Below are positions 1 to 64,000 of a stretch of 64,000 nt of DNA, piece by piece. The position numbers and the translations under genes were made by a program. Source of the stretch: an uncultured bacterium. GTDB taxonomy: Bacteria > Hydrogenedentota > Hydrogenedentia > Hydrogenedentales > CAILVY01. Location: NCBI GenBank assembly GCA_937951485.1, contig CALEDJ010000016.1, positions 124,001 to 188,000 on the forward strand, given 5' to 3'. Below the pieces are notes generated by a model. That model was given only the letters and a program-made list of their open reading frames with translations. It was not told the DNA's origin and ran no database searches. Position 1 is the stretch's first letter; the number at the start of each line of letters is the position of its first letter.

Positions 1-1
1 C

Positions 2-523
2 CCGCCGCAGCGCGTGGATCCAAGCGTGCAGAGCCGGGGAGAAGGGACCGGCATCGGGTCGCAGGATCTGGTGGAAGTGACGGACAAGATGGCGCGCAGC
101 ATTCTGAGCACGCCGAAGATCGCGCACGCCAGCACGCCGCCGGTGATCGCCCTGTTGCCAGTCATCAATGACACGCGCTTCCCCATCAACCGCGAGTTGT
201 TCAACCGCCGCATCAAGGCGTTGCTGAACACGCAATGTGATGGCAGGGTGTATTTTGTGGCGCGGGACCGGATCGAGTCGGTGGAACGGGAGCGCGAACT
301 GAAGCGGGAGGGATTGGTGACGAGCGGCGGCGAGGGGGATCTGGCCGGCGCGGACTTCTTCCTCACCGGGGAGTTGACGGGGCTGAGCCAGGCCGCCTCG
401 ACGGGCCGGTCCGACTATGTGCTCTACACCTTCCGGTTGATTGACGCGGAAACCTCGATCGAGGTATGGGAAAACTTCGCGGAAATCAAGAAGGAAGGCC
501 TCGAAGACGCCGCGTACCGGTGA
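2..523 (+). CDS. LpoB-like penicillin-binding protein activator (5' partial)
   Basis: The protein resembles LpoB, an outer-membrane lipoprotein that stimulates bifunctional peptidoglycan synthases. The visible part has the family's alternating strand/helix pattern: a strand VIALLPVIND, a helix with NRRIKALLN, the segment RVYFVARDR, then ADFFLTGELTGLSQ and a closing strand with LIDAETSIEVWENF. The reading frame is open back to the first bases of the window, with no stop. A GTG at 14 is possible, but no signal peptide or lipobox follows it, so the true start with its lipoprotein signal almost certainly lies before the window. It is followed after 34 bases by a COG3014-like gene and then a YcfL-like gene, the grouping in which LpoB homologues often occur. 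Family call is fairly firm; the exact partner synthase is unknown. Confidence 0.8.
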   Translation, partial: PPQRVDPSVQSRGEGTGIGSQDLVEVTDKMARSILSTPKIAHASTPPVIALLPVINDTRFPINRELFNRRIKALLNTQCDGRVYFVARDRIESVERERELKREGLVTSGGEGDLAGADFFLTGELTGLSQAASTGRSDYVLYTFRLIDAETSIEVWENFAEIKKEGLEDAAYR

Positions 524-557
524 TCCTCACGAAAACATCTGTTGAAGGGAAAACGTT

Positions 558-1805
558 GTGCGCTCGCGGATGATAGTGCGTGTGGTTGGCTCGGCGGCGC
601 TCGCCGCGCTGCTTGCGGCGGTGGGGGCGTCTTGCGCCGGCACTGCGCGCGAAGAACGCATGCAGCAGCGCCAGGCGGCGCTGCGCGCGGAGGTCGCGGA
701 CTATCTGCCGCCGGAGGATTTGTCGCCGGATGATCCCCTCTACCCGTACTATGCCGACCTGACCGCCGGCGGCGCGCGAAACGCCGTGCTCAACGGTTAC
801 GCCATCGCGGCGCGGGCCATTGATAAGGGACGATACGAAGAGGCTGAGCGCGTGCTTGACGCAATGCTCCTCGAACTGGAGGGGAGCAGCGCGGGCGACA
901 AGGCGGCGCGGCGCGCGCGGTCCAGGTTTCATAAGGAAGAAGCGAAGCGCTTTCGCGGCGAGCCGTATGAGCAGGCGATGATTTTCCTGCTGCGCGGCCT
1001 GCTGTACATGCGCGAAGGCGACTACGAGAACGCGCGCGCGGCCTTCCGCAGCGGCGCGCTGGTGGACAGATCTTCGCTGGATGCGCCGCCCGAGGAGCAA
1101 TATCACGACGACCTCGCGGAGATGGATTACCTGGAGGGACTGTGCAACCTGTTGCTCGGCGATTACCGCGCCGAGGAATGCCTGGAGCGCGCCCGGAAGA
1201 ACGCGCGCCACGCCGAAGCCGCGCCGGACCCGCCCGAAGGCTTCAATACGGTGGCGGTCTTCTTCTCCGGAAAGGGACCCACGAAATACCAGGCCGGACA
1301 ATATGGCGAGATACTGCGATTCTCGCCGGGCGATGGCGCGGGCGGCGCGGTGGAACTTACCGTCAATGGGCAGGCGATGGCCAAAGCACCGGGACCATTG
1401 GACAATATGACCTTTCAGGCCACCACGCGCGGGGGCCGCGAGATTGACGGGATTCTGCGGGGCAAGGCGATTTTCAAGACGGGCACAGGGGTGGCAGGAG
1501 TGGCGGCGGTCGCCACGGGAACAACCCTGGTCGCAACACAATCCCATAACGACGCCGCGCTGGGCGCGGGTATTGGATTGATCGTCGCCGGGCTTGTGGC
1601 CACGGGCATTTCCGCGGCGACAAAACCCGATGCCGACATCCGCGCCATCCGGCCCATCCCGGACGATATCTATGTCTTCCCGATACACCTTGAACCGGGA
1701 GAAAGCACGCTGCAGTTTGATGATCGCGGACGTTCAAATACCGTGGAGCGTCGTGTCGAACATCCGGGCGACGGGTTGAAAGTCGTGATTGTCTGGAACC
1801 AATGA
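558..1805 (+). CDS. COG3014-like TPR lipoprotein
   Basis: A 415-residue exported lipoprotein of unknown biochemical role. It starts with a hydrophobic signal and lipobox VGASC (lipidated Cys26). Residues about 60-220 are helical, with TPR-like pairs (YEEAERVLDAML, GDYENARAAFRSG, YLEGLCNLLLGDY). A glycine-rich hydrophobic stretch at about 305-355 (GVAGVAAVATGTTLVAT, LGAGIGLIVAGLVATGI) looks like one or two membrane-inserting hairpins. I chose the GTG at 558 because a GAAGGGA ribosome site sits 7 bases upstream; the ATG at 570 would be too far from it. It lies between the LpoB-like and YcfL-like genes, which is the usual neighbourhood of COG3014 proteins and suggests a shared envelope function. 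The function itself is not known. Confidence 0.8.
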   Translation: MRSRMIVRVVGSAALAALLAAVGASCAGTAREERMQQRQAALRAEVADYLPPEDLSPDDPLYPYYADLTAGGARNAVLNGYAIAARAIDKGRYEEAERVLDAMLLELEGSSAGDKAARRARSRFHKEEAKRFRGEPYEQAMIFLLRGLLYMREGDYENARAAFRSGALVDRSSLDAPPEEQYHDDLAEMDYLEGLCNLLLGDYRAEECLERARKNARHAEAAPDPPEGFNTVAVFFSGKGPTKYQAGQYGEILRFSPGDGAGGAVELTVNGQAMAKAPGPLDNMTFQATTRGGREIDGILRGKAIFKTGTGVAGVAAVATGTTLVATQSHNDAALGAGIGLIVAGLVATGISAATKPDADIRAIRPIPDDIYVFPIHLEPGESTLQFDDRGRSNTVERRVEHPGDGLKVVIVWNQ

Positions 1806-1857
1806 GAAACACAACCGGCGCGTAGCCGGACAGATTTGAAGGAAAGGAGCCATGTAC

Positions 1858-2283
1858 ATGTTAAACGTTAAAACACACATTCCGGTCGCCGTCGTGGCCG
1901 CCCTTGTCGGTCTTTCCATTATCGCATGCGGTTGCAAGACAGGGCCGTACACCGCGAAGGCTGTGCAACCATCGCCGGAAGACACGGAATCCCTCGTGCT
2001 GCTGGACAAAGAACTCGTGAAAACCCTCAGTGTGCAAGTGCAACGCGCCGGATTCACCAGCGATGGACGGCTGACCGCTGAAGCGAACCTGCGCAACCTG
2101 ACGAAGAAGACCATGTCCGTGCAGGTGCAGACGGTGTTCAAGGACGCTCAGGGACTGTCGTCGGGTGATGAGACGGCCTGGAAGACGGTGATTCTGAATC
2201 CGAACGCCATGGAAACCTACCAGGCCGCCGCGCTGAACACACGCTCGGAACGCTACACCATCCGCGTACGCAAAGCGCGTTGA
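1858..2283 (+). CDS. YcfL-like (DUF1425) lipoprotein
   Basis: A 141-residue small lipoprotein. The signal runs to SIIAC with the lipidated Cys at position 24. The body shows the DUF1425/YcfL pattern: a beta strand RLTAEANLRNLTKKTMSVQVQ, then FKDAQGL, then a segment with ETAWKTVILNPNAMETYQA. In enterobacteria ycfL sits next to lpoB (ycfM), and the same pairing is seen here with an LpoB-like gene two positions upstream. I chose the ATG at 1858 rather than 1852 because the GGAG ribosome site is 8 bases from the first and only 2 from the second. YcfL has no established activity; a role in cell-envelope or peptidoglycan maintenance is inferred from context. Confidence 0.82.
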   Translation: MLNVKTHIPVAVVAALVGLSIIACGCKTGPYTAKAVQPSPEDTESLVLLDKELVKTLSVQVQRAGFTSDGRLTAEANLRNLTKKTMSVQVQTVFKDAQGLSSGDETAWKTVILNPNAMETYQAAALNTRSERYTIRVRKAR

Positions 2284-2302
2284 ACATGAAAGGAACGCAG
2301 CC

Positions 2303-3109
2303 ATGAATCTGTTGCGATGGGGATGCATTGCCGCGTTGATCCTGGGCACCGCGGCCTGTGCGTCAAAAGAAAAGGTTCCCGCGCCGTCCGCGGAGATACC
2401 CCCGAGAACCTTCTCGCCGCCGCCGGAGCGCCCGCAACCCGCCCACCACTTGCTGCCTGCGCCGCCGGGCTTATCGGAAGAATTGGAACTGGCGGCGGGT
2501 GAAGCGCGCGGTCCCTATGCGCGCGCCGGGTCCCCCCGCGTGCTCATTATTTTCAATCGCGACATGGAAGACAGCGACCGCGAGACCATGCAACCGGTGG
2601 TCAAGGTGCGGGGCGGCGTGACGGGGGACCGACGAGCAGAAGGCGGCGCAACCATATCGATCGCCGCCGATCGTGACCCCGATGCTTACCCACGCCAGGA
2701 AATCGAGATGATGCGCGAAGCCTTTGAAAGCGTTTTTCTGCGCGTACCCGTGAAGATCATAGATCGCGACACGGCGGTGCGCATGCACGGAATTACGGAA
2801 CAGGCCGTCTTTTCCTACGCCGACCTGCCGGAAACGCAGCGCGCCCAGGTGGCCGGGCTGAAAAATTTTGCGGATATTTTGATCACCGTCCGCGTCGAAC
2901 GCGGCGAAGCGTTCGAGCGGCGCGTGTCCGGCGACCGCAGGATTGAAGTGCCGCGCATGGTGGCGCGCGCCGTGCGTCTGCAAGATGCCGCCATCATCGG
3001 CAGCGCCGTCACGGACGATGTGCGCATTGAAGGCGATGCGCGCCGCATCGCAGCCCGCGTCGCCATGACGCTCCTGAACCAACTCTCCTGGCACTGGTCC
3101 AGAAACTGA
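2303..3109 (+). CDS. Exported lipoprotein, possibly LpoB/CsgG-like fold
   Basis: A 268-residue lipoprotein with signal MNLLRWGCIAALILGTAAC (lipidated Cys19) followed by a proline-rich linker (residues about 25-60). The rest alternates strands and helices: VLIIFNRDM, a helix EMMREAFESVF, the strand VPVKIIDRDTAVRM, then ADILITVRVERGE and a C-terminal helix. This order resembles the LpoB/CsgG/TolB-N type of periplasmic domain, but no single signature proves it. An AAGGAAC ribosome site precedes the ATG by 7 bases. It is in the same direction as the three genes before it and ends just before a likely rho-independent terminator, so it probably closes that operon. I do not recognise a specific family. 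Confidence 0.6.
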   Translation: MNLLRWGCIAALILGTAACASKEKVPAPSAEIPPRTFSPPPERPQPAHHLLPAPPGLSEELELAAGEARGPYARAGSPRVLIIFNRDMEDSDRETMQPVVKVRGGVTGDRRAEGGATISIAADRDPDAYPRQEIEMMREAFESVFLRVPVKIIDRDTAVRMHGITEQAVFSYADLPETQRAQVAGLKNFADILITVRVERGEAFERRVSGDRRIEVPRMVARAVRLQDAAIIGSAVTDDVRIEGDARRIAARVAMTLLNQLSWHWSRN

Positions 3110-3117
3110 TCTCAAAA

Positions 3118-3142
3118 GTTCTGGAGTACAGGCTTGAGCCTG
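3118..3142 (-). repeat. Dispersed repeat R1, copy 1
   Basis: A 25-base element that on the minus strand reads as an imperfect AGGCT-AGCCT hairpin followed by TGTACTCCAGAAC. The same unit recurs at 9334-9361, 50783-50807, 50872-50896 and twice in 57309-57370, always between genes. Confidence 0.7.
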
Positions 3143-3147
3143 TTCCT

Positions 3148-3167
3148 GTTCCCCAAGGGGAACTTTT
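3148..3167 (+). terminator. Probable rho-independent terminator
   Basis: GTTCCC and GGGAAC form a 6-bp stem around a CAAG loop and are followed by TTTT. It lies 39 bases after the lipoprotein gene ending at 3109 and before the separately preceded YajG-like gene, so it probably ends the first lipoprotein transcript. Confidence 0.5.
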
Positions 3168-3268
3168 CGCCTGAAAAGAGACATTTACAACGACAATGGA
3201 TTGTCCGTTACACCCCAACAGTCACCCGACGCATGAGTGCGACAAAGGGAAAAGGGAGGATGATACCG

Positions 3269-3883
3269 ATGCGGAAGATTGTTCTTTTCGGCCTGTTGTC
3301 TGTCATGGGCATGACGATTATTCTCAGCGGATGCGCCGCCGGGAGCGGCTATGTCACGTTAAGTTATCTGCCACAATACAACGTGACGCGCGTCCCCGAC
3401 GCGGAATTGCGGCGCGCCCAGGTCATTGTCATTGATCAACGCCCCATTCGGGACCGGGTCAGCGCCAGAAAGAACATGAAGGGGATGGAAATAGCGCCCA
3501 TCGTCGCCACAAACGACGTTGTGGGCGTGTTGACCGATGCGATGGAGGCCGAACTGGCGAATCGCGGCTATGTCGTGGACGCCGGGGGCGCGGTCATCGA
3601 AGTGCGACTCAAGAAACTATACACCGACTTTCAAGTCGGCTTCTGGTCGCGCCGGGCAAACACCGAATCCCTTTTCAACGTGCGCGTGCTGGATGTGGAC
3701 GGCCGGGAACTGTTCCAGAAGAACATTCGTGAGGAGTGGTCGAAGCCCGGGATGACCATGTCCGCCAAGCGCGTCAACAAGGCGCTCGACCTCGCGCTTC
3801 GCGAGATGGTGCAGTCCCTGTTCCGCGACCCGGTGTTCCTGGACGCCGTCAACCGGGGCTTTCCGAATCTGACCCTGCCATGA
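3269..3883 (+). CDS. YajG-like lipoprotein
   Basis: A 204-residue predicted lipoprotein with signal MRKIVLFGLLSVMGMTIILSGC (lipidated Cys22). The mature part has the YajG-type layout: YVTLSYLP at the N-terminus, a strand QVIVIDQRP, a segment with IVATNDVVGVLTDAMEAELANRGYVV, then strands EVRLKKLYTDFQVGFWS and LFNVRVLD, and a helical end. YajG proteins are outer-membrane lipoproteins of unknown function. The reading frame is open upstream to 3134, but the ATG at 3269 is the first one 9 bases from a GGGAGG ribosome site and begins the signal peptide. The terminator at 3148 suggests its own transcript. It is the fifth envelope lipoprotein gene in a row. Confidence 0.72.
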   Translation: MRKIVLFGLLSVMGMTIILSGCAAGSGYVTLSYLPQYNVTRVPDAELRRAQVIVIDQRPIRDRVSARKNMKGMEIAPIVATNDVVGVLTDAMEAELANRGYVVDAGGAVIEVRLKKLYTDFQVGFWSRRANTESLFNVRVLDVDGRELFQKNIREEWSKPGMTMSAKRVNKALDLALREMVQSLFRDPVFLDAVNRGFPNLTLP

Positions 3884-3945
3884 CAGTTTGCGCGTCTTGT
3901 GATTCAGGGCATTCCATCTGACTGAAGCAATCACTGCGCATAGCC

Positions 3946-3978
3946 CCGTCATTGCGAGTCCCCCACCGTCTCCGGCGA
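3946..3978 (+). repeat. Dispersed repeat R2 (CATTGCGAGTC), copy 1
   Basis: The sequence CCGTCATTGCGAGTCCCCCA followed by a CCG..CGGCGA segment recurs with few changes at 28943-28978 and, inverted, at 29316-29351. It is intergenic in all three places. Confidence 0.7.
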
Positions 3979-4094
3979 CCATTCGCGGAAGAAAGAGGAT
4001 GTACTTTCGCGACATTTCCGGACAAATGAACTCGGTACCCAGCAGGAGTTCCCGTTGTGTAGTGTTTGCGGTGACCTTGGGCGACGACCGCAAG

Positions 4095-4109
4095 CACCCC
4101 GGAGGGGTG
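4095..4109. repeat. Hairpin with GGA loop
   Basis: CACCCC and GGGGTG form a perfect 6-bp stem around GGA. It belongs by shape, not by stem sequence, to the set of GGA-loop hairpins also seen near 15.1, 19.5, 38.8 and 50.8 kb. Confidence 0.5.
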
Positions 4110-4379
4110 TTCCGGCCGCAACACAACAAGGCCCAACCCCAAATTTCCCGTTTGCAGCGGGAGCATAGGAAAGAACTGTCGGATGCAACCTCGATCTGCT
4201 GAAACACAACGCACTTTTTTGGCAGTCGTCATGCGCCTTCGGTTCCCCCTGAAACGTTGACAATGGATGCGGGCGGAGGTATTGTTGCCGGGCGGACGGT
4301 CTACGCCGCAAAAACGATTTTTCGGAGCCGCGAAGCGGCATGGCGCGCGTTGCCCCAAGCCCCCGGAAGATTGTCTCAT

Positions 4380-4398
4380 TGATAAGATAATCTTATCA
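4380..4398. promoter_or_regulatory. 19-bp perfect palindrome, candidate operator
   Basis: TGATAAGATAATCTTATCA is a perfect inverted repeat with 9-base arms around one base. It is AT-rich in a GC-rich genome and sits 20 bases upstream of the -35 box of the purM promoter, a position typical of an activator or regulator site. No regulator gene is adjacent, so the binding protein is unknown. Confidence 0.55.
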
Positions 4399-4418
4399 CA
4401 GATATCATATCATTTCAT

Positions 4419-4448
4419 TTGACTTATAAAAACTGCCGGCGCTATGCT
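4419..4448 (+). promoter_or_regulatory. Sigma-70-type promoter of the purMLQ operon
   Basis: A -35 box TTGACT and a -10 box TATGCT are separated by 18 bases. Transcription from about 4455 would give a leader of under 30 bases before the purM start, which contains the AAGGA ribosome site. Confidence 0.55.
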
Positions 4449-4481
4449 CTGTTCCTGCACCCGCAATCACAAGGAATCATC

Positions 4482-5546
4482 ATGACGGACAAGGACAGAC
4501 CCGGCCTGAGTTATCGCGACGCGGGCGTTGACATAGACGCCGCGAACGCCGCGATTGACACCATCAAAGACCTGGTGCAACGCACCTTCAATGACAACGT
4601 GCTGCGGGACATCGGCACCTTCGGCGCGATGTACCAATTGAACCTGCAGGGGATGGAGGAGCCGGTGCTGGTGTCGAGCGTGGACGGCGTGGGCACGAAA
4701 TTGAAACTGGCGTTCATGTCGGGCAAGCACGACACGGTGGGCATTGACCTGGTCTCGCACTGCGTCAACGACATCCTGGTGCAGGGGGCGCGTCCGTTGT
4801 TTTTTCTGGATTACCTGGCGCTGGGCAAGATGCGTCCGGAGGTGGTCGTGGAGATCATGCGCGGGCTGACGGCGGGCTGCAGGTACGCAGGCTGCGCGCT
4901 GATCGGCGGGGAGACGGCCGAAATGCCCGGCATGTACCACGAAGACGAATACGACATTGCAGGGACGATCGTGGGCATCGTGGACCGCAAGAAGATTATT
5001 GACGGGTCAACCATCCAGCCCGGCGACAGGATTATTGGCCTGCCGTCCTCGGGACTGCACACCAACGGCTACAGTCTCGCCCGGAAAATCTGCTTTGAGG
5101 TGGCGGGGCTGGCGCTGGACGACCCGATGCCGGGCGTCGGCAAAACAGTACTGGAAGCGCTGATGGCCCCGCACCTGAGTTATGCGAAACTGATGCAGAT
5201 CGTAATCAAAGTCGTTGACGTGCGCGGCATGGCGCACATCACCGGCGGCGGCATCACGGAGAATCTCCCGCGCATCCTGCCGGAGGGCACGGCGGCGGTC
5301 ATCCGGCTGGATACGTGGACCGTACCGCCGGTCTTCACGTTTCTGAAGAAAGCGGGCGGGGTCTCGGACAAGGAGATGCTGCGCACCTTCAACCTGGGCC
5401 AGGGGCTGCTCTTCGTGGTGCCAGCGGAACAGGTGGCCAAGGCGCAGGAAACAGTGGAACTGGCGGGGCAGACCAGCGTGGTTATCGGGGAAATCGTGGA
5501 AGGCGACGGCACCGTGCACTACGAGGGGAATCTTGTCTATGGCTGA
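4482..5546 (+). CDS. purM: Phosphoribosylformylglycinamidine cyclo-ligase (AIR synthetase)
   Basis: PurM closes the imidazole ring in step five of IMP synthesis, using ATP to turn FGAM into AIR in the cytoplasm. The 354-residue protein has the normal length. Diagnostic motifs are present: GLSYRDAGVDI at the N-terminus, the ATP-site segment SSVDGVGTKLKLAF, HCVNDILVQGARPLFFLDY, GGETAEMPGMY and the C-terminal HITGGGITENLPR. The frame is open upstream, but the ATG at 4482 has an AAGGA ribosome site 6 bases before it and begins the conserved MTDKDRPGLSYRDAGVDI sequence. Its stop codon overlaps the start of purL by 8 bases, and purQ follows, so the three are translated from one transcript controlled by the promoter at 4419. 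Confidence 0.97.
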   Translation: MTDKDRPGLSYRDAGVDIDAANAAIDTIKDLVQRTFNDNVLRDIGTFGAMYQLNLQGMEEPVLVSSVDGVGTKLKLAFMSGKHDTVGIDLVSHCVNDILVQGARPLFFLDYLALGKMRPEVVVEIMRGLTAGCRYAGCALIGGETAEMPGMYHEDEYDIAGTIVGIVDRKKIIDGSTIQPGDRIIGLPSSGLHTNGYSLARKICFEVAGLALDDPMPGVGKTVLEALMAPHLSYAKLMQIVIKVVDVRGMAHITGGGITENLPRILPEGTAAVIRLDTWTVPPVFTFLKKAGGVSDKEMLRTFNLGQGLLFVVPAEQVAKAQETVELAGQTSVVIGEIVEGDGTVHYEGNLVYG

Positions 5547-8496
5547 TCGGATCGAAGTGGCCATACTGGCCGACAGACCGGACCCGGCCGGCCAGGCGCT
5601 CCGCGCCCGCCTGCACGAGGACCTCGGCATCACCGTCGCAGATGTGCGCGTTATTGACGTGTACGCCATTCATGCCGCGCTGACCCCGGAAGAACTGGAG
5701 CGGGTCCGCGTCGAACTGTTCACCGATCCCATCATTCAGGAATCGGCCGTCAACCGGTCCATCGCCCGGCACTACGATTTCATCATCGAAGTGGGCTTTC
5801 GTCCGGGCGTGACCGACAACGTGGGCCGCAGTTCGGTCGAGGGCATCCAGGACACGCTGGGCCGCGCGCTGGCCCCGGGCGAAACGGTCTTCAAGTCGCG
5901 GCAATACGCCGTGCGCGGGGCAACGAGAGCGACCTGCGAAGCCATCGCGCGGCGCGCGCTCGCGAATGACCTCATTGAACAATGGGTGGTCAACTCCGCG
6001 GAGGAAGTGGCGGCGCTGCGCGGCGGGTCGCTGCTGGGATTGCCGATTGTCACCGAGCGCAGCGAGGCCGTGGTGCATGAGGTGGACCTGGAAATTCCCG
6101 ACGACGCCCTTGTGGCGATGAGCCGCGACCGGATGCTCGCGCTGGATTTGCGCGAAATGCAGGCGATTCAGGCCTATTACCGCGACCCCGGCGTACGGGC
6201 GCAGCGCGAAAAAGCGGGGCTGCCGCCGCGCCCCACCGACATCGAACTGGAAATCCTTGCGCAGACCTGGTCTGAACACTGCAAACACAAGATTTTCAAT
6301 GCGCTGATCCGATACACCGACCCCGACGGCAACACGCATGAAATAGACAGCCTTTTCAAAACCTATGTCAAGGCAACCACCGAAATCGTGGGAAAGCGCG
6401 TGGACTGGCTCATGAGCGTGTTTCACGACAACGCGGGCATCATCCGCTTCGATGAAAACCACCTCTTCGCGCTCAAAGCCGAAACGCACAACAGCCCCTC
6501 CGCGCTGGACCCCTACGGCGGCGCGATGACCGGCATCGTCGGCGTCAACCGCGACATTCTGGGCGCGGGCATGGGCTGTCGCTGCATTTTCAACACGGAT
6601 GTCTTCTGTTTCGCCTCGCCCTTCTATGACGGCGAAATTCCCGAGCGCCTGCTGCATCCACGGCGCGTGCTGCGCGGCGTGCACGCCGGCGTCAAGGACG
6701 GCGGCAACCAGAGCGGCATCCCCGACATCAACGGCGCGATAGTGTTCCATGATCGCTTCCTGGGCAAACCGCTGGTCTTCTGCGGCACGGGCGGCCTGAT
6801 TCCCGCCGTCGTCGCCGGACGCCCCAGCCACATCAAACAAGCCCTGCCCGGCGACCGCATCGTCATGACCGGCGGCCGCATCGGCAAGGACGGCATCCAC
6901 GGCGCGACCTTCTCCTCCGAGGAACTCCACGAGGGGTCCCCGGCGACGGCGGTGCAGATCGGCGATCCCATCACCCAGAAGAAGATGGCCGATTTCCTCA
7001 TGGAGGCGCGTGATTTCGGCCTCTACAACTGCATCACCGACAACGGCGCGGGCGGGTTGTCGTCGAGCGTGGGTGAAATGGCGCAGAAACCCGGCGGCGC
7101 CGTGGTGCATCTGGACCGCGCCCCGCTGAAATACGCCGGCCTCGCCCCGTGGGAGATTTTCCTCTCCGAAGCGCAGGAACGCATGACCCTTGCGGTGCCG
7201 CCGGACAAAATCGAGGCCTTCCTCGACCTTGCGCGGCGGCGCGAAGTAGAGGCGACCGTCCTCGGCGAGTTCACCGATTCGGGCTTCCTGGAATGCTTCT
7301 ATGAGGGCCGCCGCATCGCGTCGCTGTCCATGGACTTCCTGCACAATGGCGTGCCGAAGATGCGCCTCGAAGCGGAACTCGCCCCTGCGCCGCCGCGCCC
7401 GGACATCCGCGTCGCCCGCGCCGACTACACCGACGACCTGAAGGCGGTGCTGGCCTCGCTCAACGTCTGCAGCAAGGAAAGTTTCGTGCGCATGTACGAC
7501 CACGAGGTGCTGGCGCAAAGCGTGCTCAAGGAATTCCAGGGTGTGTGCCACGACGGCCCCGGCGACGCCGGCGTCATCAAGCCCGTCCCGGATTCCTGGA
7601 AGGGACTGGCCGTGGCCTGCGGCATCTGCCCGAAATACAGCGACCTCGACGCCTACGCCATGATGGCCTGCGCCATTGACGAGGCGGTGCGCAACCTGAT
7701 CGCCGTCGGAGCCCGCATGGGAACCATCGCGGGGCTGGACAACTTCTGCTGGCCCGACCCGGTCCAGAGCGAGAAGACGCCCGACGGCCGCCACAAACTC
7801 GCCCAACTGGTGCGATGCTGTCAGGCCCTCCACGAGGTCTGCGTCGCCTACGACATCCCCCTGATCAGCGGCAAAGACAGCATGAAAAACGATTACAAAA
7901 TCGGCGACACCAAGATTTCCATCCCGCCGACCGTGCTATTTACCGCCGTCGCGGTGATGGATGACGTGCGGCGGGCCGTCTCGATGGACGTGAAACGCCC
8001 GGGCGACCTCGTCTATATCGTCGGCGAAACCCGCGCGGAACTGGGCGGCAGCGAGTGGTACGCTGTCCTTGGCGAAACCGGCGGCGCAGCACCCCAGTTG
8101 CATCCCCGCACCGCGCGCACACGCTACGAGAAACTCCACGCCGCCATCGCGGCGGGGCTGGTCGCCTCATGCCACGATTGCTCGGACGGCGGCCTCGCTG
8201 TCGCGCTGGCGGAATCTGCTTTCGCGGGCGGCCTGGGCATGCGCCTCGACCTTTGCCCCATGGGCGTCGGCCACGACGGCGTGGCGCTGTTCAGCGAAAG
8301 CCAGAGCCGTTTTGTGGTCACCGTCGCGCCGGACCGCGCCGCCGCCTTTGAAGCCGCCTTGGCCGGCGCGGGCGCAGTGCGGCTCGGCGAGGTGACGAAT
8401 GATGACCGGTTTGTGATTCAGGGGAGCGCCGGCGTGCTCGTAAACGCGACCATCACCGAATTGAAAGACGCCTGGCAGCGGACCCTGCGCTGGTGA
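5539..8496 (+). CDS. purL: FGAM synthase, PurS-PurL fusion
   Basis: This enzyme makes formylglycinamidine ribonucleotide from FGAR, ATP and ammonia supplied by PurQ. The protein has 985 residues, longer than the stand-alone small PurL (about 740). Residues 1 to about 85 resemble PurS (EVAILADRPDPAGQALRARL, then VRVIDVYAI and ELFTDPIIQESAVN), which normally is a separate 80-residue subunit. The catalytic half follows from about 210 with TWSEHCKHKIFNALI, the ATP/Mg segment AETHNSPSALDPYGGAMTG, VKDGGNQSGIPDINGAI and the second-half motif HDCSDGGLAVALAESAF. The ATG at 5539 overlaps the purM stop and has GAGGGG 10 bases upstream. There is no fused glutaminase, because purQ is the next gene. Long PurL proteins of this form are known in other phyla. 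Confidence 0.96.
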   Translation: MADRIEVAILADRPDPAGQALRARLHEDLGITVADVRVIDVYAIHAALTPEELERVRVELFTDPIIQESAVNRSIARHYDFIIEVGFRPGVTDNVGRSSVEGIQDTLGRALAPGETVFKSRQYAVRGATRATCEAIARRALANDLIEQWVVNSAEEVAALRGGSLLGLPIVTERSEAVVHEVDLEIPDDALVAMSRDRMLALDLREMQAIQAYYRDPGVRAQREKAGLPPRPTDIELEILAQTWSEHCKHKIFNALIRYTDPDGNTHEIDSLFKTYVKATTEIVGKRVDWLMSVFHDNAGIIRFDENHLFALKAETHNSPSALDPYGGAMTGIVGVNRDILGAGMGCRCIFNTDVFCFASPFYDGEIPERLLHPRRVLRGVHAGVKDGGNQSGIPDINGAIVFHDRFLGKPLVFCGTGGLIPAVVAGRPSHIKQALPGDRIVMTGGRIGKDGIHGATFSSEELHEGSPATAVQIGDPITQKKMADFLMEARDFGLYNCITDNGAGGLSSSVGEMAQKPGGAVVHLDRAPLKYAGLAPWEIFLSEAQERMTLAVPPDKIEAFLDLARRREVEATVLGEFTDSGFLECFYEGRRIASLSMDFLHNGVPKMRLEAELAPAPPRPDIRVARADYTDDLKAVLASLNVCSKESFVRMYDHEVLAQSVLKEFQGVCHDGPGDAGVIKPVPDSWKGLAVACGICPKYSDLDAYAMMACAIDEAVRNLIAVGARMGTIAGLDNFCWPDPVQSEKTPDGRHKLAQLVRCCQALHEVCVAYDIPLISGKDSMKNDYKIGDTKISIPPTVLFTAVAVMDDVRRAVSMDVKRPGDLVYIVGETRAELGGSEWYAVLGETGGAAPQLHPRTARTRYEKLHAAIAAGLVASCHDCSDGGLAVALAESAFAGGLGMRLDLCPMGVGHDGVALFSESQSRFVVTVAPDRAAAFEAALAGAGAVRLGEVTNDDRFVIQGSAGVLVNATITELKDAWQRTLRW

Positions 8497-8523
8497 GGCG
8501 CGGCGTGCGCCAGGAATGAGGAC

Positions 8524-9318
8524 ATGCCTGTGACAGTCAAAGCAATCATCCTGACCGGATTCGGCATTAACTGCGACAACGAGACGACGCAGGCGCTCCG
8601 CCGCGCGGGGGCGGATGCCGCGCGCGTGCACCTGAATGACCTCGCGGCGAATCCTGAACTCCTGCATCGCGCCCATATCCTCGCCATCCCCGGCGGCTTC
8701 TCGTTCGGCGACGATATCGCTTCGGGAAAAATCCTCGCGAACCGCCTGCGCTACCGGCTCGGCGCGCCCATCAGGCGGTTCATCGCCGACGGCAAACTGA
8801 TCATCGGCATCTGCAACGGGTTTCAGGTCATGGTGAAAATGGGGATTCTTCCGTTTTTCGACGGGGAATTCGTGCAGGAAACCACGCTCACCAACAACGA
8901 TTCCAGCCGGTTTGAAAACCGTTGGGTCCATCTTGCGGCGAATCCCGATTCGCCATGTGTGTGGACGCGCGGCATCGCGCGCCTTGAACTGCCCATCCGC
9001 CACGGCGAAGGAAAATTCATCCCCCGCGATGAGGCCGTACTCCGGCGCCTGGGCGACAACGGCCAGATTGTCGTGCGCTATTGCCGGCCGGATGGCGCGC
9101 CCGCGCGCGGCGCGTTTCCGTTCAATCCCAACGGCGCAGTGGATGACATCGCGGGCATCTGCGACCCTTCCGGTCGGATTTTCGGCATGATGCCGCACCC
9201 CGAGGCGTTCGTGGATTTCACCAACCATCCGCGCTGGACCCGCGAGTCGCTGCCGGAAGAAGGCGCAGGACTTCAGGTTTTCCGCAACGCCGTGGAATAC
9301 GCGGAACGCGCGTTGTGA
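8524..9318 (+). CDS. purQ: FGAM synthase glutaminase subunit
   Basis: PurQ is a class I glutamine amidotransferase that releases ammonia from glutamine for PurL. The 264 residues include the oxyanion/nucleophile motif IIGICNGFQVMVKMG, with the catalytic Cys in ICNG, and a C-terminal MMPHPEAF that carries the catalytic His and Glu. The N-terminal KAIILTGFGINCDNETTQAL and IPGGFSFGDDIASG are typical. It begins 27 bases after purL and shares its transcript. The final R1 hairpin after it is oriented as a terminator for the opposing flagellin gene, and no separate terminator for purQ is obvious. Confidence 0.96.
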   Translation: MPVTVKAIILTGFGINCDNETTQALRRAGADAARVHLNDLAANPELLHRAHILAIPGGFSFGDDIASGKILANRLRYRLGAPIRRFIADGKLIIGICNGFQVMVKMGILPFFDGEFVQETTLTNNDSSRFENRWVHLAANPDSPCVWTRGIARLELPIRHGEGKFIPRDEAVLRRLGDNGQIVVRYCRPDGAPARGAFPFNPNGAVDDIAGICDPSGRIFGMMPHPEAFVDFTNHPRWTRESLPEEGAGLQVFRNAVEYAERAL

Positions 9319-9324
9319 GGCTTG

Positions 9325-9347
9325 AAAAAGTCGCAGGCCGAAGCCTG
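9325..9347 (-). terminator. Rho-independent terminator of the flagellin gene
   Basis: On the minus strand CAGGC-TTCG-GCCTG forms a UUCG-capped hairpin followed by CGACTTTTTC. It lies just past the flagellin stop codon at 9376. The hairpin is also the core of an R1 repeat, so one member of that family appears to serve as a terminator. Confidence 0.65.
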
Positions 9348-9361
9348 TACTCCAGAACTCC
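9334..9361 (+). repeat. Dispersed repeat R1, copy 2
   Basis: CAGGCCGAAGCCTG followed by TACTCCAGAACTCC, matching the other R1 copies except at the hairpin centre. Confidence 0.7.
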
Positions 9362-9375
9362 CGAACTGACCTACG

Positions 9376-10182
9376 CTATCCGCGCAGAAGGGAAAGCGCG
9401 TTCTGCGGGGCGACATTGCTCTGAATGAGCGCGGCGAGGCCGCCCTGCACCAGGATTTGCGCGCGCACGCGGTTCATTGTGGCCTGCGCGATGTCAACGT
9501 CCCGGATGGCGGATTCCGCCGCGGCGGCATTCTCGACCCCGATTTGCCGTTGGGTGATGGCGCTCTCAAAGCGGTTCATCTGCGCGCCGAGAGCGGCGCG
9601 ATTCTCGCCAATTGCGTTCATCGCCGCGTCCGCCGCGCCCAGGGCTGCGGCAGCCCCCGCCTGCGTGCTCAGGTCCACCGTGTCAATGCCCAGGGTGGAC
9701 GGTGTGGACGCGGCGACATTCACCTCGAGATCGCCCTCCGTGCCAAGCGGCACGTTCGCGCCGGTTTGCAGGATGTTCTGTCCGTTGAATTCGGTATTCT
9801 CCGCAATATCGCCAATCTGCTGGACAAGTTGCCGGGCTTCGGCATTCAGGGCGGCGCGCTGGTCATCCGTCAACGTGCCGTTCGCGGCCTGCGCCGCCAG
9901 TTCGCGGAGTCGTTGCGTCGCATCCATCTGCGCCGATAGCCCGCCCTCGGCCGTCTGCGCGTAGTTGACGCCGCTCTGGAGGTTGTTCATTTCCATCTGC
10001 CCCTGGCGGATACGGGTGCGGAACCGTTCAGCGATGGCCAACCCGGCCGCGTCATCCGCCGCGCGGTTGATGCGCAAGCCCGAAGCCATCTGGCGCAAGG
10101 CATTGTTCAAGAGTTGATTGGCGCGCTCCGTCTGCCGGTCCGCGCCCAATGCCGGGATATTGGAATTGATCGTCAGTCCCAT
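9376..10182 (-). CDS. Flagellin
   Basis: A 268-residue flagellin, the filament subunit exported by the flagellar type III system. The N-terminal D0/D1 region is very clear (MGLTINSNIPALGADRQTER, then QLLNNALRQMASGLRINRAADDAAGLAIAERF), as is the C-terminal D0 helix (AAAAESAIRDVDIAQATMNR, ending in LIQSNVAPQNALSLL). Between them only about 60 residues of variable D2 domain remain, so the filament surface would be minimal. A strong GGGAGG site lies 8 bases before the start. It is flanked by purQ and a sugar-nucleotide gene, and no other flagellar gene (FliD, FliS, CsrA, hook or motor) is in the window. It has its own promoter and terminator. It may be one of several flagellin copies. Confidence 0.95.
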   Translation of the reverse strand: MGLTINSNIPALGADRQTERANQLLNNALRQMASGLRINRAADDAAGLAIAERFRTRIRQGQMEMNNLQSGVNYAQTAEGGLSAQMDATQRLRELAAQAANGTLTDDQRAALNAEARQLVQQIGDIAENTEFNGQNILQTGANVPLGTEGDLEVNVAASTPSTLGIDTVDLSTQAGAAAALGAADAAMNAIGENRAALGAQMNRFESAITQRQIGVENAAAAESAIRDVDIAQATMNRVRAQILVQGGLAALIQSNVAPQNALSLLRG

Positions 10183-10255
10183 AGCGCATACCTCCCTTGC
10201 CGCAGGCGGGTTCGTTCCACGCGCATCCTGTCCGCATGCCCCGCCACCACGAAAT

Positions 10256-10284
10256 AGTATACCACATAATGGTGCTGTCTGGAA
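10256..10284 (-). promoter_or_regulatory. Candidate promoter of the flagellin gene
   Basis: On the minus strand a -35-like TTCCAG and a -10 TATACT are 17 bases apart, placing transcription start about 65 bases before the gene. It looks like a housekeeping-type promoter. I found no sigma-28 (TAAA/GCCGATAA) pattern, which is unusual for a flagellin. Confidence 0.4.
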
Positions 10285-10409
10285 TTTTTTGCCGGAAAAA
10301 TCAAGGAATACGCCCTGAAAACCGTGTTGATTTATGACGATTTCAAGGGCATTTCACAGCACCCGGAGTTTTCAGGACGGCCCTGAGAGGATTTCACCAT
10401 TATGCAGAC

Positions 10410-11351
10410 CTATCCTTGGGCAAGGACGTTCCGGAAATAGGCGATGGTTTCCTTCAGCCCTTCGCGCAGGGGGATGGTCGGCTGCCATCCGAGGCGTTCC
10501 CTGGCGAGGGTGATGTCGGGGCGGCGGCGGGTCGGATCGTTTTCCGGAAGCGGCTTGTATTCGATCACCGACTTGGAATCGGTCATTTCGGCCACGGTCT
10601 CGGCCAGTTCCTTGATGGTGAATTCGCCGGGATTGCCGAGATTGACCGGGCCGGTGAAGTCTTGGCAGTCCATCATGCGGATGATGCCGTCCACCAGGTC
10701 GCTCACATAGCAGAACGAACGGGTCTGGCTGCCGTCGCCGTAGATGGTGATAGGGTGGTTGCGGAGCGCCTGCACGACGAAATTGCTGACCACGCGGCCG
10801 TCATTCACAAGCATCCGCGGTCCGTAGGTGTTGAAGATGCGGATGACGCGGATGTCCACGCCGTTCTGGCGGTGATAATCGAAGAACAGCGCCTCGGCGA
10901 CGCGCTTGCCTTCGTCATAGCAACTGCGGATGCCGATGGGGTTGACATTGCCCCAGTAGGACTCGACCTGCGGATGCACGGTGGGGTCGCCATAGACCTC
11001 CGACGTGGACGCCTGCAAGACCCGCGCCTTCACGCGCTTGGCCAGTCCGAGCATGTTCAGCGCGCCCATAACGCTGGTCTTGATGGTCTTGACCGGGTTG
11101 AATTGATAATGCACCGGCGAGGCTGGGCACGCGAAATTGTAGATACGGTCCACCTCCAGCATGATGGGGTTGGTCACGTCGTGGCGTACCAGTTCAAACT
11201 GCGGGCTGCCGAGCAGGTGCGCGATGTTCTGCTTGCGGCCTGTGAAGAAATTGTCCAGGCACAGCACCTGCTCGCCGCGCGCGAGCAGCGCCTCGCACAA
11301 ATGCGACCCGATAAAGCCCGCACCGCCTGTCACCAGATTTACGTGCGACAT
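10410..11351 (-). CDS. UDP-glucuronate decarboxylase (UDP-xylose synthase)
   Basis: A 313-residue extended short-chain dehydrogenase that converts UDP-glucuronate to UDP-xylose using bound NAD. The NAD motif [16 protein letters not shown] is at the N-terminus. [20 protein letters not shown] and the catalytic [13 protein letters not shown] (Tyr-x3-Lys) match the bacterial and plant UXS group closely, as does [21 protein letters not shown]. The frame is open further upstream, but the ATG at 11351 has AAAGGAG about 10 bases before it and starts the conserved [15 protein letters not shown]. It is a single gene with no glycan neighbours on this strand; UDP-xylose would feed surface polysaccharide or lipopolysaccharide assembly. 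Confidence 0.92.
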
Positions 11352-11520
11352 GGAAAAGTCATCTCCTTTATTTGGCTGCATGATGCGGCGGCGGATATGT
11401 ACCTCTGCAATATCGTCCTGCCGCCGAAGACGCCACCCATTGTAGAGCATTGGCCGGGCGTATTGCATCTGTGGGTCTTGGGTGGGAGCAGCGGCGCGTT
11501 ACCCACCAACAGAACACCAG

Positions 11521-11565
11521 GGACAACAGGGACAACAGGGACTGTAAGGACAATAGGGATAACGG
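11521..11565 (+). repeat. 9-bp GGAC array A
   Basis: Five imperfect copies of a 9-base unit, from GGACAACAG (twice) through GGACTGTAA and GGACAATAG to GGATAACGG. It lies upstream of the UDP-glucuronate decarboxylase and has no ribosome-binding site or gene around it. Confidence 0.7.
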
Positions 11566-11623
11566 GAAAAGCGGCAAAATTGAGGACATTGGCGCCGTCA
11601 GCCGCGTCGGGTCTCCGCTTCTC

Positions 11624-11686
11624 GTCCGCCCCGTCCGACCCGTCCGATTCGTCCAAGCCGTCCAAACTGTCCGACTGGTCCGACAA
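11624..11686 (-). repeat. 9-bp GGAC array B (inverted relative to A)
   Basis: Seven copies of a 9-base unit starting GTCC (GTCCGCCCC, GTCCGACCC, GTCCGATTC, GTCCAAGCC, GTCCAAACT, GTCCGACTG, GTCCGACAA). Read on the minus strand each unit ends in GGAC, the same core as arrays A, C and D. Confidence 0.75.
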
Positions 11687-11739
11687 GAACAAATCATGCC
11701 GTAGCCCAGCACCCGGCACCTTCTCGCGGGGTTACCGGG

Positions 11740-12660
11740 TTATGTTTCCGGTGCCGCTTCCGGTGCGGCGACGCTTTGCTTCTCGGCGCGCCCGGCGATA
11801 ACAATGGGGAACAGCGCCGGCACCGCCCATACGCCAATGGCGACCACGCCGAAACTGCCGGTCCACGGTTCCACGGGGATGGGGAAGAGATATTGCCAGA
11901 CGCCCTCGTAGGCCTGGGCGAAGAAGGAACCGAGGCCCACCGCAGCCAGGCCCACATGGGCGCTGCGGCGCTGGATTTCACCAAGCACGACGCTGAGCAG
12001 CATCAACATGACGGCGAAGCGCGGCAACAGACGCCAAAAGTCCTGGGTGCGATCGATGCCGGAAAAAGCGAGATAAAGGAGCGGCAGCGCCCAGACAAGC
12101 CAGAACACGCCGACAAGCGCATAGGCCGCAGGGCGGCCCAAGGGCATCAGCCGGGGCAGCAGGTAGCCCCGCCAGCCCAGTTCATTGCCCAGCGCGGCCA
12201 GCGCGAAAAGCGTCGCACCGAGCACAATGCTCAGCAATGCCCCCCCTATCAGCGCGACCATCGGCGCAACGGCGGCCACCGGCCCGCTCAGCGGGTGAAA
12301 CATCATGGCGTTAATCCGGGTCATCAGCCCTGACATGCCCCACTGCGGCCGGGTCCATCCCACATATGCAATGATCACATGCGTCATGACAAATGCGCCA
12401 AACACCACCAGCGCAATCCGCGTCGCCGGGCCGGCGGGAATGGGCCAGAGGCGCGGACGCGGATAATCGTGGGAGGGCGCGGCAAGCGATGCGATCAGTG
12501 CGCCCAGCGCCGGCGTCCACAACAACGCAATAAAGAGCAGGTTGTTCAGGAGATTGGGATTCTCAAACACAATCAGTCCGGCATAGGCCGACGCCAGCCC
12601 GGCCAGACAGGTGACGCCGATACTCACCACCAGATAGACGACAATTCCCTTGATGTGCAT
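11740..12660 (-). CDS. CPBP-family membrane protein, probably not a protease
   Basis: A 306-residue integral membrane protein with about eight hydrophobic segments. It aligns by eye with CPBP intramembrane metalloproteases (Rce1-like): LGNELGWRGYLLPRL at about 157-171 and FWLVWALPLLY at about 186-196. In active members these read EE..WRG and W.HLP. Here the first Glu is Asn159 and the conserved His is Ala191, and the third His motif is also not evident (RRSAHVGLAAVGLGSF). Only Glu160 and Arg164 remain, so metal binding is doubtful. The GTG at 12672 is an alternative start, but its GAGGA would touch the codon; the ATG at 12660 is 11 bases from GAGGAG. No operon partner is close. A scaffold or immunity-like role is possible but unproven. 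Confidence 0.75.
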   Translation of the reverse strand: MHIKGIVVYLVVSIGVTCLAGLASAYAGLIVFENPNLLNNLLFIALLWTPALGALIASLAAPSHDYPRPRLWPIPAGPATRIALVVFGAFVMTHVIIAYVGWTRPQWGMSGLMTRINAMMFHPLSGPVAAVAPMVALIGGALLSIVLGATLFALAALGNELGWRGYLLPRLMPLGRPAAYALVGVFWLVWALPLLYLAFSGIDRTQDFWRLLPRFAVMLMLLSVVLGEIQRRSAHVGLAAVGLGSFFAQAYEGVWQYLFPIPVEPWTGSFGVVAIGVWAVPALFPIVIAGRAEKQSVAAPEAAPET

Positions 12661-12803
12661 TCCTTTTTTCACTCCTCACGGTCAATAGAGGCGGTTGCGT
12701 CGGCGCAGATGGGCACTATCCTCCCGTCCGCCTTTCGGCCAATAATGTGATCCGCGCCCATTGTGCCCAAGCATGGGGGCGCCGCGCAAACGACCGCCGG
12801 TTT

Positions 12804-13727
12804 TCATTCTCTTTTTGGCTGGTAATAAGCGCGGCCCTCGATGAGCACGACCTCGACGGCCCCCTGCTCGAGCAGCGCGTCGAGACATTGCTGGGCAGTG
12901 GCTTGGGACAGCCCCAGGCCCTGTTCGAGGTCCGCCGCGGTGCAGGGATGCCGCCGCGTCATGGCGATCACGGCATCCGGATCGGCCGCTGTCAAAGCCC
13001 CGGTGTGCACATCAGGAAAATCCGCCACCACCTCGGCGGGGGGGTGGAATATGTGCGTGAGGGCTTCCAGTTTGTTGTGCGGTACCGCCAGCCTGCCGCC
13101 CTCGGCGCTGGGGCGGGTGACGGTGTTTAATTGTACGCGGTCGGGCCGGATGCGGCGGGCGCAGGCGGCGATTTTGCGCACCTGTTCCTCGGTATCGGTC
13201 ACGCCCGCGAGCAGCAGAACCTCCAGCCAGTATGCTCCGGAATAGATGCTCCGGAATCCGGCCAGACCCTCGACCATCGGCGCAAAGCGCACCGCAGGGT
13301 CAGGACGGTTCACTTTGGCGAAGGCCGGCGCATCGCCCGCATCGAGGGAGGGAATCACGACATCGGCGGCCAACAGGTCGCGCTGTACGTCGGGACACCC
13401 GAGCAGCGCGCCGTTGGTCAGTACAGCCACAGGAACATCGCACAGGGCCTTGATGCCCGCAACGACCGCGCCCAAGCCGGCGTGCAACGTCGGCTCGCCC
13501 GACCCCGCCAGGGTGATGTAATCCGGACGGTCGCGATCCAATGCGCGGGCGACCTCGGCGAGCACCTCGTTTACCGGCGTCCATTCGCGGCGCGCGGTCG
13601 TTCTGCGCGTCGTGCAGCCCAGTTGGCAATAGACGCAATCATAGACGCAGGTCTTGGACGGGATCAGATCCACGCCCAAAGACCGCCCCAGGCGCCGTGA
13701 AAGCACTGGCCCGAACACATATTGCAT
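12804..13727 (-). CDS. Radical SAM protein (COG0731-like)
   Basis: A 307-residue radical S-adenosylmethionine enzyme. Near the N-terminus it has GPVLSRRLGRSLGVDLIP followed by the cluster motif CVYDCVYCQLG (Cys-x3-Cys-x2-Cys), then a SAM-binding ITLAGSGEPTLH (the GGE-like motif) and VLTNGALL. These are features of the COG0731 group, relatives of wyosine-base enzymes whose bacterial substrate is unknown. The last 60 residues (CTAADLEQGLGLSQATAQQC and EVVLIEGRAYYQ) form a winged-helix-like tail. I chose the ATG at 13727, 9 bases after GGGAG, over the ATG six codons upstream, which has no ribosome site. It is divergent from the isomerase gene next to it. Confidence 0.88.
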   Translation of the reverse strand: MQYVFGPVLSRRLGRSLGVDLIPSKTCVYDCVYCQLGCTTRRTTARREWTPVNEVLAEVARALDRDRPDYITLAGSGEPTLHAGLGAVVAGIKALCDVPVAVLTNGALLGCPDVQRDLLAADVVIPSLDAGDAPAFAKVNRPDPAVRFAPMVEGLAGFRSIYSGAYWLEVLLLAGVTDTEEQVRKIAACARRIRPDRVQLNTVTRPSAEGGRLAVPHNKLEALTHIFHPPAEVVADFPDVHTGALTAADPDAVIAMTRRHPCTAADLEQGLGLSQATAQQCLDALLEQGAVEVVLIEGRAYYQPKRE

Positions 13728-13953
13728 GGTGGGAATCTCCCGCATATTGTCGAAAAACGCACATCAATGTGTTGGGAGCGGAACGGCCCATTGACCTCCG
13801 CGATGGAGACAATGGTACCAAAAAAACGCCGGGGAAGCAGGCAACCGACATCGCGGAGAGCAGCCGATGGTTGTTGGGCCGGGGCTGCGGGGGAATTGCG
13901 GCGCATGACGGGGCTTGGGTATGCTACCGGGAACAACCCAGGAGGACAGGACC

Positions 13954-14841
13954 ATGATACGACGCTCTTTCCTGACGACATGCGCGGCCGCAGCCTCCGG
14001 CGCGGCTTTTTGGAGACAGATGCCCGTGCTGGCGGCAGCCCCGGACGACAAGCCCTTCGCAAAGGTGAAACTGAACATGTCCGCGCCGCTCGACTGGTTT
14101 CCCGGACGCCGCCCCACGGAGAAGATGGAAGCGGCGGCGGCGTGGGGGCTGCGCGCCGTGGAATGGCTCGGCGCATCGGGCAGGCCGGAGGAACTGGGCG
14201 CGAAACTGGATGAACTGGGCATGGAATTGAGTTGCATCGGCGGCGCAGGGAAAATCGCGCCGGGCGGCATGGTGAATCCGGACGATCATGACGAAGTCGT
14301 AGCGCATTTCAAGGGCCGGGTCGAATTCGCCAAGAAGGCCCGGTGCCGCCAACTGGTCGGTCTCACCGGCAACGAGCGTGACGACACCTCCCGCGAGCAG
14401 CAGACGGAATACGTCATCCAATGCCTGAAGCGGCTCGCGCCCATCGCAGAGGACAACGACGTTGTGCTGGTCCTCGAGGCGCTGAATCCGCTCGTGGACC
14501 ATCGCGGCTATTTCCTGTACCGCACCGACCACACCATGCAGATCATGGAGGCGGTGGACAGCCCCAACGTCAAGATGCTCTTCGACATTTACCACCAGCA
14601 AATCAGCGAGGGCAACGTCATCCGCAACGCCACGCAGAACATTGCGCGCATCGGGCATTTCCATGTCGCCGACAACCCCGGCCGCAAAGAACCCGGCACC
14701 GGCGAACTGAACTACGCCAATATCTTCAAGGCCATCAGCGAAACCGGATACGACAAGTACATCGCGCTCGAATGCGGCCATTCCACCGGGAACTACGAGG
14801 ACACGCTGCGCGCCACCCTTGCCTGCCTCCAGGGGCTGTGA
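13954..14841 (+). CDS. Tat-exported hydroxypyruvate isomerase-like TIM-barrel protein
   Basis: A 295-residue sugar-phosphate isomerase/epimerase-like protein of the AP-endonuclease-2 superfamily, closest by eye to hydroxypyruvate isomerase. It starts with a twin-arginine signal (IRRSFLTTCAAAASGAAF). Barrel residues include VLEALNP (Glu metal ligand), MLFDIYHQQI (Asp and His ligands), GHFHVADNPGRKEPGTGELNY and YIALECGHS. The ATG at 13954 follows AGGAGG by about 8 bases. Twin-arginine copies of this family are frequent in Hydrogenedentota and planctomycete-like genomes next to Gfo/Idh/MocA oxidoreductases; here it is alone, with a similarly exported oxidoreductase at 34.6 kb. Its natural substrate is unknown; a keto-sugar epimerisation is more likely than glyoxylate metabolism outside the cytoplasm. 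Confidence 0.85.
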   Translation: MIRRSFLTTCAAAASGAAFWRQMPVLAAAPDDKPFAKVKLNMSAPLDWFPGRRPTEKMEAAAAWGLRAVEWLGASGRPEELGAKLDELGMELSCIGGAGKIAPGGMVNPDDHDEVVAHFKGRVEFAKKARCRQLVGLTGNERDDTSREQQTEYVIQCLKRLAPIAEDNDVVLVLEALNPLVDHRGYFLYRTDHTMQIMEAVDSPNVKMLFDIYHQQISEGNVIRNATQNIARIGHFHVADNPGRKEPGTGELNYANIFKAISETGYDKYIALECGHSTGNYEDTLRATLACLQGL

Positions 14842-14905
14842 ACGCGGCGCGGGCGCTTCGCCTGACGGCGTGTGCCAGGTGGACGGGCACAGGCTGAATG
14901 TTTTG

Positions 14906-14950
14906 GGAACTACAGGACCTGCAGGACCAACAGGACCAATAGGACACATT
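14906..14950 (+). repeat. 9-bp GGAC array C
   Basis: Five units of 9 bases (GGAACTACA, GGACCTGCA, GGACCAACA, GGACCAATA, GGACACATT), starting about 65 bases after the isomerase stop. One frame would read Gly-Pro-Thr/Ala like collagen, but there is no start signal. Confidence 0.7.
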
Positions 14951-15036
14951 TCGGGACAACACACAAAAGATGGAAAGCACCGACAGCGTGCGCCGGACAA
15001 TGCCCCGGGATCAGCAGAAAAAATCATATATGACGA

Positions 15037-15131
15037 GGCCCTTGCAAAACCTCCCGTGTCATGCGCGTCTCGCCCATGACACGGGCAGGATGCCCGTGCT
15101 GCATTGGATAACAGAAGGTTTTGCAAGAGCC
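15037..15131. mobile_element. Small nested inverted-repeat (MITE-like) element
   Basis: The ends are 16-base inverted repeats with one mismatch (core CTTGCAAAACCT at 15041 and its complement at 15116). Inside are CCCGTGTCATG at 15053 with its complement at 15075, and a CACGGGCA-GGA-TGCCCGTG hairpin at 15080-15098. The 95-base span has no coding capacity. Terminal inverted repeats and internal hairpins suggest a miniature element, but no target-site duplication is certain. Confidence 0.5.
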
Positions 15132-15246
15132 TTTGACGTGTGCTTTTCATAGGTCCTCTCCGTCCTATAACATCCTGTTTTGCAATATTTTCCACAAATC
15201 CTCCGCCGCGCACCGCCCGCGGCGGCGCGGGCAAAAAGGACGTTCC

Positions 15247-17511
15247 ATGCAACCCCTGATCCTTACCCCGACGGAAGCGGCGGCGCTCGATGCGCGGCGC
15301 ATCGGCGGCAAAGCGTGGGGGCTGTTGCGCCTGACAGCGGCGGGGGCACGGGTGCCGCCGTGGCGCGTGATTCCAGCGGACGTGGCGGCGGGGCGCCCGT
15401 GGCGCGAGGATGCGGCCGCCGTGGCGGCGTTGCGGGCGTGCTTTGAGGCGCTGCGCCGACCGCCGTTTCAGGGCGTAGCGGTACGGTCTTCCGCGCAGAT
15501 CGAAGACGCCGCGCGGCAATCCTGCGCAGGACGTTTTGCGACGGTGTTTGTGGCAGATGCCGGCGAATTGGTCGCAGCGTTGAATCATGTCCTGGATTCC
15601 GCCGGCGATGCGGCGGTTTCCGGGGGGATGGCGGTCATTCTGCAGTCTTGGGTGGCGGCCAGGGCGGCAGGGGTGCTGTTCTCGACGAACCCGGCAGCGG
15701 CACATCCCGACCGATGCTACCTTGAAGTGGTTCATGGCCAGGGGGCGGCGCTGGTCGGCGGCGGCGCGCAGCCGTCCCGGTTCCACCTGGACATTGTATC
15801 AGCGCACCTCCTGGACGCAGATCCCGGAGCAGACGGGCCGGACGACCTGGACCCCGCCTGGACCGCCGCGCTGCTGGCCACGCTGCTGCGCGTCGAAGAC
15901 CGAATGCAGACCCTCGTAGACATTGAATGGGCGGCGGATGCCCACGATCTCTGGTTCCTCCAGGCGCGCCCAGTCACGGCGATTCGCGCCCATCCCGATC
16001 TGATGTCGCCGCATTGCGCTACTTCATGGTTCTTCGACCAGCGCTTCACGGAACCCATCCGCCCCATCACACGCACCACGCTGATTCCGCGCATCGCGCG
16101 CATCGCGCTTGGCGAAGCGCTCGCCATGCGCGGTGCAGCCGCGCCCGACAATCCCGTGTCGTACTACGGCGGACAAGTCTATGTGCCGCACACGGTGTAC
16201 CGCGCCATGCTGCGCGGTGCGCCGCGCTGGTTTCTCTCAGAAGACCTGCGCCAACTGTTTCCCGCGCGCTGCGCGTGTCCGCCGGCGGCGCGGCGGCGCG
16301 GCTCCCTTCTGCATTACGCCGCGTGCGCAGTCGTCGCGGTGCTGCGGGAACGGCGTGATGTATTCCGAAACATCTCCGCATGGGATCAGTTCCAGGAGGA
16401 ATTACGCCGGGCGCTGGAAAATATGCCGGAGACCATGCCGGAATCGGAAGCCGAATGGCGCGCCCGATGGGAACGCCTCGACACACTGAACGACCGTTTC
16501 CTGCGACTGCACCGGTGGAGTTACCTCTGGGCGAATTACGCGTATTACGCCTGGCGTCTGGTCTGCGCCATGCTGCCCGAATCCTGGGCGGCGCGCCGCG
16601 AACGCCGTCTCTGGCAAGGCCTTCGTCTCCCTACCGCCGAAGCAAATGCCGCGCTGCGCGCCGCGCTTGCGCAGGACGCGGACCCCGCCGCGCTGGAAAC
16701 ATTGCGGCGCGACTACGGCCATCGCTCGCCATCCCTGGACCATGCCGCGCCCACCTGGGCGGAATTGGCCGATGCGGACATGTTGCACGCATATTATGGT
16801 GGAATACCCGCATCTCCACCGGCCACGCCGCCGGGAACGCCGGCGCGTTGGCGCGGCCCGATGCGGATACTGGCGCGGCTCCTGGCGATGCGCGAGGAAC
16901 AGCGCTTTGAGTGGGAACGCATCCTGGCGCAACAGCGCCGGATGCTGGCGCAGGCCGGCGCATGGCTCGCCGCGCATGGCATCATCGCCGACGCCGGGGA
17001 CGTGTGGTTCCTGGAATGGGACGAACTGATCGCCGCGCGCTATCGCGGCGCCGAGGCGCCGCGCGGGGCGATCGCACGACGACGCCACGCGTTCCATCTC
17101 GAATCATTGATGGAAAAACCGCTCTTCATCGGCCCGGAACCGCCCGACGTTCCGCCGTCCGCCGCGCACCTGCGCGGCATCGCCGCGTCGCCCGGCGTGG
17201 TCCGGGGACGCGCCGTCTTCCTGCGCACCCCGGGCGACCTGCCGCCGCCCGGCGACACGCCGATCATCGCCGTATTGCGCGCCCTGGATCCCGCGTGGAC
17301 CGTCCTCCTGTCTCGCGTGCAGGGCGTCGTTCTGGAACGTGGCGGCGTACTCTCCCATGCCGCCATCCTCGCCCGCGAACGGGGCGTCCCCCTCGTGATT
17401 GGCGTCGAAGACGCCACCCGCCGCATCCCGCCGGGAACCTGGCTTACCCTGGACGCCGCGCGCGGTATCGTGTATCTCGACAATATTGATCAGGGGAACA
17501 GCGCGTCGTAG
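15247..17511 (+). CDS. PEP-utilising enzyme (PEP synthase N-domain plus phosphohistidine domain)
   Basis: A 754-residue protein with the first and last parts of a PEP synthase/PPDK but not the C-terminal PEP-binding barrel. Residues 15-270 are the ATP-grasp-like PPDK N-domain: IGGKAWGLLRLTAAGARVPP, VAVRSSAQIEDAARQSCAG and a segment with DIEWAADAHDLWFLQARPV. The last 100 residues are the mobile phosphohistidine domain, with GGVLSHAAILARERGVPLVI carrying the likely phosphorylated His. The middle 400 residues are helical and unassigned. This order (ATP domain, variable middle, His domain) is that of rifampicin phosphotransferase-like and other dikinase relatives that phosphorylate a small molecule. 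Substrate unknown. An AAAGGA site lies 7 bases before the ATG. Its 3' end overlaps the opposing Nudix gene by 22 bases. Confidence 0.82.
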   Translation: MQPLILTPTEAAALDARRIGGKAWGLLRLTAAGARVPPWRVIPADVAAGRPWREDAAAVAALRACFEALRRPPFQGVAVRSSAQIEDAARQSCAGRFATVFVADAGELVAALNHVLDSAGDAAVSGGMAVILQSWVAARAAGVLFSTNPAAAHPDRCYLEVVHGQGAALVGGGAQPSRFHLDIVSAHLLDADPGADGPDDLDPAWTAALLATLLRVEDRMQTLVDIEWAADAHDLWFLQARPVTAIRAHPDLMSPHCATSWFFDQRFTEPIRPITRTTLIPRIARIALGEALAMRGAAAPDNPVSYYGGQVYVPHTVYRAMLRGAPRWFLSEDLRQLFPARCACPPAARRRGSLLHYAACAVVAVLRERRDVFRNISAWDQFQEELRRALENMPETMPESEAEWRARWERLDTLNDRFLRLHRWSYLWANYAYYAWRLVCAMLPESWAARRERRLWQGLRLPTAEANAALRAALAQDADPAALETLRRDYGHRSPSLDHAAPTWAELADADMLHAYYGGIPASPPATPPGTPARWRGPMRILARLLAMREEQRFEWERILAQQRRMLAQAGAWLAAHGIIADAGDVWFLEWDELIAARYRGAEAPRGAIARRRHAFHLESLMEKPLFIGPEPPDVPPSAAHLRGIAASPGVVRGRAVFLRTPGDLPPPGDTPIIAVLRALDPAWTVLLSRVQGVVLERGGVLSHAAILARERGVPLVIGVEDATRRIPPGTWLTLDAARGIVYLDNIDQGNSAS

Positions 17512-18011
17512 GTTTCCAGCAGGTCACGGTGGACGGTGAAGACCAGGTTGGGCCGGTCGGCCAGGGCATAGAAGCGCACCTCGCTCACATCGCTGCCCGC
17601 GCGAAGTTCGCCCTCCCAGCCCTCGACAAGATAGCCCAACACCAGGATGGCCCCGGAAATCGCGCTGGGCCGGGCGCTCGCGCCAATCAGGCGGAAACGG
17701 CCGCCGCGCAGCCCCGTCTCCTCAAAGAGTTCCCGTCGCGCCGATTCCTCCGGGTTTTCCCCCACTTCCATAAAGCCCCCCGGCAGGCTCCATTCGCCCT
17801 TGCACGGCTCCACGCCGCGCCGCACCAGCAGCAATGCGCCATCGTCCCGGCGCACAAAACAGCAGGTCGCCGGGACGGGGTTGTGGTAGAAAAAGCGGCG
17901 ACAGCGACGGCAGTGGGGCTGATGCCGCTCGCCGTCATCATGCACCACAAGCCGATCACCGCAACTCGGGCAGAAGTTGTATTGCAGCGGGTCCGGCGGC
18001 GTGTAACTCAT
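17490..18011 (-). CDS. Nudix hydrolase with zinc ribbon
   Basis: A 173-residue Nudix pyrophosphohydrolase. The N-terminus has a zinc ribbon (FCPSCGDRL, then HCRRCRRFFYHNPVP) of the NudC/ADP-ribose group. The Nudix box is complete: GGFMEVGENPEESARRELFEETGL fits Gx5Ex7REUxEExGU, with the metal-binding Glu residues present. Substrates in this group are nucleoside diphosphate derivatives such as NADH or ADP-ribose; which one cannot be read from sequence. It faces the PEP-utilising enzyme gene and overlaps its end. The ribosome site GGA before the ATG is weak. Confidence 0.92.
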   Translation of the reverse strand: MSYTPPDPLQYNFCPSCGDRLVVHDDGERHQPHCRRCRRFFYHNPVPATCCFVRRDDGALLLVRRGVEPCKGEWSLPGGFMEVGENPEESARRELFEETGLRGGRFRLIGASARPSAISGAILVLGYLVEGWEGELRAGSDVSEVRFYALADRPNLVFTVHRDLLETYDALFP

Positions 18012-18078
18012 CGTATTTCCATTCTGGTCATCAACATCGTCTCATATGCGGCGATGGGCCGCTGCCTTATGCGAACAG

Positions 18079-18900
18079 TCACTTGACACATCGAAAAACC
18101 ACCTGACTCGGCGGAATCCGGTAGCGGCGGATTTCCTCCGGTTCGAGAAAATCTTTCGGGTCTATCCGCTCATAGGAGAACGGCGCCAGCCGCTCCTCAA
18201 AATCCAGCGGGGAATAGCCGCGATAATGATCGTATATTTCCGGGTCCGGCCGGCCGAACTCCACCGTCTTCGCCCAATCCATCATGAACGGCACCATGAT
18301 ATACGCCGCGCCGTCAGGGTGCAGCACGCGGCGCATTTCCGCGATGCCGCGCCGGTCGTCCGGCACATGTTCGAGCACGTGCAGACAGAAAATGGCGTGG
18401 ACGGCGTTGTCTGCAAGGGCGAGATGCTGCATGTCGCACTGGAAAGCCGTGCCACGATGGGGCCGAATCATGTCCAGCGCATAATCCGTATGCAGGCATT
18501 TCAGGTCCGGATTTCGCGCAATCAACACGCCGACCTGCTGCTCCGGCGCAAAATGCAGGGCCACGCCCGACAGCCGCATGAATACCGGGCAGGCGCGCAA
18601 AAGATAAATATGCAGCATCCGGTGGCGCTCATGCGCGCGGCAGTGCGGGCACTCCGCCGACGGCACCGTGAAGGTTCCGCAATCTATGGTGCGGAATTCG
18701 TAGCCGCGCCAGCCGCAGCAGGGACACTCCACCCGCGGCCGCCGCGTCAGTCGGTTCCGAAGACGCAGCCACGCATTGACGAGTACATAGTGCGCATAGG
18801 CGCTCGCGGACGCCCAGCCGCTCCGGCGCAGCCGCTGCGAGAAAACTATGGCCGCATTCGCCGCGCCGCGCACCGTCTCCTTTATCTTGATCCATGTCAT
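18079..18900 (-). CDS. SAM-dependent methyltransferase with zinc-ribbon N-terminus
   Basis: A 273-residue class I methyltransferase. About residues 57-95 hold a cysteine-rich module (ECPCCGWRGYEF and SAECPHCRAHERHRM). The methyltransferase core follows: a degenerate motif I region around ALHFAPEQQV, then CLHTDYALDMIRPHRGTAFQCDMQHLAL and AIFCLHVLEHVPDDRRGIAEMRRVL, which is the typical post-motif segment of the Methyltransf_11 type. The target is unknown; glycan or small-molecule methylation is possible because similar proteins occur near glycosyltransferases. The frame is open to 18987, but the ATG at 18900 begins sequence that looks like protein (MTWIKIKETVRG). Neither start has a strong ribosome site. 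Confidence 0.8.
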   Translation of the reverse strand: MTWIKIKETVRGAANAAIVFSQRLRRSGWASASAYAHYVLVNAWLRLRNRLTRRPRVECPCCGWRGYEFRTIDCGTFTVPSAECPHCRAHERHRMLHIYLLRACPVFMRLSGVALHFAPEQQVGVLIARNPDLKCLHTDYALDMIRPHRGTAFQCDMQHLALADNAVHAIFCLHVLEHVPDDRRGIAEMRRVLHPDGAAYIMVPFMMDWAKTVEFGRPDPEIYDHYRGYSPLDFEERLAPFSYERIDPKDFLEPEEIRRYRIPPSQVVFRCVK

Positions 18901-19001
18901 GCGTTCTGCAACGCCCCGTCTCACAAGGAAAACCCGCTGTGCGCAGTCAACATTCCGGGGCCATGGTAACAACCATAAACAGCGCAATCAATCTCCCGCG
19001 A

Positions 19002-19112
19002 TCAGCCCCCTGCTCGAATGACAGCCCCCTTCTTCGCGCGAAGCAGCATGGTCTGTCCCACCTGCGTTGAACCGGTCATGAACAGCACCGACATTGAAGA
19101 AAGGGACCCGCT
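19002..19112 (-). pseudogene. Relic of a P-loop ATPase (DUF4143/AAA type)
   Basis: On the minus strand a short frame reads SVLFMTGSTQVGQTMLLR before a stop. It parallels the N-terminal signature of DUF4143-type ATPases (VxxLTGPRQVGKTTLLR), but the invariant Lys of the P-loop is Gln (CAG for AAG) and the two sides are out of frame or stopped. It looks like decayed remains of a once intact gene. The match is short, so confidence is low. Confidence 0.35.
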
Positions 19113-19463
19113 TTCTCAGCGGCAAGCGCGCCAAACATGACTCCTGACATGTCCGCCGTGTTTGGTGGAAGTTGGGCCCTGCGGTTCACACAGTGGCTGA
19201 TTTGGAGTGCGCCGCCTGTTCGGCACACTCCATAACGGCGCAAATCCTTACGGGTTCATGTTCATTTGATATGATGAGAGGCATTTGCGAAATGGACTCT
19301 TTTGGCGCGTTAGAGCACGAAATATCAGGGATTTCAGATGGCACTGAGAACCGGAACGCCCGTTTCGCAAATGTCTCGATGAGTACGTCTATCTTGAAAC
19401 CGTAAATCGTCTTGAGATGCGCCGGGGAATGAAATTTTTCCGTGAAACGCGCTGCCGCATCCC

Positions 19464-19513
19464 GCGACGCGGGAGCGTCGCAGGGGTGCGTTACACCGCA
19501 GGAGCGGTGTAAC
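19464..19513. repeat. Two adjacent GGA-type hairpins
   Basis: The first has 7-bp arms (GCGACGC) around GGGA at 19464-19481. The second has 10-bp arms (GTTACACCGC) around AGGA at 19490-19513. Both stems are perfect yet share no sequence, while the loops are nearly the same. Confidence 0.65.
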
Positions 19514-19523
19514 GAGGGGAAAT

Positions 19524-19547
19524 GTTGCACCAAAGGTTGCACCAAAG
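19524..19547. repeat. Tandem 12-mer
   Basis: GTTGCACCAAAG occurs twice with no gap between the tRNA-Lys gene and the hairpins. Confidence 0.6.
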
Positions 19548-19647
19548 GGGCACAACGGGGGAATTCTGGGCAATCGCGGCGATGAAAGCGGCGATTTGAA
19601 AATCCGCAAAAAACCCTTGAAAAACGGGATTTTTCAGGGTAAATCAA

Positions 19648-19723
19648 TGGTGAACGGGGCGGGATTCGAACCCGCGGCCACCGGATTAAAAGTCCGATGC
19701 TCTACCGACTGAGCTACCCGTCC
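19648..19723 (-). tRNA. tRNA-Lys (anticodon TTT)
   Basis: A 76-base cloverleaf on the minus strand. The acceptor stem pairs GGACGGG with CCCGTTC (one G-U), the D arm is GCTCAGTCGGTAGAGC, the anticodon loop is CTTTTAA in a 5-bp stem, and the T arm contains GGTTCGAATCC. CCA is encoded. It lies downstream of rnpB on the same strand, with a candidate promoter of its own at 19775. Confidence 0.97.
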
Positions 19724-19774
19724 ACGAATGAAAATGACGCGCCGAAACTGAAGTAGAGGCGCGCGTATGGGGCT

Positions 19775-19804
19775 ATTGTACGTGTTTTTCATAGGGGAAC
19801 GCAA
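19775..19804 (-). promoter_or_regulatory. Candidate promoter of tRNA-Lys
   Basis: On the minus strand TTGCGT and TACAAT are 18 bases apart, giving a start about 44 bases before the tRNA. Confidence 0.4.
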
Positions 19805-19924
19805 GACACGGCACCGAAATCGCCCCTTGGGAATGCAATGGCGGAATCGCTGACCGAAATCATGGAAACGTCCGCCATCCGCAGGCGCCCATGGCGGCAT
19901 GGAGGGCCGCCGTTTTGGGCATGG

Positions 19925-20296
19925 GCGAGCAGGCCTGTAAGCCGGGTTCTGTCTAGGGGATTGCTCCCCCGAGACGGCCATTCCTCTTGGACGCGCGTCG
20001 CCGCGCGCCTCCAGCATCCAACCCGGGAGCGGCGCGGGCCACGCCATGGCTCCCCTATTCGGAATTGCTCCGGGTGGGGTTTGGCAAGCCGCCGTGTCAC
20101 CACGACGCTGGTGCGCTCTTACCGCACCTTTTCACCTTTGCCGGCCCCGCAGTGACGCGGGACGTGGGCCGTGTGTTTTCTGTGCCACTTTCCGTCGGGT
20201 CGCCCCGCCTTCGCGTTACGAAGCACCCCGCCCTGTGGAGCCCGGACTTTCCTCGGCGTCCGCACTGCGGACGCCGCGGCCGTCCGGCCTGCTCGC
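19925..20296 (-). ncRNA. rnpB: RNase P RNA (class A)
   Basis: The catalytic RNA of RNase P, which trims tRNA 5' ends. On the minus strand the 5' end GCGAGCAGGCC pairs with the 3' end GGCCTGCTCGC (helix P1). The conserved core GAGGAAAGTCCGGGC lies at 20240-20254. The universal segments GACGGAAAGTG and ACAGAAA, the GGTGAAAAGGTGCGGTAAGAG region and the 3' AGACAGAACCCGGCTTACAG (19934-19953) are all present in order. The length of about 372 bases is normal for type A RNA. It is transcribed toward tRNA-Lys from the promoter at 20302. Confidence 0.97.
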
Positions 20297-20301
20297 AATT
20301 G

Positions 20302-20307
20302 ATTATA
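20302..20307 (-). promoter_or_regulatory. -10 box of rnpB
   Basis: A perfect TATAAT on the minus strand lies 5 bases before the RNA's 5' end. The -35 region (around CGGTTT) is weak. Confidence 0.6.
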
Positions 20308-20339
20308 CCTCATGGAGGGCGCGAAAACCGAGTACGGCT

Positions 20340-20509
20340 GCAAAAAAGGAAGCGGGAGAAGCAGTAGGACGGGTCGGGCCGGGGGGATTGGGCGAAGGGG
20401 AGGGAGGGAGAAACGGGATGGAGGGAGGGAAGGGATGGCGGAAATGGGGCACAGGGAAGCGGTGGATATGGCGGAAAGAAAGCGCTGGTAGCGGGAAATG
20501 ATCGGGGCG
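20340..20509 (+). other. Polypurine tract
   Basis: About 170 bases composed almost only of G and A on the plus strand, with GGGAGGGAGGGA-like runs, between rnpB and the glycan operon. No coding feature was seen; the strong strand asymmetry is the notable point. Confidence 0.65.
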
Positions 20510-20523
20510 TTGCCTGGTCCGCG

Positions 20524-20553
20524 TTGACATGTTCTTTGGGCGGACAGTATCAT
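20524..20553 (+). promoter_or_regulatory. Sigma-70-type promoter of the glycan operon
   Basis: A consensus -35 TTGACA and a near-consensus -10 TATCAT are 18 bases apart. It would give a leader of about 120 bases before the first gene of the cluster. Confidence 0.6.
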
Positions 20554-20681
20554 CCGTTTGCTTCAGATGTGTACGTCGGAACCTGGCGCGTTCCTGTCTT
20601 TTCCATCGAAGAACATGTGTGTGGCTGTTGCGCCGTGGTGGCGTCCAAGTATTTCCAGGGTTGAAGAAGAGGGACCGAATT

Positions 20682-21686
20682 ATGTTGCGGGTGGGACTGA
20701 TCGGATATGGCTATTGGGGGCCGAATCTGGCGCGAAATTTCAACGCGCATCCGGAGTGTGCGCTGATACGGATCGCGGACATGGCGCCGGCGCGCAGAAG
20801 CGCGGCGGCGGCGGCGTTTCCGGCGGCGGAGGTGACGGACGCCGCGGACATTGCCAAAGCGCCGGACCTGGATGTCATTGTCGTCGCTACCCCGGTGTTC
20901 ACGCATTATGAACTGGCGAAGACCGCGCTGGAGCACGGCAAACATGTCTGGGTGGAAAAGCCGATGACCTCGACGCATGACCAGGCGCGGGAACTGACCG
21001 ACCTTGCCCGCGCCCGCGGCCTGACGCTGATGGTGGACCATACGTTTCTGTTCACGGGCGCGGTGCGAAAAATGAAGGCGCTGATTGATGCGGGGGAGTT
21101 GGGCGATTTGTATTATTATGATTCGACACGGATTAATCTTGGCATTTTCCAGCACGACATCAACGTGGTGTGGGACCTGGCGCCGCATGACTTGTCCATC
21201 ATGGATTACCTGCTGGGCGACGCGGCGGAGGCGGTGAGCGCGCACGGCCGGGGCCATTTCGACACGGGGTTGGAGGATGTGGCGTATGTGACGGTGTTTT
21301 ACCCGAACAATCTGATCGCGCATTTTCATCTGAACTGGCTGTCGCCGGTGAAAATCCGGCGGACAGTGGTGGGCGGGTCGAAGAAGATGCTGGTGTGGGA
21401 CGACCTGAACAAGGAGGAGCAGATCAAAATCTACGACAAGGGGATGGCGGTGGAGACGAAGGAGGGGTTGTATCGCGTGTTGGCGACGCCGCGCCACGGC
21501 GACATGTATGCGCCGGTGGTGCCGACCGTCGAGGCGCTGAAAACCGAGGTGGAATATTTCGTGGAGTGCATTGAAAAAGGGCTTACGCCTTTCAATAACG
21601 GCGCGGCGGGCGCGCGCATCATCGCGATGTTGGAGGCGACGGATCGATCGTTGAAAGAGAACGGGCGGGTTATCGCCTTGCGGTGA
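20682..21686 (+). CDS. Gfo/Idh/MocA nucleotide-sugar dehydrogenase (WbpB/WlbA-like)
   Basis: A 334-residue NAD(P)-dependent oxidoreductase. The Rossmann motif GLIGYGYWGPNLARNF is at the N-terminus, followed by VVATPVFTHYELAKTALEHG and the catalytic EKPMTSTHDQA (Lys of EKP). The dimerisation half has DLAPHDLSIMDYLLGD. It resembles WbpB and WlbA, which oxidise the 3-position of a UDP-N-acetyl sugar before amination. The ATG at 20682 begins the conserved sequence and has an AAGAGGG site before it. It is the first gene of a five-gene run with an N-formyltransferase, a DegT aminotransferase, a UDP-sugar 6-dehydrogenase and an O-antigen ligase/polymerase. The substrate is inferred from those partners. 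Confidence 0.88.
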   Translation: MLRVGLIGYGYWGPNLARNFNAHPECALIRIADMAPARRSAAAAAFPAAEVTDAADIAKAPDLDVIVVATPVFTHYELAKTALEHGKHVWVEKPMTSTHDQARELTDLARARGLTLMVDHTFLFTGAVRKMKALIDAGELGDLYYYDSTRINLGIFQHDINVVWDLAPHDLSIMDYLLGDAAEAVSAHGRGHFDTGLEDVAYVTVFYPNNLIAHFHLNWLSPVKIRRTVVGGSKKMLVWDDLNKEEQIKIYDKGMAVETKEGLYRVLATPRHGDMYAPVVPTVEALKTEVEYFVECIEKGLTPFNNGAAGARIIAMLEATDRSLKENGRVIALR

Positions 21687-21728
21687 CACACGAGCAGGGT
21701 TCTGCAAGTACTGGAATGGAAGGTAAAG

Positions 21729-22406
21729 ATGGCGAGAAACGTTATTCTGCTGGGCAAAGGCGCACTGGCGATCCGGGTGGCGGAGTGGTTCCTGCAAAAT
21801 CCGGATTACACCCTGAAATTGGTGGTGCCCGTGATCCCGGAGCCGAAATGGACCGATTCGATTTCCGCATGGGCAAACAAGCACGATGTGCCATTGGTCG
21901 AATCCGGTCGGTATAAAGACATCCCCGGCGTAAAGGACGAACATTGGCGCATTGATCTGGCGTTTTCGGTCTTTTACGACCGAATCATCAGACCGTGGTT
22001 TATTGACAAGTGCGATCGGATCCTCAACCTGCACAACGGTCCGTTGCCGCGTTACCGGGGCGTGTCTCCCATCAACTGGGCGCTGAAAAATGAAGAGCGG
22101 ATGCACGGCGTCACGATTCACGAGATCACGCCGGGAATAGACGACGGGCCGATCGTCTCGCAGGTGTTGTATTCGATTTACCCCGAGTTTGACGAAGTGC
22201 GGGATGCATATCTCCGGGGTTTGGCATACGGCTGGACCTTGTTCGAGCAGACCATGCCGATACTGGAGAAGATCAAGGCGGTGCCACAGGACGAGTCGAA
22301 GGCGCTGTATTACGATTCGAGCAAGAACGCCCTGCTCGGTGAACGCCGCTATTTTACGCGGGAGGAATCGTTGCGGGCCATGGCACAGCCGGGGAAGGAA
22401 CACTGA
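21729..22406 (+). CDS. Sugar N-formyltransferase-like protein
   Basis: A 225-residue formyltransferase of the methionyl-tRNA formyltransferase fold, lacking the C-terminal tRNA-binding domain. The signature is complete: ILNLHNGPLPRYRGVSPINW (Asn and the substrate loop), HGVTIHEITPGIDDGPIVSQ (catalytic His and Asp). That short form, near aminotransferase genes, is typical of enzymes that transfer a formyl group from N10-formyl-tetrahydrofolate to an amino sugar. It sits between the 3-dehydrogenase and aminotransferase genes, with 42 and 3 bases of spacing, so the amino group made by the DegT protein is the likely target. A role in initiator tRNA formylation is unlikely. Confidence 0.88.
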   Translation: MARNVILLGKGALAIRVAEWFLQNPDYTLKLVVPVIPEPKWTDSISAWANKHDVPLVESGRYKDIPGVKDEHWRIDLAFSVFYDRIIRPWFIDKCDRILNLHNGPLPRYRGVSPINWALKNEERMHGVTIHEITPGIDDGPIVSQVLYSIYPEFDEVRDAYLRGLAYGWTLFEQTMPILEKIKAVPQDESKALYYDSSKNALLGERRYFTREESLRAMAQPGKEH

Positions 22407-22409
22407 CCT

Positions 22410-23516
22410 ATGCAGGTGCCGTTTCTGGATTTGAAGACCCCGCACAACGAACTGGCCGATGAGATTCTGCCGCTGTGGGAGGAGATTCTGCGGCATGCGG
22501 CATTTGTGGGGGGGCCGCATGTGGCGGCCTTTGAGGAGGAATTCGCGGCGGCGTGCGGAACATCGCATTGCGTGGCGGTCAACAGCGGTACCGATGCGCT
22601 CCGTTTTGCGTTTCTGGCGCTCGGCCTGCGGCCGGGCGATGAGGTGATTACGGTGGCGAATACCTTTATCGCCACGACGGAAGCGATCACGCAGGCCGGC
22701 GGGCGGCCTGTTTTTGTGGATATTGACCCCCGCACGTACAACATGGACCCGGCAAAGATTGAGGCGGCCCTCACGCCCCGCACCAAGGGAATCGTGCCCG
22801 TCCATCTGTATGGACAGACGGCGGAGATGGACCCGATTCTGGAGATTGCGGGCCGGAAGGGCCTGTGGGTGGTGGAGGACGCCGCGCAGGCGCAACTGGC
22901 CGAATACAAGGGCCGCCGCGCCGGTTCCATGGGCGTCATGGCGGCGACGTCATTCTATCCCGGAAAGAACCTGGGCGCGTGCGGCGAGGCGGGCGCGGTG
23001 ATGACCAACGACGCCGCGCTGGCCGCCACGGTGCGCAAACTCCGCGACCACGGTCAGGCCAGGAAGTATTACCACGAGATGGAAGGGTATAACGGGCGCT
23101 GCGATGCGCTGCAGGCGGCCGCGCTCCGGATTAAACTGCGCCGCTTGCCGGAATGGAATGCGGCGCGGCGCGCCGCGGCGGCGCGTTATCTTGAGCGGCT
23201 CTCCGGGATACCGGACGTCGTTGCGCCGAAAGTGGCGGACGGCTGCCTGCCCGTGTGGCACTTGTTCGTGATTCAGGTGGATAATCGCGACACGGTGGCT
23301 GAAGCGCTGCGCGACCGGGGCGTCGGCACGGGGCTGCATTATCCCGTGCCGTTGCATCTGCAGGAAGCGTATCGCCATCTGGGGGGGGTTGAGGGCGCGC
23401 TGCCCGTGACGGAAGCCTGTGCGCGGAGATTGCTGTCCCTGCCGATCTTTCCCGGTCTGACCGATGCGCAGATTGATTACGTCTGCGAATCATTGGCAGC
23501 GGCAATAGAAAAGTGA
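22410..23516 (+). CDS. DegT/DnrJ/EryC1 sugar aminotransferase
   Basis: A 368-residue PLP enzyme that transfers an amino group to a keto sugar nucleotide. It has the family start VPFLDLKTPHNELADEIL, the cofactor segment NSGTDALRFAFLALGLRPGDEVI, VEDAAQAQLAEYKG and the internal-aldimine lysine Lys186 in TSFYPGKNLGACGEAGAV. The C-terminal GTGLHYPVPLHLQEAY fits the WbpE/WlbC-type group acting on 3-keto sugars. It starts 3 bases after the formyltransferase stop and is surely co-translated. A 250-base gap with an R3 repeat separates it from the next glycan gene. Confidence 0.93.
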   Translation: MQVPFLDLKTPHNELADEILPLWEEILRHAAFVGGPHVAAFEEEFAAACGTSHCVAVNSGTDALRFAFLALGLRPGDEVITVANTFIATTEAITQAGGRPVFVDIDPRTYNMDPAKIEAALTPRTKGIVPVHLYGQTAEMDPILEIAGRKGLWVVEDAAQAQLAEYKGRRAGSMGVMAATSFYPGKNLGACGEAGAVMTNDAALAATVRKLRDHGQARKYYHEMEGYNGRCDALQAAALRIKLRRLPEWNAARRAAAARYLERLSGIPDVVAPKVADGCLPVWHLFVIQVDNRDTVAEALRDRGVGTGLHYPVPLHLQEAYRHLGGVEGALPVTEACARRLLSLPIFPGLTDAQIDYVCESLAAAIEK

Positions 23517-23641
23517 CGCATTGAAGGAAAAGACTGCGCCGGAATCCGCCTCCGGTGAGCACAGAGGCTTTTGAGGAAGTTGTCTGTAATTGGAAGGGTG
23601 ATTTGTGCCCCCCTTTGCATAGGAGTGCATATGAGAATTTC

Positions 23642-23690
23642 TGGAGACCTTCGGTCGTGGGCGTGGCACGGTCGGGCGACCGGCCACAAC
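23642..23690 (-). repeat. Dispersed repeat R3
   Basis: On the minus strand it starts GTTGTGGCCGGTCGCC, closes with a GTGCCAC arm and ends GACCGAAGGTCTCCA. It interrupts the glycan operon between the aminotransferase and the 6-dehydrogenase. Confidence 0.7.
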
Positions 23691-23769
23691 AAAAAAAGCG
23701 CAAGCGCGGCTTGGGTCCCCCAAAGGGCGGGGCGCGAAGCGCCGTGGGCTGTGAATGAGGAATAGGACA

Positions 23770-25056
23770 ATGAACGTCATCGTGGTGGGCGCGGGGCGGA
23801 TGGGATTGCCGCTGGCGTGCGCGATTGCGGAAAGCGGTGCGCTGGTGACGGCCTGCGACGTGGACCCGGCGATTGTGGACGCGATCAATGCGGGAACGTC
23901 GCCGTATGACGAACCGGGACTGGATGCGTACATCGCCCGGAATCATGCGGCGGGACGGCTGACTGCGACGACGGATACGACCGGCGCGGCGCGCGATGCG
24001 GATGTCGTCATCATCATCGTACCCGCCCATCTCACCCCGGACCGCGATATTGACTATGGGATTCTGCGGGCCGCATCGGAAGCGGTGGGCAGGGGGCTGA
24101 GAAGGGGGGCGCTGGTGTCCTGGGAAACCACCGTGGCGGTGGGCGGCACGCGCCGCGTATTGATTCCCGTCGTGGAACAGGCGAGCGGGCTTTGCGCGGG
24201 CCGCGATTTCTTTGCGTGTTTCAGCCCGGAACGTGTCAAGGCGCGCTTCGTGTTTGAAAAACTCCGCGAAACCCCCAAGGTAGTAGGCGGCTACGATGCC
24301 GCATCGGCGGAGGCGGGCGCGGCCTTCTACGCGCAGCATCTCGGCGCGCGCGTCATCAACGTGGACACGCTGGAGGCGGCGGAACTGGTCAAACTTTCGG
24401 GAATGATCTATCGCGATGTGAACATTGCGCTGGCCAATGAACTCGCCGCCTATTGCGAGGCGGTGGGCGAGGACTACTGGCGTATCGCCGAGGCCTCGAA
24501 CGACGACGACGAAACCCGCTTGCTGTTCCCCGGCATCGGGGTCGGCGGCCACTGCACGCCCGTCTACCCCTATTTCATCATCCGCGACGGCGAACGCCGG
24601 GGCGTCATGCAGCATCTTGCGATAGCCGCACGCGCCATCAACGACAATCAACCCGAACGCAACGTGGAACGGCTGGCGCGCGCCTGGGCGCCGCTCCACG
24701 GGAGGCGCGTTCATATCCTGGGCTTGTCTTTCCGACCCGATGTGAAAGTGGACATCTTCAGCACGGCATATCCGTTGAGCACGGCGCTGCGCGCGCGGGA
24801 CGCAATCGTCACGCTGGAAGACCCCTGGTATTCCGACGAGGAGATTCGCGCGGCGGGGTTTGAGCCGGCCTGCGCAGGCCGCGATCCGATGGACGCCGTG
24901 ATTCTCAACACCGCGCACGGCGCGTTCCGCAATCCGGACTTCGCGCAATGGCGCGCGCGCGGCATCGCGGCGGTGCTGGACGGCCGCAACGGCTGGGACC
25001 GCGAAGCCGTGGAGCGGGCCGGGCTGCTTTATCTTGGCGTGGGCCGGGGCGTGTAA
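23770..25056 (+). CDS. UDP-sugar 6-dehydrogenase (WbpA/WecC-like)
   Basis: A 428-residue NAD-dependent nucleotide-sugar dehydrogenase that oxidises C6 to a carboxylate. It has the Rossmann start VIVVGAGRMGLPLACAIAESG, the middle domain EAAELVKLSGMIYRDVNIALANEL, the catalytic Cys262 in PGIGVGGHCTPVYPYF and a C-terminal UDP-binding domain (ILGLSFRPDVK). The PGIGVGGHC form with Pro and Thr after it points to the UDP-HexNAc group (WbpA, WecC) rather than UDP-glucose dehydrogenase. The ATG at 23770 with AGGA upstream starts the conserved sequence. With the 3-dehydrogenase, aminotransferase and formyltransferase it supports a 3-formamido uronic acid as cluster product, which is an inference. Confidence 0.9.
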   Translation: MNVIVVGAGRMGLPLACAIAESGALVTACDVDPAIVDAINAGTSPYDEPGLDAYIARNHAAGRLTATTDTTGAARDADVVIIIVPAHLTPDRDIDYGILRAASEAVGRGLRRGALVSWETTVAVGGTRRVLIPVVEQASGLCAGRDFFACFSPERVKARFVFEKLRETPKVVGGYDAASAEAGAAFYAQHLGARVINVDTLEAAELVKLSGMIYRDVNIALANELAAYCEAVGEDYWRIAEASNDDDETRLLFPGIGVGGHCTPVYPYFIIRDGERRGVMQHLAIAARAINDNQPERNVERLARAWAPLHGRRVHILGLSFRPDVKVDIFSTAYPLSTALRARDAIVTLEDPWYSDEEIRAAGFEPACAGRDPMDAVILNTAHGAFRNPDFAQWRARGIAAVLDGRNGWDREAVERAGLLYLGVGRGV

Positions 25057-25093
25057 GGTTTGCGGAAGTAACGCTGGGCGCGAAGGAAGGTTC

Positions 25094-26722
25094 ATGAATA
25101 CGGCGGGAGAAACGCAACGCTCCCTGGTTTCGCCCAAGGCGGATGCGGCTATACTGATCGGCGCATGCGCCGCGACAGGCGCGGTGATCGGGTTGACACA
25201 ATATGTGTGTCTGCCGCTTGCACCGCTGGCCCTGGCGTTTCTGGCGGGCGGCAGCGTCGCCCTGGGGGTCTTCGGGGTCTCCGCCCTGCTTGCGCTGCTG
25301 CCGGTGCTTCTGGCCTTTCTGCTGATGCAACGTTTTGACGAATCATTTGCTGTTCCGCTGGATCATTATGTGGCATTGAAGCCGACGTTCTATCTGACGT
25401 TGTTGTGTCTGTTGCTGCTGGGCGCGCGGGTGCTGCTTGACCCGACCGCCGATGTTCGTGGCAAGCCGGAACTGCAACGTTTTCTCGGTCGTCTCTTCTG
25501 GACCCTGGCGGCGTTCTTGGCGTTGGCTTTGATAACGATCGGAGTAAACCGCCTCTTCGACAACTATCTCCTTCATCGCGATTTGACCGGCGAATTGCTC
25601 GCGCTGGGCGCGGTGGTGTCGCCGATTTTTTTCGTGGTGTTGCTGCCGAGATGCGGTCTGAGCCGCGCGCGGACGCTGTGGGCCATCCGTTTCATGATCG
25701 GACTGGGCGGCCTGGCGGGGTTCATCCTGGCGGCGTTCGGTATTCTCCCCGGGCGGGTGTTGGATATGATCGGGTGGACGCAGGCCATCGGCGGCACCTT
25801 GGACCTGGTGCGCGGCCGTCTGCCGTTGGGCCATCCCAATTCCGTGGCCGCGGTGATCCTCCTGCTGATGCCGCCCGCGGTGGTCTTCGGCCTGGGTTGC
25901 GACAGGGGCTTCTGGCGCCTCTTTCATCTCGCATGCGCCGCGCTGATGTTCCTGGGCGTATTATTCTCCTTGTCGCGGTCGGCCATGCTCTGTCTTGCGC
26001 TGATTCTCGCGCCGACCATGCTGTACCTGATCTGGCGGGCGCGGGGCCGGCGGCGCCTGGTGCTGGGGTCGTTGTCGTTCGCATTCTGCGCGGCGCTCGT
26101 CGCCATTGCGCTTTATCTTTTCAGTCAGTACGATTTCAGCCGCTTCTGGTCGCGCGGCTATCACGAAGACGCGTCGGTCGCGCGGCGCACCGACAGCCTG
26201 TACACGGCCCTGGCCATTTGGCGGGATTATCCGGTCTTCGGCATATCGCCCGATGCATTCTACATGCGTTTCGACATCCGCAAGGACTGGGACATGCCCA
26301 GCCGGGATGAAATCAGCGGCCTGCTGTTCTACAAGGGCCGGGTCTCGGCGGAAACGCCGCACAATCTGTTCCTGATGGCCTTTGCCGAATTTGGTCTGCC
26401 GGGCGGTATCCTGTTTCTGTTGTTGTTGCTTTTCCTGTTGCGCATGGTCTGGCGCGCGCGCAAACACGCCGGCATCAGCGATTATGATCGGCTCGCCCTC
26501 TCCGGGCTGCTCTTCGGATTGTGTGGATTCCTGCTGATGCAGATGTTCGGCGCGGAGTTGCTGGCCGCGCTGCGCGCAAGCATCGTGTTCTGGGTGCTCG
26601 CCGCGTTGACGGCGCATTATGCCGGCCTGGTCGAAGCGGAATCCCCCGCTGAAAACACATCCGTTTCCCCGGATAATCAAGCGGACCGACCTGTTCCGAC
26701 CGAGGCAATAAAAATGCCCTGA
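25094..26722 (+). CDS. O-antigen ligase/polymerase-like membrane protein
   Basis: A 542-residue protein with about ten to twelve membrane segments. It has the features of the Wzy_C / WaaL group: a large periplasmic loop after about residue 340 (GYHEDASVARRTDSLYTALAIWRDYPVFGIS) and the motif HNLFLMAFAEFGLPGGILF (HN..L....E.G..G) near 435-455. Such proteins polymerise or ligate surface glycan repeats on the outer face of the inner membrane. Which of the two it does cannot be decided from sequence. The ATG at 25094 follows AAGGAAGG by 5 bases. It ends the glycan run, 37 bases after the 6-dehydrogenase. Confidence 0.86.
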   Translation: MNTAGETQRSLVSPKADAAILIGACAATGAVIGLTQYVCLPLAPLALAFLAGGSVALGVFGVSALLALLPVLLAFLLMQRFDESFAVPLDHYVALKPTFYLTLLCLLLLGARVLLDPTADVRGKPELQRFLGRLFWTLAAFLALALITIGVNRLFDNYLLHRDLTGELLALGAVVSPIFFVVLLPRCGLSRARTLWAIRFMIGLGGLAGFILAAFGILPGRVLDMIGWTQAIGGTLDLVRGRLPLGHPNSVAAVILLLMPPAVVFGLGCDRGFWRLFHLACAALMFLGVLFSLSRSAMLCLALILAPTMLYLIWRARGRRRLVLGSLSFAFCAALVAIALYLFSQYDFSRFWSRGYHEDASVARRTDSLYTALAIWRDYPVFGISPDAFYMRFDIRKDWDMPSRDEISGLLFYKGRVSAETPHNLFLMAFAEFGLPGGILFLLLLLFLLRMVWRARKHAGISDYDRLALSGLLFGLCGFLLMQMFGAELLAALRASIVFWVLAALTAHYAGLVEAESPAENTSVSPDNQADRPVPTEAIKMP

Positions 26723-26758
26723 TTGCGCCCGATGCCATGAGACGGCTAGGATCAGCGC

Positions 26759-28111
26759 ATGCCGGAAGACCTGTTTGAGAACGCCGCATTGGACCGCCTG
26801 CGGCGCGAAGCGCCGCTGGCGCGGCGGGTCGCGCCGAAAACGCTGGACGAACTGGTCGGCCAGGACCATATCCTGGGGCCGGGCACCGTCCTCCGCCGCG
26901 CCATCGAAGCGGACCGCATCACGTCCCTCATCCTCTGCGGTCCGCCGGGTTCGGGCAAGACGGCGCTCGCGCGCATCATTGCGATGCGGACCCGGGCGCA
27001 CTTCGAGCCGCTGAACGCGGTCACCTCCGGCGTGAAGGAACTGCGCGAACTGATCGCGCAGGCAAAACAGCGCCGCATCCATGAGAATCGCCGCACCATT
27101 GTGTTTGTGGACGAAATCCACCGTTTCAACCGCGCGCAGCAGGACGCGCTCCTCCCCGACGTGGAAAACGGCACCATCATCCTCATCGGCGCGACGACGG
27201 AGAACCCGTTTTTCTCGGTGGTTGCGCCCCTGTTGTCGCGGTCGCAAATCTTCGAGTTCCGCCGCCTGGAAGACGACCATATCGTCACGTTGCTGGAACG
27301 GGCGATCGCGCACCCGGAACTGGGCGTCAAGGACCTGCGCGTGGAGGCGGACCGCGCCGCCCTGGAGCATTTCGCCGCCTTCTCGGAGGGCGACGGCCGC
27401 CGTGCGCTCAACGCCCTGGAAATCGCGCTGATTACCACGCCGCCGGAGGCGAACCGGCTGCATATCACGGAAGACGTCGCCCGGGCGTGCATCCAGCGCA
27501 AACTCCTGCACTACGACGGCACGGGCGATGAGCACTACGACGCGGCGTCCGCGTTCATCAAGAGCATGCGCGGGAGCAATCCCGACGCCGCCGTGTATTG
27601 GATGGCGCGGATGCTCGAGGCCGGGGAGACGCCGCGTTTCGTCGCGCGGCGCATCTGTATCGCCGCGTCGGAGGATGTGGGCAACGCGGACCCGATGGCG
27701 CTGGTGCTGGCGACGGCGGCGTGGCAGGCGTGTGAATTCATCGGGATGCCGGAGGCGCGCATCATCCTCGCGCAGGCCGCGACATATGTGGCGTGCGCGC
27801 CAAAGAGCAACGCGGCATATCTGGCCATTGAGGCTGCGCTGGGCGATGTGCGCGAAAAGAAGACCGTCGCCGTGCCCCCGCATCTGCAGGACGCCTCCTA
27901 CGGGGGCGCAAGACGCCTGGGGCGTGGCGCGGGATACCAATACGCGCATGACCACGAGGAGGGCTATGTGCCGCAGGAATACGGCGTGCCGCGCGGAACT
28001 TACTACCATCCAACGGAACGCGGCAAGGAAGCGGAATTCCGAGAACGCCTTGCGGGATTCGACCAGCGCGATCGCAAAATGTCAGAAGATGACCGGGAAT
28101 CCGGGGATTAA
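26759..28111 (+). CDS. rarA: Replication-associated recombination protein A
   Basis: RarA (MgsA) is an AAA+ clamp-loader relative that acts at stalled replication forks. The 450-residue length is normal. Domains in order: N-terminal PKTLDELVGQDHILGPG, Walker A GPPGSGKTALARIIA, Walker B IVFVDEIHRFNRAQQDALL, sensor GATTENPFFSV and the C-terminal tetramerisation part with FIKSMRGSNPDAAVYWMARM and the final PQEYGVPRGTYYHPT. It begins 36 bases after the glycan run but does not belong to it in function. No odd residues were seen. Confidence 0.97.
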   Translation: MPEDLFENAALDRLRREAPLARRVAPKTLDELVGQDHILGPGTVLRRAIEADRITSLILCGPPGSGKTALARIIAMRTRAHFEPLNAVTSGVKELRELIAQAKQRRIHENRRTIVFVDEIHRFNRAQQDALLPDVENGTIILIGATTENPFFSVVAPLLSRSQIFEFRRLEDDHIVTLLERAIAHPELGVKDLRVEADRAALEHFAAFSEGDGRRALNALEIALITTPPEANRLHITEDVARACIQRKLLHYDGTGDEHYDAASAFIKSMRGSNPDAAVYWMARMLEAGETPRFVARRICIAASEDVGNADPMALVLATAAWQACEFIGMPEARIILAQAATYVACAPKSNAAYLAIEAALGDVREKKTVAVPPHLQDASYGGARRLGRGAGYQYAHDHEEGYVPQEYGVPRGTYYHPTERGKEAEFRERLAGFDQRDRKMSEDDRESGD

Positions 28112-28230
28112 CGTTGCGTAGTTCTCCAGCCAAATGGTTCAATGCTTCTTCGCTTGTTCGTACAATCATGGTTCCCTATCATGCTTCAGGAAATAAGCAT
28201 GAGATACTTGAGATTGATCATACGGATAAC

Positions 28231-28269
28231 ATCCCCCGGCGCTTCGCGCCACCCCCTGCCAAGGGGGAT
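28231..28269. repeat. Hairpin repeat ATCCCCC...GGGGGAT
   Basis: A 7-bp outer stem (ATCCCCC / GGGGGAT) encloses an inner GGCGC-TTC-GCGCC hairpin. The left arm and inner part reappear at 45688-45705, and similar GGCGC runs near 23720. It lies in the leader of the thioredoxin-like gene. Confidence 0.55.
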
Positions 28270-28296
28270 TTGGCTGCGATTCAAAGGAAGAACACG

Positions 28297-28881
28297 ATGA
28301 AACCAGGCAAATCCTTTGTATTTGGTTGTCTCTCAGGCGTGATATTGACGATTGCGGGGCTTGTTGTCGCCACAGTCGCGGTCGTGTATCTATTTCAAGG
28401 GATGCTGGTCAAGAGCGCCGAAAGGCGCTTGCGCACGCCGCCCATCACCTCCGGGCTGACAGCGGATTATGCCTGGCAGGTCATTTCGCTGGACGGAGTG
28501 CCCCTTGACATGGAGGAGACGCGCGGCAAGGCCGTCTTCCTGCATTTCTGGCACCCGACCTGCATTGCGTGCCTGGCGGAAATCCCCGCCATCAACCGGC
28601 TCTACGATGCGATGCAATCAGCCAACGTGGATTTTGTGTGTATTGCTACCGGCGACAAGGACCCCCGCCCCGTCGTGCTGCAGGAAGACGTCCGTTTCCC
28701 CGTATACACGCTTGAGGGGGAGCGCCCGGCGGTCTATGAGACCACGATGACGCCCGCAACCTTTCTCATCGCGCCCACCGGCGACATTGTGTTCAAGCAT
28801 GTCGGCGGGGCGAAATGGGACGACGAGACGGTGGTCTCTTTTCTTCGGATGCTCGCCGCACAACCCGCGGAAACCCCATAG
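28297..28881 (+). CDS. Membrane-anchored TlpA-like thioredoxin
   Basis: A 194-residue thioredoxin-fold protein. Residues 8-35 are a membrane anchor (GCLSGVILTIAGLVVATVAVV), so the domain faces the periplasm. The redox motif is Cys-Ile-Ala-Cys within HFWHPTCIACLAEIPAINRL, which matches the TlpA/ResA group that keeps periplasmic cysteines reduced. The cis-Pro motif is present (TMTPATFLIAPTGDIV). The ATG at 28297 has AAGGAAG 6 bases upstream. Possible roles are cytochrome c maturation or disulfide repair; no partner gene in the window tells which. Confidence 0.88.
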   Translation: MKPGKSFVFGCLSGVILTIAGLVVATVAVVYLFQGMLVKSAERRLRTPPITSGLTADYAWQVISLDGVPLDMEETRGKAVFLHFWHPTCIACLAEIPAINRLYDAMQSANVDFVCIATGDKDPRPVVLQEDVRFPVYTLEGERPAVYETTMTPATFLIAPTGDIVFKHVGGAKWDDETVVSFLRMLAAQPAETP

Positions 28882-28942
28882 ATTGGCAACACTTCAGCCG
28901 AATGGCGTGAAATCATGAGGCCATGTACGATCATTCCTCTCC

Positions 28943-28978
28943 CTGTCATTGCGAGTCTCCCACCGCCTTCAGCGGCGA
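28943..28978 (+). repeat. Dispersed repeat R2, copy 2
   Basis: CTGTCATTGCGAGTCTCCCA followed by CCGCC..AGCGGCGATG, nearly the same as the copy at 3946. Confidence 0.7.
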
Positions 28979-29315
28979 TGCACAGAGAAAAGGGGCTGAT
29001 TTTGTCTGCAGCAGAAGAGTACTGTCATTTCGAACGGAGCGGGAAATCTTCACCACAGCCCAGGATTTCTCGGTCGCCTGTGCTCTCTCAAAATGACAAA
29101 AGAAAGGGAAATCTGTAGTTTCACAGGTCCTCGATCGGCCACTTTCTCAGCAGCGGTGCGGCGCACCAGGCCGCCGAGAGAAGCAATCTGCAATAATAGT
29201 GGCCTCATAATGTCTGAGATTGCTTCGCTTCGCTCGCAATGACGGGAATTCAGAGTTGACGGATAAATTCAAATTGTTGTATTGCTGGGAAAGCGCGTTT
29301 CCTTTCTTCTTTGAA

Positions 29316-29351
29316 TCGCCGCCGCAGGTGGTGGGGGACTCGCAATGACGG
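29316..29351 (-). repeat. Dispersed repeat R2, copy 3 (inverted)
   Basis: On the minus strand it reads CCCGTCATTGCGAGTCCCCC followed by ACCACCTGCGGCGGCGAT. With the copy at 28943 it forms an inverted pair about 340 bases apart. Confidence 0.7.
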
Positions 29352-29427
29352 GTACACAGACGCCGTGATTTCAGACCTGTCTCCAGCGCCATACGGCTAA
29401 AATGTTACTATAATCAAAGGAATTCCT

Positions 29428-32208
29428 GTGGTGTTGTTTACGCTGACGCTGGCGCTTCTTGGGGCGGTTCCTGCGGGCGGCGGCGCGCCGCCGCTCGACA
29501 TGCCCGAAGTGCTGCTCTGCGCACCGGTGAACCTGACATGGGCGGCGGACAACGCATCCTATTGGCGCGATATGGGTTTCGGCGGTTTCTTCGTACAGGG
29601 CATCTTCCAGCACCTGGGCATGGACGTGCCTTCAGGGGAAGATACAGCAACATCGTCAGCGCAGGAAACGCCGCTGCTCCTGGAAATCCGCGCCGCGAAC
29701 CGCCGCCTGTGCGACCGGGGAATCTGCAGGAATTTTCTCTACCTCGAAATGGCCCCGGAAGAAGCCTGGTTCACAGACCGCGATTTGGCCCATGCGGCGA
29801 TTGCACGCTTCCGCGCGGCGGGCGCGTTGTGCCGCAGTGCCGGATTGCGCGGCATTGCGCTGGACACGAGGTCTTCCGGCATGATCTACGACTGGCAGTG
29901 GGACGGCTATGATCTTGTCTCTGAAAAAACCGGGTCAATTCGCGAGTCGGTGCGCGGTTTTGGCCGCCGCGCTTTCCGCGCCTTTATCGGCGCGCATCCC
30001 GAAACGGAACTGATCATCATCGCGGATGATCTGCTGCACGCGGGGCCGCTGTGGTTTGATTTGTTTGAGGGACTGGTGGAATCGGTGGGCGCGGCGGATG
30101 CCATTCCCCTCCATCTGCTGCTTCGGGAGAGTTGTCGGGAGACAGAGCCGCGGGCCTTGCGCGAGATCGCGCGGCGCGCGCATCGTCTGGCGCTGTCGCG
30201 CCTGAGCGCGTCGTCGCAGGCGATATGGCGGCGGCAAGGCGCGGTGGGGCTGGGCATGGAGCCGCTGGGGTATGAGGGAGAACGCCCCATCGCACAGTAT
30301 TCGTGGGAGGCATTCCGCGCGCAGGCGCACGCCGTCAAATCCTATTCAGACGGTTATGCGTGGGTGGATGCGCCGCTGGGAGGATGGTGGCGCATCACCG
30401 TGGATGAGATGACCCGTTATCTTGGGCTTTACCAGGGATATCCCGCAGGCGTGGTGGAAACGTTGCCGCTGGTGCCGGATTTCGAGCGATATGCGCCGAA
30501 GACATTCCTGGACGGATGGATGCGGGTGGGCGAAATGCCCATCGCGATGTTTGGGGGCGCAGCGGGCATGGTGTTTCGGGACGGGTCGTCCCCGGCCATC
30601 CTCTTCTGGGATGGGCTTGAATCTGTGGAATTGCCGGAAGATGCACCGGGCATGAGTATCACCGACCCAATCACCGGGGACTTGCGCGCACTGAATACAG
30701 ATCAAGCGGATATCGGATTGGGGCGCAACGGACCGGCATTGCTGCGCGGCGCGCCCGCCGACCATTTGCTGCTGGAAGCGGGTCTGTGGATGCGTCCGGA
30801 GGATTTATTCAGCGCCGACCGTTCGCGGACAGGGCTGAGGTTCGGATTCGCCAACCGCACCGACGAGACGGTCTCCGGCACACTGGAACTCGTTCCTCCC
30901 ACGGGCTATGGCATTGGCGCGGGCACATTCCGACTCAAGGCGGAACCGCGCGCGACATCCGAATTTCAGCGGACCGTCCAGGGCATCTTCCAAACCGGCG
31001 ATACGCTGGAGTTCCGACTGCTGCTCATGACTTCCGATGGACAAGCGGTCGCGCGCCGCTTTGAATACCACGTGGCGCCCGCGTTGCGATGGTCCGCCCT
31101 GGTGGATGGCATCCCCGCAGGTCCGCCAGCGTTGGTGCGCGCATCGCCCCAATCCCCCTGGAACGTAGTGACCGCCGATCACAGCGGCGAGGCGGTTTGC
31201 TGGGACGCGACCGGCAAGGCGGTGTGGCGGCGACAAGTTCGGGGCCGGTTTTTCGCGCCGCCGTTGATACTGCGGGGGCCGGGCGGCATTCCCCTCATTG
31301 CTCTGATTGATCACCGGGGAATTGTGCGTTTCCTGGACATGGAGGGCGATCCCGTACACGCGGCGGAACTCGGCGGGCCGTGCTCCACGGGGCATGCCAT
31401 CACAGCCAACCTCTTCGGAGAGGAATCCGACGCAGTGCTGGCCGCATTGGACGACCGGCGGGTGGCGTGCCTTCCCTTCAATGCGGAGCGACCCGTTTGG
31501 GAACATGCCGTCATCGGCGACATCACTGGGCTGTGTCACGTTTCGCTGACCGGGGATGATCCGGAGATTCCATTGGACTTCGCGTGGTCCGCGCTCCGAA
31601 GTTTTGCGTATGTCGCGACCACTGCCCCTGATCCGGCGGTAATCTGCCTGGACGCAACGGGCGCGGAACGATGGAAAACCTCATTCCAGCACCCGCCGAC
31701 CGGTCTGCTGAGAATAGCGCGGCGCGGAGAGGGGCAGTGGTTGCTGCTCGTTCCCGCATCGGAAGGGCATCTGTATTGCCTGGAACCCCTGAGCGGCGCG
31801 CTGCGCAAGACGGTACGCAGCGGCCGAACTGCGGCGTTGCGGGATGCAATTGTCGTGCTGGACTCCGCCGACGACGCGCCGGATTTCATTCTCGCCGACG
31901 CGACGGGCCTGTACCGCTATTCCGACGAAGGGGAAATGCGGTGGTGCATACCATTTCCAGGAGCGCAGCGTTTGACCGCCGTTACTTCGTCCGAAGAACC
32001 GGCGGTGATTGCGACGTCGGAGGAGGGCGCCCTGTGGGCCGTCTCATTGGCGGGCGGTATGCTGTGGCGCGATGAACGCGCCGCCGGGCCGGCGCTTGGA
32101 CCCCCGCTGCCGGCGGATATTGACGGCGATCGCCGAATAGAATACCTGTATCTGTCCGCAGACCGACGACTGCGTGCCGCCGACATGGGTCTTGCGGCAA
32201 CAAAATGA
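29428..32208 (+). CDS. Large secreted protein with C-terminal PQQ-like propeller
   Basis: A 926-residue exported protein I cannot assign to a known family. A short hydrophobic signal is at the N-terminus (GTG start; AAAGGA 6 bases upstream). Residues about 25-420 alternate hydrophobic strands and helices in the manner of a TIM barrel, with putative acidic strand ends (GIALDTRSSGMIYDWQWDGYD, ELIIIADDLLHAG, YSDGYAWVDAPLGGWW), so a glycoside-hydrolase-like fold is possible. Residues about 440-580 look like a beta-sandwich. From about 585 to the end, repeats such as EAVCWDATGKAVWRRQVRG, AVICLDATGAERWKTSF and LYRYSDEGEMRWCIPFPG are PQQ-type propeller blades. It ends in DIDGDRRIEYLYLSADRRL. It could bind or cut polysaccharide at the cell surface. 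No operon neighbour. Confidence 0.7.
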   Translation: MVLFTLTLALLGAVPAGGGAPPLDMPEVLLCAPVNLTWAADNASYWRDMGFGGFFVQGIFQHLGMDVPSGEDTATSSAQETPLLLEIRAANRRLCDRGICRNFLYLEMAPEEAWFTDRDLAHAAIARFRAAGALCRSAGLRGIALDTRSSGMIYDWQWDGYDLVSEKTGSIRESVRGFGRRAFRAFIGAHPETELIIIADDLLHAGPLWFDLFEGLVESVGAADAIPLHLLLRESCRETEPRALREIARRAHRLALSRLSASSQAIWRRQGAVGLGMEPLGYEGERPIAQYSWEAFRAQAHAVKSYSDGYAWVDAPLGGWWRITVDEMTRYLGLYQGYPAGVVETLPLVPDFERYAPKTFLDGWMRVGEMPIAMFGGAAGMVFRDGSSPAILFWDGLESVELPEDAPGMSITDPITGDLRALNTDQADIGLGRNGPALLRGAPADHLLLEAGLWMRPEDLFSADRSRTGLRFGFANRTDETVSGTLELVPPTGYGIGAGTFRLKAEPRATSEFQRTVQGIFQTGDTLEFRLLLMTSDGQAVARRFEYHVAPALRWSALVDGIPAGPPALVRASPQSPWNVVTADHSGEAVCWDATGKAVWRRQVRGRFFAPPLILRGPGGIPLIALIDHRGIVRFLDMEGDPVHAAELGGPCSTGHAITANLFGEESDAVLAALDDRRVACLPFNAERPVWEHAVIGDITGLCHVSLTGDDPEIPLDFAWSALRSFAYVATTAPDPAVICLDATGAERWKTSFQHPPTGLLRIARRGEGQWLLLVPASEGHLYCLEPLSGALRKTVRSGRTAALRDAIVVLDSADDAPDFILADATGLYRYSDEGEMRWCIPFPGAQRLTAVTSSEEPAVIATSEEGALWAVSLAGGMLWRDERAAGPALGPPLPADIDGDRRIEYLYLSADRRLRAADMGLAATK

Positions 32209-32446
32209 AAAAATCCTCAAAGCCGGCGGCATCAGACGCGGCCGCCCAACGCCAGTGGCTGTCGGCCGGCCTCCAGGACAAACAAATGCTATAGTAAATG
32301 ACCCGATTTCGGGAATATGACGATAAAGGGCGAGTCAATGACCGAATCAAAAAAACACCGTTTCCGGAGTACCTGTTTTTTCCCCGTGATTGCCCTGCGT
32401 TTCATGCTGACGCGGCCCATCCTGTCTTCCCAAGGTGCATAACCCC

Positions 32447-32866
32447 ATGCCCCCCTCTTTCCATCTGTCGGTAAAGGCCGTTCTGCGGGACGCCGAGGGC
32501 GGCGTGTTGCTGCTGCGGCGCGGGGCGCAGTCAAAAGCCAATGCGGGCAAGTGGGATTTTCCGGGCGGCAAGGTGAACGCGGGAGAGGCGTTCGATGTTG
32601 CGCTGCGGCGCGAGGTGTTGGAGGAGACCGGACTGGAAATCACGTTGTTGGGCGTGGCGGGCGTGGCCGAGGCGCGCATCGGGTCGGCACATCGAATCTT
32701 TTTGCTCCTGGAAGCGAAGCCGGTGGACGGCGAACTGCGATTGAGCGGCGAGCATGACGCCTGCGCGTGGGTGCCCCGCGCGGATTTACCGAAACAGGAC
32801 CTGGTGCGGCACTTCCGAGGATTTGCCCGGAAATATGCCGCATCGGAAACTCCCGCATGGGAATGA
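32447..32866 (+). CDS. Nudix hydrolase
   Basis: A 139-residue Nudix pyrophosphohydrolase of the MutT-like size class. The box GGKVNAGEAFDVALRREVLEETGL is complete, with both Glu pairs. LSVKAVLRDAEGGVLLLRRG and KWDFPGGK are typical of the group. The ATG at 32447 is preceded by AAGG at a suitable distance; the GTG at 32435 would overlap that site. Substrate (oxidised nucleotide or sugar nucleotide) is not decided by sequence. Confidence 0.92.
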   Translation: MPPSFHLSVKAVLRDAEGGVLLLRRGAQSKANAGKWDFPGGKVNAGEAFDVALRREVLEETGLEITLLGVAGVAEARIGSAHRIFLLLEAKPVDGELRLSGEHDACAWVPRADLPKQDLVRHFRGFARKYAASETPAWE

Positions 32867-32881
32867 ATATGAAGGCAGTGC

Positions 32882-32910
32882 TTGTTGCTTCCGACGCTTG
32901 CTGATATAGT
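32882..32910 (+). promoter_or_regulatory. Candidate promoter of the aldehyde dehydrogenase gene
   Basis: A -35 TTGTTG and a -10 TATAGT are 17 bases apart, giving a leader of about 50 bases. Confidence 0.42.
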
Positions 32911-32969
32911 GGTGCGATGCTGGAAAATGTAAGCGCAGAGAGAGGACAACGCCGGGGAGGATGTTGCAA

Positions 32970-34562
32970 ATGAACGAAGAGATGGATCGGCAATCCGTGG
33001 ATGCGCCGTCAATCACCGTGAAGAACCCGCGAACAGGCGAAACGCTGTACACGATTCCCGAGCCTGCCGCCGCGGAAGTGGACGCCATGTTCGAGACGGC
33101 GCGCAGCGCCTTCGAGATTCTGCGCCGCATGACCGTGCGCCAGCGCCTGGATGAACTGGACAAGTTGAAGCGCTATCTCATCAGGAACCGCGAGAAGGTG
33201 GCCGCGCGCATCATGGAGGAAACCGGCAAGTGCCGCACCGACGCGATGGTGATGGACATTTTCCCGTCCATTGACATTGTGGATTTCTACCAGAAAAACG
33301 CGGAGAAGATGCTGGCCGATCAGAAGGTGAAGACGCCCATCATGTTGATCGGCAAGAAATCCAAAGTCGTGTACGAACCGATGGGCGTGGTGCTCGTCAT
33401 TTCCCCGTGGAACTACCCCTTCAACCTGGCGTTCCTCCCCGCCGTGTGCGCCTTGACCGCCGGGAATCCGGTCATCCTGAAACCGTCGAAATATACGCCG
33501 CTGCGCGGCGTCATCGAAGAAATGGTCGAGGAAAGCGGATTCATGAAGGGCGCGTTCCAGGTGGCCTATGCCAGCCGCCGCACCGCGCACCGGCTCATCG
33601 AATCGCGCCCCGCAAAGATTCATTTCACCGGCAGCGTGGATGTCGGCCGGACCATCATGGAACAGGCGGCGAAGTATCTCATCCCCGTCGAACTGGAACT
33701 GGGCGGCAAGGACCCCTTCATCGTATTCGACGATGTGAACATCGAGCGCACGGTGAACGGCGCATTGTGGGGCGGCTTCGCCAACTGCGGGCAGACCTGC
33801 ACCTCCGTGGAACGCATCTACGTCCAGGAAAGCGTTTACGATGAGTTTGTCCGGCTCCTGAAGGAAAAGGCCGAAAAGATTAAAACCTTGGAATCACCCG
33901 GCGCCCCCTTCGATGATCGTGACCTGGGCGTGGGCTGTATGACCACCGATTTTCAAATCCAGGAAGTGGAACAGCAACTCGCCGAGGCCCGGGAAAAAGG
34001 CGCGAAGATTCTCTGCGGCGGACGCCGCAACGGCCGGTCGCATGTGTTTCCGCCGACGATTGTCACCGACGTGGACCATTCCATGCGCCTGCAATACTAT
34101 GAGACCTTCGGGCCGGTGGTTACCGTGACGCCATTCAAGACCGAGGAAGAGGCGGTCAAACTGGCCAACGACTCCCCCTACGGCCTCTCCGCCAGCGTAT
34201 GGTCTGCGGACCTCGAACGCGCGGAGCGTGTCGCGCGGCGCATCGAGACCGGCAATGTTTCCATCAACAATGTCATGGCCACGCAGGGCAATTCTGCGCT
34301 GCCCTTCGGCGGTCTGCGCGAGAGCGGCTTCGGGCGCTACAAGGGCGCATGGGGACTGCATGCATTTTCAAACATCAAATCCATTCTCGTTGACAAGCAA
34401 AGCAACCGGCTGGAGTCCTATTGGTATCCGTACTCAAAGCAGAAGTATGAATTGCTCGCCAGGGTGATTGATTCGGTATTCAGCGGCGGCCCGTTGGGAC
34501 TGATTAAAACCGTCTGGCTGGCGCTGAAACTTGAAGCCCTCACCAAAAAGGACAGGTTGTAA
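32970..34562 (+). CDS. Aldehyde dehydrogenase
   Basis: A 530-residue NAD(P)-dependent aldehyde dehydrogenase. Conserved parts appear in order: the coenzyme loop VISPWNYPFNLAFLPAVCAL, KPSKYTPL, the FTGSVDVG turn, general base Glu243 in ELELGGKDPF, nucleophile Cys277 in GGFANCGQTCTSVERI, and ETFGPVVTV near the end. The spacing of 34 residues between Glu and Cys is normal. The C-terminus extends about 60 residues beyond the usual end (NRLESYWYPYSKQKYELL and a hydrophobic GGPLGLIKTVWLALKL), which suggests membrane attachment like that of fatty-aldehyde dehydrogenases. The ATG at 32970 is 9 bases from GGGGAGG; that at 32961 touches it. Substrate not known. Confidence 0.93.
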   Translation: MNEEMDRQSVDAPSITVKNPRTGETLYTIPEPAAAEVDAMFETARSAFEILRRMTVRQRLDELDKLKRYLIRNREKVAARIMEETGKCRTDAMVMDIFPSIDIVDFYQKNAEKMLADQKVKTPIMLIGKKSKVVYEPMGVVLVISPWNYPFNLAFLPAVCALTAGNPVILKPSKYTPLRGVIEEMVEESGFMKGAFQVAYASRRTAHRLIESRPAKIHFTGSVDVGRTIMEQAAKYLIPVELELGGKDPFIVFDDVNIERTVNGALWGGFANCGQTCTSVERIYVQESVYDEFVRLLKEKAEKIKTLESPGAPFDDRDLGVGCMTTDFQIQEVEQQLAEAREKGAKILCGGRRNGRSHVFPPTIVTDVDHSMRLQYYETFGPVVTVTPFKTEEEAVKLANDSPYGLSASVWSADLERAERVARRIETGNVSINNVMATQGNSALPFGGLRESGFGRYKGAWGLHAFSNIKSILVDKQSNRLESYWYPYSKQKYELLARVIDSVFSGGPLGLIKTVWLALKLEALTKKDRL

Positions 34563-34598
34563 GTTTTTCCGGACAAACATTGACTCAGGAGCAGCGCC

Positions 34599-35954
34599 AT
34601 GGCACAGGAAATGAACCGTCGGACTTTTCTGGGGCGTTCCGCCCAGGCAGCGGCAGGGGCGACCCTGCTGGCCGGCGTGCGCCGCGCGCGCGCGGACCAG
34701 GCAAACGACAAGATTGTCATGGGCGTGATCGGACTGGGCGGGCGCGGGCGCGATCTGTGCCGCAACTTCGCGCGCATTCCCGGCGTGGAGGTCGCCTATG
34801 TCTGCGATGTGGACGAACAGGGCCGCATCGGGACCTTTCCCGACCAGATGGCGCGCCAGCAGAACCGCCCGGTCAAAGCCGTGACGGACATGCGCCGCAT
34901 CTTCGATGACAAGGACGTGGACGCCGTCACAATCGCCACCTGCGACCACTGGCATGCGCTGGCGACCATCTGGGCATGCCAGGCGGGCAAAGACGTGTAT
35001 GTGGAGAAGACGCCCGCCATCAACGTCTTCGAGGGCCGTAAGATGGTGGAGGCGGCGCGCAAATATCAGCGCATCGTACAGGTCGGCCTGCAGAACCGCA
35101 GCGCGGAATATGTCTGGAAGGCGCGCGACTATATCCAAAGCGGTCATCTGGGCGACGTGCATCTTGTCAAAATCTGCAACCTGAAAAGCGGGGCGCCGTT
35201 CACGTGCCCCCCGGACAGCGAGACGCCCCCGGGCGTTGATTACGACATGTATCTCGGCCCCGCCCCCAGCCGTCCCTTTAATCGCGGCCATTTCCACGAC
35301 GGCTGGCTGTGTTTCTGGGCCTATTCCGGCGGCGACATGGGCGGCGACGGCATTCACCAGATTGACATCGCACGCATGATCCTCGGCGACCCGCCGCACC
35401 CCAAAGCGGTGCACGGCTGCGGCGGCAACCTTGCCTTTCAGGATGACCGCGAAGTGCCGGACACCCAGGTGGTCACGATCGAATACGACCGTTACGTCAT
35501 GACCTTTGAGTTGACCCAATGGGCGCCGTACATGATCAAAGTTCCCCCGGAAGTCCGCGACAATGATTTGTTCCCCGTCTGGGCGACATGTTCCACGCGC
35601 ATCGAAGTGTACGGTACAAAGGGGCTTATGCTGCTCGCCCGCCACGGCGGCGGCTGGCAGGTCATCACCAGGGGCGACGGGACCATCGGCGCGCAGGAAT
35701 TCGGCCGTCAGACGACCCTGGAGCATCAGGCGAACTTCATTGACTGCGTGCGCAGTCGCAGTCTGCCCCATGCCGATATCGAGACGGGGCATCACAGCGC
35801 CTCGCTCATGTGCCTGGGCAACCTCGCCGTACGCCTCGGCGGACGCCGGGTGCCTTTTGATGGCGTCGCCGAACGCATTCCCGGCGATCCCGAGGCCGAT
35901 GCGCTCCTGACGCGCCCCTACCGCGAGCCGTATGTGGTCCGAGAGCAGGTCTAG
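34599..35954 (+). CDS. Tat-exported Gfo/Idh/MocA oxidoreductase
   Basis: A 451-residue NAD(P)-dependent oxidoreductase. It starts with a twin-arginine signal (NRRTFLGRSAQAAAGATLLAG). The Rossmann motif VIGLGGRGRDLCRNF follows, then TCDHWHALATIWACQAGKDV and the catalytic EKTPAINVFEGR (Lys of EK). GGDMGGDGIHQIDIARMILG is the usual active-site segment of the second half. Exported relatives with bound cofactor are known in glucose-fructose oxidoreductase. Its 3' end overlaps the next ABC gene by 23 bases. It likely processes an oligosaccharide or sugar in the periplasm, together with other secreted enzymes in the window, which is inference. Confidence 0.88.
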   Translation: MAQEMNRRTFLGRSAQAAAGATLLAGVRRARADQANDKIVMGVIGLGGRGRDLCRNFARIPGVEVAYVCDVDEQGRIGTFPDQMARQQNRPVKAVTDMRRIFDDKDVDAVTIATCDHWHALATIWACQAGKDVYVEKTPAINVFEGRKMVEAARKYQRIVQVGLQNRSAEYVWKARDYIQSGHLGDVHLVKICNLKSGAPFTCPPDSETPPGVDYDMYLGPAPSRPFNRGHFHDGWLCFWAYSGGDMGGDGIHQIDIARMILGDPPHPKAVHGCGGNLAFQDDREVPDTQVVTIEYDRYVMTFELTQWAPYMIKVPPEVRDNDLFPVWATCSTRIEVYGTKGLMLLARHGGGWQVITRGDGTIGAQEFGRQTTLEHQANFIDCVRSRSLPHADIETGHHSASLMCLGNLAVRLGGRRVPFDGVAERIPGDPEADALLTRPYREPYVVREQV

Positions 35955-36987
35955 CGGCGCGGCGGGCGCGACAGCCAACGCACCCGGGGCTGTGTCGCCG
36001 TCTTCGGAAGCAGCCCCGTTGTTGCGGGTGCATCGGTTGCAGACGCGCTTCTACACGCGGGGCGGCGTGGTGCGGGCGGTGGAGGATTTGTCTTTCACGG
36101 TGGATGCGGGGGAAACGCTGGGGATCGTCGGCGAGTCGGGTTCCGGAAAGTCTGTGGCGATGTATTCGCTGCTGGGCTTGATTCCGTCGCCGCCGGGCCG
36201 GGTGGACCGCGGCGAAGCGCTGTTTGCCGGCCGCGATCTGCTCCGGCAACCGGAGCGCGCGCTGCGCGCGATTCGCGGCAGGGAAATCTCCATGATCTTC
36301 CAGGACCCCATGACCGCGCTGAACCCCTACCTGCGCGTCGGCACGCAGGTGATGGAGCCGGTGCGCATTCACGACGGGATGCGGCCGCGCGAAGCGCGGG
36401 AACGCGCCGCGGACGCGCTGGCCTCAGTGGGCATCCAGGATGCGCGGCGGCGCATGGCGATGTATCCGCATGAATTTTCCGGCGGCATGCGGCAGCGCGT
36501 GATGATCGCCATGGCGCTGATCACGCGGCCGCGCCTGTTGATTGCGGATGAACCGACGACGGCGCTGGATGTGACGGTGCAGGCCCAGATTCTCGCACTG
36601 ATTAAAAAACAACAGGCGGACCTGGGCATGGCGATGGTGCTGATCACGCACGATATGGGTGTCATTGCCGAGGCGTGCGACCGGGTATTGGTCATGTACG
36701 CCGGAATGGTGATGGAATCCGGGCCGGCGCGGGACATTTTCCGAAAACCGCTCCATCCCTACACACGCGCACTGATGCGGTCGCGGCCCGCGCTGCGCGG
36801 GTCCGGCGGGGAACTCTACGCCATCCCGGGCCTGCCCCCCGACCTGATCACGCCGATAACGGGCTGTCCCTTCGCCCCGCGCTGCGATCACGCCCGCGAC
36901 GTCTGCCGCGAAGCGGCGTGTGCATTGCGGGCGTTGGAGGCGGAACATCACACGGCATGCGTTCGTGTGATTGCGGGGAAACTATGA
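35932..36987 (+). CDS. Oligopeptide/dipeptide ABC transporter ATPase, OppD-like
   Basis: A 351-residue ABC ATPase. It has Walker A GIVGESGSGKSVAMYSLLGL, the Q-loop MIFQDPMTALNPYL, signature [19 protein letters not shown], Walker B LLIADEPTTALDVTVQAQIL and the H-loop LITHDMGVIAEACD. The C-terminal tail PFAPRCDHARDVC is the cysteine-containing extension of the Opp/Dpp group. The first 30 residues are low-complexity and poorly conserved. It overlaps the stop of the oxidoreductase before it and is fused by an ATGA overlap to the OppF-like gene. No permease or solute-binding protein gene lies in the window. Confidence 0.94.
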   Translation: MWSESRSSGAAGATANAPGAVSPSSEAAPLLRVHRLQTRFYTRGGVVRAVEDLSFTVDAGETLGIVGESGSGKSVAMYSLLGLIPSPPGRVDRGEALFAGRDLLRQPERALRAIRGREISMIFQDPMTALNPYLRVGTQVMEPVRIHDGMRPREARERAADALASVGIQDARRRMAMYPHEFSGGMRQRVMIAMALITRPRLLIADEPTTALDVTVQAQILALIKKQQADLGMAMVLITHDMGVIAEACDRVLVMYAGMVMESGPARDIFRKPLHPYTRALMRSRPALRGSGGELYAIPGLPPDLITPITGCPFAPRCDHARDVCREAACALRALEAEHHTACVRVIAGKL

Positions 36988-37955
36988 GCAACGCCCTATT
37001 GCGCATGGACGCGCTGAAAACCCATTTTCCCGTGCGTCATGGCGTGGTCAAGGCGGTGGACGGCGTCACGCTGCGACTGGAGGCCGGGGAAACACTGGGG
37101 CTGGTGGGGGAATCCGGGTGCGGCAAGTCCACGCTGGCGCGGACGGTCGTGCGCCTGGAGCGGCCCACCGCCGGAAGCATTGTTTTTGAGGGGGCGCGGC
37201 TGGACCAACTGGAGGGCGAGGCCTTGCGGCGCGTGCGCCCCCGTTTGCAGATGATCTTTCAGGATCCCTATGCGTCGCTGAACCCACGGCGCACGGTCTT
37301 CGATGCCATCGCCGAGCCGATGGTCGCGCACCGGATTACGCCGCGTCGGGAGGCAGCGGCGGCCGTCTTTGCGTTGATGGAGCAGGTGGGGCTTGCGCGA
37401 CGCTACGCCCGGAAATATCCGCATGAATTCTCCGGCGGTCAACGGCAACGCATCGCCATTGCGCGGGCGTTGTCATTGCGGCCGCGCCTGCTGCTGGCGG
37501 ATGAGCCGGTCTCCGCGCTCGACGTATCGGTGCAGGCGCAGATACTGAACCTGCTGATGCGCCTGCGCGCGGAATACAACCTCAGCATGGTGCTCATTTC
37601 CCACGACCTGGCCGTCGTCCGGCACATGGCGCGCCGCATCGCCGTGATGTATCTGGGGAAGATCGTGGAAATTGGACCGGCGGATGAGGTGTTCCATCGT
37701 CCCCGGCATCCCTATTCCCGCGCCCTCGTCAGCGCCATTCCCCTCGTAGATGCCGACACGGAACAGCGCCGCACCAGGATTATGCTCGCGGGTGACCCGC
37801 CTTCCCCACTGAATCCACCGCAGGGCTGCGCGTTTCACCCCCGCTGTCCCTATGCCACCGCCGAATGCGCGCAGACATTGCCGGCCTTGCAGGCGTGCGG
37901 CGCGGAACACAAGGCGGCCTGCATCCGCCTGGATGCCATCGGCAATGGTTCATGA
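36984..37955 (+). CDS. Oligopeptide/dipeptide ABC transporter ATPase, OppF-like
   Basis: A 323-residue ABC ATPase, the second of the pair. Walker A is [20 protein letters not shown], then [20 protein letters not shown], signature [19 protein letters not shown], Walker [21 protein letters not shown] and [15 protein letters not shown]. The tail [16 protein letters not shown] is the Opp/Dpp extension. The ATG overlaps the stop of the OppD-like gene (ATGA), so the two are translationally coupled and form a heterodimer. They would power uptake of peptides or, as in some relatives, of sugars. The membrane partners must be encoded elsewhere. Confidence 0.94.
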
Positions 37956-37970
37956 CATCCGGCGCAGGCG

Positions 37971-38732
37971 CTATTTCATCGGCACGTAGTTTTGTCGGAC
38001 CGCTGCATGCAGGCGTTCCGCCAGTTCCTTCCGGTCATCGCCGAACAACGGTTCTTCGCCGAAATACACGGTCGCGGTGCAGCCGTGATAACTGAGAAAC
38101 CGGAACAAGTGCGTGAAGAACGGCTCCGGACGCCACCAGGCGACAATGCGGCTCGCCGGTGGCGAACCCTCCGGTGTTTCATAGCAAATCGTGGCGTAAT
38201 GCACCGGCATTTTGTTCGCCACCGCCGGCTCAATCAGTGACGATTTGAAAGGTTCCACATCCTGCCCGCAGAAAATCCGGCTCTCGGGAAATATCGCCAC
38301 GCCGTCGCCCATTTTCAGCGTGTGCGCGATGAGTTTGTTCACGCGCACGGTGTCGCGTTTGTCCTTGCGATCAATGAAGATGATATAGATGGACCTGGCC
38401 ATGAATCCCAGGATCGGCCAGTACTGCACATCCTCCCGGGACACGAAGATGCACCCGGTCTGATGCCCGATCACCAGCATGTCCAGATAACTGAGATGAT
38501 TCGCCACGAGAAACATCGGCGGTTTCGGCGGCGTGCCGTGTGCAACGATGCGCACGCCCGCAATCAGCGCAAAGCCGCGCGCCCACAGGCGAAGCAGGCT
38601 GCGCCGCAGGCGCCGGTCCAGCGCCTCACTGTAGAGCGCCGTCGGCCAGATCAACAGCCGCAACAGATACAGCACGGGCGTCATGACGCCGAAGATAAGC
38701 AGGAATCGTGTCCATCGCTTGATAAACTGCAT
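37971..38732 (-). CDS. 1-acyl-glycerol-3-phosphate acyltransferase family protein
   Basis: A 253-residue PlsC-type acyltransferase that adds an acyl chain to a lysophospholipid at the inner membrane. A membrane segment lies at about residues 10-30 (FLLIFGVMTPVLYLLRLLIW). The catalytic NHLSYLD (Asn-His-x4-Asp) is near residue 78, and FIDRKDKRDTVRV and GVAIFPESRIFCG supply the second and third blocks. The last block reads FPESR where FPEGTRS is usual. The frame is open upstream only because an R3 repeat array has no stops; the ATG at 38732, with AGGCGA before it, starts the real protein. Convergent with the OppF-like gene. Confidence 0.88.
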   Translation of the reverse strand: MQFIKRWTRFLLIFGVMTPVLYLLRLLIWPTALYSEALDRRLRRSLLRLWARGFALIAGVRIVAHGTPPKPPMFLVANHLSYLDMLVIGHQTGCIFVSREDVQYWPILGFMARSIYIIFIDRKDKRDTVRVNKLIAHTLKMGDGVAIFPESRIFCGQDVEPFKSSLIEPAVANKMPVHYATICYETPEGSPPASRIVAWWRPEPFFTHLFRFLSYHGCTATVYFGEEPLFGDDRKELAERLHAAVRQNYVPMK

Positions 38733-38763
38733 AAGTTCGCCTGTCAAAGAATAGATGCGTCCG

Positions 38764-39032
38764 TTGTGGCCTCTGTTGTGGCCGGTCTCCTTGTTCCCTG
38801 TTGTGGCCGGTCTCCTGACCGCGCCACAAGACCGACCGAAGGTCTTCCCTGTTGTGGCCGGTCTCCTGACCGCGCCACAAGACCGACCGAAGGTCTCCCA
38901 AACGCTTTCCCTGTTGTGGCCGGTCTCCTGACCGCGCCACAAGACCGACCGAAGGTCTCCCAAACGCTATCATCACATATTTGGAGACCTTCGGTCTATT
39001 GTGTGGCGCGGGCGGCAGACCTGCCGCAACAG
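38764..39032. repeat. Array of dispersed repeat R3
   Basis: Three direct copies begin CCCTGTTGTGGCCGGTC at 38796, 38847 and 38909, with shorter fragments before them and a degenerate inverted copy at 38980-39032. Each unit pairs TTGTGGC with GCCACAA around a CGGTC-TCCT-GACCG hairpin, and ends GACCGACCGAAGGTC. Copy spacing is 51 and then 62 bases, so it is not a regular CRISPR-like array. It lies between the acyltransferase and argH genes. Confidence 0.75.
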
Positions 39033-39066
39033 CATGTATTGGAAGTGCCTGATGGGGAATCGCTAG

Positions 39067-39072
39067 TATAAT
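39067..39072 (+). promoter_or_regulatory. -10 box before argH
   Basis: A perfect TATAAT about 60 bases upstream of argH. The -35 region (AGTGCC at 17 bases) is weak. Confidence 0.4.
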
Positions 39073-39133
39073 GCGCAAGGAAGGACGGCGCGACCAACGG
39101 TGTGAACGGCGCGGGCGCGCGGAGAAAGATCGC

Positions 39134-40528
39134 ATGAAAAAACTTTGGGGCGGAAGGTTCGACGACAATACCGACGCGCTGATGGAACAACTGGGCGAAT
39201 CGGTGTCATTTGACGCGCGGCTCGCCCCGTGGGACATCCGCGCGAGCATCGCCCACGCGCACATGTTGGGCGCACGGGGCATTATCACGAAATCGGACGC
39301 CCGTAAGATCATCATGGGACTGGAAGCCATCGGGCGCGACAGCGCCGCCGGGCGCATCGCGTGGGACGCGGCGCTGGAGGACATACACACCAACATCGAG
39401 GCGGAACTGGTGCGCCGCGTCGGCGATGCGGGCAAGCGCCTGCACACCGCGCGCAGCCGCAATGACCAGATCGCGACGGATGTCCGGCTCTGGATGCGCG
39501 ACCAGATTGACGCCATCGTGGCGCGCCTGCGCGCCGTACAAACGGCGCTGCTGGACTGCGCGGAAGCGCACCAGGACATCATCCTGCCCGGTTATACCCA
39601 CTTGCAGCCGGCGCAGCCGGTGCTGCTGGCGCATCACCTGCTCGCCTACTTCGAAATGCTGCAACGCGATGCGGAGCGTTTTTCCCAGGCGCGGCGTCGC
39701 GTGAACGTCATGCCGCTGGGCGCCGCCGCGCTGGCGGGTTCGCCGCACCCGATTGACCGCGCGATGGTTGCGAAGGAACTGGGCTTCGAGGGCATATCGG
39801 CGAACAGCATGGACGCCGTTTCCGACCGCGATCATTTAATCGAATTCTGCGCCAATGCCGCCATTGCCATGATGCATCTCTCCCGTTTCTGCGAGGAACT
39901 GGTGCTCTGGTCCAGCCCCGCCTTCGGTTTCATCGAGATCAGCGACGCCTTCGCCACCGGTTCCAGCATCATGCCGCAGAAGAAAAACCCGGACGCCGCA
40001 GAACTGATTCGCGGCAAAACGGCGCGGGTGTACGGCGATCTTGTTGCGCTGTGCGCGCTCATGAAGGCGCTCCCGCTCACCTACAACCGCGACTTGCAGG
40101 AAGATAAGGAGCAGGTCTTTGATGCGTCCGACACGCTGCAACTGTGCCTGGATGTAATGGCGCACATGATCCCCGTCATTCGTTTTGACGGTAAAGCCAT
40201 GACGCGCGCCCTGCGCGAGGGTTTCATGGAAGCCACGGACCTGGCCGACTATCTTGCGGCCAGGGGCGTGCCTTTCCGGGAGGCGCATGAGACCGTTGGA
40301 CAACTCGTCAGGCACTGCATTGCATCGAACAAGCGCCTCCCCGATTGCACGCTCGAAGAACTTCGCGGGTTTTCACCGGCGTTTGACCGCGATGCGCTCG
40401 CTGTGATGACCCCGGAAGCCATTGTGCGCCGCCGCGACATTCCCGGCGGGACCGCCCCGCGGCGCGTCCGGGCGGCGCTTCGCCGCGCCCGTGCGACCCT
40501 GCACGCCGCACGCAGAAAAAAGGCATGA
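39134..40528 (+). CDS. argH: Argininosuccinate lyase
   Basis: ArgH splits argininosuccinate to arginine and fumarate, the last step of arginine synthesis. The 464-residue protein is of normal length. Signature parts: [16 protein letters not shown] at the N-terminus, [34 protein letters not shown] and the family signature [20 protein letters not shown], which contains the mobile loop with the catalytic Ser. The frame is open to 39071, but the ATG at 39134 begins the conserved MKKLWGGRF. No other arginine gene is in the window. The C-terminus carries an Arg-rich extension ([20 protein letters not shown]). Confidence 0.97.
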
Positions 40529-40624
40529 ACCGCGAAAAATAACCGCGACCTCTTCCCCAAAACCCCATCCAATCCGGATTTTGTGATATGATTACTTTTG
40601 ACAACGGCTGAGGGTGCTTTCACT

Positions 40625-42169
40625 ATGCCCAAAGAAGACAGAATTCTGGTGGTGGACGACGAGATAGTCATCCGGGAACTCATGTATGACATTCTGTCGG
40701 ATGAGGGTTTTTCGGTGGCCATCTCCCCCAATGGCAAGGCGGCGCTGGACCTGCTGCGGGAAGGGGAGAGTTTCGTAGTGCTTTTCACGGACATCATGAT
40801 GCCGGAAATGGACGGCATCGCGCTGATCCGAGAGGCGCGGAAGATTGACCCGAACCTGGTGCCTATCGTCATGACCGGCTACGCCACGCTTGAGACGGCC
40901 CGCGCCGCTGTGAAGGAAGGCGCTTATGATTACGTGCTTAAGCCGTTCAACCTCAGTGAGGTGAAACTTGCCGTCAGCAATGCTTTGGAGCGTCGCCGCC
41001 TGATCACGGAAAACACACGCCTGCTGGAAATCACCGAACTGTTCAAAATCAGTGAGAGCATCGCCTCCATCCGCAATGAGAAAACGCTTCTGGACTTCAT
41101 TCTGCGCGCTTCTCTGGAACGGGTGGATGCCCGGCGGGGGTCAATCATGCTGGTATCCGAGGATGGGCGGCGCCTCGAGGTCGCGTCTTCCATCGGCCTC
41201 CCCCATGTCCATCTCGGTGCGGTGGCGGAATTGGACAACAGCATTTCCGGATGGGTTGCCAAAAATGTTCAGCCGCTGCTTGTGCAGGACATCAAGAGTG
41301 CGCCGGAGTTCCTGCCGAAAAGCCGGCAACTGAGGGACGACTCTTTTGTCTCCGTGCCCTTGGAGCGCAAGAGTTCGCCGAGCGATGAAGCGGCCATTGC
41401 CAGCATTGGGCGTCCGCGCGTCATGGCCGTGCTGAATGTTACGGAGAAACGGGGAGGGCAGCGTTTCACCGAAAGCGATCTGAAGACCCTGAGTATTATC
41501 GCCAATCATGGTGCGGCAGCGTTGGAAAATGTGCGTCTTTTCAAAGATATCGAAGAAGCGCAGCGCGAAATCGTGTTTACGTTGGGTGAAATCGTAGAGA
41601 CCCGTTCGCGCGAGACCGGCAACCACGTGAAACGCGTGGCGGAATACTCCAAACTGCTGGCGGTAAAGTGCGGCTTGCACCCCTCCGAAGCGGAAATCGT
41701 CCGGCTTGCCACTCCGCTCCACGATATCGGCAAGGTCGGCGTGCCGGATGCCGTGCTTAACAAACCCGCCCGACTGAGTCGCGAAGAATACGAAATTATA
41801 AAAACTCACACCCAGATCGGTTATGACATGCTCAAGGTCAGCAAGGGGCGGGTGCTTCAGGCAGCGGCCATCATCGCCCTGCAGCATCATGAACATTACG
41901 ATGGCAATGGCTATCCATTGGGATTGTCCGGCAGGAACATTCATATTTATGGGCGCATCACCTGTATTGCCGATGTCTTTGATGCCCTGGGCGCGGACCG
42001 CGTCTACAAGCAAGCATGGACTTTTCAGCAGATCATGGATTATTTCTGCGAACAACGGGGGCGGCAATTCGACCCCGAACTGGTGGATGTCTTTTTCGAC
42101 AATATCGAAGAAGTGGTCGCCATTCGGGGCGCCTTTCCGGAACAGGACATCCATGCCGTCAGCGCATGA
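40625..42169 (+). CDS. Response regulator with GAF and HD-GYP domains
   Basis: A 514-residue cytoplasmic signalling protein. Residues 1-120 are a receiver domain with the acidic pair Asp11/Asp12, phospho-acceptor Asp56 (FTDIMMPEMDG), MTGYA and the Lys of VLKPF. Residues about 145-320 form a GAF domain (MLVSEDGRRLEVASSIGL to TLSIIANHGAAALENV). Residues about 325-500 are an HD-GYP domain with HDIGKVGVPDAVLNKP, HTQIGYDML and HHEHYDGNGYPLGLSG, all metal-ligand positions intact, so it is a likely cyclic di-GMP phosphodiesterase. No histidine kinase gene is adjacent. The ATG at 40625 begins the receiver sequence; its ribosome site is weak. Confidence 0.94.
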   Translation: MPKEDRILVVDDEIVIRELMYDILSDEGFSVAISPNGKAALDLLREGESFVVLFTDIMMPEMDGIALIREARKIDPNLVPIVMTGYATLETARAAVKEGAYDYVLKPFNLSEVKLAVSNALERRRLITENTRLLEITELFKISESIASIRNEKTLLDFILRASLERVDARRGSIMLVSEDGRRLEVASSIGLPHVHLGAVAELDNSISGWVAKNVQPLLVQDIKSAPEFLPKSRQLRDDSFVSVPLERKSSPSDEAAIASIGRPRVMAVLNVTEKRGGQRFTESDLKTLSIIANHGAAALENVRLFKDIEEAQREIVFTLGEIVETRSRETGNHVKRVAEYSKLLAVKCGLHPSEAEIVRLATPLHDIGKVGVPDAVLNKPARLSREEYEIIKTHTQIGYDMLKVSKGRVLQAAAIIALQHHEHYDGNGYPLGLSGRNIHIYGRITCIADVFDALGADRVYKQAWTFQQIMDYFCEQRGRQFDPELVDVFFDNIEEVVAIRGAFPEQDIHAVSA

Positions 42170-42232
42170 AGTCCCGAGGCCGGAGTCGAAGCGGTGTCGC
42201 ACGAGGCGAGCCGCGCAGGAGAAAACCCATTC

Positions 42233-45200
42233 ATGACGAAACCGCTGGAGAAGAACCCGTTCCTTTTCTGGTTGGTTCCATTCGCATGGCTATGTTTCGC
42301 CGGGCTTGCGGAGGCCGGGGAAGCGCCAATGCTGTGGAACATTGGCCGGACCGATGGCAGCGCCGCTGAATTCGCGCTGGCGCCGGGCGGCTTCCGAGAC
42401 TTCATAAATGACCCCTGTTTCATGGTGGGCTGGTCCGACCCCGCGCACGATTGGCCGTATGCACATCCAGGTCCTTCTGACGGCTGGGCAGGCCATCGCT
42501 CGCACACCTTCACCATATCGTTTTCCCTCAAGCGCCTGCCGAAAGCGGGCGAATGCGCCTTGCACCTGCACTTTGTTGACACCCATAGCCTGCATCCGCC
42601 GCTCATGCGCATCGTGGTGAACGGCCGCGGTTTCACACGGCGCCTGCCCGCAGGCGCCGGCGACGCCTCCATTCACGGTGACTACGCCGGGAGTGCGCCT
42701 TGCCACACGCAGGTCACTTTTCCCACAAACCTGCTTCGAAAGGGCGAAAATGAAATCGCCATCATTACGGACAGCGGCAGTTGGGCGATCTATGATGCCC
42801 TCGCGCTTCAAACACCCCCGGGCGCGGCACTGGCGCCGCCCGCGGCCACAAAGACCATGCTCGCCGCCGTGGATGCCCCGCGTGTGTTGATCGCCGCAGA
42901 CAACGCACTGATGCAGCCGGTGCGCGCAACGGTGCGACACCATGGGGAACCCGTAACCGCCGTGCTGCGCGTGAGCGGAGCCGAACCGCAATCCCTGACA
43001 TTGACCAACGGTTCCCACATCATTGAAACGCTGCTCCCCGCGACAGACGCCGACAGGGTGGTCACAGCGTCGCTGGAAATCGCCGGGGAAATCGCAGCCG
43101 CTCAGGAGACGATGCTCCGGCCCGTACGGCATTGGACGGTGTATCTGATGCACCATACCCATCTCGATATCGGCTATACGCATCTTCAGACGGAGGTGGA
43201 AGAGAGGCAGTGGGCGCATATCGAGAAGGCGCTGGAAATCGCCGAAACCACCAGAGATTTCCCTCCGGAAGCGCGCTTCAAATGGCTGCCGGAGGGACTG
43301 TGGGCCGTGGACAGTTACCTGCGCCGCGCGGACGCCGCGAAAAAGCAGCGGTTTCTGGACGCGGTCCTGGATGGGACCATCGGCCTGGACGCCCTCTACG
43401 GGAACCAGTTGAGCGCGTTGTGCCGTCCGGAGGAATTGATCGAACTGACCGGCTATGCCCGCCGCTTCGCACGGGAATATGGCATTCCGATAGACACGGC
43501 CATGATCTCCGACGTGCCCGGTTACACGTGGGGCATCATTCCCGTACTCGCCCAGAGCGGCGTACGCTATTTCTCCATCGGCCCCAACGCCGGACACCGT
43601 ATCGGTCACACCCTCTCGACGTGGGGCGACAGGCCCTTCTATTGGGTCTCGCCCTCCGGCGGGGAAGAGGTGCTGTGCTGGGTGGCGGGCAAGGCGTATT
43701 CGTGGTTCCACAGCCGCCGGCTGGATGATGAGAATCGCCTGCTGGATTACCTCGATGACCTCGAAAACCGCGGATTCCCGTATGAGATCGTCCAGGTGCG
43801 CTACAACATCGGCGGCGACAACGGACCGCCCGACCCGATGCTGCCGGATTTCGTGCGCCGCTGGAACGAAAAATACGCCTTCCCGAAACTGGTCATCGCC
43901 ACCACGAAGGAAGCGTTCGCTTCCTTTGAAGAACGATATGGCGCCACCATCCCGCGCATCGCGGGCGATTTCACCCCTTATTGGGAAGACGGGGCGGCGT
44001 CCTCCGCCTTGGAGACAGGCATCAACCGCGCCGCGGCGGAACGCCTGGTGCAGGCCAATGCGGTCTGGGCGCTGACCCGCCCCAAAGAATATCCCGCCCC
44101 CGCATTCCATGAGGCATGGCGCAATGTGCTGCTGTACGACGAGCACACCTGGGGCGCGCACAACAGCATTTCCGAGCCGGAGAGCGATTTTGCCCTGGGC
44201 CAATGGCGCATCAAGCAGTCATTTGCGCTGGAAGCCGACCGGCAGTCGCGCGCGTTGCTGAACGACGCCCTGGGCGCGGCTGCGCCGGGAGAAACACCCG
44301 TCACCGTTGTGCTCGTATTCAATACCCAGGGATGGACACGGGATGGCCTGGTCACCCTCCCCGCCGATTGGCGGCTCGCCGGAGAACTGGTGAAAGACGA
44401 AGCAGGGCGGGCAGTCGCTTCCCAGCGGCTTTCCACCGGCGAACTGGTCTTCAAGGCGGGGGGGCTGCCGCCGTTCAGCGCGCGGCGATTCACCCTGCAC
44501 GCGGCTGCGCCGCATGTCAATGGGACCGCCACGGCGCACGGCAACACGCTGCGCAATGGACTGATCACCGTGCGCGTGGATGCGGATACCGGCGCCGTCG
44601 CTTCGCTCACACGGGAAGGCATTGCGGAGGACCTTGTCTGCCGCGAGGACGGTCCAGGCCTGAATGATTTCCTCTATGTCGCGGGCCGCGATCCAAAAGA
44701 CCCCAAGCGCAATGCCCCGCCCCGGATCACCATCAAGGAATCCGGTCCGCTCGTGGCTTCGCTTCAGATATTGTCTGAAGCGCCCGGATGTCGTTCCCTC
44801 ATGCGTGAAATGCGGTTGATAGACGGCATGGACCACTTGGAAATCGTCAATATCGTTGACAAGGAACTGATTTACACCCAGGAAGCCGTGCATCTGGCGT
44901 TTCCGTTCCATGTGCCCGGCGGCATGGCCCGCATGGACATCCCCTGGGCGGTGGCGCGCATCGAAGAGGACCTGCTGGAAGGGGCTTGCAAGAACTATTT
45001 CACCGTACAGCGTTGGGTGGACGTTTCCAACGCGGCATACGGGGCGACCCTGGCCACAGTGGAAGCGCCGCTGTTTCAGGTCGGCGGCATCACGAACGAC
45101 CCGGTGGTTGTCGGGTGGCTGCGCGAAGTGCGTCAACCCGCCACAACCCTTTATGCCTATCTCATGAACAACTACTGGGAGACCAACTACAAGGCGGCGC

Positions 45201-45592
45201 AGGAAGGTCCAACGCCGTTCCGCTTCGCCATCCGCCCGCACGGCGGCTTCGACGCCGCGCGCGCGCAACGTTTCGGCATGGAAATATCCCAACCGCTTAT
45301 CGCTGTTCCCGCCGCGCCCGACGCAGCACCACACGACCTGCCGCTCCGCGTCACGCCCGATGAGGTCATCGTCACGATGCTGAAACCGGCGGACGACGGG
45401 TCAGCGATCATCCTGCGCCTGTTCAACGCATGCGGTCAGCCGCGCGACATTGCCCTGGATTGGGGACCGAACAAACCGGAGCGCATCGAGCACAGCAACC
45501 TGTTCGAAGAAACCGGTGAAGCAATCCAGGGAACCATCCGCCTCGCCCCGTGGGCATTTGCGACCCTTCGGATTGTGCCGCCCCGGAGGTAG
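42233..45592 (+). CDS. Secreted GH38 alpha-mannosidase-like protein with N-terminal beta-sandwich
   Basis: A 1119-residue exported glycosidase of family GH38. After a signal peptide (LVPFAWLCFAGLAEAG) residues about 30-200 form a beta-sandwich with IGRTDGSAAEFALAPGG, GWSDPAHDW and PLMRIVVNGRGFTRRLP, like the third domain of rhamnogalacturonan lyases. The GH38 catalytic domain starts near 300 with MHHTHLDIGYTHLQTEV; His310 and Asp312 are probable zinc ligands, and Asp427 in AMISDVPGYTWG is the probable nucleophile. The C-terminal half contains the usual GH38 beta domains. Substrate could be an alpha-mannoside or, given the unusual SDVPGYTW variant, another alpha-linked sugar. The ATG at 42233 has AGGAG about 11 bases upstream. 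Confidence 0.86.
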   Translation: MTKPLEKNPFLFWLVPFAWLCFAGLAEAGEAPMLWNIGRTDGSAAEFALAPGGFRDFINDPCFMVGWSDPAHDWPYAHPGPSDGWAGHRSHTFTISFSLKRLPKAGECALHLHFVDTHSLHPPLMRIVVNGRGFTRRLPAGAGDASIHGDYAGSAPCHTQVTFPTNLLRKGENEIAIITDSGSWAIYDALALQTPPGAALAPPAATKTMLAAVDAPRVLIAADNALMQPVRATVRHHGEPVTAVLRVSGAEPQSLTLTNGSHIIETLLPATDADRVVTASLEIAGEIAAAQETMLRPVRHWTVYLMHHTHLDIGYTHLQTEVEERQWAHIEKALEIAETTRDFPPEARFKWLPEGLWAVDSYLRRADAAKKQRFLDAVLDGTIGLDALYGNQLSALCRPEELIELTGYARRFAREYGIPIDTAMISDVPGYTWGIIPVLAQSGVRYFSIGPNAGHRIGHTLSTWGDRPFYWVSPSGGEEVLCWVAGKAYSWFHSRRLDDENRLLDYLDDLENRGFPYEIVQVRYNIGGDNGPPDPMLPDFVRRWNEKYAFPKLVIATTKEAFASFEERYGATIPRIAGDFTPYWEDGAASSALETGINRAAAERLVQANAVWALTRPKEYPAPAFHEAWRNVLLYDEHTWGAHNSISEPESDFALGQWRIKQSFALEADRQSRALLNDALGAAAPGETPVTVVLVFNTQGWTRDGLVTLPADWRLAGELVKDEAGRAVASQRLSTGELVFKAGGLPPFSARRFTLHAAAPHVNGTATAHGNTLRNGLITVRVDADTGAVASLTREGIAEDLVCREDGPGLNDFLYVAGRDPKDPKRNAPPRITIKESGPLVASLQILSEAPGCRSLMREMRLIDGMDHLEIVNIVDKELIYTQEAVHLAFPFHVPGGMARMDIPWAVARIEEDLLEGACKNYFTVQRWVDVSNAAYGATLATVEAPLFQVGGITNDPVVVGWLREVRQPATTLYAYLMNNYWETNYKAAQEGPTPFRFAIRPHGGFDAARAQRFGMEISQPLIAVPAAPDAAPHDLPLRVTPDEVIVTMLKPADDGSAIILRLFNACGQPRDIALDWGPNKPERIEHSNLFEETGEAIQGTIRLAPWAFATLRIVPPRR

Positions 45593-45873
45593 TCGGGCTT
45601 TTTGCCGCGACCACTGAACGGAATCCCGTATGGGCAACACTTTAGTGGAATGGCATAGATTGTCGGGGCGCACTATATACCTTTTACATCCCCCGGCGCT
45701 TCGCTGAAATGTAACCCGTATTGCATTTTCCCGACATGGTTTTGTAGAGTGCAGGCATCACATTTTCCCGAACGGGTATTTTCACCATATCCTGAAATTC
45801 CGGGTGGGGATGGATGAAAACGTCGGAAAGGTTTACAACTTCGCCTGAAGGCATGACAAAGGAACGGAGCATC
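45593..45873. other. Intergenic stretch with a repeat fragment
   Basis: Includes an ATCCCCCGGCGCTTCGC fragment at 45688 that matches the hairpin at 28231, and at 45632 a CAACACTT..GGAATGGC segment similar to one at 28885. A weak TTGCAT/TAGAGT pair around 45720-45750 might be the promoter of the DUF1080 gene. Confidence 0.4.
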
Positions 45874-47004
45874 ATGATACGGAGAACACGATATACAGTG
45901 GCGGCCGCAATGATCGCACTGGCGGCGATGGCTGCGCCGCTTTCGGCACAGGATGTCGCGGAGGGCCAATGGATAAACCTGTTTGACGGCGAATCGCTGT
46001 TCGGCTGGACCCAGTTCGGCGATGCGGCGTGGGAAGTGGCGGACGGCGTATTGTCGGCCAAGCGCGGCACGAACGGCTGGCTGGCGAGCACGTGTCAGTT
46101 TGCGGATTTTGATTTGACGGTCAAAATCCGGGTCACAGGCAAGGGGTCGGCGGGGATTGTCTTCCGCACAGGACTGGAAGGACACCATTCCGAGACGGGC
46201 GGCGCGGCGATCACGCTGCCCGCGCAGGATGACGACACATGGCGATTGGTGCAGGTGCGCGCCGTGGGGCCGTCGGTTTCCGCCACGGTGGATGGCAAGA
46301 CCGTGGAAGGGCTTGCGGTTTCGCGTGCGCGGGGCTATGTGGGCGTCCAGTACCACCGCTATCACCGCGACGGACGGGCCGCCCCCATTGTCGAAGTATC
46401 CGAAGTGCGGCTGCGTCCGCTGCAACTGACGACCATCTTCAACGGCAAGAACCTGGACGGCTGGAACATCATTCCAGACCGGGCCTCGGTGTTTTCCGTC
46501 GTGGACGGCGCGCTCAACATCAAGGATGGCAACGGCCAGATCGAGACGGCGGACGTTTACCGGGACTTCGTGCTGCAACTGGATATCATCGCCTACGGCG
46601 ATCCCAGGAAACCGCTGAACAGCGGCGTGTTTTTCCGGGGTCCGGTCGGCGTTTTCTGGAAGGGTTACGAATCGCAGGTGCGCAATGAATTCATCCGCGA
46701 CGACCGCACGCGGCCGGTGGACTTCGGCACGGGCGGCCTTTACGGCATTCAGGAAGCGCGCAAGGTGATTGCGTCCGAAGGCGAATGGTTCCAGAAGACC
46801 ATCGTATGTGAGGGCAACCATTTCGCCGTGTGGATCAACGGCCAACTTGTCAGCGATTACTATGATACGCGCCCGGTTTCCCCGGAAGGGGACGGCAAGA
46901 ACGGTTTTGTATCGGCGCCCGGCACCATTCATTTGCAGGGGCATGATCCCACCACCAACCTCTCGTTCAAGAACATCCATATCCAGGAGTATCCCGCCCG
47001 CTGA
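45874..47004 (+). CDS. Secreted protein with two DUF1080 domains
   Basis: A 376-residue exported protein with two DUF1080 (3-keto-disaccharide hydrolase-like) domains. The signal is MIRRTRYTVAAAMIALAAMA followed by APLSAQD. Domain one begins INLFDGESLFGWTQFGDAAW and domain two begins TIFNGKNLDGWNIIPDRASV; both have the core FxGxxLxGW start and a concanavalin-like strand pattern (SAGIVFRTG, NSGVFFRG, YESQVRNEF). Proteins of this type in planctomycete-like bacteria bind or cleave keto-sugars made by Gfo/Idh/MocA oxidoreductases. A ribosome site (GGA) lies before the ATG at 45874. It follows the GH38 gene and precedes an aldo/keto reductase, which fits a sugar-use neighbourhood. Confidence 0.9.
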   Translation: MIRRTRYTVAAAMIALAAMAAPLSAQDVAEGQWINLFDGESLFGWTQFGDAAWEVADGVLSAKRGTNGWLASTCQFADFDLTVKIRVTGKGSAGIVFRTGLEGHHSETGGAAITLPAQDDDTWRLVQVRAVGPSVSATVDGKTVEGLAVSRARGYVGVQYHRYHRDGRAAPIVEVSEVRLRPLQLTTIFNGKNLDGWNIIPDRASVFSVVDGALNIKDGNGQIETADVYRDFVLQLDIIAYGDPRKPLNSGVFFRGPVGVFWKGYESQVRNEFIRDDRTRPVDFGTGGLYGIQEARKVIASEGEWFQKTIVCEGNHFAVWINGQLVSDYYDTRPVSPEGDGKNGFVSAPGTIHLQGHDPTTNLSFKNIHIQEYPAR

Positions 47005-47117
47005 CCGCACCGCTTCGCGGGCGGCCGCGGAAAAGCATAGGACGGCGCTGGGAGGCGCCTGCGCCGAGCACCGGCCGGGCATATCCGCGCCGTCATGAAT
47101 GCGGCAAGGAGTTCGTC

Positions 47118-48113
47118 ATGCACTATCGTCCTCTTGGCGCCAGCGGCATCCGGGTTTCCGTGCTGGGTTTCGGCGCGTGGCAGATCGGTGATCCCCGGTA
47201 TTGGGGCGACGACGCCGAGAGTGATGCGCAAGCCGCCGTGGATACCGCGTTGGACGCCGGCATCAACTTTTTCGATACGGCGGAGGTCTATGGCGACGGC
47301 GCATCCGAAGAGGCGCTCGGCAAAGCGTTGGGCGCGCGCCGCGAGGAGGTGGTCATCGCTTCCAAGGTGGCCCCGGAGCACTGTGCGCCTGATAAGTTGT
47401 TCGCTGCATGTGAAGAAAGTCTTCGAAGACTTGGGACAGATTACATTGACTTGTACCAGGTGCACTGGCCCTTTCGCGACCCTTCTTTTGAGGAGGCGTA
47501 TGCCGCCCTGGACCGGCTTCGTCACGAAGGCAAAATCCGTGCGATCGGCGTATCCAATTTCGGCAGGCAGGATTTGACGGATTGGCTCGCCGTCGGCGAT
47601 GCCGTGTCGAATCAACTGGGTTACAACCTCGTGTTCCGCGCAGTGGAATACGATATCGTGCCGTTATGCCGCCGCAATGACGTGGCGGTCATCGCCTACA
47701 TGCCGCTGATGCAGGGGTTGCTGAGCGGCCGCTGGGAAAAGGTGGACGACATTCCGCCTGCCCGGCGCCGGACCCGCCATTTTTCGTCCAGGCGCGAAGG
47801 GGTCCGCCATGGCGAGCGCGGGTGCGAGCGTCTGCTGATGGAAACGCTGGGCGAACTGCGCCGTTTCGCCGACGCCATCGGCCTGCCCCTCGCGACGGTG
47901 GCCTTGTGCTGGCTGCTGGCGCAGCCGGGGGTGTCTTCCGCCATCATCGGCGCACGCAAGCCCCGGCAGATTCTGCGCAATGTGCGGGCGGCGGAACTGG
48001 ACATCGGTCCCGCTGCGATTGCACAGATCAACGAGATCACCGCGCCGCTCAAGCGGGCGCTCGGCCCGAATGCCGACATGTGGGAGGGCGAGGACGACGC
48101 ACGCATCCGATAG
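47118..48113 (+). CDS. Aldo/keto reductase
   Basis: A 331-residue NADPH-dependent aldo/keto reductase. Catalytic residues are in place: Asp and Tyr in NFFDTAEVYGDGASEEALG, Lys in VIASKVAP and His in LYQVHWPFRD. The cofactor region AIIGARKPRQILRNV is near the C-terminus, as in the AKR group related to YajO and plant potassium-channel beta subunits. AAGGAG precedes the ATG by 6 bases. It probably reduces a sugar or aldehyde carbonyl, in keeping with its DUF1080 neighbour, but the substrate is unknown. Confidence 0.94.
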   Translation: MHYRPLGASGIRVSVLGFGAWQIGDPRYWGDDAESDAQAAVDTALDAGINFFDTAEVYGDGASEEALGKALGARREEVVIASKVAPEHCAPDKLFAACEESLRRLGTDYIDLYQVHWPFRDPSFEEAYAALDRLRHEGKIRAIGVSNFGRQDLTDWLAVGDAVSNQLGYNLVFRAVEYDIVPLCRRNDVAVIAYMPLMQGLLSGRWEKVDDIPPARRRTRHFSSRREGVRHGERGCERLLMETLGELRRFADAIGLPLATVALCWLLAQPGVSSAIIGARKPRQILRNVRAAELDIGPAAIAQINEITAPLKRALGPNADMWEGEDDARIR

Positions 48114-48123
48114 GCGCGCCGAA

Positions 48124-48975
48124 TCAGGGCGCGCTCGCCCGCTCCTCGCGCATGCGTTCGTGAAGAAATTTGTGGATCGCAGGCAGGTGGTCCGCGTTGA
48201 GCAGGTCCACGCCCGCCTCATAAAGCACCTGCCACACCTGCCGGCCAAAAGGCAATCCCCAGAACCGGATGCGCTGACCATTGGCGTGGGCCTTCGCCAC
48301 CAGTTCCTTCAGGCGCGCCTGCTCCGCTTCGGGCATCGGGCCGTCGCCGCGCCACTGAAACACGCTGCTCCACGACGCGCTCACCAGCGGCGTCAGGTGC
48401 GGCGATGTGCCCTGTTCAATATCGGGCGGCCGGCCGTCTATCGCCGCCAGTCGGGGCGATTCCGCCGCGATGGTCGCGCGCGGCGTGCTCCCCGAAATCA
48501 ATACCGTCACCGCGCGCGGTTCCGTGCTGTCGTGGGTGAAAACGGTCAGCATTTCCTCGTAGTCTTTGAGCACCTCCCGCAACTTCGCGTAGGTTTTCTC
48601 CCCGTCGTCCTTGATGTCAATCAAGAGGATGACCGGCGGCCCGCCCGGGTAGATACGGCCATTGTTCTTGCGCGCGCGTTCCAGCAGCGGATCGAGATAC
48701 ATCCCGCGCAGCGTCTTTGCCGGGGTTGTACGGTGCAGATCATGCGCCACCAGCAACTCGCCGTCCACAAGGAATATGTCCGCCTCGACGCTGCATATGC
48801 CGAGTTCCAGCGCATCCAGCAGCGGCCGCTGCCGATAGTAATCGTTGTGCGAATGGGCGCGTTCCAGAGGAACAAGCGACTCCGCGCCCGGCCCGCCTGC
48901 CATCAGGATCAGCGTGAGGGCTGCGACCATGCCGCATATGCGCCGCATCCGGAAAGGCTTCGGTTTCCATCTCAT
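48124..48975 (-). CDS. Secreted PI-PLC/GDPD-family phosphodiesterase
   Basis: A 283-residue exported protein of the PI-PLC-like phosphodiesterase superfamily, in the uncharacterised branch often annotated glycerophosphodiester phosphodiesterase. A signal peptide (MVAALTLILMAGGPGAES) is followed by the branch marker RAHSHNDYYRQRPLLDALELG, then SVEADIFLVDGELLVAHDL (Glu and Asp metal ligands, catalytic His) and VILLIDIKDDGEKTY. The C-terminal GVDLLNADHL closes the barrel. AAGGAG lies 8 bases before the ATG. It is divergent from the zinc phospholipase-like gene. It may release head groups from phospholipid breakdown products. Confidence 0.88.
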   Translation of the reverse strand: MRWKPKPFRMRRICGMVAALTLILMAGGPGAESLVPLERAHSHNDYYRQRPLLDALELGICSVEADIFLVDGELLVAHDLHRTTPAKTLRGMYLDPLLERARKNNGRIYPGGPPVILLIDIKDDGEKTYAKLREVLKDYEEMLTVFTHDSTEPRAVTVLISGSTPRATIAAESPRLAAIDGRPPDIEQGTSPHLTPLVSASWSSVFQWRGDGPMPEAEQARLKELVAKAHANGQRIRFWGLPFGRQVWQVLYEAGVDLLNADHLPAIHKFLHERMREERASAP

Positions 48976-49173
48976 AAGGCAACTCCTTTTCCTCTGTTAC
49001 GCAACATCGCCTTCGTTCCTACCATAAACGTCGAACAGACATGTTCGCAAGGTTGTTTCCGAGACTGGATTCCGGAATTGGTGCTGGATTGTGGCATGAT
49101 GCCGATGAAACGGACGCCAACAGGTGCCGGTCAAAACCATGCTTTGCTTGAATCTCAGGAAAGGAAATGTCCG

Positions 49174-50694
49174 GTGCGCAGATGGGCCTTTGGTCTTGGT
49201 TTCTTAATGATTTCGTTCTCGGCAGCCGGGATTGGGGTGCGAACGCATGCCCAAATCGGACAGATGGCCATGGATGCGTTCCATGCGGGGGCGGACGAGA
49301 TGCTCCCGGGATTCGAGGATTTTTTCAAGCACGACGACAATCGCAGAGCGTTCTTTTCCGGTTGCGCCTTTCCCGACTGGGGCTACGCCGGCATTGATCA
49401 GGATGCGGCGGAAGACGCGCACTGGCGCCCTTTTCACCTTGCGTACCTGGAGGTCTTGCGGCGCCGCTTCCCGCCGCCCTGGGATGCGGAAGCGCAGCGT
49501 CAAGTGGCATTCTTTCTGGGGGTGATCAGCCACAGCCTTACGGATATTCCGTGGCATTTCAGCAGCAGCACGGACAAGTCGTTCCTGGAGATGGGCCGCA
49601 TCCACGACAACGCAAGCCATGGGGATGTTGAAAAGGGTTGCGACATCATTCTATACGCTGAACAGTCTCTCTCGCCATCAATGCATATGGATACCTGGTG
49701 GCCGCTGGAGGTGCTAATCGAGGTGTACGAGCGCCACGGGCGTCCGGTAACACGCGAACAACTGGCCGCGGGCACGGCCCGGGCGCAGAGCATGTTTCTC
49801 GGCGGATGGGTCGTGGGTGCGTTGCAGGCACGGCGCTGGAAGGAAAGAATGCCCTGGGTCTATGCCCATCTCAATGACTACTACTACGGCGGCATGGAAC
49901 ATGGCGCAGCCATCACCACAATGGCGAACAGGCACTACTACGCCCGGTTGCAGGGTTGGCATTACTATCAGAACACCCCCGCCTACGCGGAATATGTGCG
50001 CCGAAATGACGATTATGTGCCGCATACGGCTGTCGCTGAAACGCATCTCATGGCCGCGCGCCCCGGCCACAACGCCGGCGGCGAGCCTTTTCTCGAAATC
50101 GGCAATAATGGGGCAGGCGACTTGCGGCGCGGGTTGATTCGCTTCGATCTTTCCGACATCGCGCCAGGGACCGATGTGGAACGCGCGGTGCTCTGGCTCT
50201 ACTTTTCGGGACGCCGCGGCAGCGCACAGGAACAGGACAAAACCCTGGAGGCATTTGTCGTGAAGCGGCCTTGGCACGCTGGCACGCAACTGAGTGACGC
50301 CATTCATGGCGTGGACGGCGCGCCGGCGGACGAAGCGGAAGCGACATGGAACAGCGCCGGCGGTGCGCCATGGGGTCGGGAAGGATGCGATGATCCGGAA
50401 AAAGACCGCGAGAATATTCCGTTGGCGTCGCTGACGATTATGGCAAACGACAATCATGACCAGTGGAAATTCTGGGATGTCACCGCGGCGGCGCGGGAAT
50501 GGGTCGCCGCGCCACACCAAAACTTCGGTCTCCTTCTGCGCGAACGTGATGAAGATAAGGGCGAACCCGGCATTTTCCAGTTCTATTCGTCAGAGGCATT
50601 CAAGGCCGGGGAGGACGGTGATTGCGGCGGCACGCGCATCATGTACCGGCCCACGCTGATCATCTTTCCCAAAGCATCGAACGGCATGCCTTGA
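49174..50694 (+). CDS. Secreted zinc phospholipase C-like protein with DNRLRE domain
   Basis: A 506-residue exported protein. The N-terminal signal is MRRWAFGLGFLMISFSAAGI. Residues about 25-270 look like the zinc-dependent phospholipase C / S1-P1 nuclease fold, with His in RTHAQIGQMAMDAF, HDDNRRAFFSGCAFPDWGY and FLGVISHSLTDIPWHFSSS (His-x4-Asp-x3-His). Residues about 300-500 resemble a DNRLRE domain (GGEPFLEIGNNGAGDLRRGL, LIRFDLSDIAPGTDVERAVL, DVTAAAREWVAAPHQNFGLL), a beta module found on cell-surface proteins. The long frame upstream is a shadow of the opposite gene. The GTG at 49174 has AGGAAAGGAAA 7 bases upstream and begins the signal peptide. Activity on phospholipid is inferred only. 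Confidence 0.75.
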   Translation: MRRWAFGLGFLMISFSAAGIGVRTHAQIGQMAMDAFHAGADEMLPGFEDFFKHDDNRRAFFSGCAFPDWGYAGIDQDAAEDAHWRPFHLAYLEVLRRRFPPPWDAEAQRQVAFFLGVISHSLTDIPWHFSSSTDKSFLEMGRIHDNASHGDVEKGCDIILYAEQSLSPSMHMDTWWPLEVLIEVYERHGRPVTREQLAAGTARAQSMFLGGWVVGALQARRWKERMPWVYAHLNDYYYGGMEHGAAITTMANRHYYARLQGWHYYQNTPAYAEYVRRNDDYVPHTAVAETHLMAARPGHNAGGEPFLEIGNNGAGDLRRGLIRFDLSDIAPGTDVERAVLWLYFSGRRGSAQEQDKTLEAFVVKRPWHAGTQLSDAIHGVDGAPADEAEATWNSAGGAPWGREGCDDPEKDRENIPLASLTIMANDNHDQWKFWDVTAAAREWVAAPHQNFGLLLRERDEDKGEPGIFQFYSSEAFKAGEDGDCGGTRIMYRPTLIIFPKASNGMP

Positions 50695-50782
50695 TTTCGG
50701 GAACCTCCCAAAGCAGGGGCACACAAAGCGGGATCGAGCGGCAGCGTGGCTGTGAAACAGCGCAGGCGCACCGGCATTTTTG

Positions 50783-50807
50783 CAGGCTGACGCCTGTACT
50801 CCAGAAC
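50783..50807 (+). repeat. Dispersed repeat R1, copy 3
   Basis: CAGGCTGACGCCTG followed by TACTCCAGAAC. Confidence 0.7.
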
Positions 50808-50812
50808 TATCC

Positions 50813-50860
50813 GTTGTGGCCGGCCTCCCGACCGAGCCACAGCAACGACCGAAGGTCTCC
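50813..50860 (+). repeat. Dispersed repeat R3
   Basis: GTTGTGGCCGGCCTCCC hairpin with a GCCAC closing arm, then ACGACCGAAGGTCTCC. It sits between two R1 copies. Confidence 0.7.
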
Positions 50861-50871
50861 AACAATCTTGA

Positions 50872-50896
50872 CAGGCTGAAGCCTGATCTCCGGAAC
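50872..50896 (+). repeat. Dispersed repeat R1, copy 4
   Basis: CAGGCTGAAGCCTG followed by ATCTCCGGAAC, a diverged copy. Confidence 0.65.
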
Positions 50897-50918
50897 CGTC
50901 TCGCTGAAAAATGAAATC

Positions 50919-50938
50919 GGCCCCCGGAGACAGGGGCC
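50919..50938 (-). terminator. Probable terminator of the Cys-rich protein gene
   Basis: GGCCCC and GGGGCC form a hairpin; on the minus strand it is followed by a GATTTCATTTTT run, 70 bases after the stop of the gene ending at 51009. Confidence 0.5.
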
Positions 50939-51008
50939 AATCACCACGTGGGTTCACGACGCTACGGGAACTTCGGCTTCCGTCGCGGAAGACCGCATCA
51001 ACACATTT

Positions 51009-51512
51009 TCATACCCTGGTCTTGCTGCATTCCGACTTTTCCGTCGCACAGCAGGATTTGCCTTCTTTGGCCTCCTTCTCGCCCGCAGCGCCCTGGGCCG
51101 ACGCTTTGGATCCAGCACCACAGCATTTGTCCCCGGATTTCCCGGTGACGGGGCAGGAGTTTTCCCCTGCGGATTCTTTCTCACCGGAGACGCCTTGCGC
51201 TTTGGCTTCGCTGCATGCGGCCTTTTCCCCTGCATTGCATGACTTGGCGGCGTACTCGGCCTCGCCTGAGGCCCCCTGCGCCTTGTCGCCACACGAACTC
51301 ATTTTGGACCATACGCAGGCTTTGCCGGATTGCGGTTGGTCGGATTTGTCGCCCGCCAGAACCGTTGCGGTCGTAACGCCGGCGATAATCAGCGCGGCAA
51401 GGGTAAAGAGCGACCATTTCCAGCCGGCACTGCCAAGACACGAACTGCACCCTCCGGAAATGTTGCAACAACTGTTCTTCTGCGCATCCGCGCCGTTTTC
51501 ATGCTCGTTCAT
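51009..51512 (-). CDS. Cys-rich single-pass membrane protein with degenerate repeats
   Basis: A 167-residue protein of unknown function. The N-terminus has SCCNISGGCSSC (four Cys), then one membrane helix at about residues 32-54 (WSLFTLAALIIAGVTTATVLA). The outside part has ten more Cys and three degenerate repeats starting AQGASGEAE, AQGVSGEKE and AQGAAGEKE, each followed within ten residues by a Cys; near the end come KCC, SCC and SEC. Fourteen Cys in 167 residues, spaced without a known zinc or heme pattern, suggest metal or disulfide chemistry. An AGGAAAGGAAA site 7 bases before the ATG and a terminator downstream support a real gene. I recognise no family. Confidence 0.75.
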   Translation of the reverse strand: MNEHENGADAQKNSCCNISGGCSSCLGSAGWKWSLFTLAALIIAGVTTATVLAGDKSDQPQSGKACVWSKMSSCGDKAQGASGEAEYAAKSCNAGEKAACSEAKAQGVSGEKESAGENSCPVTGKSGDKCCGAGSKASAQGAAGEKEAKEGKSCCATEKSECSKTRV

Positions 51513-51669
51513 CGTGATTTCCTTTCCTCTCGTCCCGGGATGACATGCATCCGGGCCATTGTTTTGCGTTCCAGACAGCGCCCTGTTTACCGGCGCATGA
51601 AACGAAACGCAGCGGCGCGGGCGGATATTCCCGGTGCCCCCGGAAAAAAGGGTGGGGGTGTAAAGGCAA

Positions 51670-51701
51670 TCGCCCCCGCTTTCATGTGAAGCCGGGGGCG
51701 A
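51670..51701 (-). terminator. Hairpin terminator of ppdK
   Basis: On the minus strand TCGCCCCC and GGGGGCGA pair, with GCTT/AAGC extending the stem past a bulged G. It begins 22 bases after the ppdK stop codon and is followed by a short T-containing run. Confidence 0.6.
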
Positions 51702-51722
51702 CGGACAAAGTTTGGAACCTGT

Positions 51723-54473
<2,751 letters not shown>

Positions 54474-54584
54474 TATGCTACGCTCCTTACCTGTTGCTGA
54501 GAAATCCCCACGCCGGCGTCACAGTCCCCAAAAAACACAGGGCGCCCTGAAAACACAAGTCCGGCGGAGAAATAATGACTGGGT

Positions 54585-54610
54585 TTCGTTTTGCCGTTTC
54601 GGAAAACGAA
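54585..54610. promoter_or_regulatory. Palindrome at the ppdK transcription start, candidate operator
   Basis: Arms TTCGTTTT-CCG and CGG-AAAACGAA surround TTT with one bulged base. It covers the predicted start of the ppdK transcript on the minus strand, a place where a bound repressor would block it. Confidence 0.5.
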
Positions 54611-54614
54611 GCCA

Positions 54615-54644
54615 AGTATAGCGAACACTGGAATTCCCGATCAA
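54615..54644 (-). promoter_or_regulatory. Promoter of ppdK
   Basis: On the minus strand TTGATC and TATACT are 18 bases apart, giving a leader of about 135 bases. Confidence 0.5.
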
Positions 54645-54686
54645 ATGGGAGATACGCTTCATGCAGCGATTCGAGGCCAAAGCCAA

Positions 54687-54715
54687 TTGATCTTTGCGAG
54701 GGGCTTTGCTACTAT
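54687..54715 (+). promoter_or_regulatory. Promoter candidate of the oxoacid oxidoreductase operon
   Basis: TTGATC and TACTAT are 17 bases apart on the plus strand. The leader would be about 200 bases. It uses the same -35 hexamer as the ppdK promoter. Confidence 0.42.
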
Positions 54716-54928
54716 TTCCTTTCCTGATGAATACCCTTTCTTGCGTGTGTCGGGAAGTGCATTGCAGGTGATTCATATCGTCGTCAAGGCCGTTATCGAG
54801 GTGCGGCGACGCGCACCCGGAACGCTGACAGCGGCGAAAGGGAAGGTGAATCCCTTCGGGCGTTGTCCGATGGGACGGCGGGGGCGGTAGTGTTCAGGAC
54901 TGACAAGCAGTAACAGGAATCATGGACG

Positions 54929-55984
54929 GTGGCGGACCGGGGTCCGAAAAAGTTGGTGAAAGGCAATGTGGCGCTGGCCGAGGGGGCGGTGCAGGCGGGG
55001 CTGCGTTGCTATTTCGGCTATCCCATCACCCCGCAGAATGAGATTCCGGAATACCTGTCGGCACGGCTGCCGGAAGTGGGCGGCGTGTTTCTGCAGGCGG
55101 AAAGCGAACTGGCGAGCATCAACATGGTGCTCGGCGCGGCGGGCGCGGGTGTGCGCGCCATGACCAGTTCCTCCAGCCCCGGCATCTCCCTGATGCAGGA
55201 GGGGCTTTCCTTTCTTGCGGGCAGCCAGTTGCCCTGCCTGGTCGTGAATGTGACCCGATGCGGTCCGGGCCTTGGCGGCATCAAGCCCTCCCAGGGCGAC
55301 TACTACCAGGCCACGCGCGGCGGCGGCCACGGCGACTATCGCACGATTGTCCTCGCCCCGGCCTCCGTGCAGGAAATGTTTGACTGCGCCGCGCTGGGAT
55401 TCGAACTGGCGGAGAAATACCGGAATCCGACCTTGATCCTGGCGGACGCCGTCATCGGGCAGATGGCCGAAGGCGCCTGTCTGAGACACGAAAGACCGAT
55501 TGTCACCGTTGACAAGCCGTGGGCGGTGACCGGCGCAAAGGGCCGCCCGCCGCAGAATATCCGCAGCATGTATCTGGAAGGCGATATCCAGGAGGAACTC
55601 AACATGACGCTGCGCGACAAATACGCGCAGATTGAACGCGACGAGGTCCGGTTCAAGGAATTCGCGCTTGATGACGCCGAAATCGTCGTGGTGGCTTTCG
55701 GCACCGCAGCGCGCATCGCGTTGTCGGCGGTGCAGGAAGCCCGCGACCAGGGCATGAAGGTCGGCCTGTTCCGGCCCTTTACCCTCTATCCGTTCCCGTT
55801 CAAGGAATTGCGTGCCCTCTCCGGGCGCGTGCGCGCCTTTCTGGATGTCGAACTCAATCTGGGTCAGATGGTGGACGACGTACGCATGGCAGTCCATCCG
55901 GGAACGCCCGTACATTTCCTGGGGCGGCCTGGCGGCGGCCTGCCCACCCCGGACGACATTCTGGACAAACTCAAGGAATTGTGA
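54929..55984 (+). CDS. 2-oxoacid:ferredoxin oxidoreductase, alpha subunit
   Basis: A 351-residue alpha subunit of the VOR/KOR type, which decarboxylates a branched-chain 2-oxoacid or 2-oxoglutarate to the acyl-CoA with ferredoxin as electron carrier. Typical parts: KGNVALAEGAVQAGLRCYFGYPITPQNEI, the SSSPGISLMQEGLSF loop, and QGDYYQATRGGGHGDYRTIVLAPASVQE. The C-terminal domain (VVAFGTAARIALSAV) is present. The GTG start is preceded by GGA-rich sequence. Beta and gamma subunit genes follow directly. Whether the substrate is 2-oxoisovalerate, 2-oxoglutarate or pyruvate cannot be decided by eye. Confidence 0.93.
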   Translation: MADRGPKKLVKGNVALAEGAVQAGLRCYFGYPITPQNEIPEYLSARLPEVGGVFLQAESELASINMVLGAAGAGVRAMTSSSSPGISLMQEGLSFLAGSQLPCLVVNVTRCGPGLGGIKPSQGDYYQATRGGGHGDYRTIVLAPASVQEMFDCAALGFELAEKYRNPTLILADAVIGQMAEGACLRHERPIVTVDKPWAVTGAKGRPPQNIRSMYLEGDIQEELNMTLRDKYAQIERDEVRFKEFALDDAEIVVVAFGTAARIALSAVQEARDQGMKVGLFRPFTLYPFPFKELRALSGRVRAFLDVELNLGQMVDDVRMAVHPGTPVHFLGRPGGGLPTPDDILDKLKEL

Positions 55985-55987
55985 ACG

Positions 55988-56776
55988 GTGGCAAAGCAGG
56001 TTTTCAGCAAACCCGATGCGCTGTGCGACGCGGTGACCCATTATTGCGCGGGCTGCACGCACGGCACCGCCCACCGGCTGGTGGCGGAAGCCATAGACCA
56101 CTTCGGCGTCGCGGACCGCGCCGTGGGCGTCGCCCCCGCCGGATGCAGCGTCATGCTATACAAATATTTCAATGTGGATACGATTGAAGCCGCGCATGGG
56201 CGGGCGCTGGCCACGGCCACCGGTATCAAGCGGGCGCGGCCCGACCTTTTTGTGTTCACCTACCAGGGGGACGGCGACCTCGCCAGCATCGGCCTGTGTG
56301 AAACCATGCACGCCGCGAACCGCGGTGAAGGCATCACGGTGATTTACGTCAACAACGCCGTGTATGGGATGACCGGCGGGCAGATGGCCCCCACCACCCT
56401 GCCCGGTCAGCGCACCACCACCACGCCCGCCGGGCGCAACGTCGGGAACGAAGGCTATCCGCTGAGGATGGCGGAGTTGCTGGCAACGCTCGACGGCGTG
56501 CGCTACTCCGAACGGGTGGCGCTGTTTGACGCGAAGCAGATTCGCCGCGCACGCAAGGCCATCTTTCATGCCTTTGAAGCGCAACTGGAACACAATGGTT
56601 TCGGTTTTGTGGAAGTGCTCTCGGCATGCCCGACAAACCTGAAGATGTCGCCCGTGAAGGCGCAGCGCTGGGTTGAAGAGGTGATGTGCGCGACATACCC
56701 GCTGGGCGTGCTCAAGGATTTGGAGACTGTCCCCGCGCCCCTGCCGGAACCCGAGGAATCCCTCCATGCACTTTGA
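55988..56776 (+). CDS. 2-oxoacid:ferredoxin oxidoreductase, beta (thiamine diphosphate) subunit
   Basis: A 262-residue thiamine-diphosphate subunit. The N-terminus HYCAGCTHGTAHRLVAEA and the cofactor motif YQGDGDLASIGLCETMHAANR followed by VIYVNNAVYGMTGGQMAPTT (GDG..N) are diagnostic. It begins 3 bases after the alpha subunit stop, GTG start. It overlaps the gamma gene by 11 bases. The fused or separate ferredoxin domain seen in pyruvate oxidoreductases is absent. Confidence 0.94.
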   Translation: MAKQVFSKPDALCDAVTHYCAGCTHGTAHRLVAEAIDHFGVADRAVGVAPAGCSVMLYKYFNVDTIEAAHGRALATATGIKRARPDLFVFTYQGDGDLASIGLCETMHAANRGEGITVIYVNNAVYGMTGGQMAPTTLPGQRTTTTPAGRNVGNEGYPLRMAELLATLDGVRYSERVALFDAKQIRRARKAIFHAFEAQLEHNGFGFVEVLSACPTNLKMSPVKAQRWVEEVMCATYPLGVLKDLETVPAPLPEPEESLHAL

Positions 56777-57308
56777 AATCGTCATGTCGGGTTTCGGCGG
56801 CCAGGGCATCATGTACATGGGCGACCTGCTCGCCCAGGCCGCCGTTGAAGAGGGCCGCAACGCCACCTTTTTTCCCACCTATGGCGCCGCCATGCGCGGC
56901 GGCACCGCCAACTGCATCGTCATCGTTTCCGACTACGAAATCGGGTCCCCCCTGCACCGTCGGCCCGATGCCGCCATCCTGATGAACCAACCTTCCCTGG
57001 AACGTTTCGAGCCGATGATCAAGCAGGGCGGCCTTATGGTCTGCAATGCATCCATGATTGACCGTGCGGCCAGCAAGCGCAACGGCGAACTGCGCACCGT
57101 GTGGATTCCCGTAACGGAAATCTCGCGCACTGTCGCCGGCAACGAGCGATCCGCCAACATCGTCGCGTTCGGCGCATTCCTCAAAGCCGAACCCATCGTC
57201 CGGATCGAAACCATCGAGACCATCTTTCGCCAACTCCCCGCCCAGAAAAAGGCCATGATCGAGAAAAATCTCGCCGCGCTCCGCGCCGGCATGGATTTCG
57301 CCGCTTAG
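56766..57308 (+). CDS. 2-oxoacid:ferredoxin oxidoreductase, gamma subunit
   Basis: A 180-residue gamma subunit with the family start FEIVMSGFGGQGIMYMGDLL, then FFPTYGAAMRGGTANCIVIV and AAILMNQPSLERFEPMIKQGG. It completes a three-subunit enzyme together with the two genes before it. No delta subunit with two 4Fe-4S clusters was found beside it, so electrons must pass to a separate ferredoxin. Downstream are two R1-type repeats. Confidence 0.93.
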   Translation: MHFEIVMSGFGGQGIMYMGDLLAQAAVEEGRNATFFPTYGAAMRGGTANCIVIVSDYEIGSPLHRRPDAAILMNQPSLERFEPMIKQGGLMVCNASMIDRAASKRNGELRTVWIPVTEISRTVAGNERSANIVAFGAFLKAEPIVRIETIETIFRQLPAQKKAMIEKNLAALRAGMDFAA

Positions 57309-57379
57309 CCTGTCATAAATTCCGGAATACACGCTTCAGCCTGTCATAAGTTCCGGAGTACACGCTTCAGCCTGTCACA
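57309..57379 (-). repeat. Tandem 31-bp repeat made of R1 units
   Basis: Two full units of 31 bases (57309-57339 and 57340-57370, three differences) and the beginning of a third. On the minus strand each contains CAGGCTGAAGCGTGT and TCCGGAA, the diverged R1 hairpin and tail. Confidence 0.75.
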
Positions 57380-57503
57380 GTTGCACCACGCCCCCACGCC
57401 AACGCGTGCACTCCAAACAAAAACGCTGTACCTGGCCCGCCTGCGCCGTGTTGCCCTTCCCCTGTCCGGCGCGATAGGATGAAAGCACACCACAACAACA
57501 ACG

Positions 57504-57590
57504 ACAGGACCGCGCCATAAAACGCCCTCTCCCGCCGGGAGAGGGATGGGGTGAGGGAACATTACAAAAACAGGACCGCACCATGAAACG
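57504..57590 (+). repeat. Palindromic element flanked by duplicated gene start
   Basis: A perfect 9-bp stem CCCTCTCCC / GGGAGAGGG around GCC (57525-57545), with a TGGGGTGAGGGAAC tail, lies between two 21-base direct repeats (57504-57524 and 57570-57590; 19 of 21 identical). The second copy contains the ATG of the GH116 gene; the first has ATA at the same place. Confidence 0.65.
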
Positions 57591-60156
57591 ACCAGATAAA
57601 GAAACCCTGTTCGCCTGCGGACCGCAGCAGGTCTATTCAGGGCGGCAACTGGAGCAAATCTCTTTTCCGCTGGGCGGCATCGGCACAGGCTGTGTCGGCC
57701 TTTCGGGTTACGGCGGCCTGCGCGACTGGCAGATTTTCAACCGTCCGAACGTGGGCGGCAATCTGCCCTTCACATTCCCGGTGATTTGGGCGCGGGAGCA
57801 GGGGCAAGACCCGGTGTGCCGGGTGGCGCAAGGCCCTCCGCCGCCGCCTTACATCGGCGGGGGCGGCGGCGATCCCTGCGTGAACGGCGAGGGATTTCCC
57901 CATATGGACGCCTGCACTTTTCGTGGGGAATACCCCTTTGCATGGATTGATTTCACGAGCCTGAAACTGCCCCTAAGCGTGCGCCTGGAAGCCTACAACC
58001 CATTCATTCCCGGCGACGCCGACGCTTCGGGCTACCCCGTCGCCGTGCTGAAATACACAATCACCAATCCGCGCAAGCGCCCCGTGGACGCCACAATCGC
58101 CTGGAGTCTATTCAATCCCGTCGGCACGGTGGGCATCGCCGACAACGACCGCGTGCTCGGCCCCGCCGAATACGGCTTCGGGCAAAACGTCAATACCCCC
58201 GTGCTCGAAGGCCCGCTGCGCGGGCTGCTCTTCGCATCGCACAAATGGCCGCCGGAGCATCCCCGGTTCGGCAACCTGGCGCTGCTTACCCCGGAAAAGC
58301 GCGTCACCATCATGAAGTACTGGTCGCGTGAACCGTGGTTTACGCCCAAGCATGAATTCTGGGACACCTTCTCCGCCACCGGCCTGTTGCCCGACCATGA
58401 CTATGCCCCGACCCCGGAAGGCCAGAGCGACGCCGGCGCGGTCGGCGCATGTCTGCGTCTCCAGCCCGGCGCGTCCGGAACAGTCGTGTTCTATATCGCC
58501 TGGTATTTCCCCAATTTTGAAAAGTACTGGCACGCATCCGGCCAGAATTGCTGCGGAACCTCCGGCGCGGCGAGACCAGTCTGGAAAAATTACTACGCCG
58601 GGCGGTTCAACGACGCCGTGGACGCGGCGCGGCAATTGCACGCGCGCGAGGCGGAACTCTACGCCGTAACGCGGCAGTTCCACGACGCGCTGTTTTCCAG
58701 CACATTACCCGCGCCCGTTCTGGACGCCGTGTCGAGCCAGACGGCCATTCTGAAGACGCCGACCTGCCTGCGCCTGAGCGACGGCGCCTTCTACGGCTTC
58801 GAGGGCTGCGCCCCGGGCGCGGGCTGCTGCGAGGGGTCGTGCACGCATGTCTGGAATTACCAGCAGACCCTGCCGTTCCTATTTCCCGCGCTGGAGCGGT
58901 CCATGCGCGAGGCGGACTACGCATATAACCTGCGACCGGACGGCAGCATGGGCTTTCGCCTGCAACTGCCGCTGGGGTCGCCGCCGGACAATTTCCTGCC
59001 GTGCGCCGACGGGCAGATGGGCGGCATTATCAAAGCCTATCGCGACTGGAAAATCAGCGGCGACGATGCGTGGATTCGCCACTTATGGCCGCGCATCAAA
59101 CAGGCGCTGGAATATGCATGGGCGCAGTGGGACCCGGACAAGTCGGGCGTGATGACCGGCATCCAGCACAACACCTACGACATCGAGTTTCATGGACCGA
59201 ACCCGCTCATGGCGGGATGCTATCTCGGCGCGCTCGCCGCCGGCGCGGAAATCGCCGCGCACCTCGGCGAATCAGACAGGGCGGAGGAATATCGCGCCGT
59301 GTCGGCGAACGGCCGCGCATGGGTCGAGGAGCACCTGTTCAACGGCGAGTATTATGTGCAGCGTCATGACCCTGAAAAGACGCCCCGATACCAGTTCGGC
59401 GATGGATGCCTGGCCGACCAGTTGCTCGGACAATGGATCGCGCGCGTGGCCGGGCTGGGCGATGTGCTTGACCCGGCGCAGGTCCGCCGCGCGCTCAAGT
59501 CCATCGTCAAATACAACTGGCGCGCCCACCTGCGCGAGCACGCCAACGCGCAGCGGGTTTATGCCATCCACGACGAGGCCGGGCTGATCCTCTGCACATG
59601 GCCGCGCGGCGGACGCCCTGCCGTGCCCTTCCCCTATTCCGATGAAGTGTGGACGGGTATCGAATACCACGTCGCCAGCCACTGCATTCTTGAGGGCATG
59701 GTCGCCGAGGGGCTGCGCATCGTGCAGGCCGCGCGCGCGCGGCACGACGGCATCCGCCGCAACCCCTGGGATGAGTTCGAATGCGGGCATCACTACGCGC
59801 GCGCCATGTCGGCCTACGGGCTGCTGCTCGCCCTTTCCGGATTCTCGTATGACAAGGGCGCGGGCATTCTCGGCTTCGCGCCCCGCATCCGTCCGGAAAA
59901 TTTCCGCTGCTTCTGGGCGATCGACGGCGCGTGGGGCGTTTTCAGGCAAACACCCAAGCGGGCCGTCATCGAAGTCCTTCGCGGCGACATCCTCCTCAGC
60001 CGGATAGACCTGGCGTGTTTTGCCGGCGCAACACGCGCTGCCGTGCGCTGCGGCAAAAAGACCATCCCCGCGACCCTCGACGACTTCGGCTCCCTCACCC
60101 TCGCCCGCGCCGTGCGCCTGAAGACCAGCGCAGCGCTGGAGATTTCCATCGCATAA
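57583..60156 (+). CDS. GH116 glucosylceramidase-like beta-glycosidase
   Basis: An 857-residue glycosidase of family GH116 (related to human GBA2 and bacterial beta-glucosidases). The N-terminal beta domain begins ISFPLGGIGTGCVGLSGYGG with LRDWQIFNRPNVGG. The (alpha/alpha)6 catalytic domain follows from about 400. The nucleophile is probably Glu535 in HNTYDIEFHGPNPL and the acid/base probably Asp612 in GCLADQLLGQW. NPWDEFECGHHYARAMSAYG near the end is also conserved. No signal peptide is present, so it may act in the cytoplasm on imported or internal glucosides. The ATG at 57583 sits in a duplicated segment; its ribosome site (AGGACC) is weak. Confidence 0.93.
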   Translation: MKRPDKETLFACGPQQVYSGRQLEQISFPLGGIGTGCVGLSGYGGLRDWQIFNRPNVGGNLPFTFPVIWAREQGQDPVCRVAQGPPPPPYIGGGGGDPCVNGEGFPHMDACTFRGEYPFAWIDFTSLKLPLSVRLEAYNPFIPGDADASGYPVAVLKYTITNPRKRPVDATIAWSLFNPVGTVGIADNDRVLGPAEYGFGQNVNTPVLEGPLRGLLFASHKWPPEHPRFGNLALLTPEKRVTIMKYWSREPWFTPKHEFWDTFSATGLLPDHDYAPTPEGQSDAGAVGACLRLQPGASGTVVFYIAWYFPNFEKYWHASGQNCCGTSGAARPVWKNYYAGRFNDAVDAARQLHAREAELYAVTRQFHDALFSSTLPAPVLDAVSSQTAILKTPTCLRLSDGAFYGFEGCAPGAGCCEGSCTHVWNYQQTLPFLFPALERSMREADYAYNLRPDGSMGFRLQLPLGSPPDNFLPCADGQMGGIIKAYRDWKISGDDAWIRHLWPRIKQALEYAWAQWDPDKSGVMTGIQHNTYDIEFHGPNPLMAGCYLGALAAGAEIAAHLGESDRAEEYRAVSANGRAWVEEHLFNGEYYVQRHDPEKTPRYQFGDGCLADQLLGQWIARVAGLGDVLDPAQVRRALKSIVKYNWRAHLREHANAQRVYAIHDEAGLILCTWPRGGRPAVPFPYSDEVWTGIEYHVASHCILEGMVAEGLRIVQAARARHDGIRRNPWDEFECGHHYARAMSAYGLLLALSGFSYDKGAGILGFAPRIRPENFRCFWAIDGAWGVFRQTPKRAVIEVLRGDILLSRIDLACFAGATRAAVRCGKKTIPATLDDFGSLTLARAVRLKTSAALEISIA

Positions 60157-60163
60157 GGCAAAA

Positions 60164-60199
60164 GGACACGAAGGACCACAAGGACACAAAGTACACCCC
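60164..60199 (+). repeat. 9-bp GGAC array D
   Basis: Units GGACACGAA, GGACCACAA, GGACACAAA and a partial GTACACCCC, starting 7 bases after the GH116 stop. Confidence 0.65.
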
Positions 60200-60201
60200 T
60201 C

Positions 60202-60260
60202 GTTGTGGCCGGTCTTCTGCGTATCCGCCCGGGCGTCTTGTGGGGCCGCGCTGCCACAAG
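60202..60260 (+). repeat. Dispersed repeat R3, degenerate copy
   Basis: Starts GTTGTGGCCGGTCTTCTG and ends CTGCCACAAG, with a longer, altered middle. It follows array D directly. Confidence 0.5.
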
Positions 60261-60407
60261 GGGGTATTGTCAAAATCAATCACCGCATGGCGTCATTTTG
60301 ACATCGTGCCATGATGGTTTCTGACAGGGAAGAAGCATGACGTTGCACAGGGTTCAGGCGGAAAGGATTTTTTCCTTCGTTACACCGCTCCCGCGGCAAC
60401 TCTTCTC

Positions 60408-61457
60408 TTACGGATCGTTTCGATCGTCGGCGCACTGTTTACGGCGGCGTTCGCGGAGAAAGTGGCGCATTTCGAGGCCGATGAGCGCGGCGGGGATGCC
60501 ATAGAGCAGGGCCATGCCCCACCAGGTGCGGGAGAATCCGGTGAAATCGCGCCGACGATGCCACGGCCACCACACGGCGAAGGTGCGCCCCAGGATATGG
60601 TTCCTGTCCACCCAGCCATAGACGCGGCTGTCCACACTCTGCGCGCTGTTGTCCCCGAGCAGGAAATAGCAGTCCTCCGGCACGATGCTGTATTCGGGGG
60701 CTTCCAGCACGCCGTAGCGCAGCGGCGGCTGATCGAACATGATCAATTCGGTCACGACGCTGAGGCTGGTGGGCGACACATCGGCGCAGAGTTCACGAAG
60801 CGTCTCGACAGGCAACGCGGTCAGATCGAGAGGCTTCACCAGGGGATGCAGGCGCGTCATATCCGCGTACAACTGCTGCACGGTCTCGTTCGCCGGGTTG
60901 AGCACCATGAGCGGATGATTTTCCTGGGCCAATTTCAGGAATACGCGGCGCACATCGTCTTCCTCGGGCCGCAATCTGGTGGTGTAGTGAAGCGTGTCGC
61001 GCAATCCTTCCGGCGGCTCGACAACCCCGCCGTTGATGCAGATACGCCCGTCACGAATGAGCACATGCTCGCCCGGCAGGCCGACAACACGCTTGATCAG
61101 CGTGCGGTGCGGACTGGTCCCCGGCATGGGCCGGAACACGACGATCTCCCACCGTTTCGGCTCCGCCCAGTTCCAGAGGCGGATGGTGGTGAAGGGGATG
61201 CGCGGCCCGTAAATCCATTTGTTCACAAGAACGCGGTCGCCGCGAAAGAAGCGCGGGTCGCCGTGGAGCGTTTCCTCCATGGACCCGGAGGGGATGGTGT
61301 ACTGGTCAACAAGGCAGCCCTTGATGAACAGGATCAGCCCGATGAGGGCGATCCAACTGAGAAGATTCTTTCGGGTCCAGGGACCGGTGATGGCAATCAC
61401 CCCGCGCATCCACAGCGGCGCGGCGCGGGATGCGGTCTGTTCCTCGTAATCGTTCAC
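60408..61457 (-). CDS. lepB: Signal peptidase I
   Basis: LepB removes signal peptides from exported proteins at the outer face of the inner membrane. It has 349 residues. A membrane helix at about 32-50 precedes the catalytic Ser59 in QYTIPSGSMEETL; the catalytic Lys122 is in TLIKRVVGLPGEHV, and box E is FLLGDNSAQSVDSRVYGWV. Between boxes D and E an insert of about 100 residues (150-250), rich in acidic and Leu residues, is larger than in typical enzymes. A second hydrophobic segment near 320-337 (GMALLYGIPAALIGLEM) lies at the C-terminus. The GTG start follows the lepA stop by one base, so it is translated from the recO-lepA-lepB transcript. Confidence 0.93.
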   Translation of the reverse strand: MNDYEEQTASRAAPLWMRGVIAITGPWTRKNLLSWIALIGLILFIKGCLVDQYTIPSGSMEETLHGDPRFFRGDRVLVNKWIYGPRIPFTTIRLWNWAEPKRWEIVVFRPMPGTSPHRTLIKRVVGLPGEHVLIRDGRICINGGVVEPPEGLRDTLHYTTRLRPEEDDVRRVFLKLAQENHPLMVLNPANETVQQLYADMTRLHPLVKPLDLTALPVETLRELCADVSPTSLSVVTELIMFDQPPLRYGVLEAPEYSIVPEDCYFLLGDNSAQSVDSRVYGWVDRNHILGRTFAVWWPWHRRRDFTGFSRTWWGMALLYGIPAALIGLEMRHFLRERRRKQCADDRNDP

Positions 61458-61458
61458 C

Positions 61459-63276
61459 TCAGCGGTCCGATTCTTCGTTGACTTTGAGCAAGGCCATGAA
61501 CGCCTCCTGCGGCACTTCGACCAGTCCGACCTGCTTCATGCGTTTCTTGCCCGCCTTCTGTTTTTCCAGCAGTTTCCGCTTGCGGGTGATGTCGCCGCCG
61601 TAGCATTTCGCCGTAACGTGCTTGCGCAGCGGCTTGACGGTTTCACGCACGATGACGCGCCGCGCGATGGCCGCCTGGATCGCCACCTCGAACTGCTGGC
61701 GCGGAATGAGTTTCCGAAGTTTGGAGGCGAGCGCGCGGCCCACATAGGCCGCGTGATCGCGGTGCACAATGGTGGACAAAGCGTCCACCGGCTCGTCATT
61801 CAGCAGGATGTCGAGTTTCACCAGGTCGCCGGGCCGGTAGCCGATGATCGTGTAGTCGAGCGATCCGTAGCCCCGCGTGCAGGTCTTCAGTTTGTCGTAG
61901 AAGTCAATCACGATTTCGGCGAGCGGCAGATGATAGACGATCATGCAGCGGCGCGCGTCAATATAGTCAACCCGCACATGAATGCCGCGCTTCTTCTTGC
62001 ACAATTCAATGACGGCGCTCACATACTCCGTCGGGCAGAGGATGTCCGCTTCGATGTACGGTTCTTCGCACACCTGAATCTCATTCGAAGGCGGCATTTG
62101 TGACGCCTTTTCGATGATCATCGTCTCGCCGTTGGTTTTCACCACGCGGTAGGCCACGTTGGGCATCGTGATGACCAGCGTGAGATCAAATTCGCGCTCC
62201 AGCCGCTCCTGAATGATTTCCATGTGCAGCAGGCCGAGGAATCCGAGCCGGAACCCCAGTCCCAGCGCGTCGGAACTGTCCGGCTTGAAGTCGAACGAGG
62301 AATCGTTCAGTTGCAGTTTTTCCAGCGCCTCGCGCAACTCGTTGTAATCATTGGCGGCGGCGGGATACATCCCGCAGAAGACCACCGGCTTGACTTCCTC
62401 GAATCCCGGCAGCGGTTCTTCGGCGGGATGAACCGCGTCGGTGACGGTATCGCCTATCCTGGTGTCGGCAAGGTTCTTGATGTTGCAGATGAGGTAGCCC
62501 ACCTCGCCCGTAACGAGTTCGTTCCTGGGCCGCATGTCGGGCGTGAAAATGCCGACCTCCGCCACTTCATACTTGCCCTGGGTGAACATGAGCAGTACGC
62601 GCTGCCCCACCCGGATGCGGCCGTCCACCACCCGCAGATACACGATCACCCCGCGATAAGTGTTGTACTTGGCGTCGAAGATGAGCGCGCGCAGCGGCGC
62701 ATCGGCCCGACCGCGCGGCGGCGGCACGCGCCTGACCACCGCCTCCAACACCTCCTGCGTGCCGATGCCCGACTTCGCACTGGCGAGCACCGCCTCGCTT
62801 GCGTCGAGGCCGATCACGTCTTCAATCTGCCGGCGCGTTCCTTCGATATCCGCGCTGGCCAGGTCAATCTTATTGATAACGGGGATGATCTCCAGGTTCT
62901 GATTGATGGCCTTGTAGGCGTTGGCGAGGGTTTGCGCCTGCACGCCCTGCGCGGCGTCCACCAGCAGCAGCGCGCCCTCGCACGCCGCGAGACTGCGCGA
63001 CACCTCGTAGGAAAAATCCACGTGGCCCGGCGTGTCAATCAGGTGCAGCAGGTATTCCTGACCGTCCAGGGCGCGGTACTGCATCTGCACCGCCACCGAC
63101 TTGATGGTGATGCCGCGTTCCCGCTCGATGTCCATCGTATCGAGCGTCTGCTCCTTCAGATTGCGCTTGTCCACGGTGCCGGTATATTCCAGCAGCCTGT
63201 CGGCCAGCGTGGACTTGCCGTGGTCAATATGCGCAATGATGCAGAAGTTTCGTATCCGCTGCTGCTCGATGATCAT
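61459..63276 (-). CDS. lepA: Elongation factor 4
   Basis: LepA is a ribosome-associated GTPase that acts in translation, with effects on initiation and ribosome assembly. The 605-residue length is typical. G motifs are [20 protein letters not shown] (G1), RERGITIKS (G2), DTPGHVDF (G3) and NKIDL (G4). The specific C-terminal domain is present, with [23 protein letters not shown], and the end [27 protein letters not shown]. It lies between recO and lepB, as lepA-lepB occurs widely. Confidence 0.98.
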
Positions 63277-63321
63277 GCCTCTTTCGTCATATCCCGTCGC
63301 CGTTGCCTCATGCTCCCGACA

Positions 63322-64000
63322 TTATCCGAACATTTCCTCCGCCACGCGAACGCTGCGGAAATCCGTCTCCAAATGCCGCGCGGCATAGTCGCGCAACAGC
63401 AGGAACAACTCCTTCGGCGCGTCCTGCACCGGGCAGACCACCGTGGCCGCGTTCATCGCGCGCAGCGCCGCCTGCGTCGCCGGCGCAATCCGCCGGTCCG
63501 GGCGGCATCCCGGACAACACAGGCCGCCGTCCAGCGCGAAGCCCGCCGCATCGCTCAGCGTCGCGCCGCAACGCACGCAGACCTCGGTCTCCGGCGCAAA
63601 ACCCGCCGCGCCAATCAGGCGCAGCGCCTGCCAGCAGGCATGGGTCCGCGCATCGTGCGGCCAGGCGCACAACGCCGCCAGGCCAGAGACCAACGCTTCA
63701 TAGGGCGCACGCGACGGCTCATTCTCGTGCGCCGTGCGGCAGGCCAGTTCCAGCGGAAATCCCGCATAGACCCCGCGCGCCGGGTCCCGCTTGATCGCGG
63801 GAAACCCGTCCAGCAGCGTCGCCTCCGCCAGCACCTGCACCTGCCGGCCGTCTTTCCAATAATACACCAGTTCCACCCGGTTGAAGGTGTCGAGCGCCCC
63901 TGCGAACGCGCTGTGACGCCGCCGGACCCCCTTGGCCATGCACGCCATCCGACCCCGATCAGGCGTCAGAAACGTGACAATCCGGCTTGTTTCGCTGAAA
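63322..64000 (-). CDS. recO: DNA repair protein RecO (5' partial)
   Basis: RecO loads RecA on single-stranded DNA with RecR. The C-terminal 222 or so residues are visible. The frame stays open to the window edge: upstream of the first internal ATG (63948) it reads SETSRIVTFLTPDRGRMACM, which is the conserved N-terminal OB-fold sequence of RecO, so the gene starts outside. The zinc-finger region VCVRCGATL and CCPGCRPD has four Cys. It precedes lepA by 45 bases in the same direction. Confidence 0.92.
   Translation of the reverse strand, partial: FSETSRIVTFLTPDRGRMACMAKGVRRRHSAFAGALDTFNRVELVYYWKDGRQVQVLAEATLLDGFPAIKRDPARGVYAGFPLELACRTAHENEPSRAPYEALVSGLAALCAWPHDARTHACWQALRLIGAAGFAPETEVCVRCGATLSDAAGFALDGGLCCPGCRPDRRIAPATQAALRAMNAATVVCPVQDAPKELFLLLRDYAARHLETDFRSVRVAEEMFG

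Follow-up and report, generated by a model that had tools for sequence, protein, structure and literature searches.

Four of the five perfect hairpins with GGA-type loops in the window, the 64,000-nucleotide stretch of DNA analysed here, belong to repeat families that are dispersed through this Hydrogenedentota genome. We read these shared-loop hairpins as REP or REPIN elements, non-autonomous palindromes dispersed by loop-reading RAYTs, with a probability of about 0.88. RAYTs (TnpAREP) are REP-associated tyrosine transposases of the HUH single-strand endonuclease type, and each of them is thought to own one REP family. The sharing of the loop, the differing stems and the position of one family on both sides of a RAYT gene suggest that the TCC loop (GGA on the complementary strand) is probably what a class of RAYTs reads.

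Hairpins of the window

All five hairpins of the preliminary description were found at their places when the sequence was re-read:

4095-4109, strand not applicable: CACCCC-GGA-GGGGTG, perfect stem, loop GGA
15080-15098, minus strand: CACGGGCA, perfect 8-bp stem, loop GGA on the plus strand
19464-19481, minus strand: GCGACGC-TCCC-GCGTCGC on the minus strand, loop GGGA on the plus strand; inner hairpin of family B (B')
19489-19514, minus strand: CGTTACACCGC-TCCT-GCGGTGTAACG on the minus strand, loop AGGA on the plus strand; outer hairpin of family B (A), 11 bp
38803, 38854 and 38916 (starts of the R3 cores), plus strand: CGGTC stem, loop TCCT on the plus strand, that is AGGA on the minus strand

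The hairpin first placed at 19490 has the stem and the AGGA loop attributed to it, with one more base pair (11 bp, 19489-19514). The five had been taken for one hairpin family with a common loop: the sharing of the loop holds, the single family dissolves into several REP families, and the 4095 hairpin drops out. Apart from the hairpin itself, a search for copies of the latter in the genome sample returned a single partial match of 33 bp at 88%, and no tag accompanies it. Being unrepeated and tagless, it is rejected as a member of a REP system.

R3 and its transposase

The R3 family occurs in the window as follows:

38785-38959, plus strand: R3 array of three units, 56 genome matches
38803-38827, plus strand: R3 core GTGGC-C-GGTC-TCCT-GACC-G-C-GCCAC, loop TCCT at 38813-38816
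38854-38878, plus strand: R3 core, second unit
38916-38940, plus strand: R3 core, third unit
38977-39031, minus strand: diverged R3 copy in inverted orientation
23637-23691, minus strand: R3 copy
50798-50859, plus strand: R3 copy with a TCCC loop

The core consensus is GTGGC-C-GGTC-TCCN-GACC-G-N-GCCAC, a stem with a C.C mismatch. Over 66 cores the foot GTGG is near-invariant and the TCC bases are kept in 62-63, while the fourth loop base varies (T26/C19/A14/G7); the search patterns for R3 and for family B held the loop (up to 5 substitutions anywhere), so that these loop values are somewhat inflated. According to an ad hoc gene caller, 40 of 55 R3 hits lie outside genes.

The transposase of this family is encoded in the same genome:

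Contig C42, 6126-6668, minus strand: RAYT, 181 aa, intact, NCBIfam match above cut-off

It is the sole match in the genome to NF047646 (REP_Tyr_transpos), at 95.3 bits against a cut-off of 80 bits, and a phmmer comparison pairs it with E. coli TnpAREP (4er8). The residues H59xH61 (HUH motif), Y139 and N143-P144 (Y---NP motif) are conserved across 23 homologues. The AlphaFold model has a pLDDT of 87.7, and its top fold hit in the PDB is again 4er8 (E 1.7e-7). The gene is present as a single copy, and its flanks are REPs, not IS ends: R3 arrays lie on either side in opposite orientations, with arms of 29-40 bp at 93-97%. At the orthologues in two related genomes (G055 and G042), R3-like hairpins GTGGC..GGTC-TCC[GCT]-GACC..GCCAC are likewise found on both sides. 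The location of a RAYT between inverted R3 arrays, together with the R3-like hairpins at its orthologues, identifies R3 as the REP of a REPtron in this genome. The suggestion that the hairpins are REP-like transposase substrates, which had come with a call to look for a RAYT gene, is thus borne out: one intact gene exists, and homologous RAYTs are flanked by TCC(N)-loop hairpins with differing stems.

A search of the genome with PF01797 (Pfam Y1_Tnp) returned no transposase, nor did a RAYT of the L164 type match anything in it when used as a query. The resulting view of a genome without RAYT was wrong: the C42 gene was recovered with the G055 RAYT as a query (L305, located between R3-like hairpins; 60% identity over 181 aa). 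To note, PF01797 gives no hit on the C42 protein at E up to 10; the Y1_Tnp profile misses RAYTs of this type, and claims of absence made with PF01797 alone are therefore unsafe. The assembly is a 94% complete draft, from which a second RAYT could be absent. R3 is the sole family with its transposase in the genome of the window; for the others, we infer the partners from relatives.

Family B

One copy of the second family lies in the window:

19425-19545, plus strand: family B copy made up of hairpin B', a spacer and hairpin A; blastn gives 48 matches in its own genome, and 42 copies were aligned

The unit comprises a 7-bp hairpin GCG[A/G]CGC with a loop NGGA, a spacer GGTGGTG or similar, the 11-bp hairpin CGTTACACCGC, also with a loop NGGA, and a final AG. 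Other copies possess a second, inverted half upstream, which is degenerate at 19425-19545. Elsewhere in the genome, 15 adjacent hairpin-A pairs face outward, and since 13 of these 15 are spaced by 62-120 bp from start to start, many family B copies are inverted pairs. Hits outside genes number 31 of 40 with the same gene caller.

Subject to the search bias mentioned for R3, the three GGA bases are kept in 72, 72 and 65 of 85 family B hairpins, with a free first loop base (A40/G27/T14/C4); within 30 copies of the inner hairpin, loop positions 2-4 are G, G and A in 30, 28 and 29. The stems change on both sides: 65 both-sided compensatory cells were counted, such as TA to GC or CG at pair 4 and AT to GC at pair 5. 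Pairing reaches 84.7%, as compared to a maximum of 80.4% among 500 shuffles, a comparison that is optimistic as the copies are related. Compensating stem change around a fixed loop, proposed at the outset for the hairpins as a whole, is accordingly a property of family B copies; between families, the stems simply differ.

No GT[AG]G foot was found in the 42-copy alignment, and no RAYT partnered with the family was found in this genome. The layout of the outer hairpin (CT-CGTT..11 bp..AACG-CAC) is that of hairpins located beside a RAYT subclade in relatives (L323-L330, L335).

The window copy adjoins two RNA genes on the minus strand, RNase P RNA (RF00010, 19922-20295) and tRNA-Lys (19648-19723). 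A degenerate family B-like hairpin (GGGAGCGGTGTAACGAAGG) is present at 60378-60403, minus strand.

The 15080 element

The third case is a composite element:

15037-15131: element of about 95 bp with 16-bp terminal inverted repeats (15037-15052 and 15116-15131) around an inverted REP pair (REPIN); 10 genome matches
15080-15098, minus strand: REP hairpin GCAG-CACGGGCA-TCC-TGCCCGTG, 8-bp stem, TCC loop
15060-15078, plus strand: partner REP CATGCGCG-TCT-CGCCCATG, degenerate here

The tag of the first REP, GCAG in the window, is GTAG or GTGG in four copies (L116, L114, L118, L119), and in other copies the partner carries a GTGG tag with the hairpin CATGGGCG-TCT-CGCCCATG. The two inverted REPs of the better copies thus read GTRG-CACGGGCA-TCC-TGCCCGTG and GTGG-CATGGGCG-TCT-CGCCCATG. 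Copies of this class that flank a RAYT were seen in relatives only. The genome of the window also contains GTAG-ACGCGGCA-TCC-TGCCGCGT (L078:9993; with an ATAG tag at L065:2292), identical to the REP beside the RAYT of genome G017 (L271).

Loop counts

A preference for GGA among hairpin loops had been proposed as a check. Loops were counted in a sample of 1.58 Mb from the 4.55 Mb draft, with open frames of 250 codons excluded and 8 dinucleotide shuffles as the control; some of the contigs were picked for carrying R3, so that the sample is non-random, and the counts are of copies of repeat families rather than of independent hairpins. Among triloops on stems of at least 6 bp, GGA/TCC is the commonest (31 versus 2.1 expected), and the tetraloops GGGA (10 versus 0.4), TGGA/TCCA (9 versus 1.0) and AGGA (4 versus 0.1) are enriched as well. 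Roughly two in three GGA triloops stem, however, from one high-copy family with a variable loop, CCCTCTCCC-NNN-GGGAGAGGG; once it is removed, GGA (11) is barely ahead of AGA (10) and GAA (9), while the NGGA tetraloops are still enriched. The first count of GGA, seemingly very strong, was therefore set aside as made up mostly of CCCTCTCCC copies. GGA/TCC is indeed the top triloop and NGGA is enriched, but the triloop excess belongs mostly to a family whose loop is free. As the loop count alone proves little for this reason, the repeat families were examined singly.

The CCCTCTCCC-NNN-GGGAGAGGG hairpin occurs in the window at 57525-57545 and at L001, L006, L011, L092, L098, L101 and other loci, often in tandem with a spacing of about 54 bp. 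Its 3-nt loop is most frequently GGA/TCC, AGA/TCT or AGC/GCT.

RAYT loci in relatives and other phyla

Hairpins with their own stems and a TCC loop lie beside RAYT homologues in Verrucomicrobiota, Kiritimatiellota, Planctomycetota, Pseudomonadota and other Hydrogenedentota. At three sets of RAYT loci, TCC/GGA loops make up 51%, 62% and 40% of the hairpins with stems of at least 7 bp. The controls are at 4% for IS200, 16% for divergent Y1 and 3% for remote loci, and shuffles at 4-6%. On the TCC strand, the stem is preceded at its 5' side by a tag, in most cases GTAG (51) or GTGG (12), and loop and GTRG tag keep a constant orientation to each other. At least two different stems with the same TCC/GGA loop coexist at 14 RAYT loci; stems vary even within one array. 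In a same-family genome (G002), another RAYT lies inside arrays of GTAG-ACGCGACG-TCC[CT]-CGTCGCGT and inverted GTGG-AAGCGGCG-TCCA-CGCCGCTT.

Three changes suffice to place the TCC label on a 53-RAYT tree, versus 8.3 in shuffles. Many loci of the CGTT type carry an ACA/TGY loop, not TCC (L323, L324, L326-L330), and the CGTT-type layout with TCC-type loops is seen at L325 and L335. The TCC loop is conserved across RAYTs and is not universal in the CGTT subclade.

The best PF01797 hits in relatives, considered as candidate REP transposases, were rejected: they are IS200/IS605 TnpA proteins with other loops. Most divergent Y1 loci lack REP-like repeats. At an R3 cluster of genome G012, no RAYT was found among the inspected ORFs, one of which is RHS-like.

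REP copies are also found within reading frames: in the G002 RAYT (L164:1074-1859), where they are translated as 'SRIKSGVDAAST', and in the RHS-like ORF of G012 (L299:3792-4847), as 'VVAGLLTAPPARPKVS' repeats.

Proposed loop recognition and rival explanations

RAYTs act on one strand of a folded hairpin, and recognition has been tested for three RAYT/REP pairs (PMC8266576). Group 3 TnpAREP needs individual bases of the loop, accepts a swap of stem blocks and is impeded by stem mismatches (PMC8266576); the pattern of R3 and family B is therefore the one that these loop and stem rules predict. By extension, a RAYT would bind the strand that is extruded, as may happen on the lagging-strand template, and would identify the folded hairpin chiefly by the loop's TCC bases, helped by the GTAG/GTGG tag at the foot where present. 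Changes in the stem would be tolerated so long as pairing holds. Loop-reading of this kind would account for the constancy of the loop, the freedom of its fourth base and the variation of the stems. Points that weigh against the overall reading are family B, footless and tied to the RAYTs of relatives by hairpin layout only, the ACA/TGY loops of many CGTT-type loci and the C.C mismatch in the R3 stem. The 15080 REPIN and family B are probably either left over from RAYTs since lost or acted on, through the shared loop, by the one RAYT of this genome. A stronger version, in which TCC(N) is the recognition code of at least two RAYT groups and the R3-type RAYT also mobilises family B and the GTRG-type REPs, appears rather doubtful to us.

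The same hairpins could act as RNA. The protein CsrA/RsmA binds GGA in RNA hairpin loops, so that the elements might be its binding sites or decoys: a CsrA gene is present (PF02599, E 5.9e-25), and the 15080 hairpin reads CAGGATG on the plus strand, which we take to be near the CsrB repeat consensus. Yet tandem intergenic copies show no strand preference (9 GGA-sense to 8 TCC-sense for family B, 10 to 8 for R3), the elements are inverted pairs in which both strands occur, and in several phyla the hairpins are concentrated around transposase genes, all of which makes such a role highly improbable. The RNA-binding target first envisaged for the hairpins is hence not favoured, neither strand being preferred relative to transcription. 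Retention as transcription terminators or mRNA 3'-end stabilisers would suit strong intergenic hairpins, one of which lies directly downstream of the tRNA-Lys gene (19648-19723, minus strand). It is nevertheless very unlikely: no T-run follows the stems, neither for the window hairpins nor in the family B alignment, and convergent gaps hold 6 of 28 family B and 7 of 34 R3 copies, no enrichment over the 20% of intergenic length that such gaps represent. The lack of strand preference and of a convergent-gene excess thus makes RNA decoys and terminators poor candidates for the cause of conservation. Secondary roles acquired after insertion, as hypothesised for other REPs, may exist and are compatible with the data.

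Alternatively, the loop might be incidental, shared by unrelated repeat families, possibly MITEs of DDE transposases, through a chance match or because C-GNA-G hairpins are favoured in DNA. The 16-bp terminal inverted repeats of the 15037-15131 element are MITE-like, and other repeated hairpins carry other loops (the CCCTCTCCC family and CAGGC-TGAA-GCCTG). Against this stand the 40-62% of TCC/GGA loops at RAYT loci versus about 4% in controls, the constant mutual orientation of loop and GTRG tag and the fact that R3 flanks the RAYT itself, and we judge an incidental loop to be quite unlikely.

Relation to known systems

REPs, REPINs and RAYTs are already known (PMC3733652, PMC3116915 and PMC6006769) and are not new in themselves; the loop common to RAYT groups is the part worth following.

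By motif alone, the RAYT of this genome would be placed near TnpAREP subclass 2.6 / RAYT group 5 as outlined in PMC6006769: it has about 180 aa, WQ and a YIHxNP-like motif followed by SSAR, and REPs of the CGTT type, which lack a simple GT[AG]G foot, occur around the gene and genome-wide. Conversely, that group is described mainly from Bacteroidetes, with NH[LIV]H and YIH[QN]NP where our protein has THLH and YLHDNP, and strong hairpins with a TCC(N) loop set the present case apart. Hairpins of the GTRG-8 bp-TCC form that accompany RAYTs with NH[IV]H, WQ and YI..NP resemble those of subclass 2.4 / RAYT group 4, as do the REP copies within the RAYT frame (L164) and the spread over many phyla; a conserved loop is not described for this group in the accessible text of PMC6006769, and the GTRG REPs in the genome of the window are without RAYT.

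The group 3 REPtrons of S. maltophilia and Marinomonas (PMC8266576) share the perfect stem of 8 bp or 5 bp and the short loop, the decisive loop bases, the largely exchangeable stem sequence and the harm done by a mismatch. Their loops are GCT and TTTA instead of TCC, and they belong to another RAYT group. Family B and the 15080 element recall the REPINs of P. fluorescens (PMC3116915), in which two inverted REPs move as a unit, but the sequences are different and family B has two hairpins per half.

A full-text literature search, with published figures outside its reach, returned no paper that links Hydrogenedentota with REPs or RAYT; the TCC loops of PVC species may already appear in such figures. 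The present analysis brings REPtrons of Hydrogenedentota into view, along with the hairpins beside RAYTs missed by Pfam. As TCC persists in the loop from one RAYT group or phylum to another and the stems vary, nature has separated loop from stem, and the notion that the loop is the address and the stem only a scaffold becomes directly testable.

Other repeats of the window

Three further dispersed repeats were noted. CAGGC-[TC]GA[AC]-GCCTG hairpins with a TGAA-type loop are found at 9333-9359, 50782-50808 and 50871-50897 (43 blastn hits in the sample of the same genome). Hits in this sample number 14 for the repeat CCCYGTCATTGCGAGTC, which occurs at 3944-4001 and 28941-28998, and 44 (blastn) for AGCCTGTCATAAATTCCGGAATACACGCTTC, which forms a tandem pair at 57307-57368.
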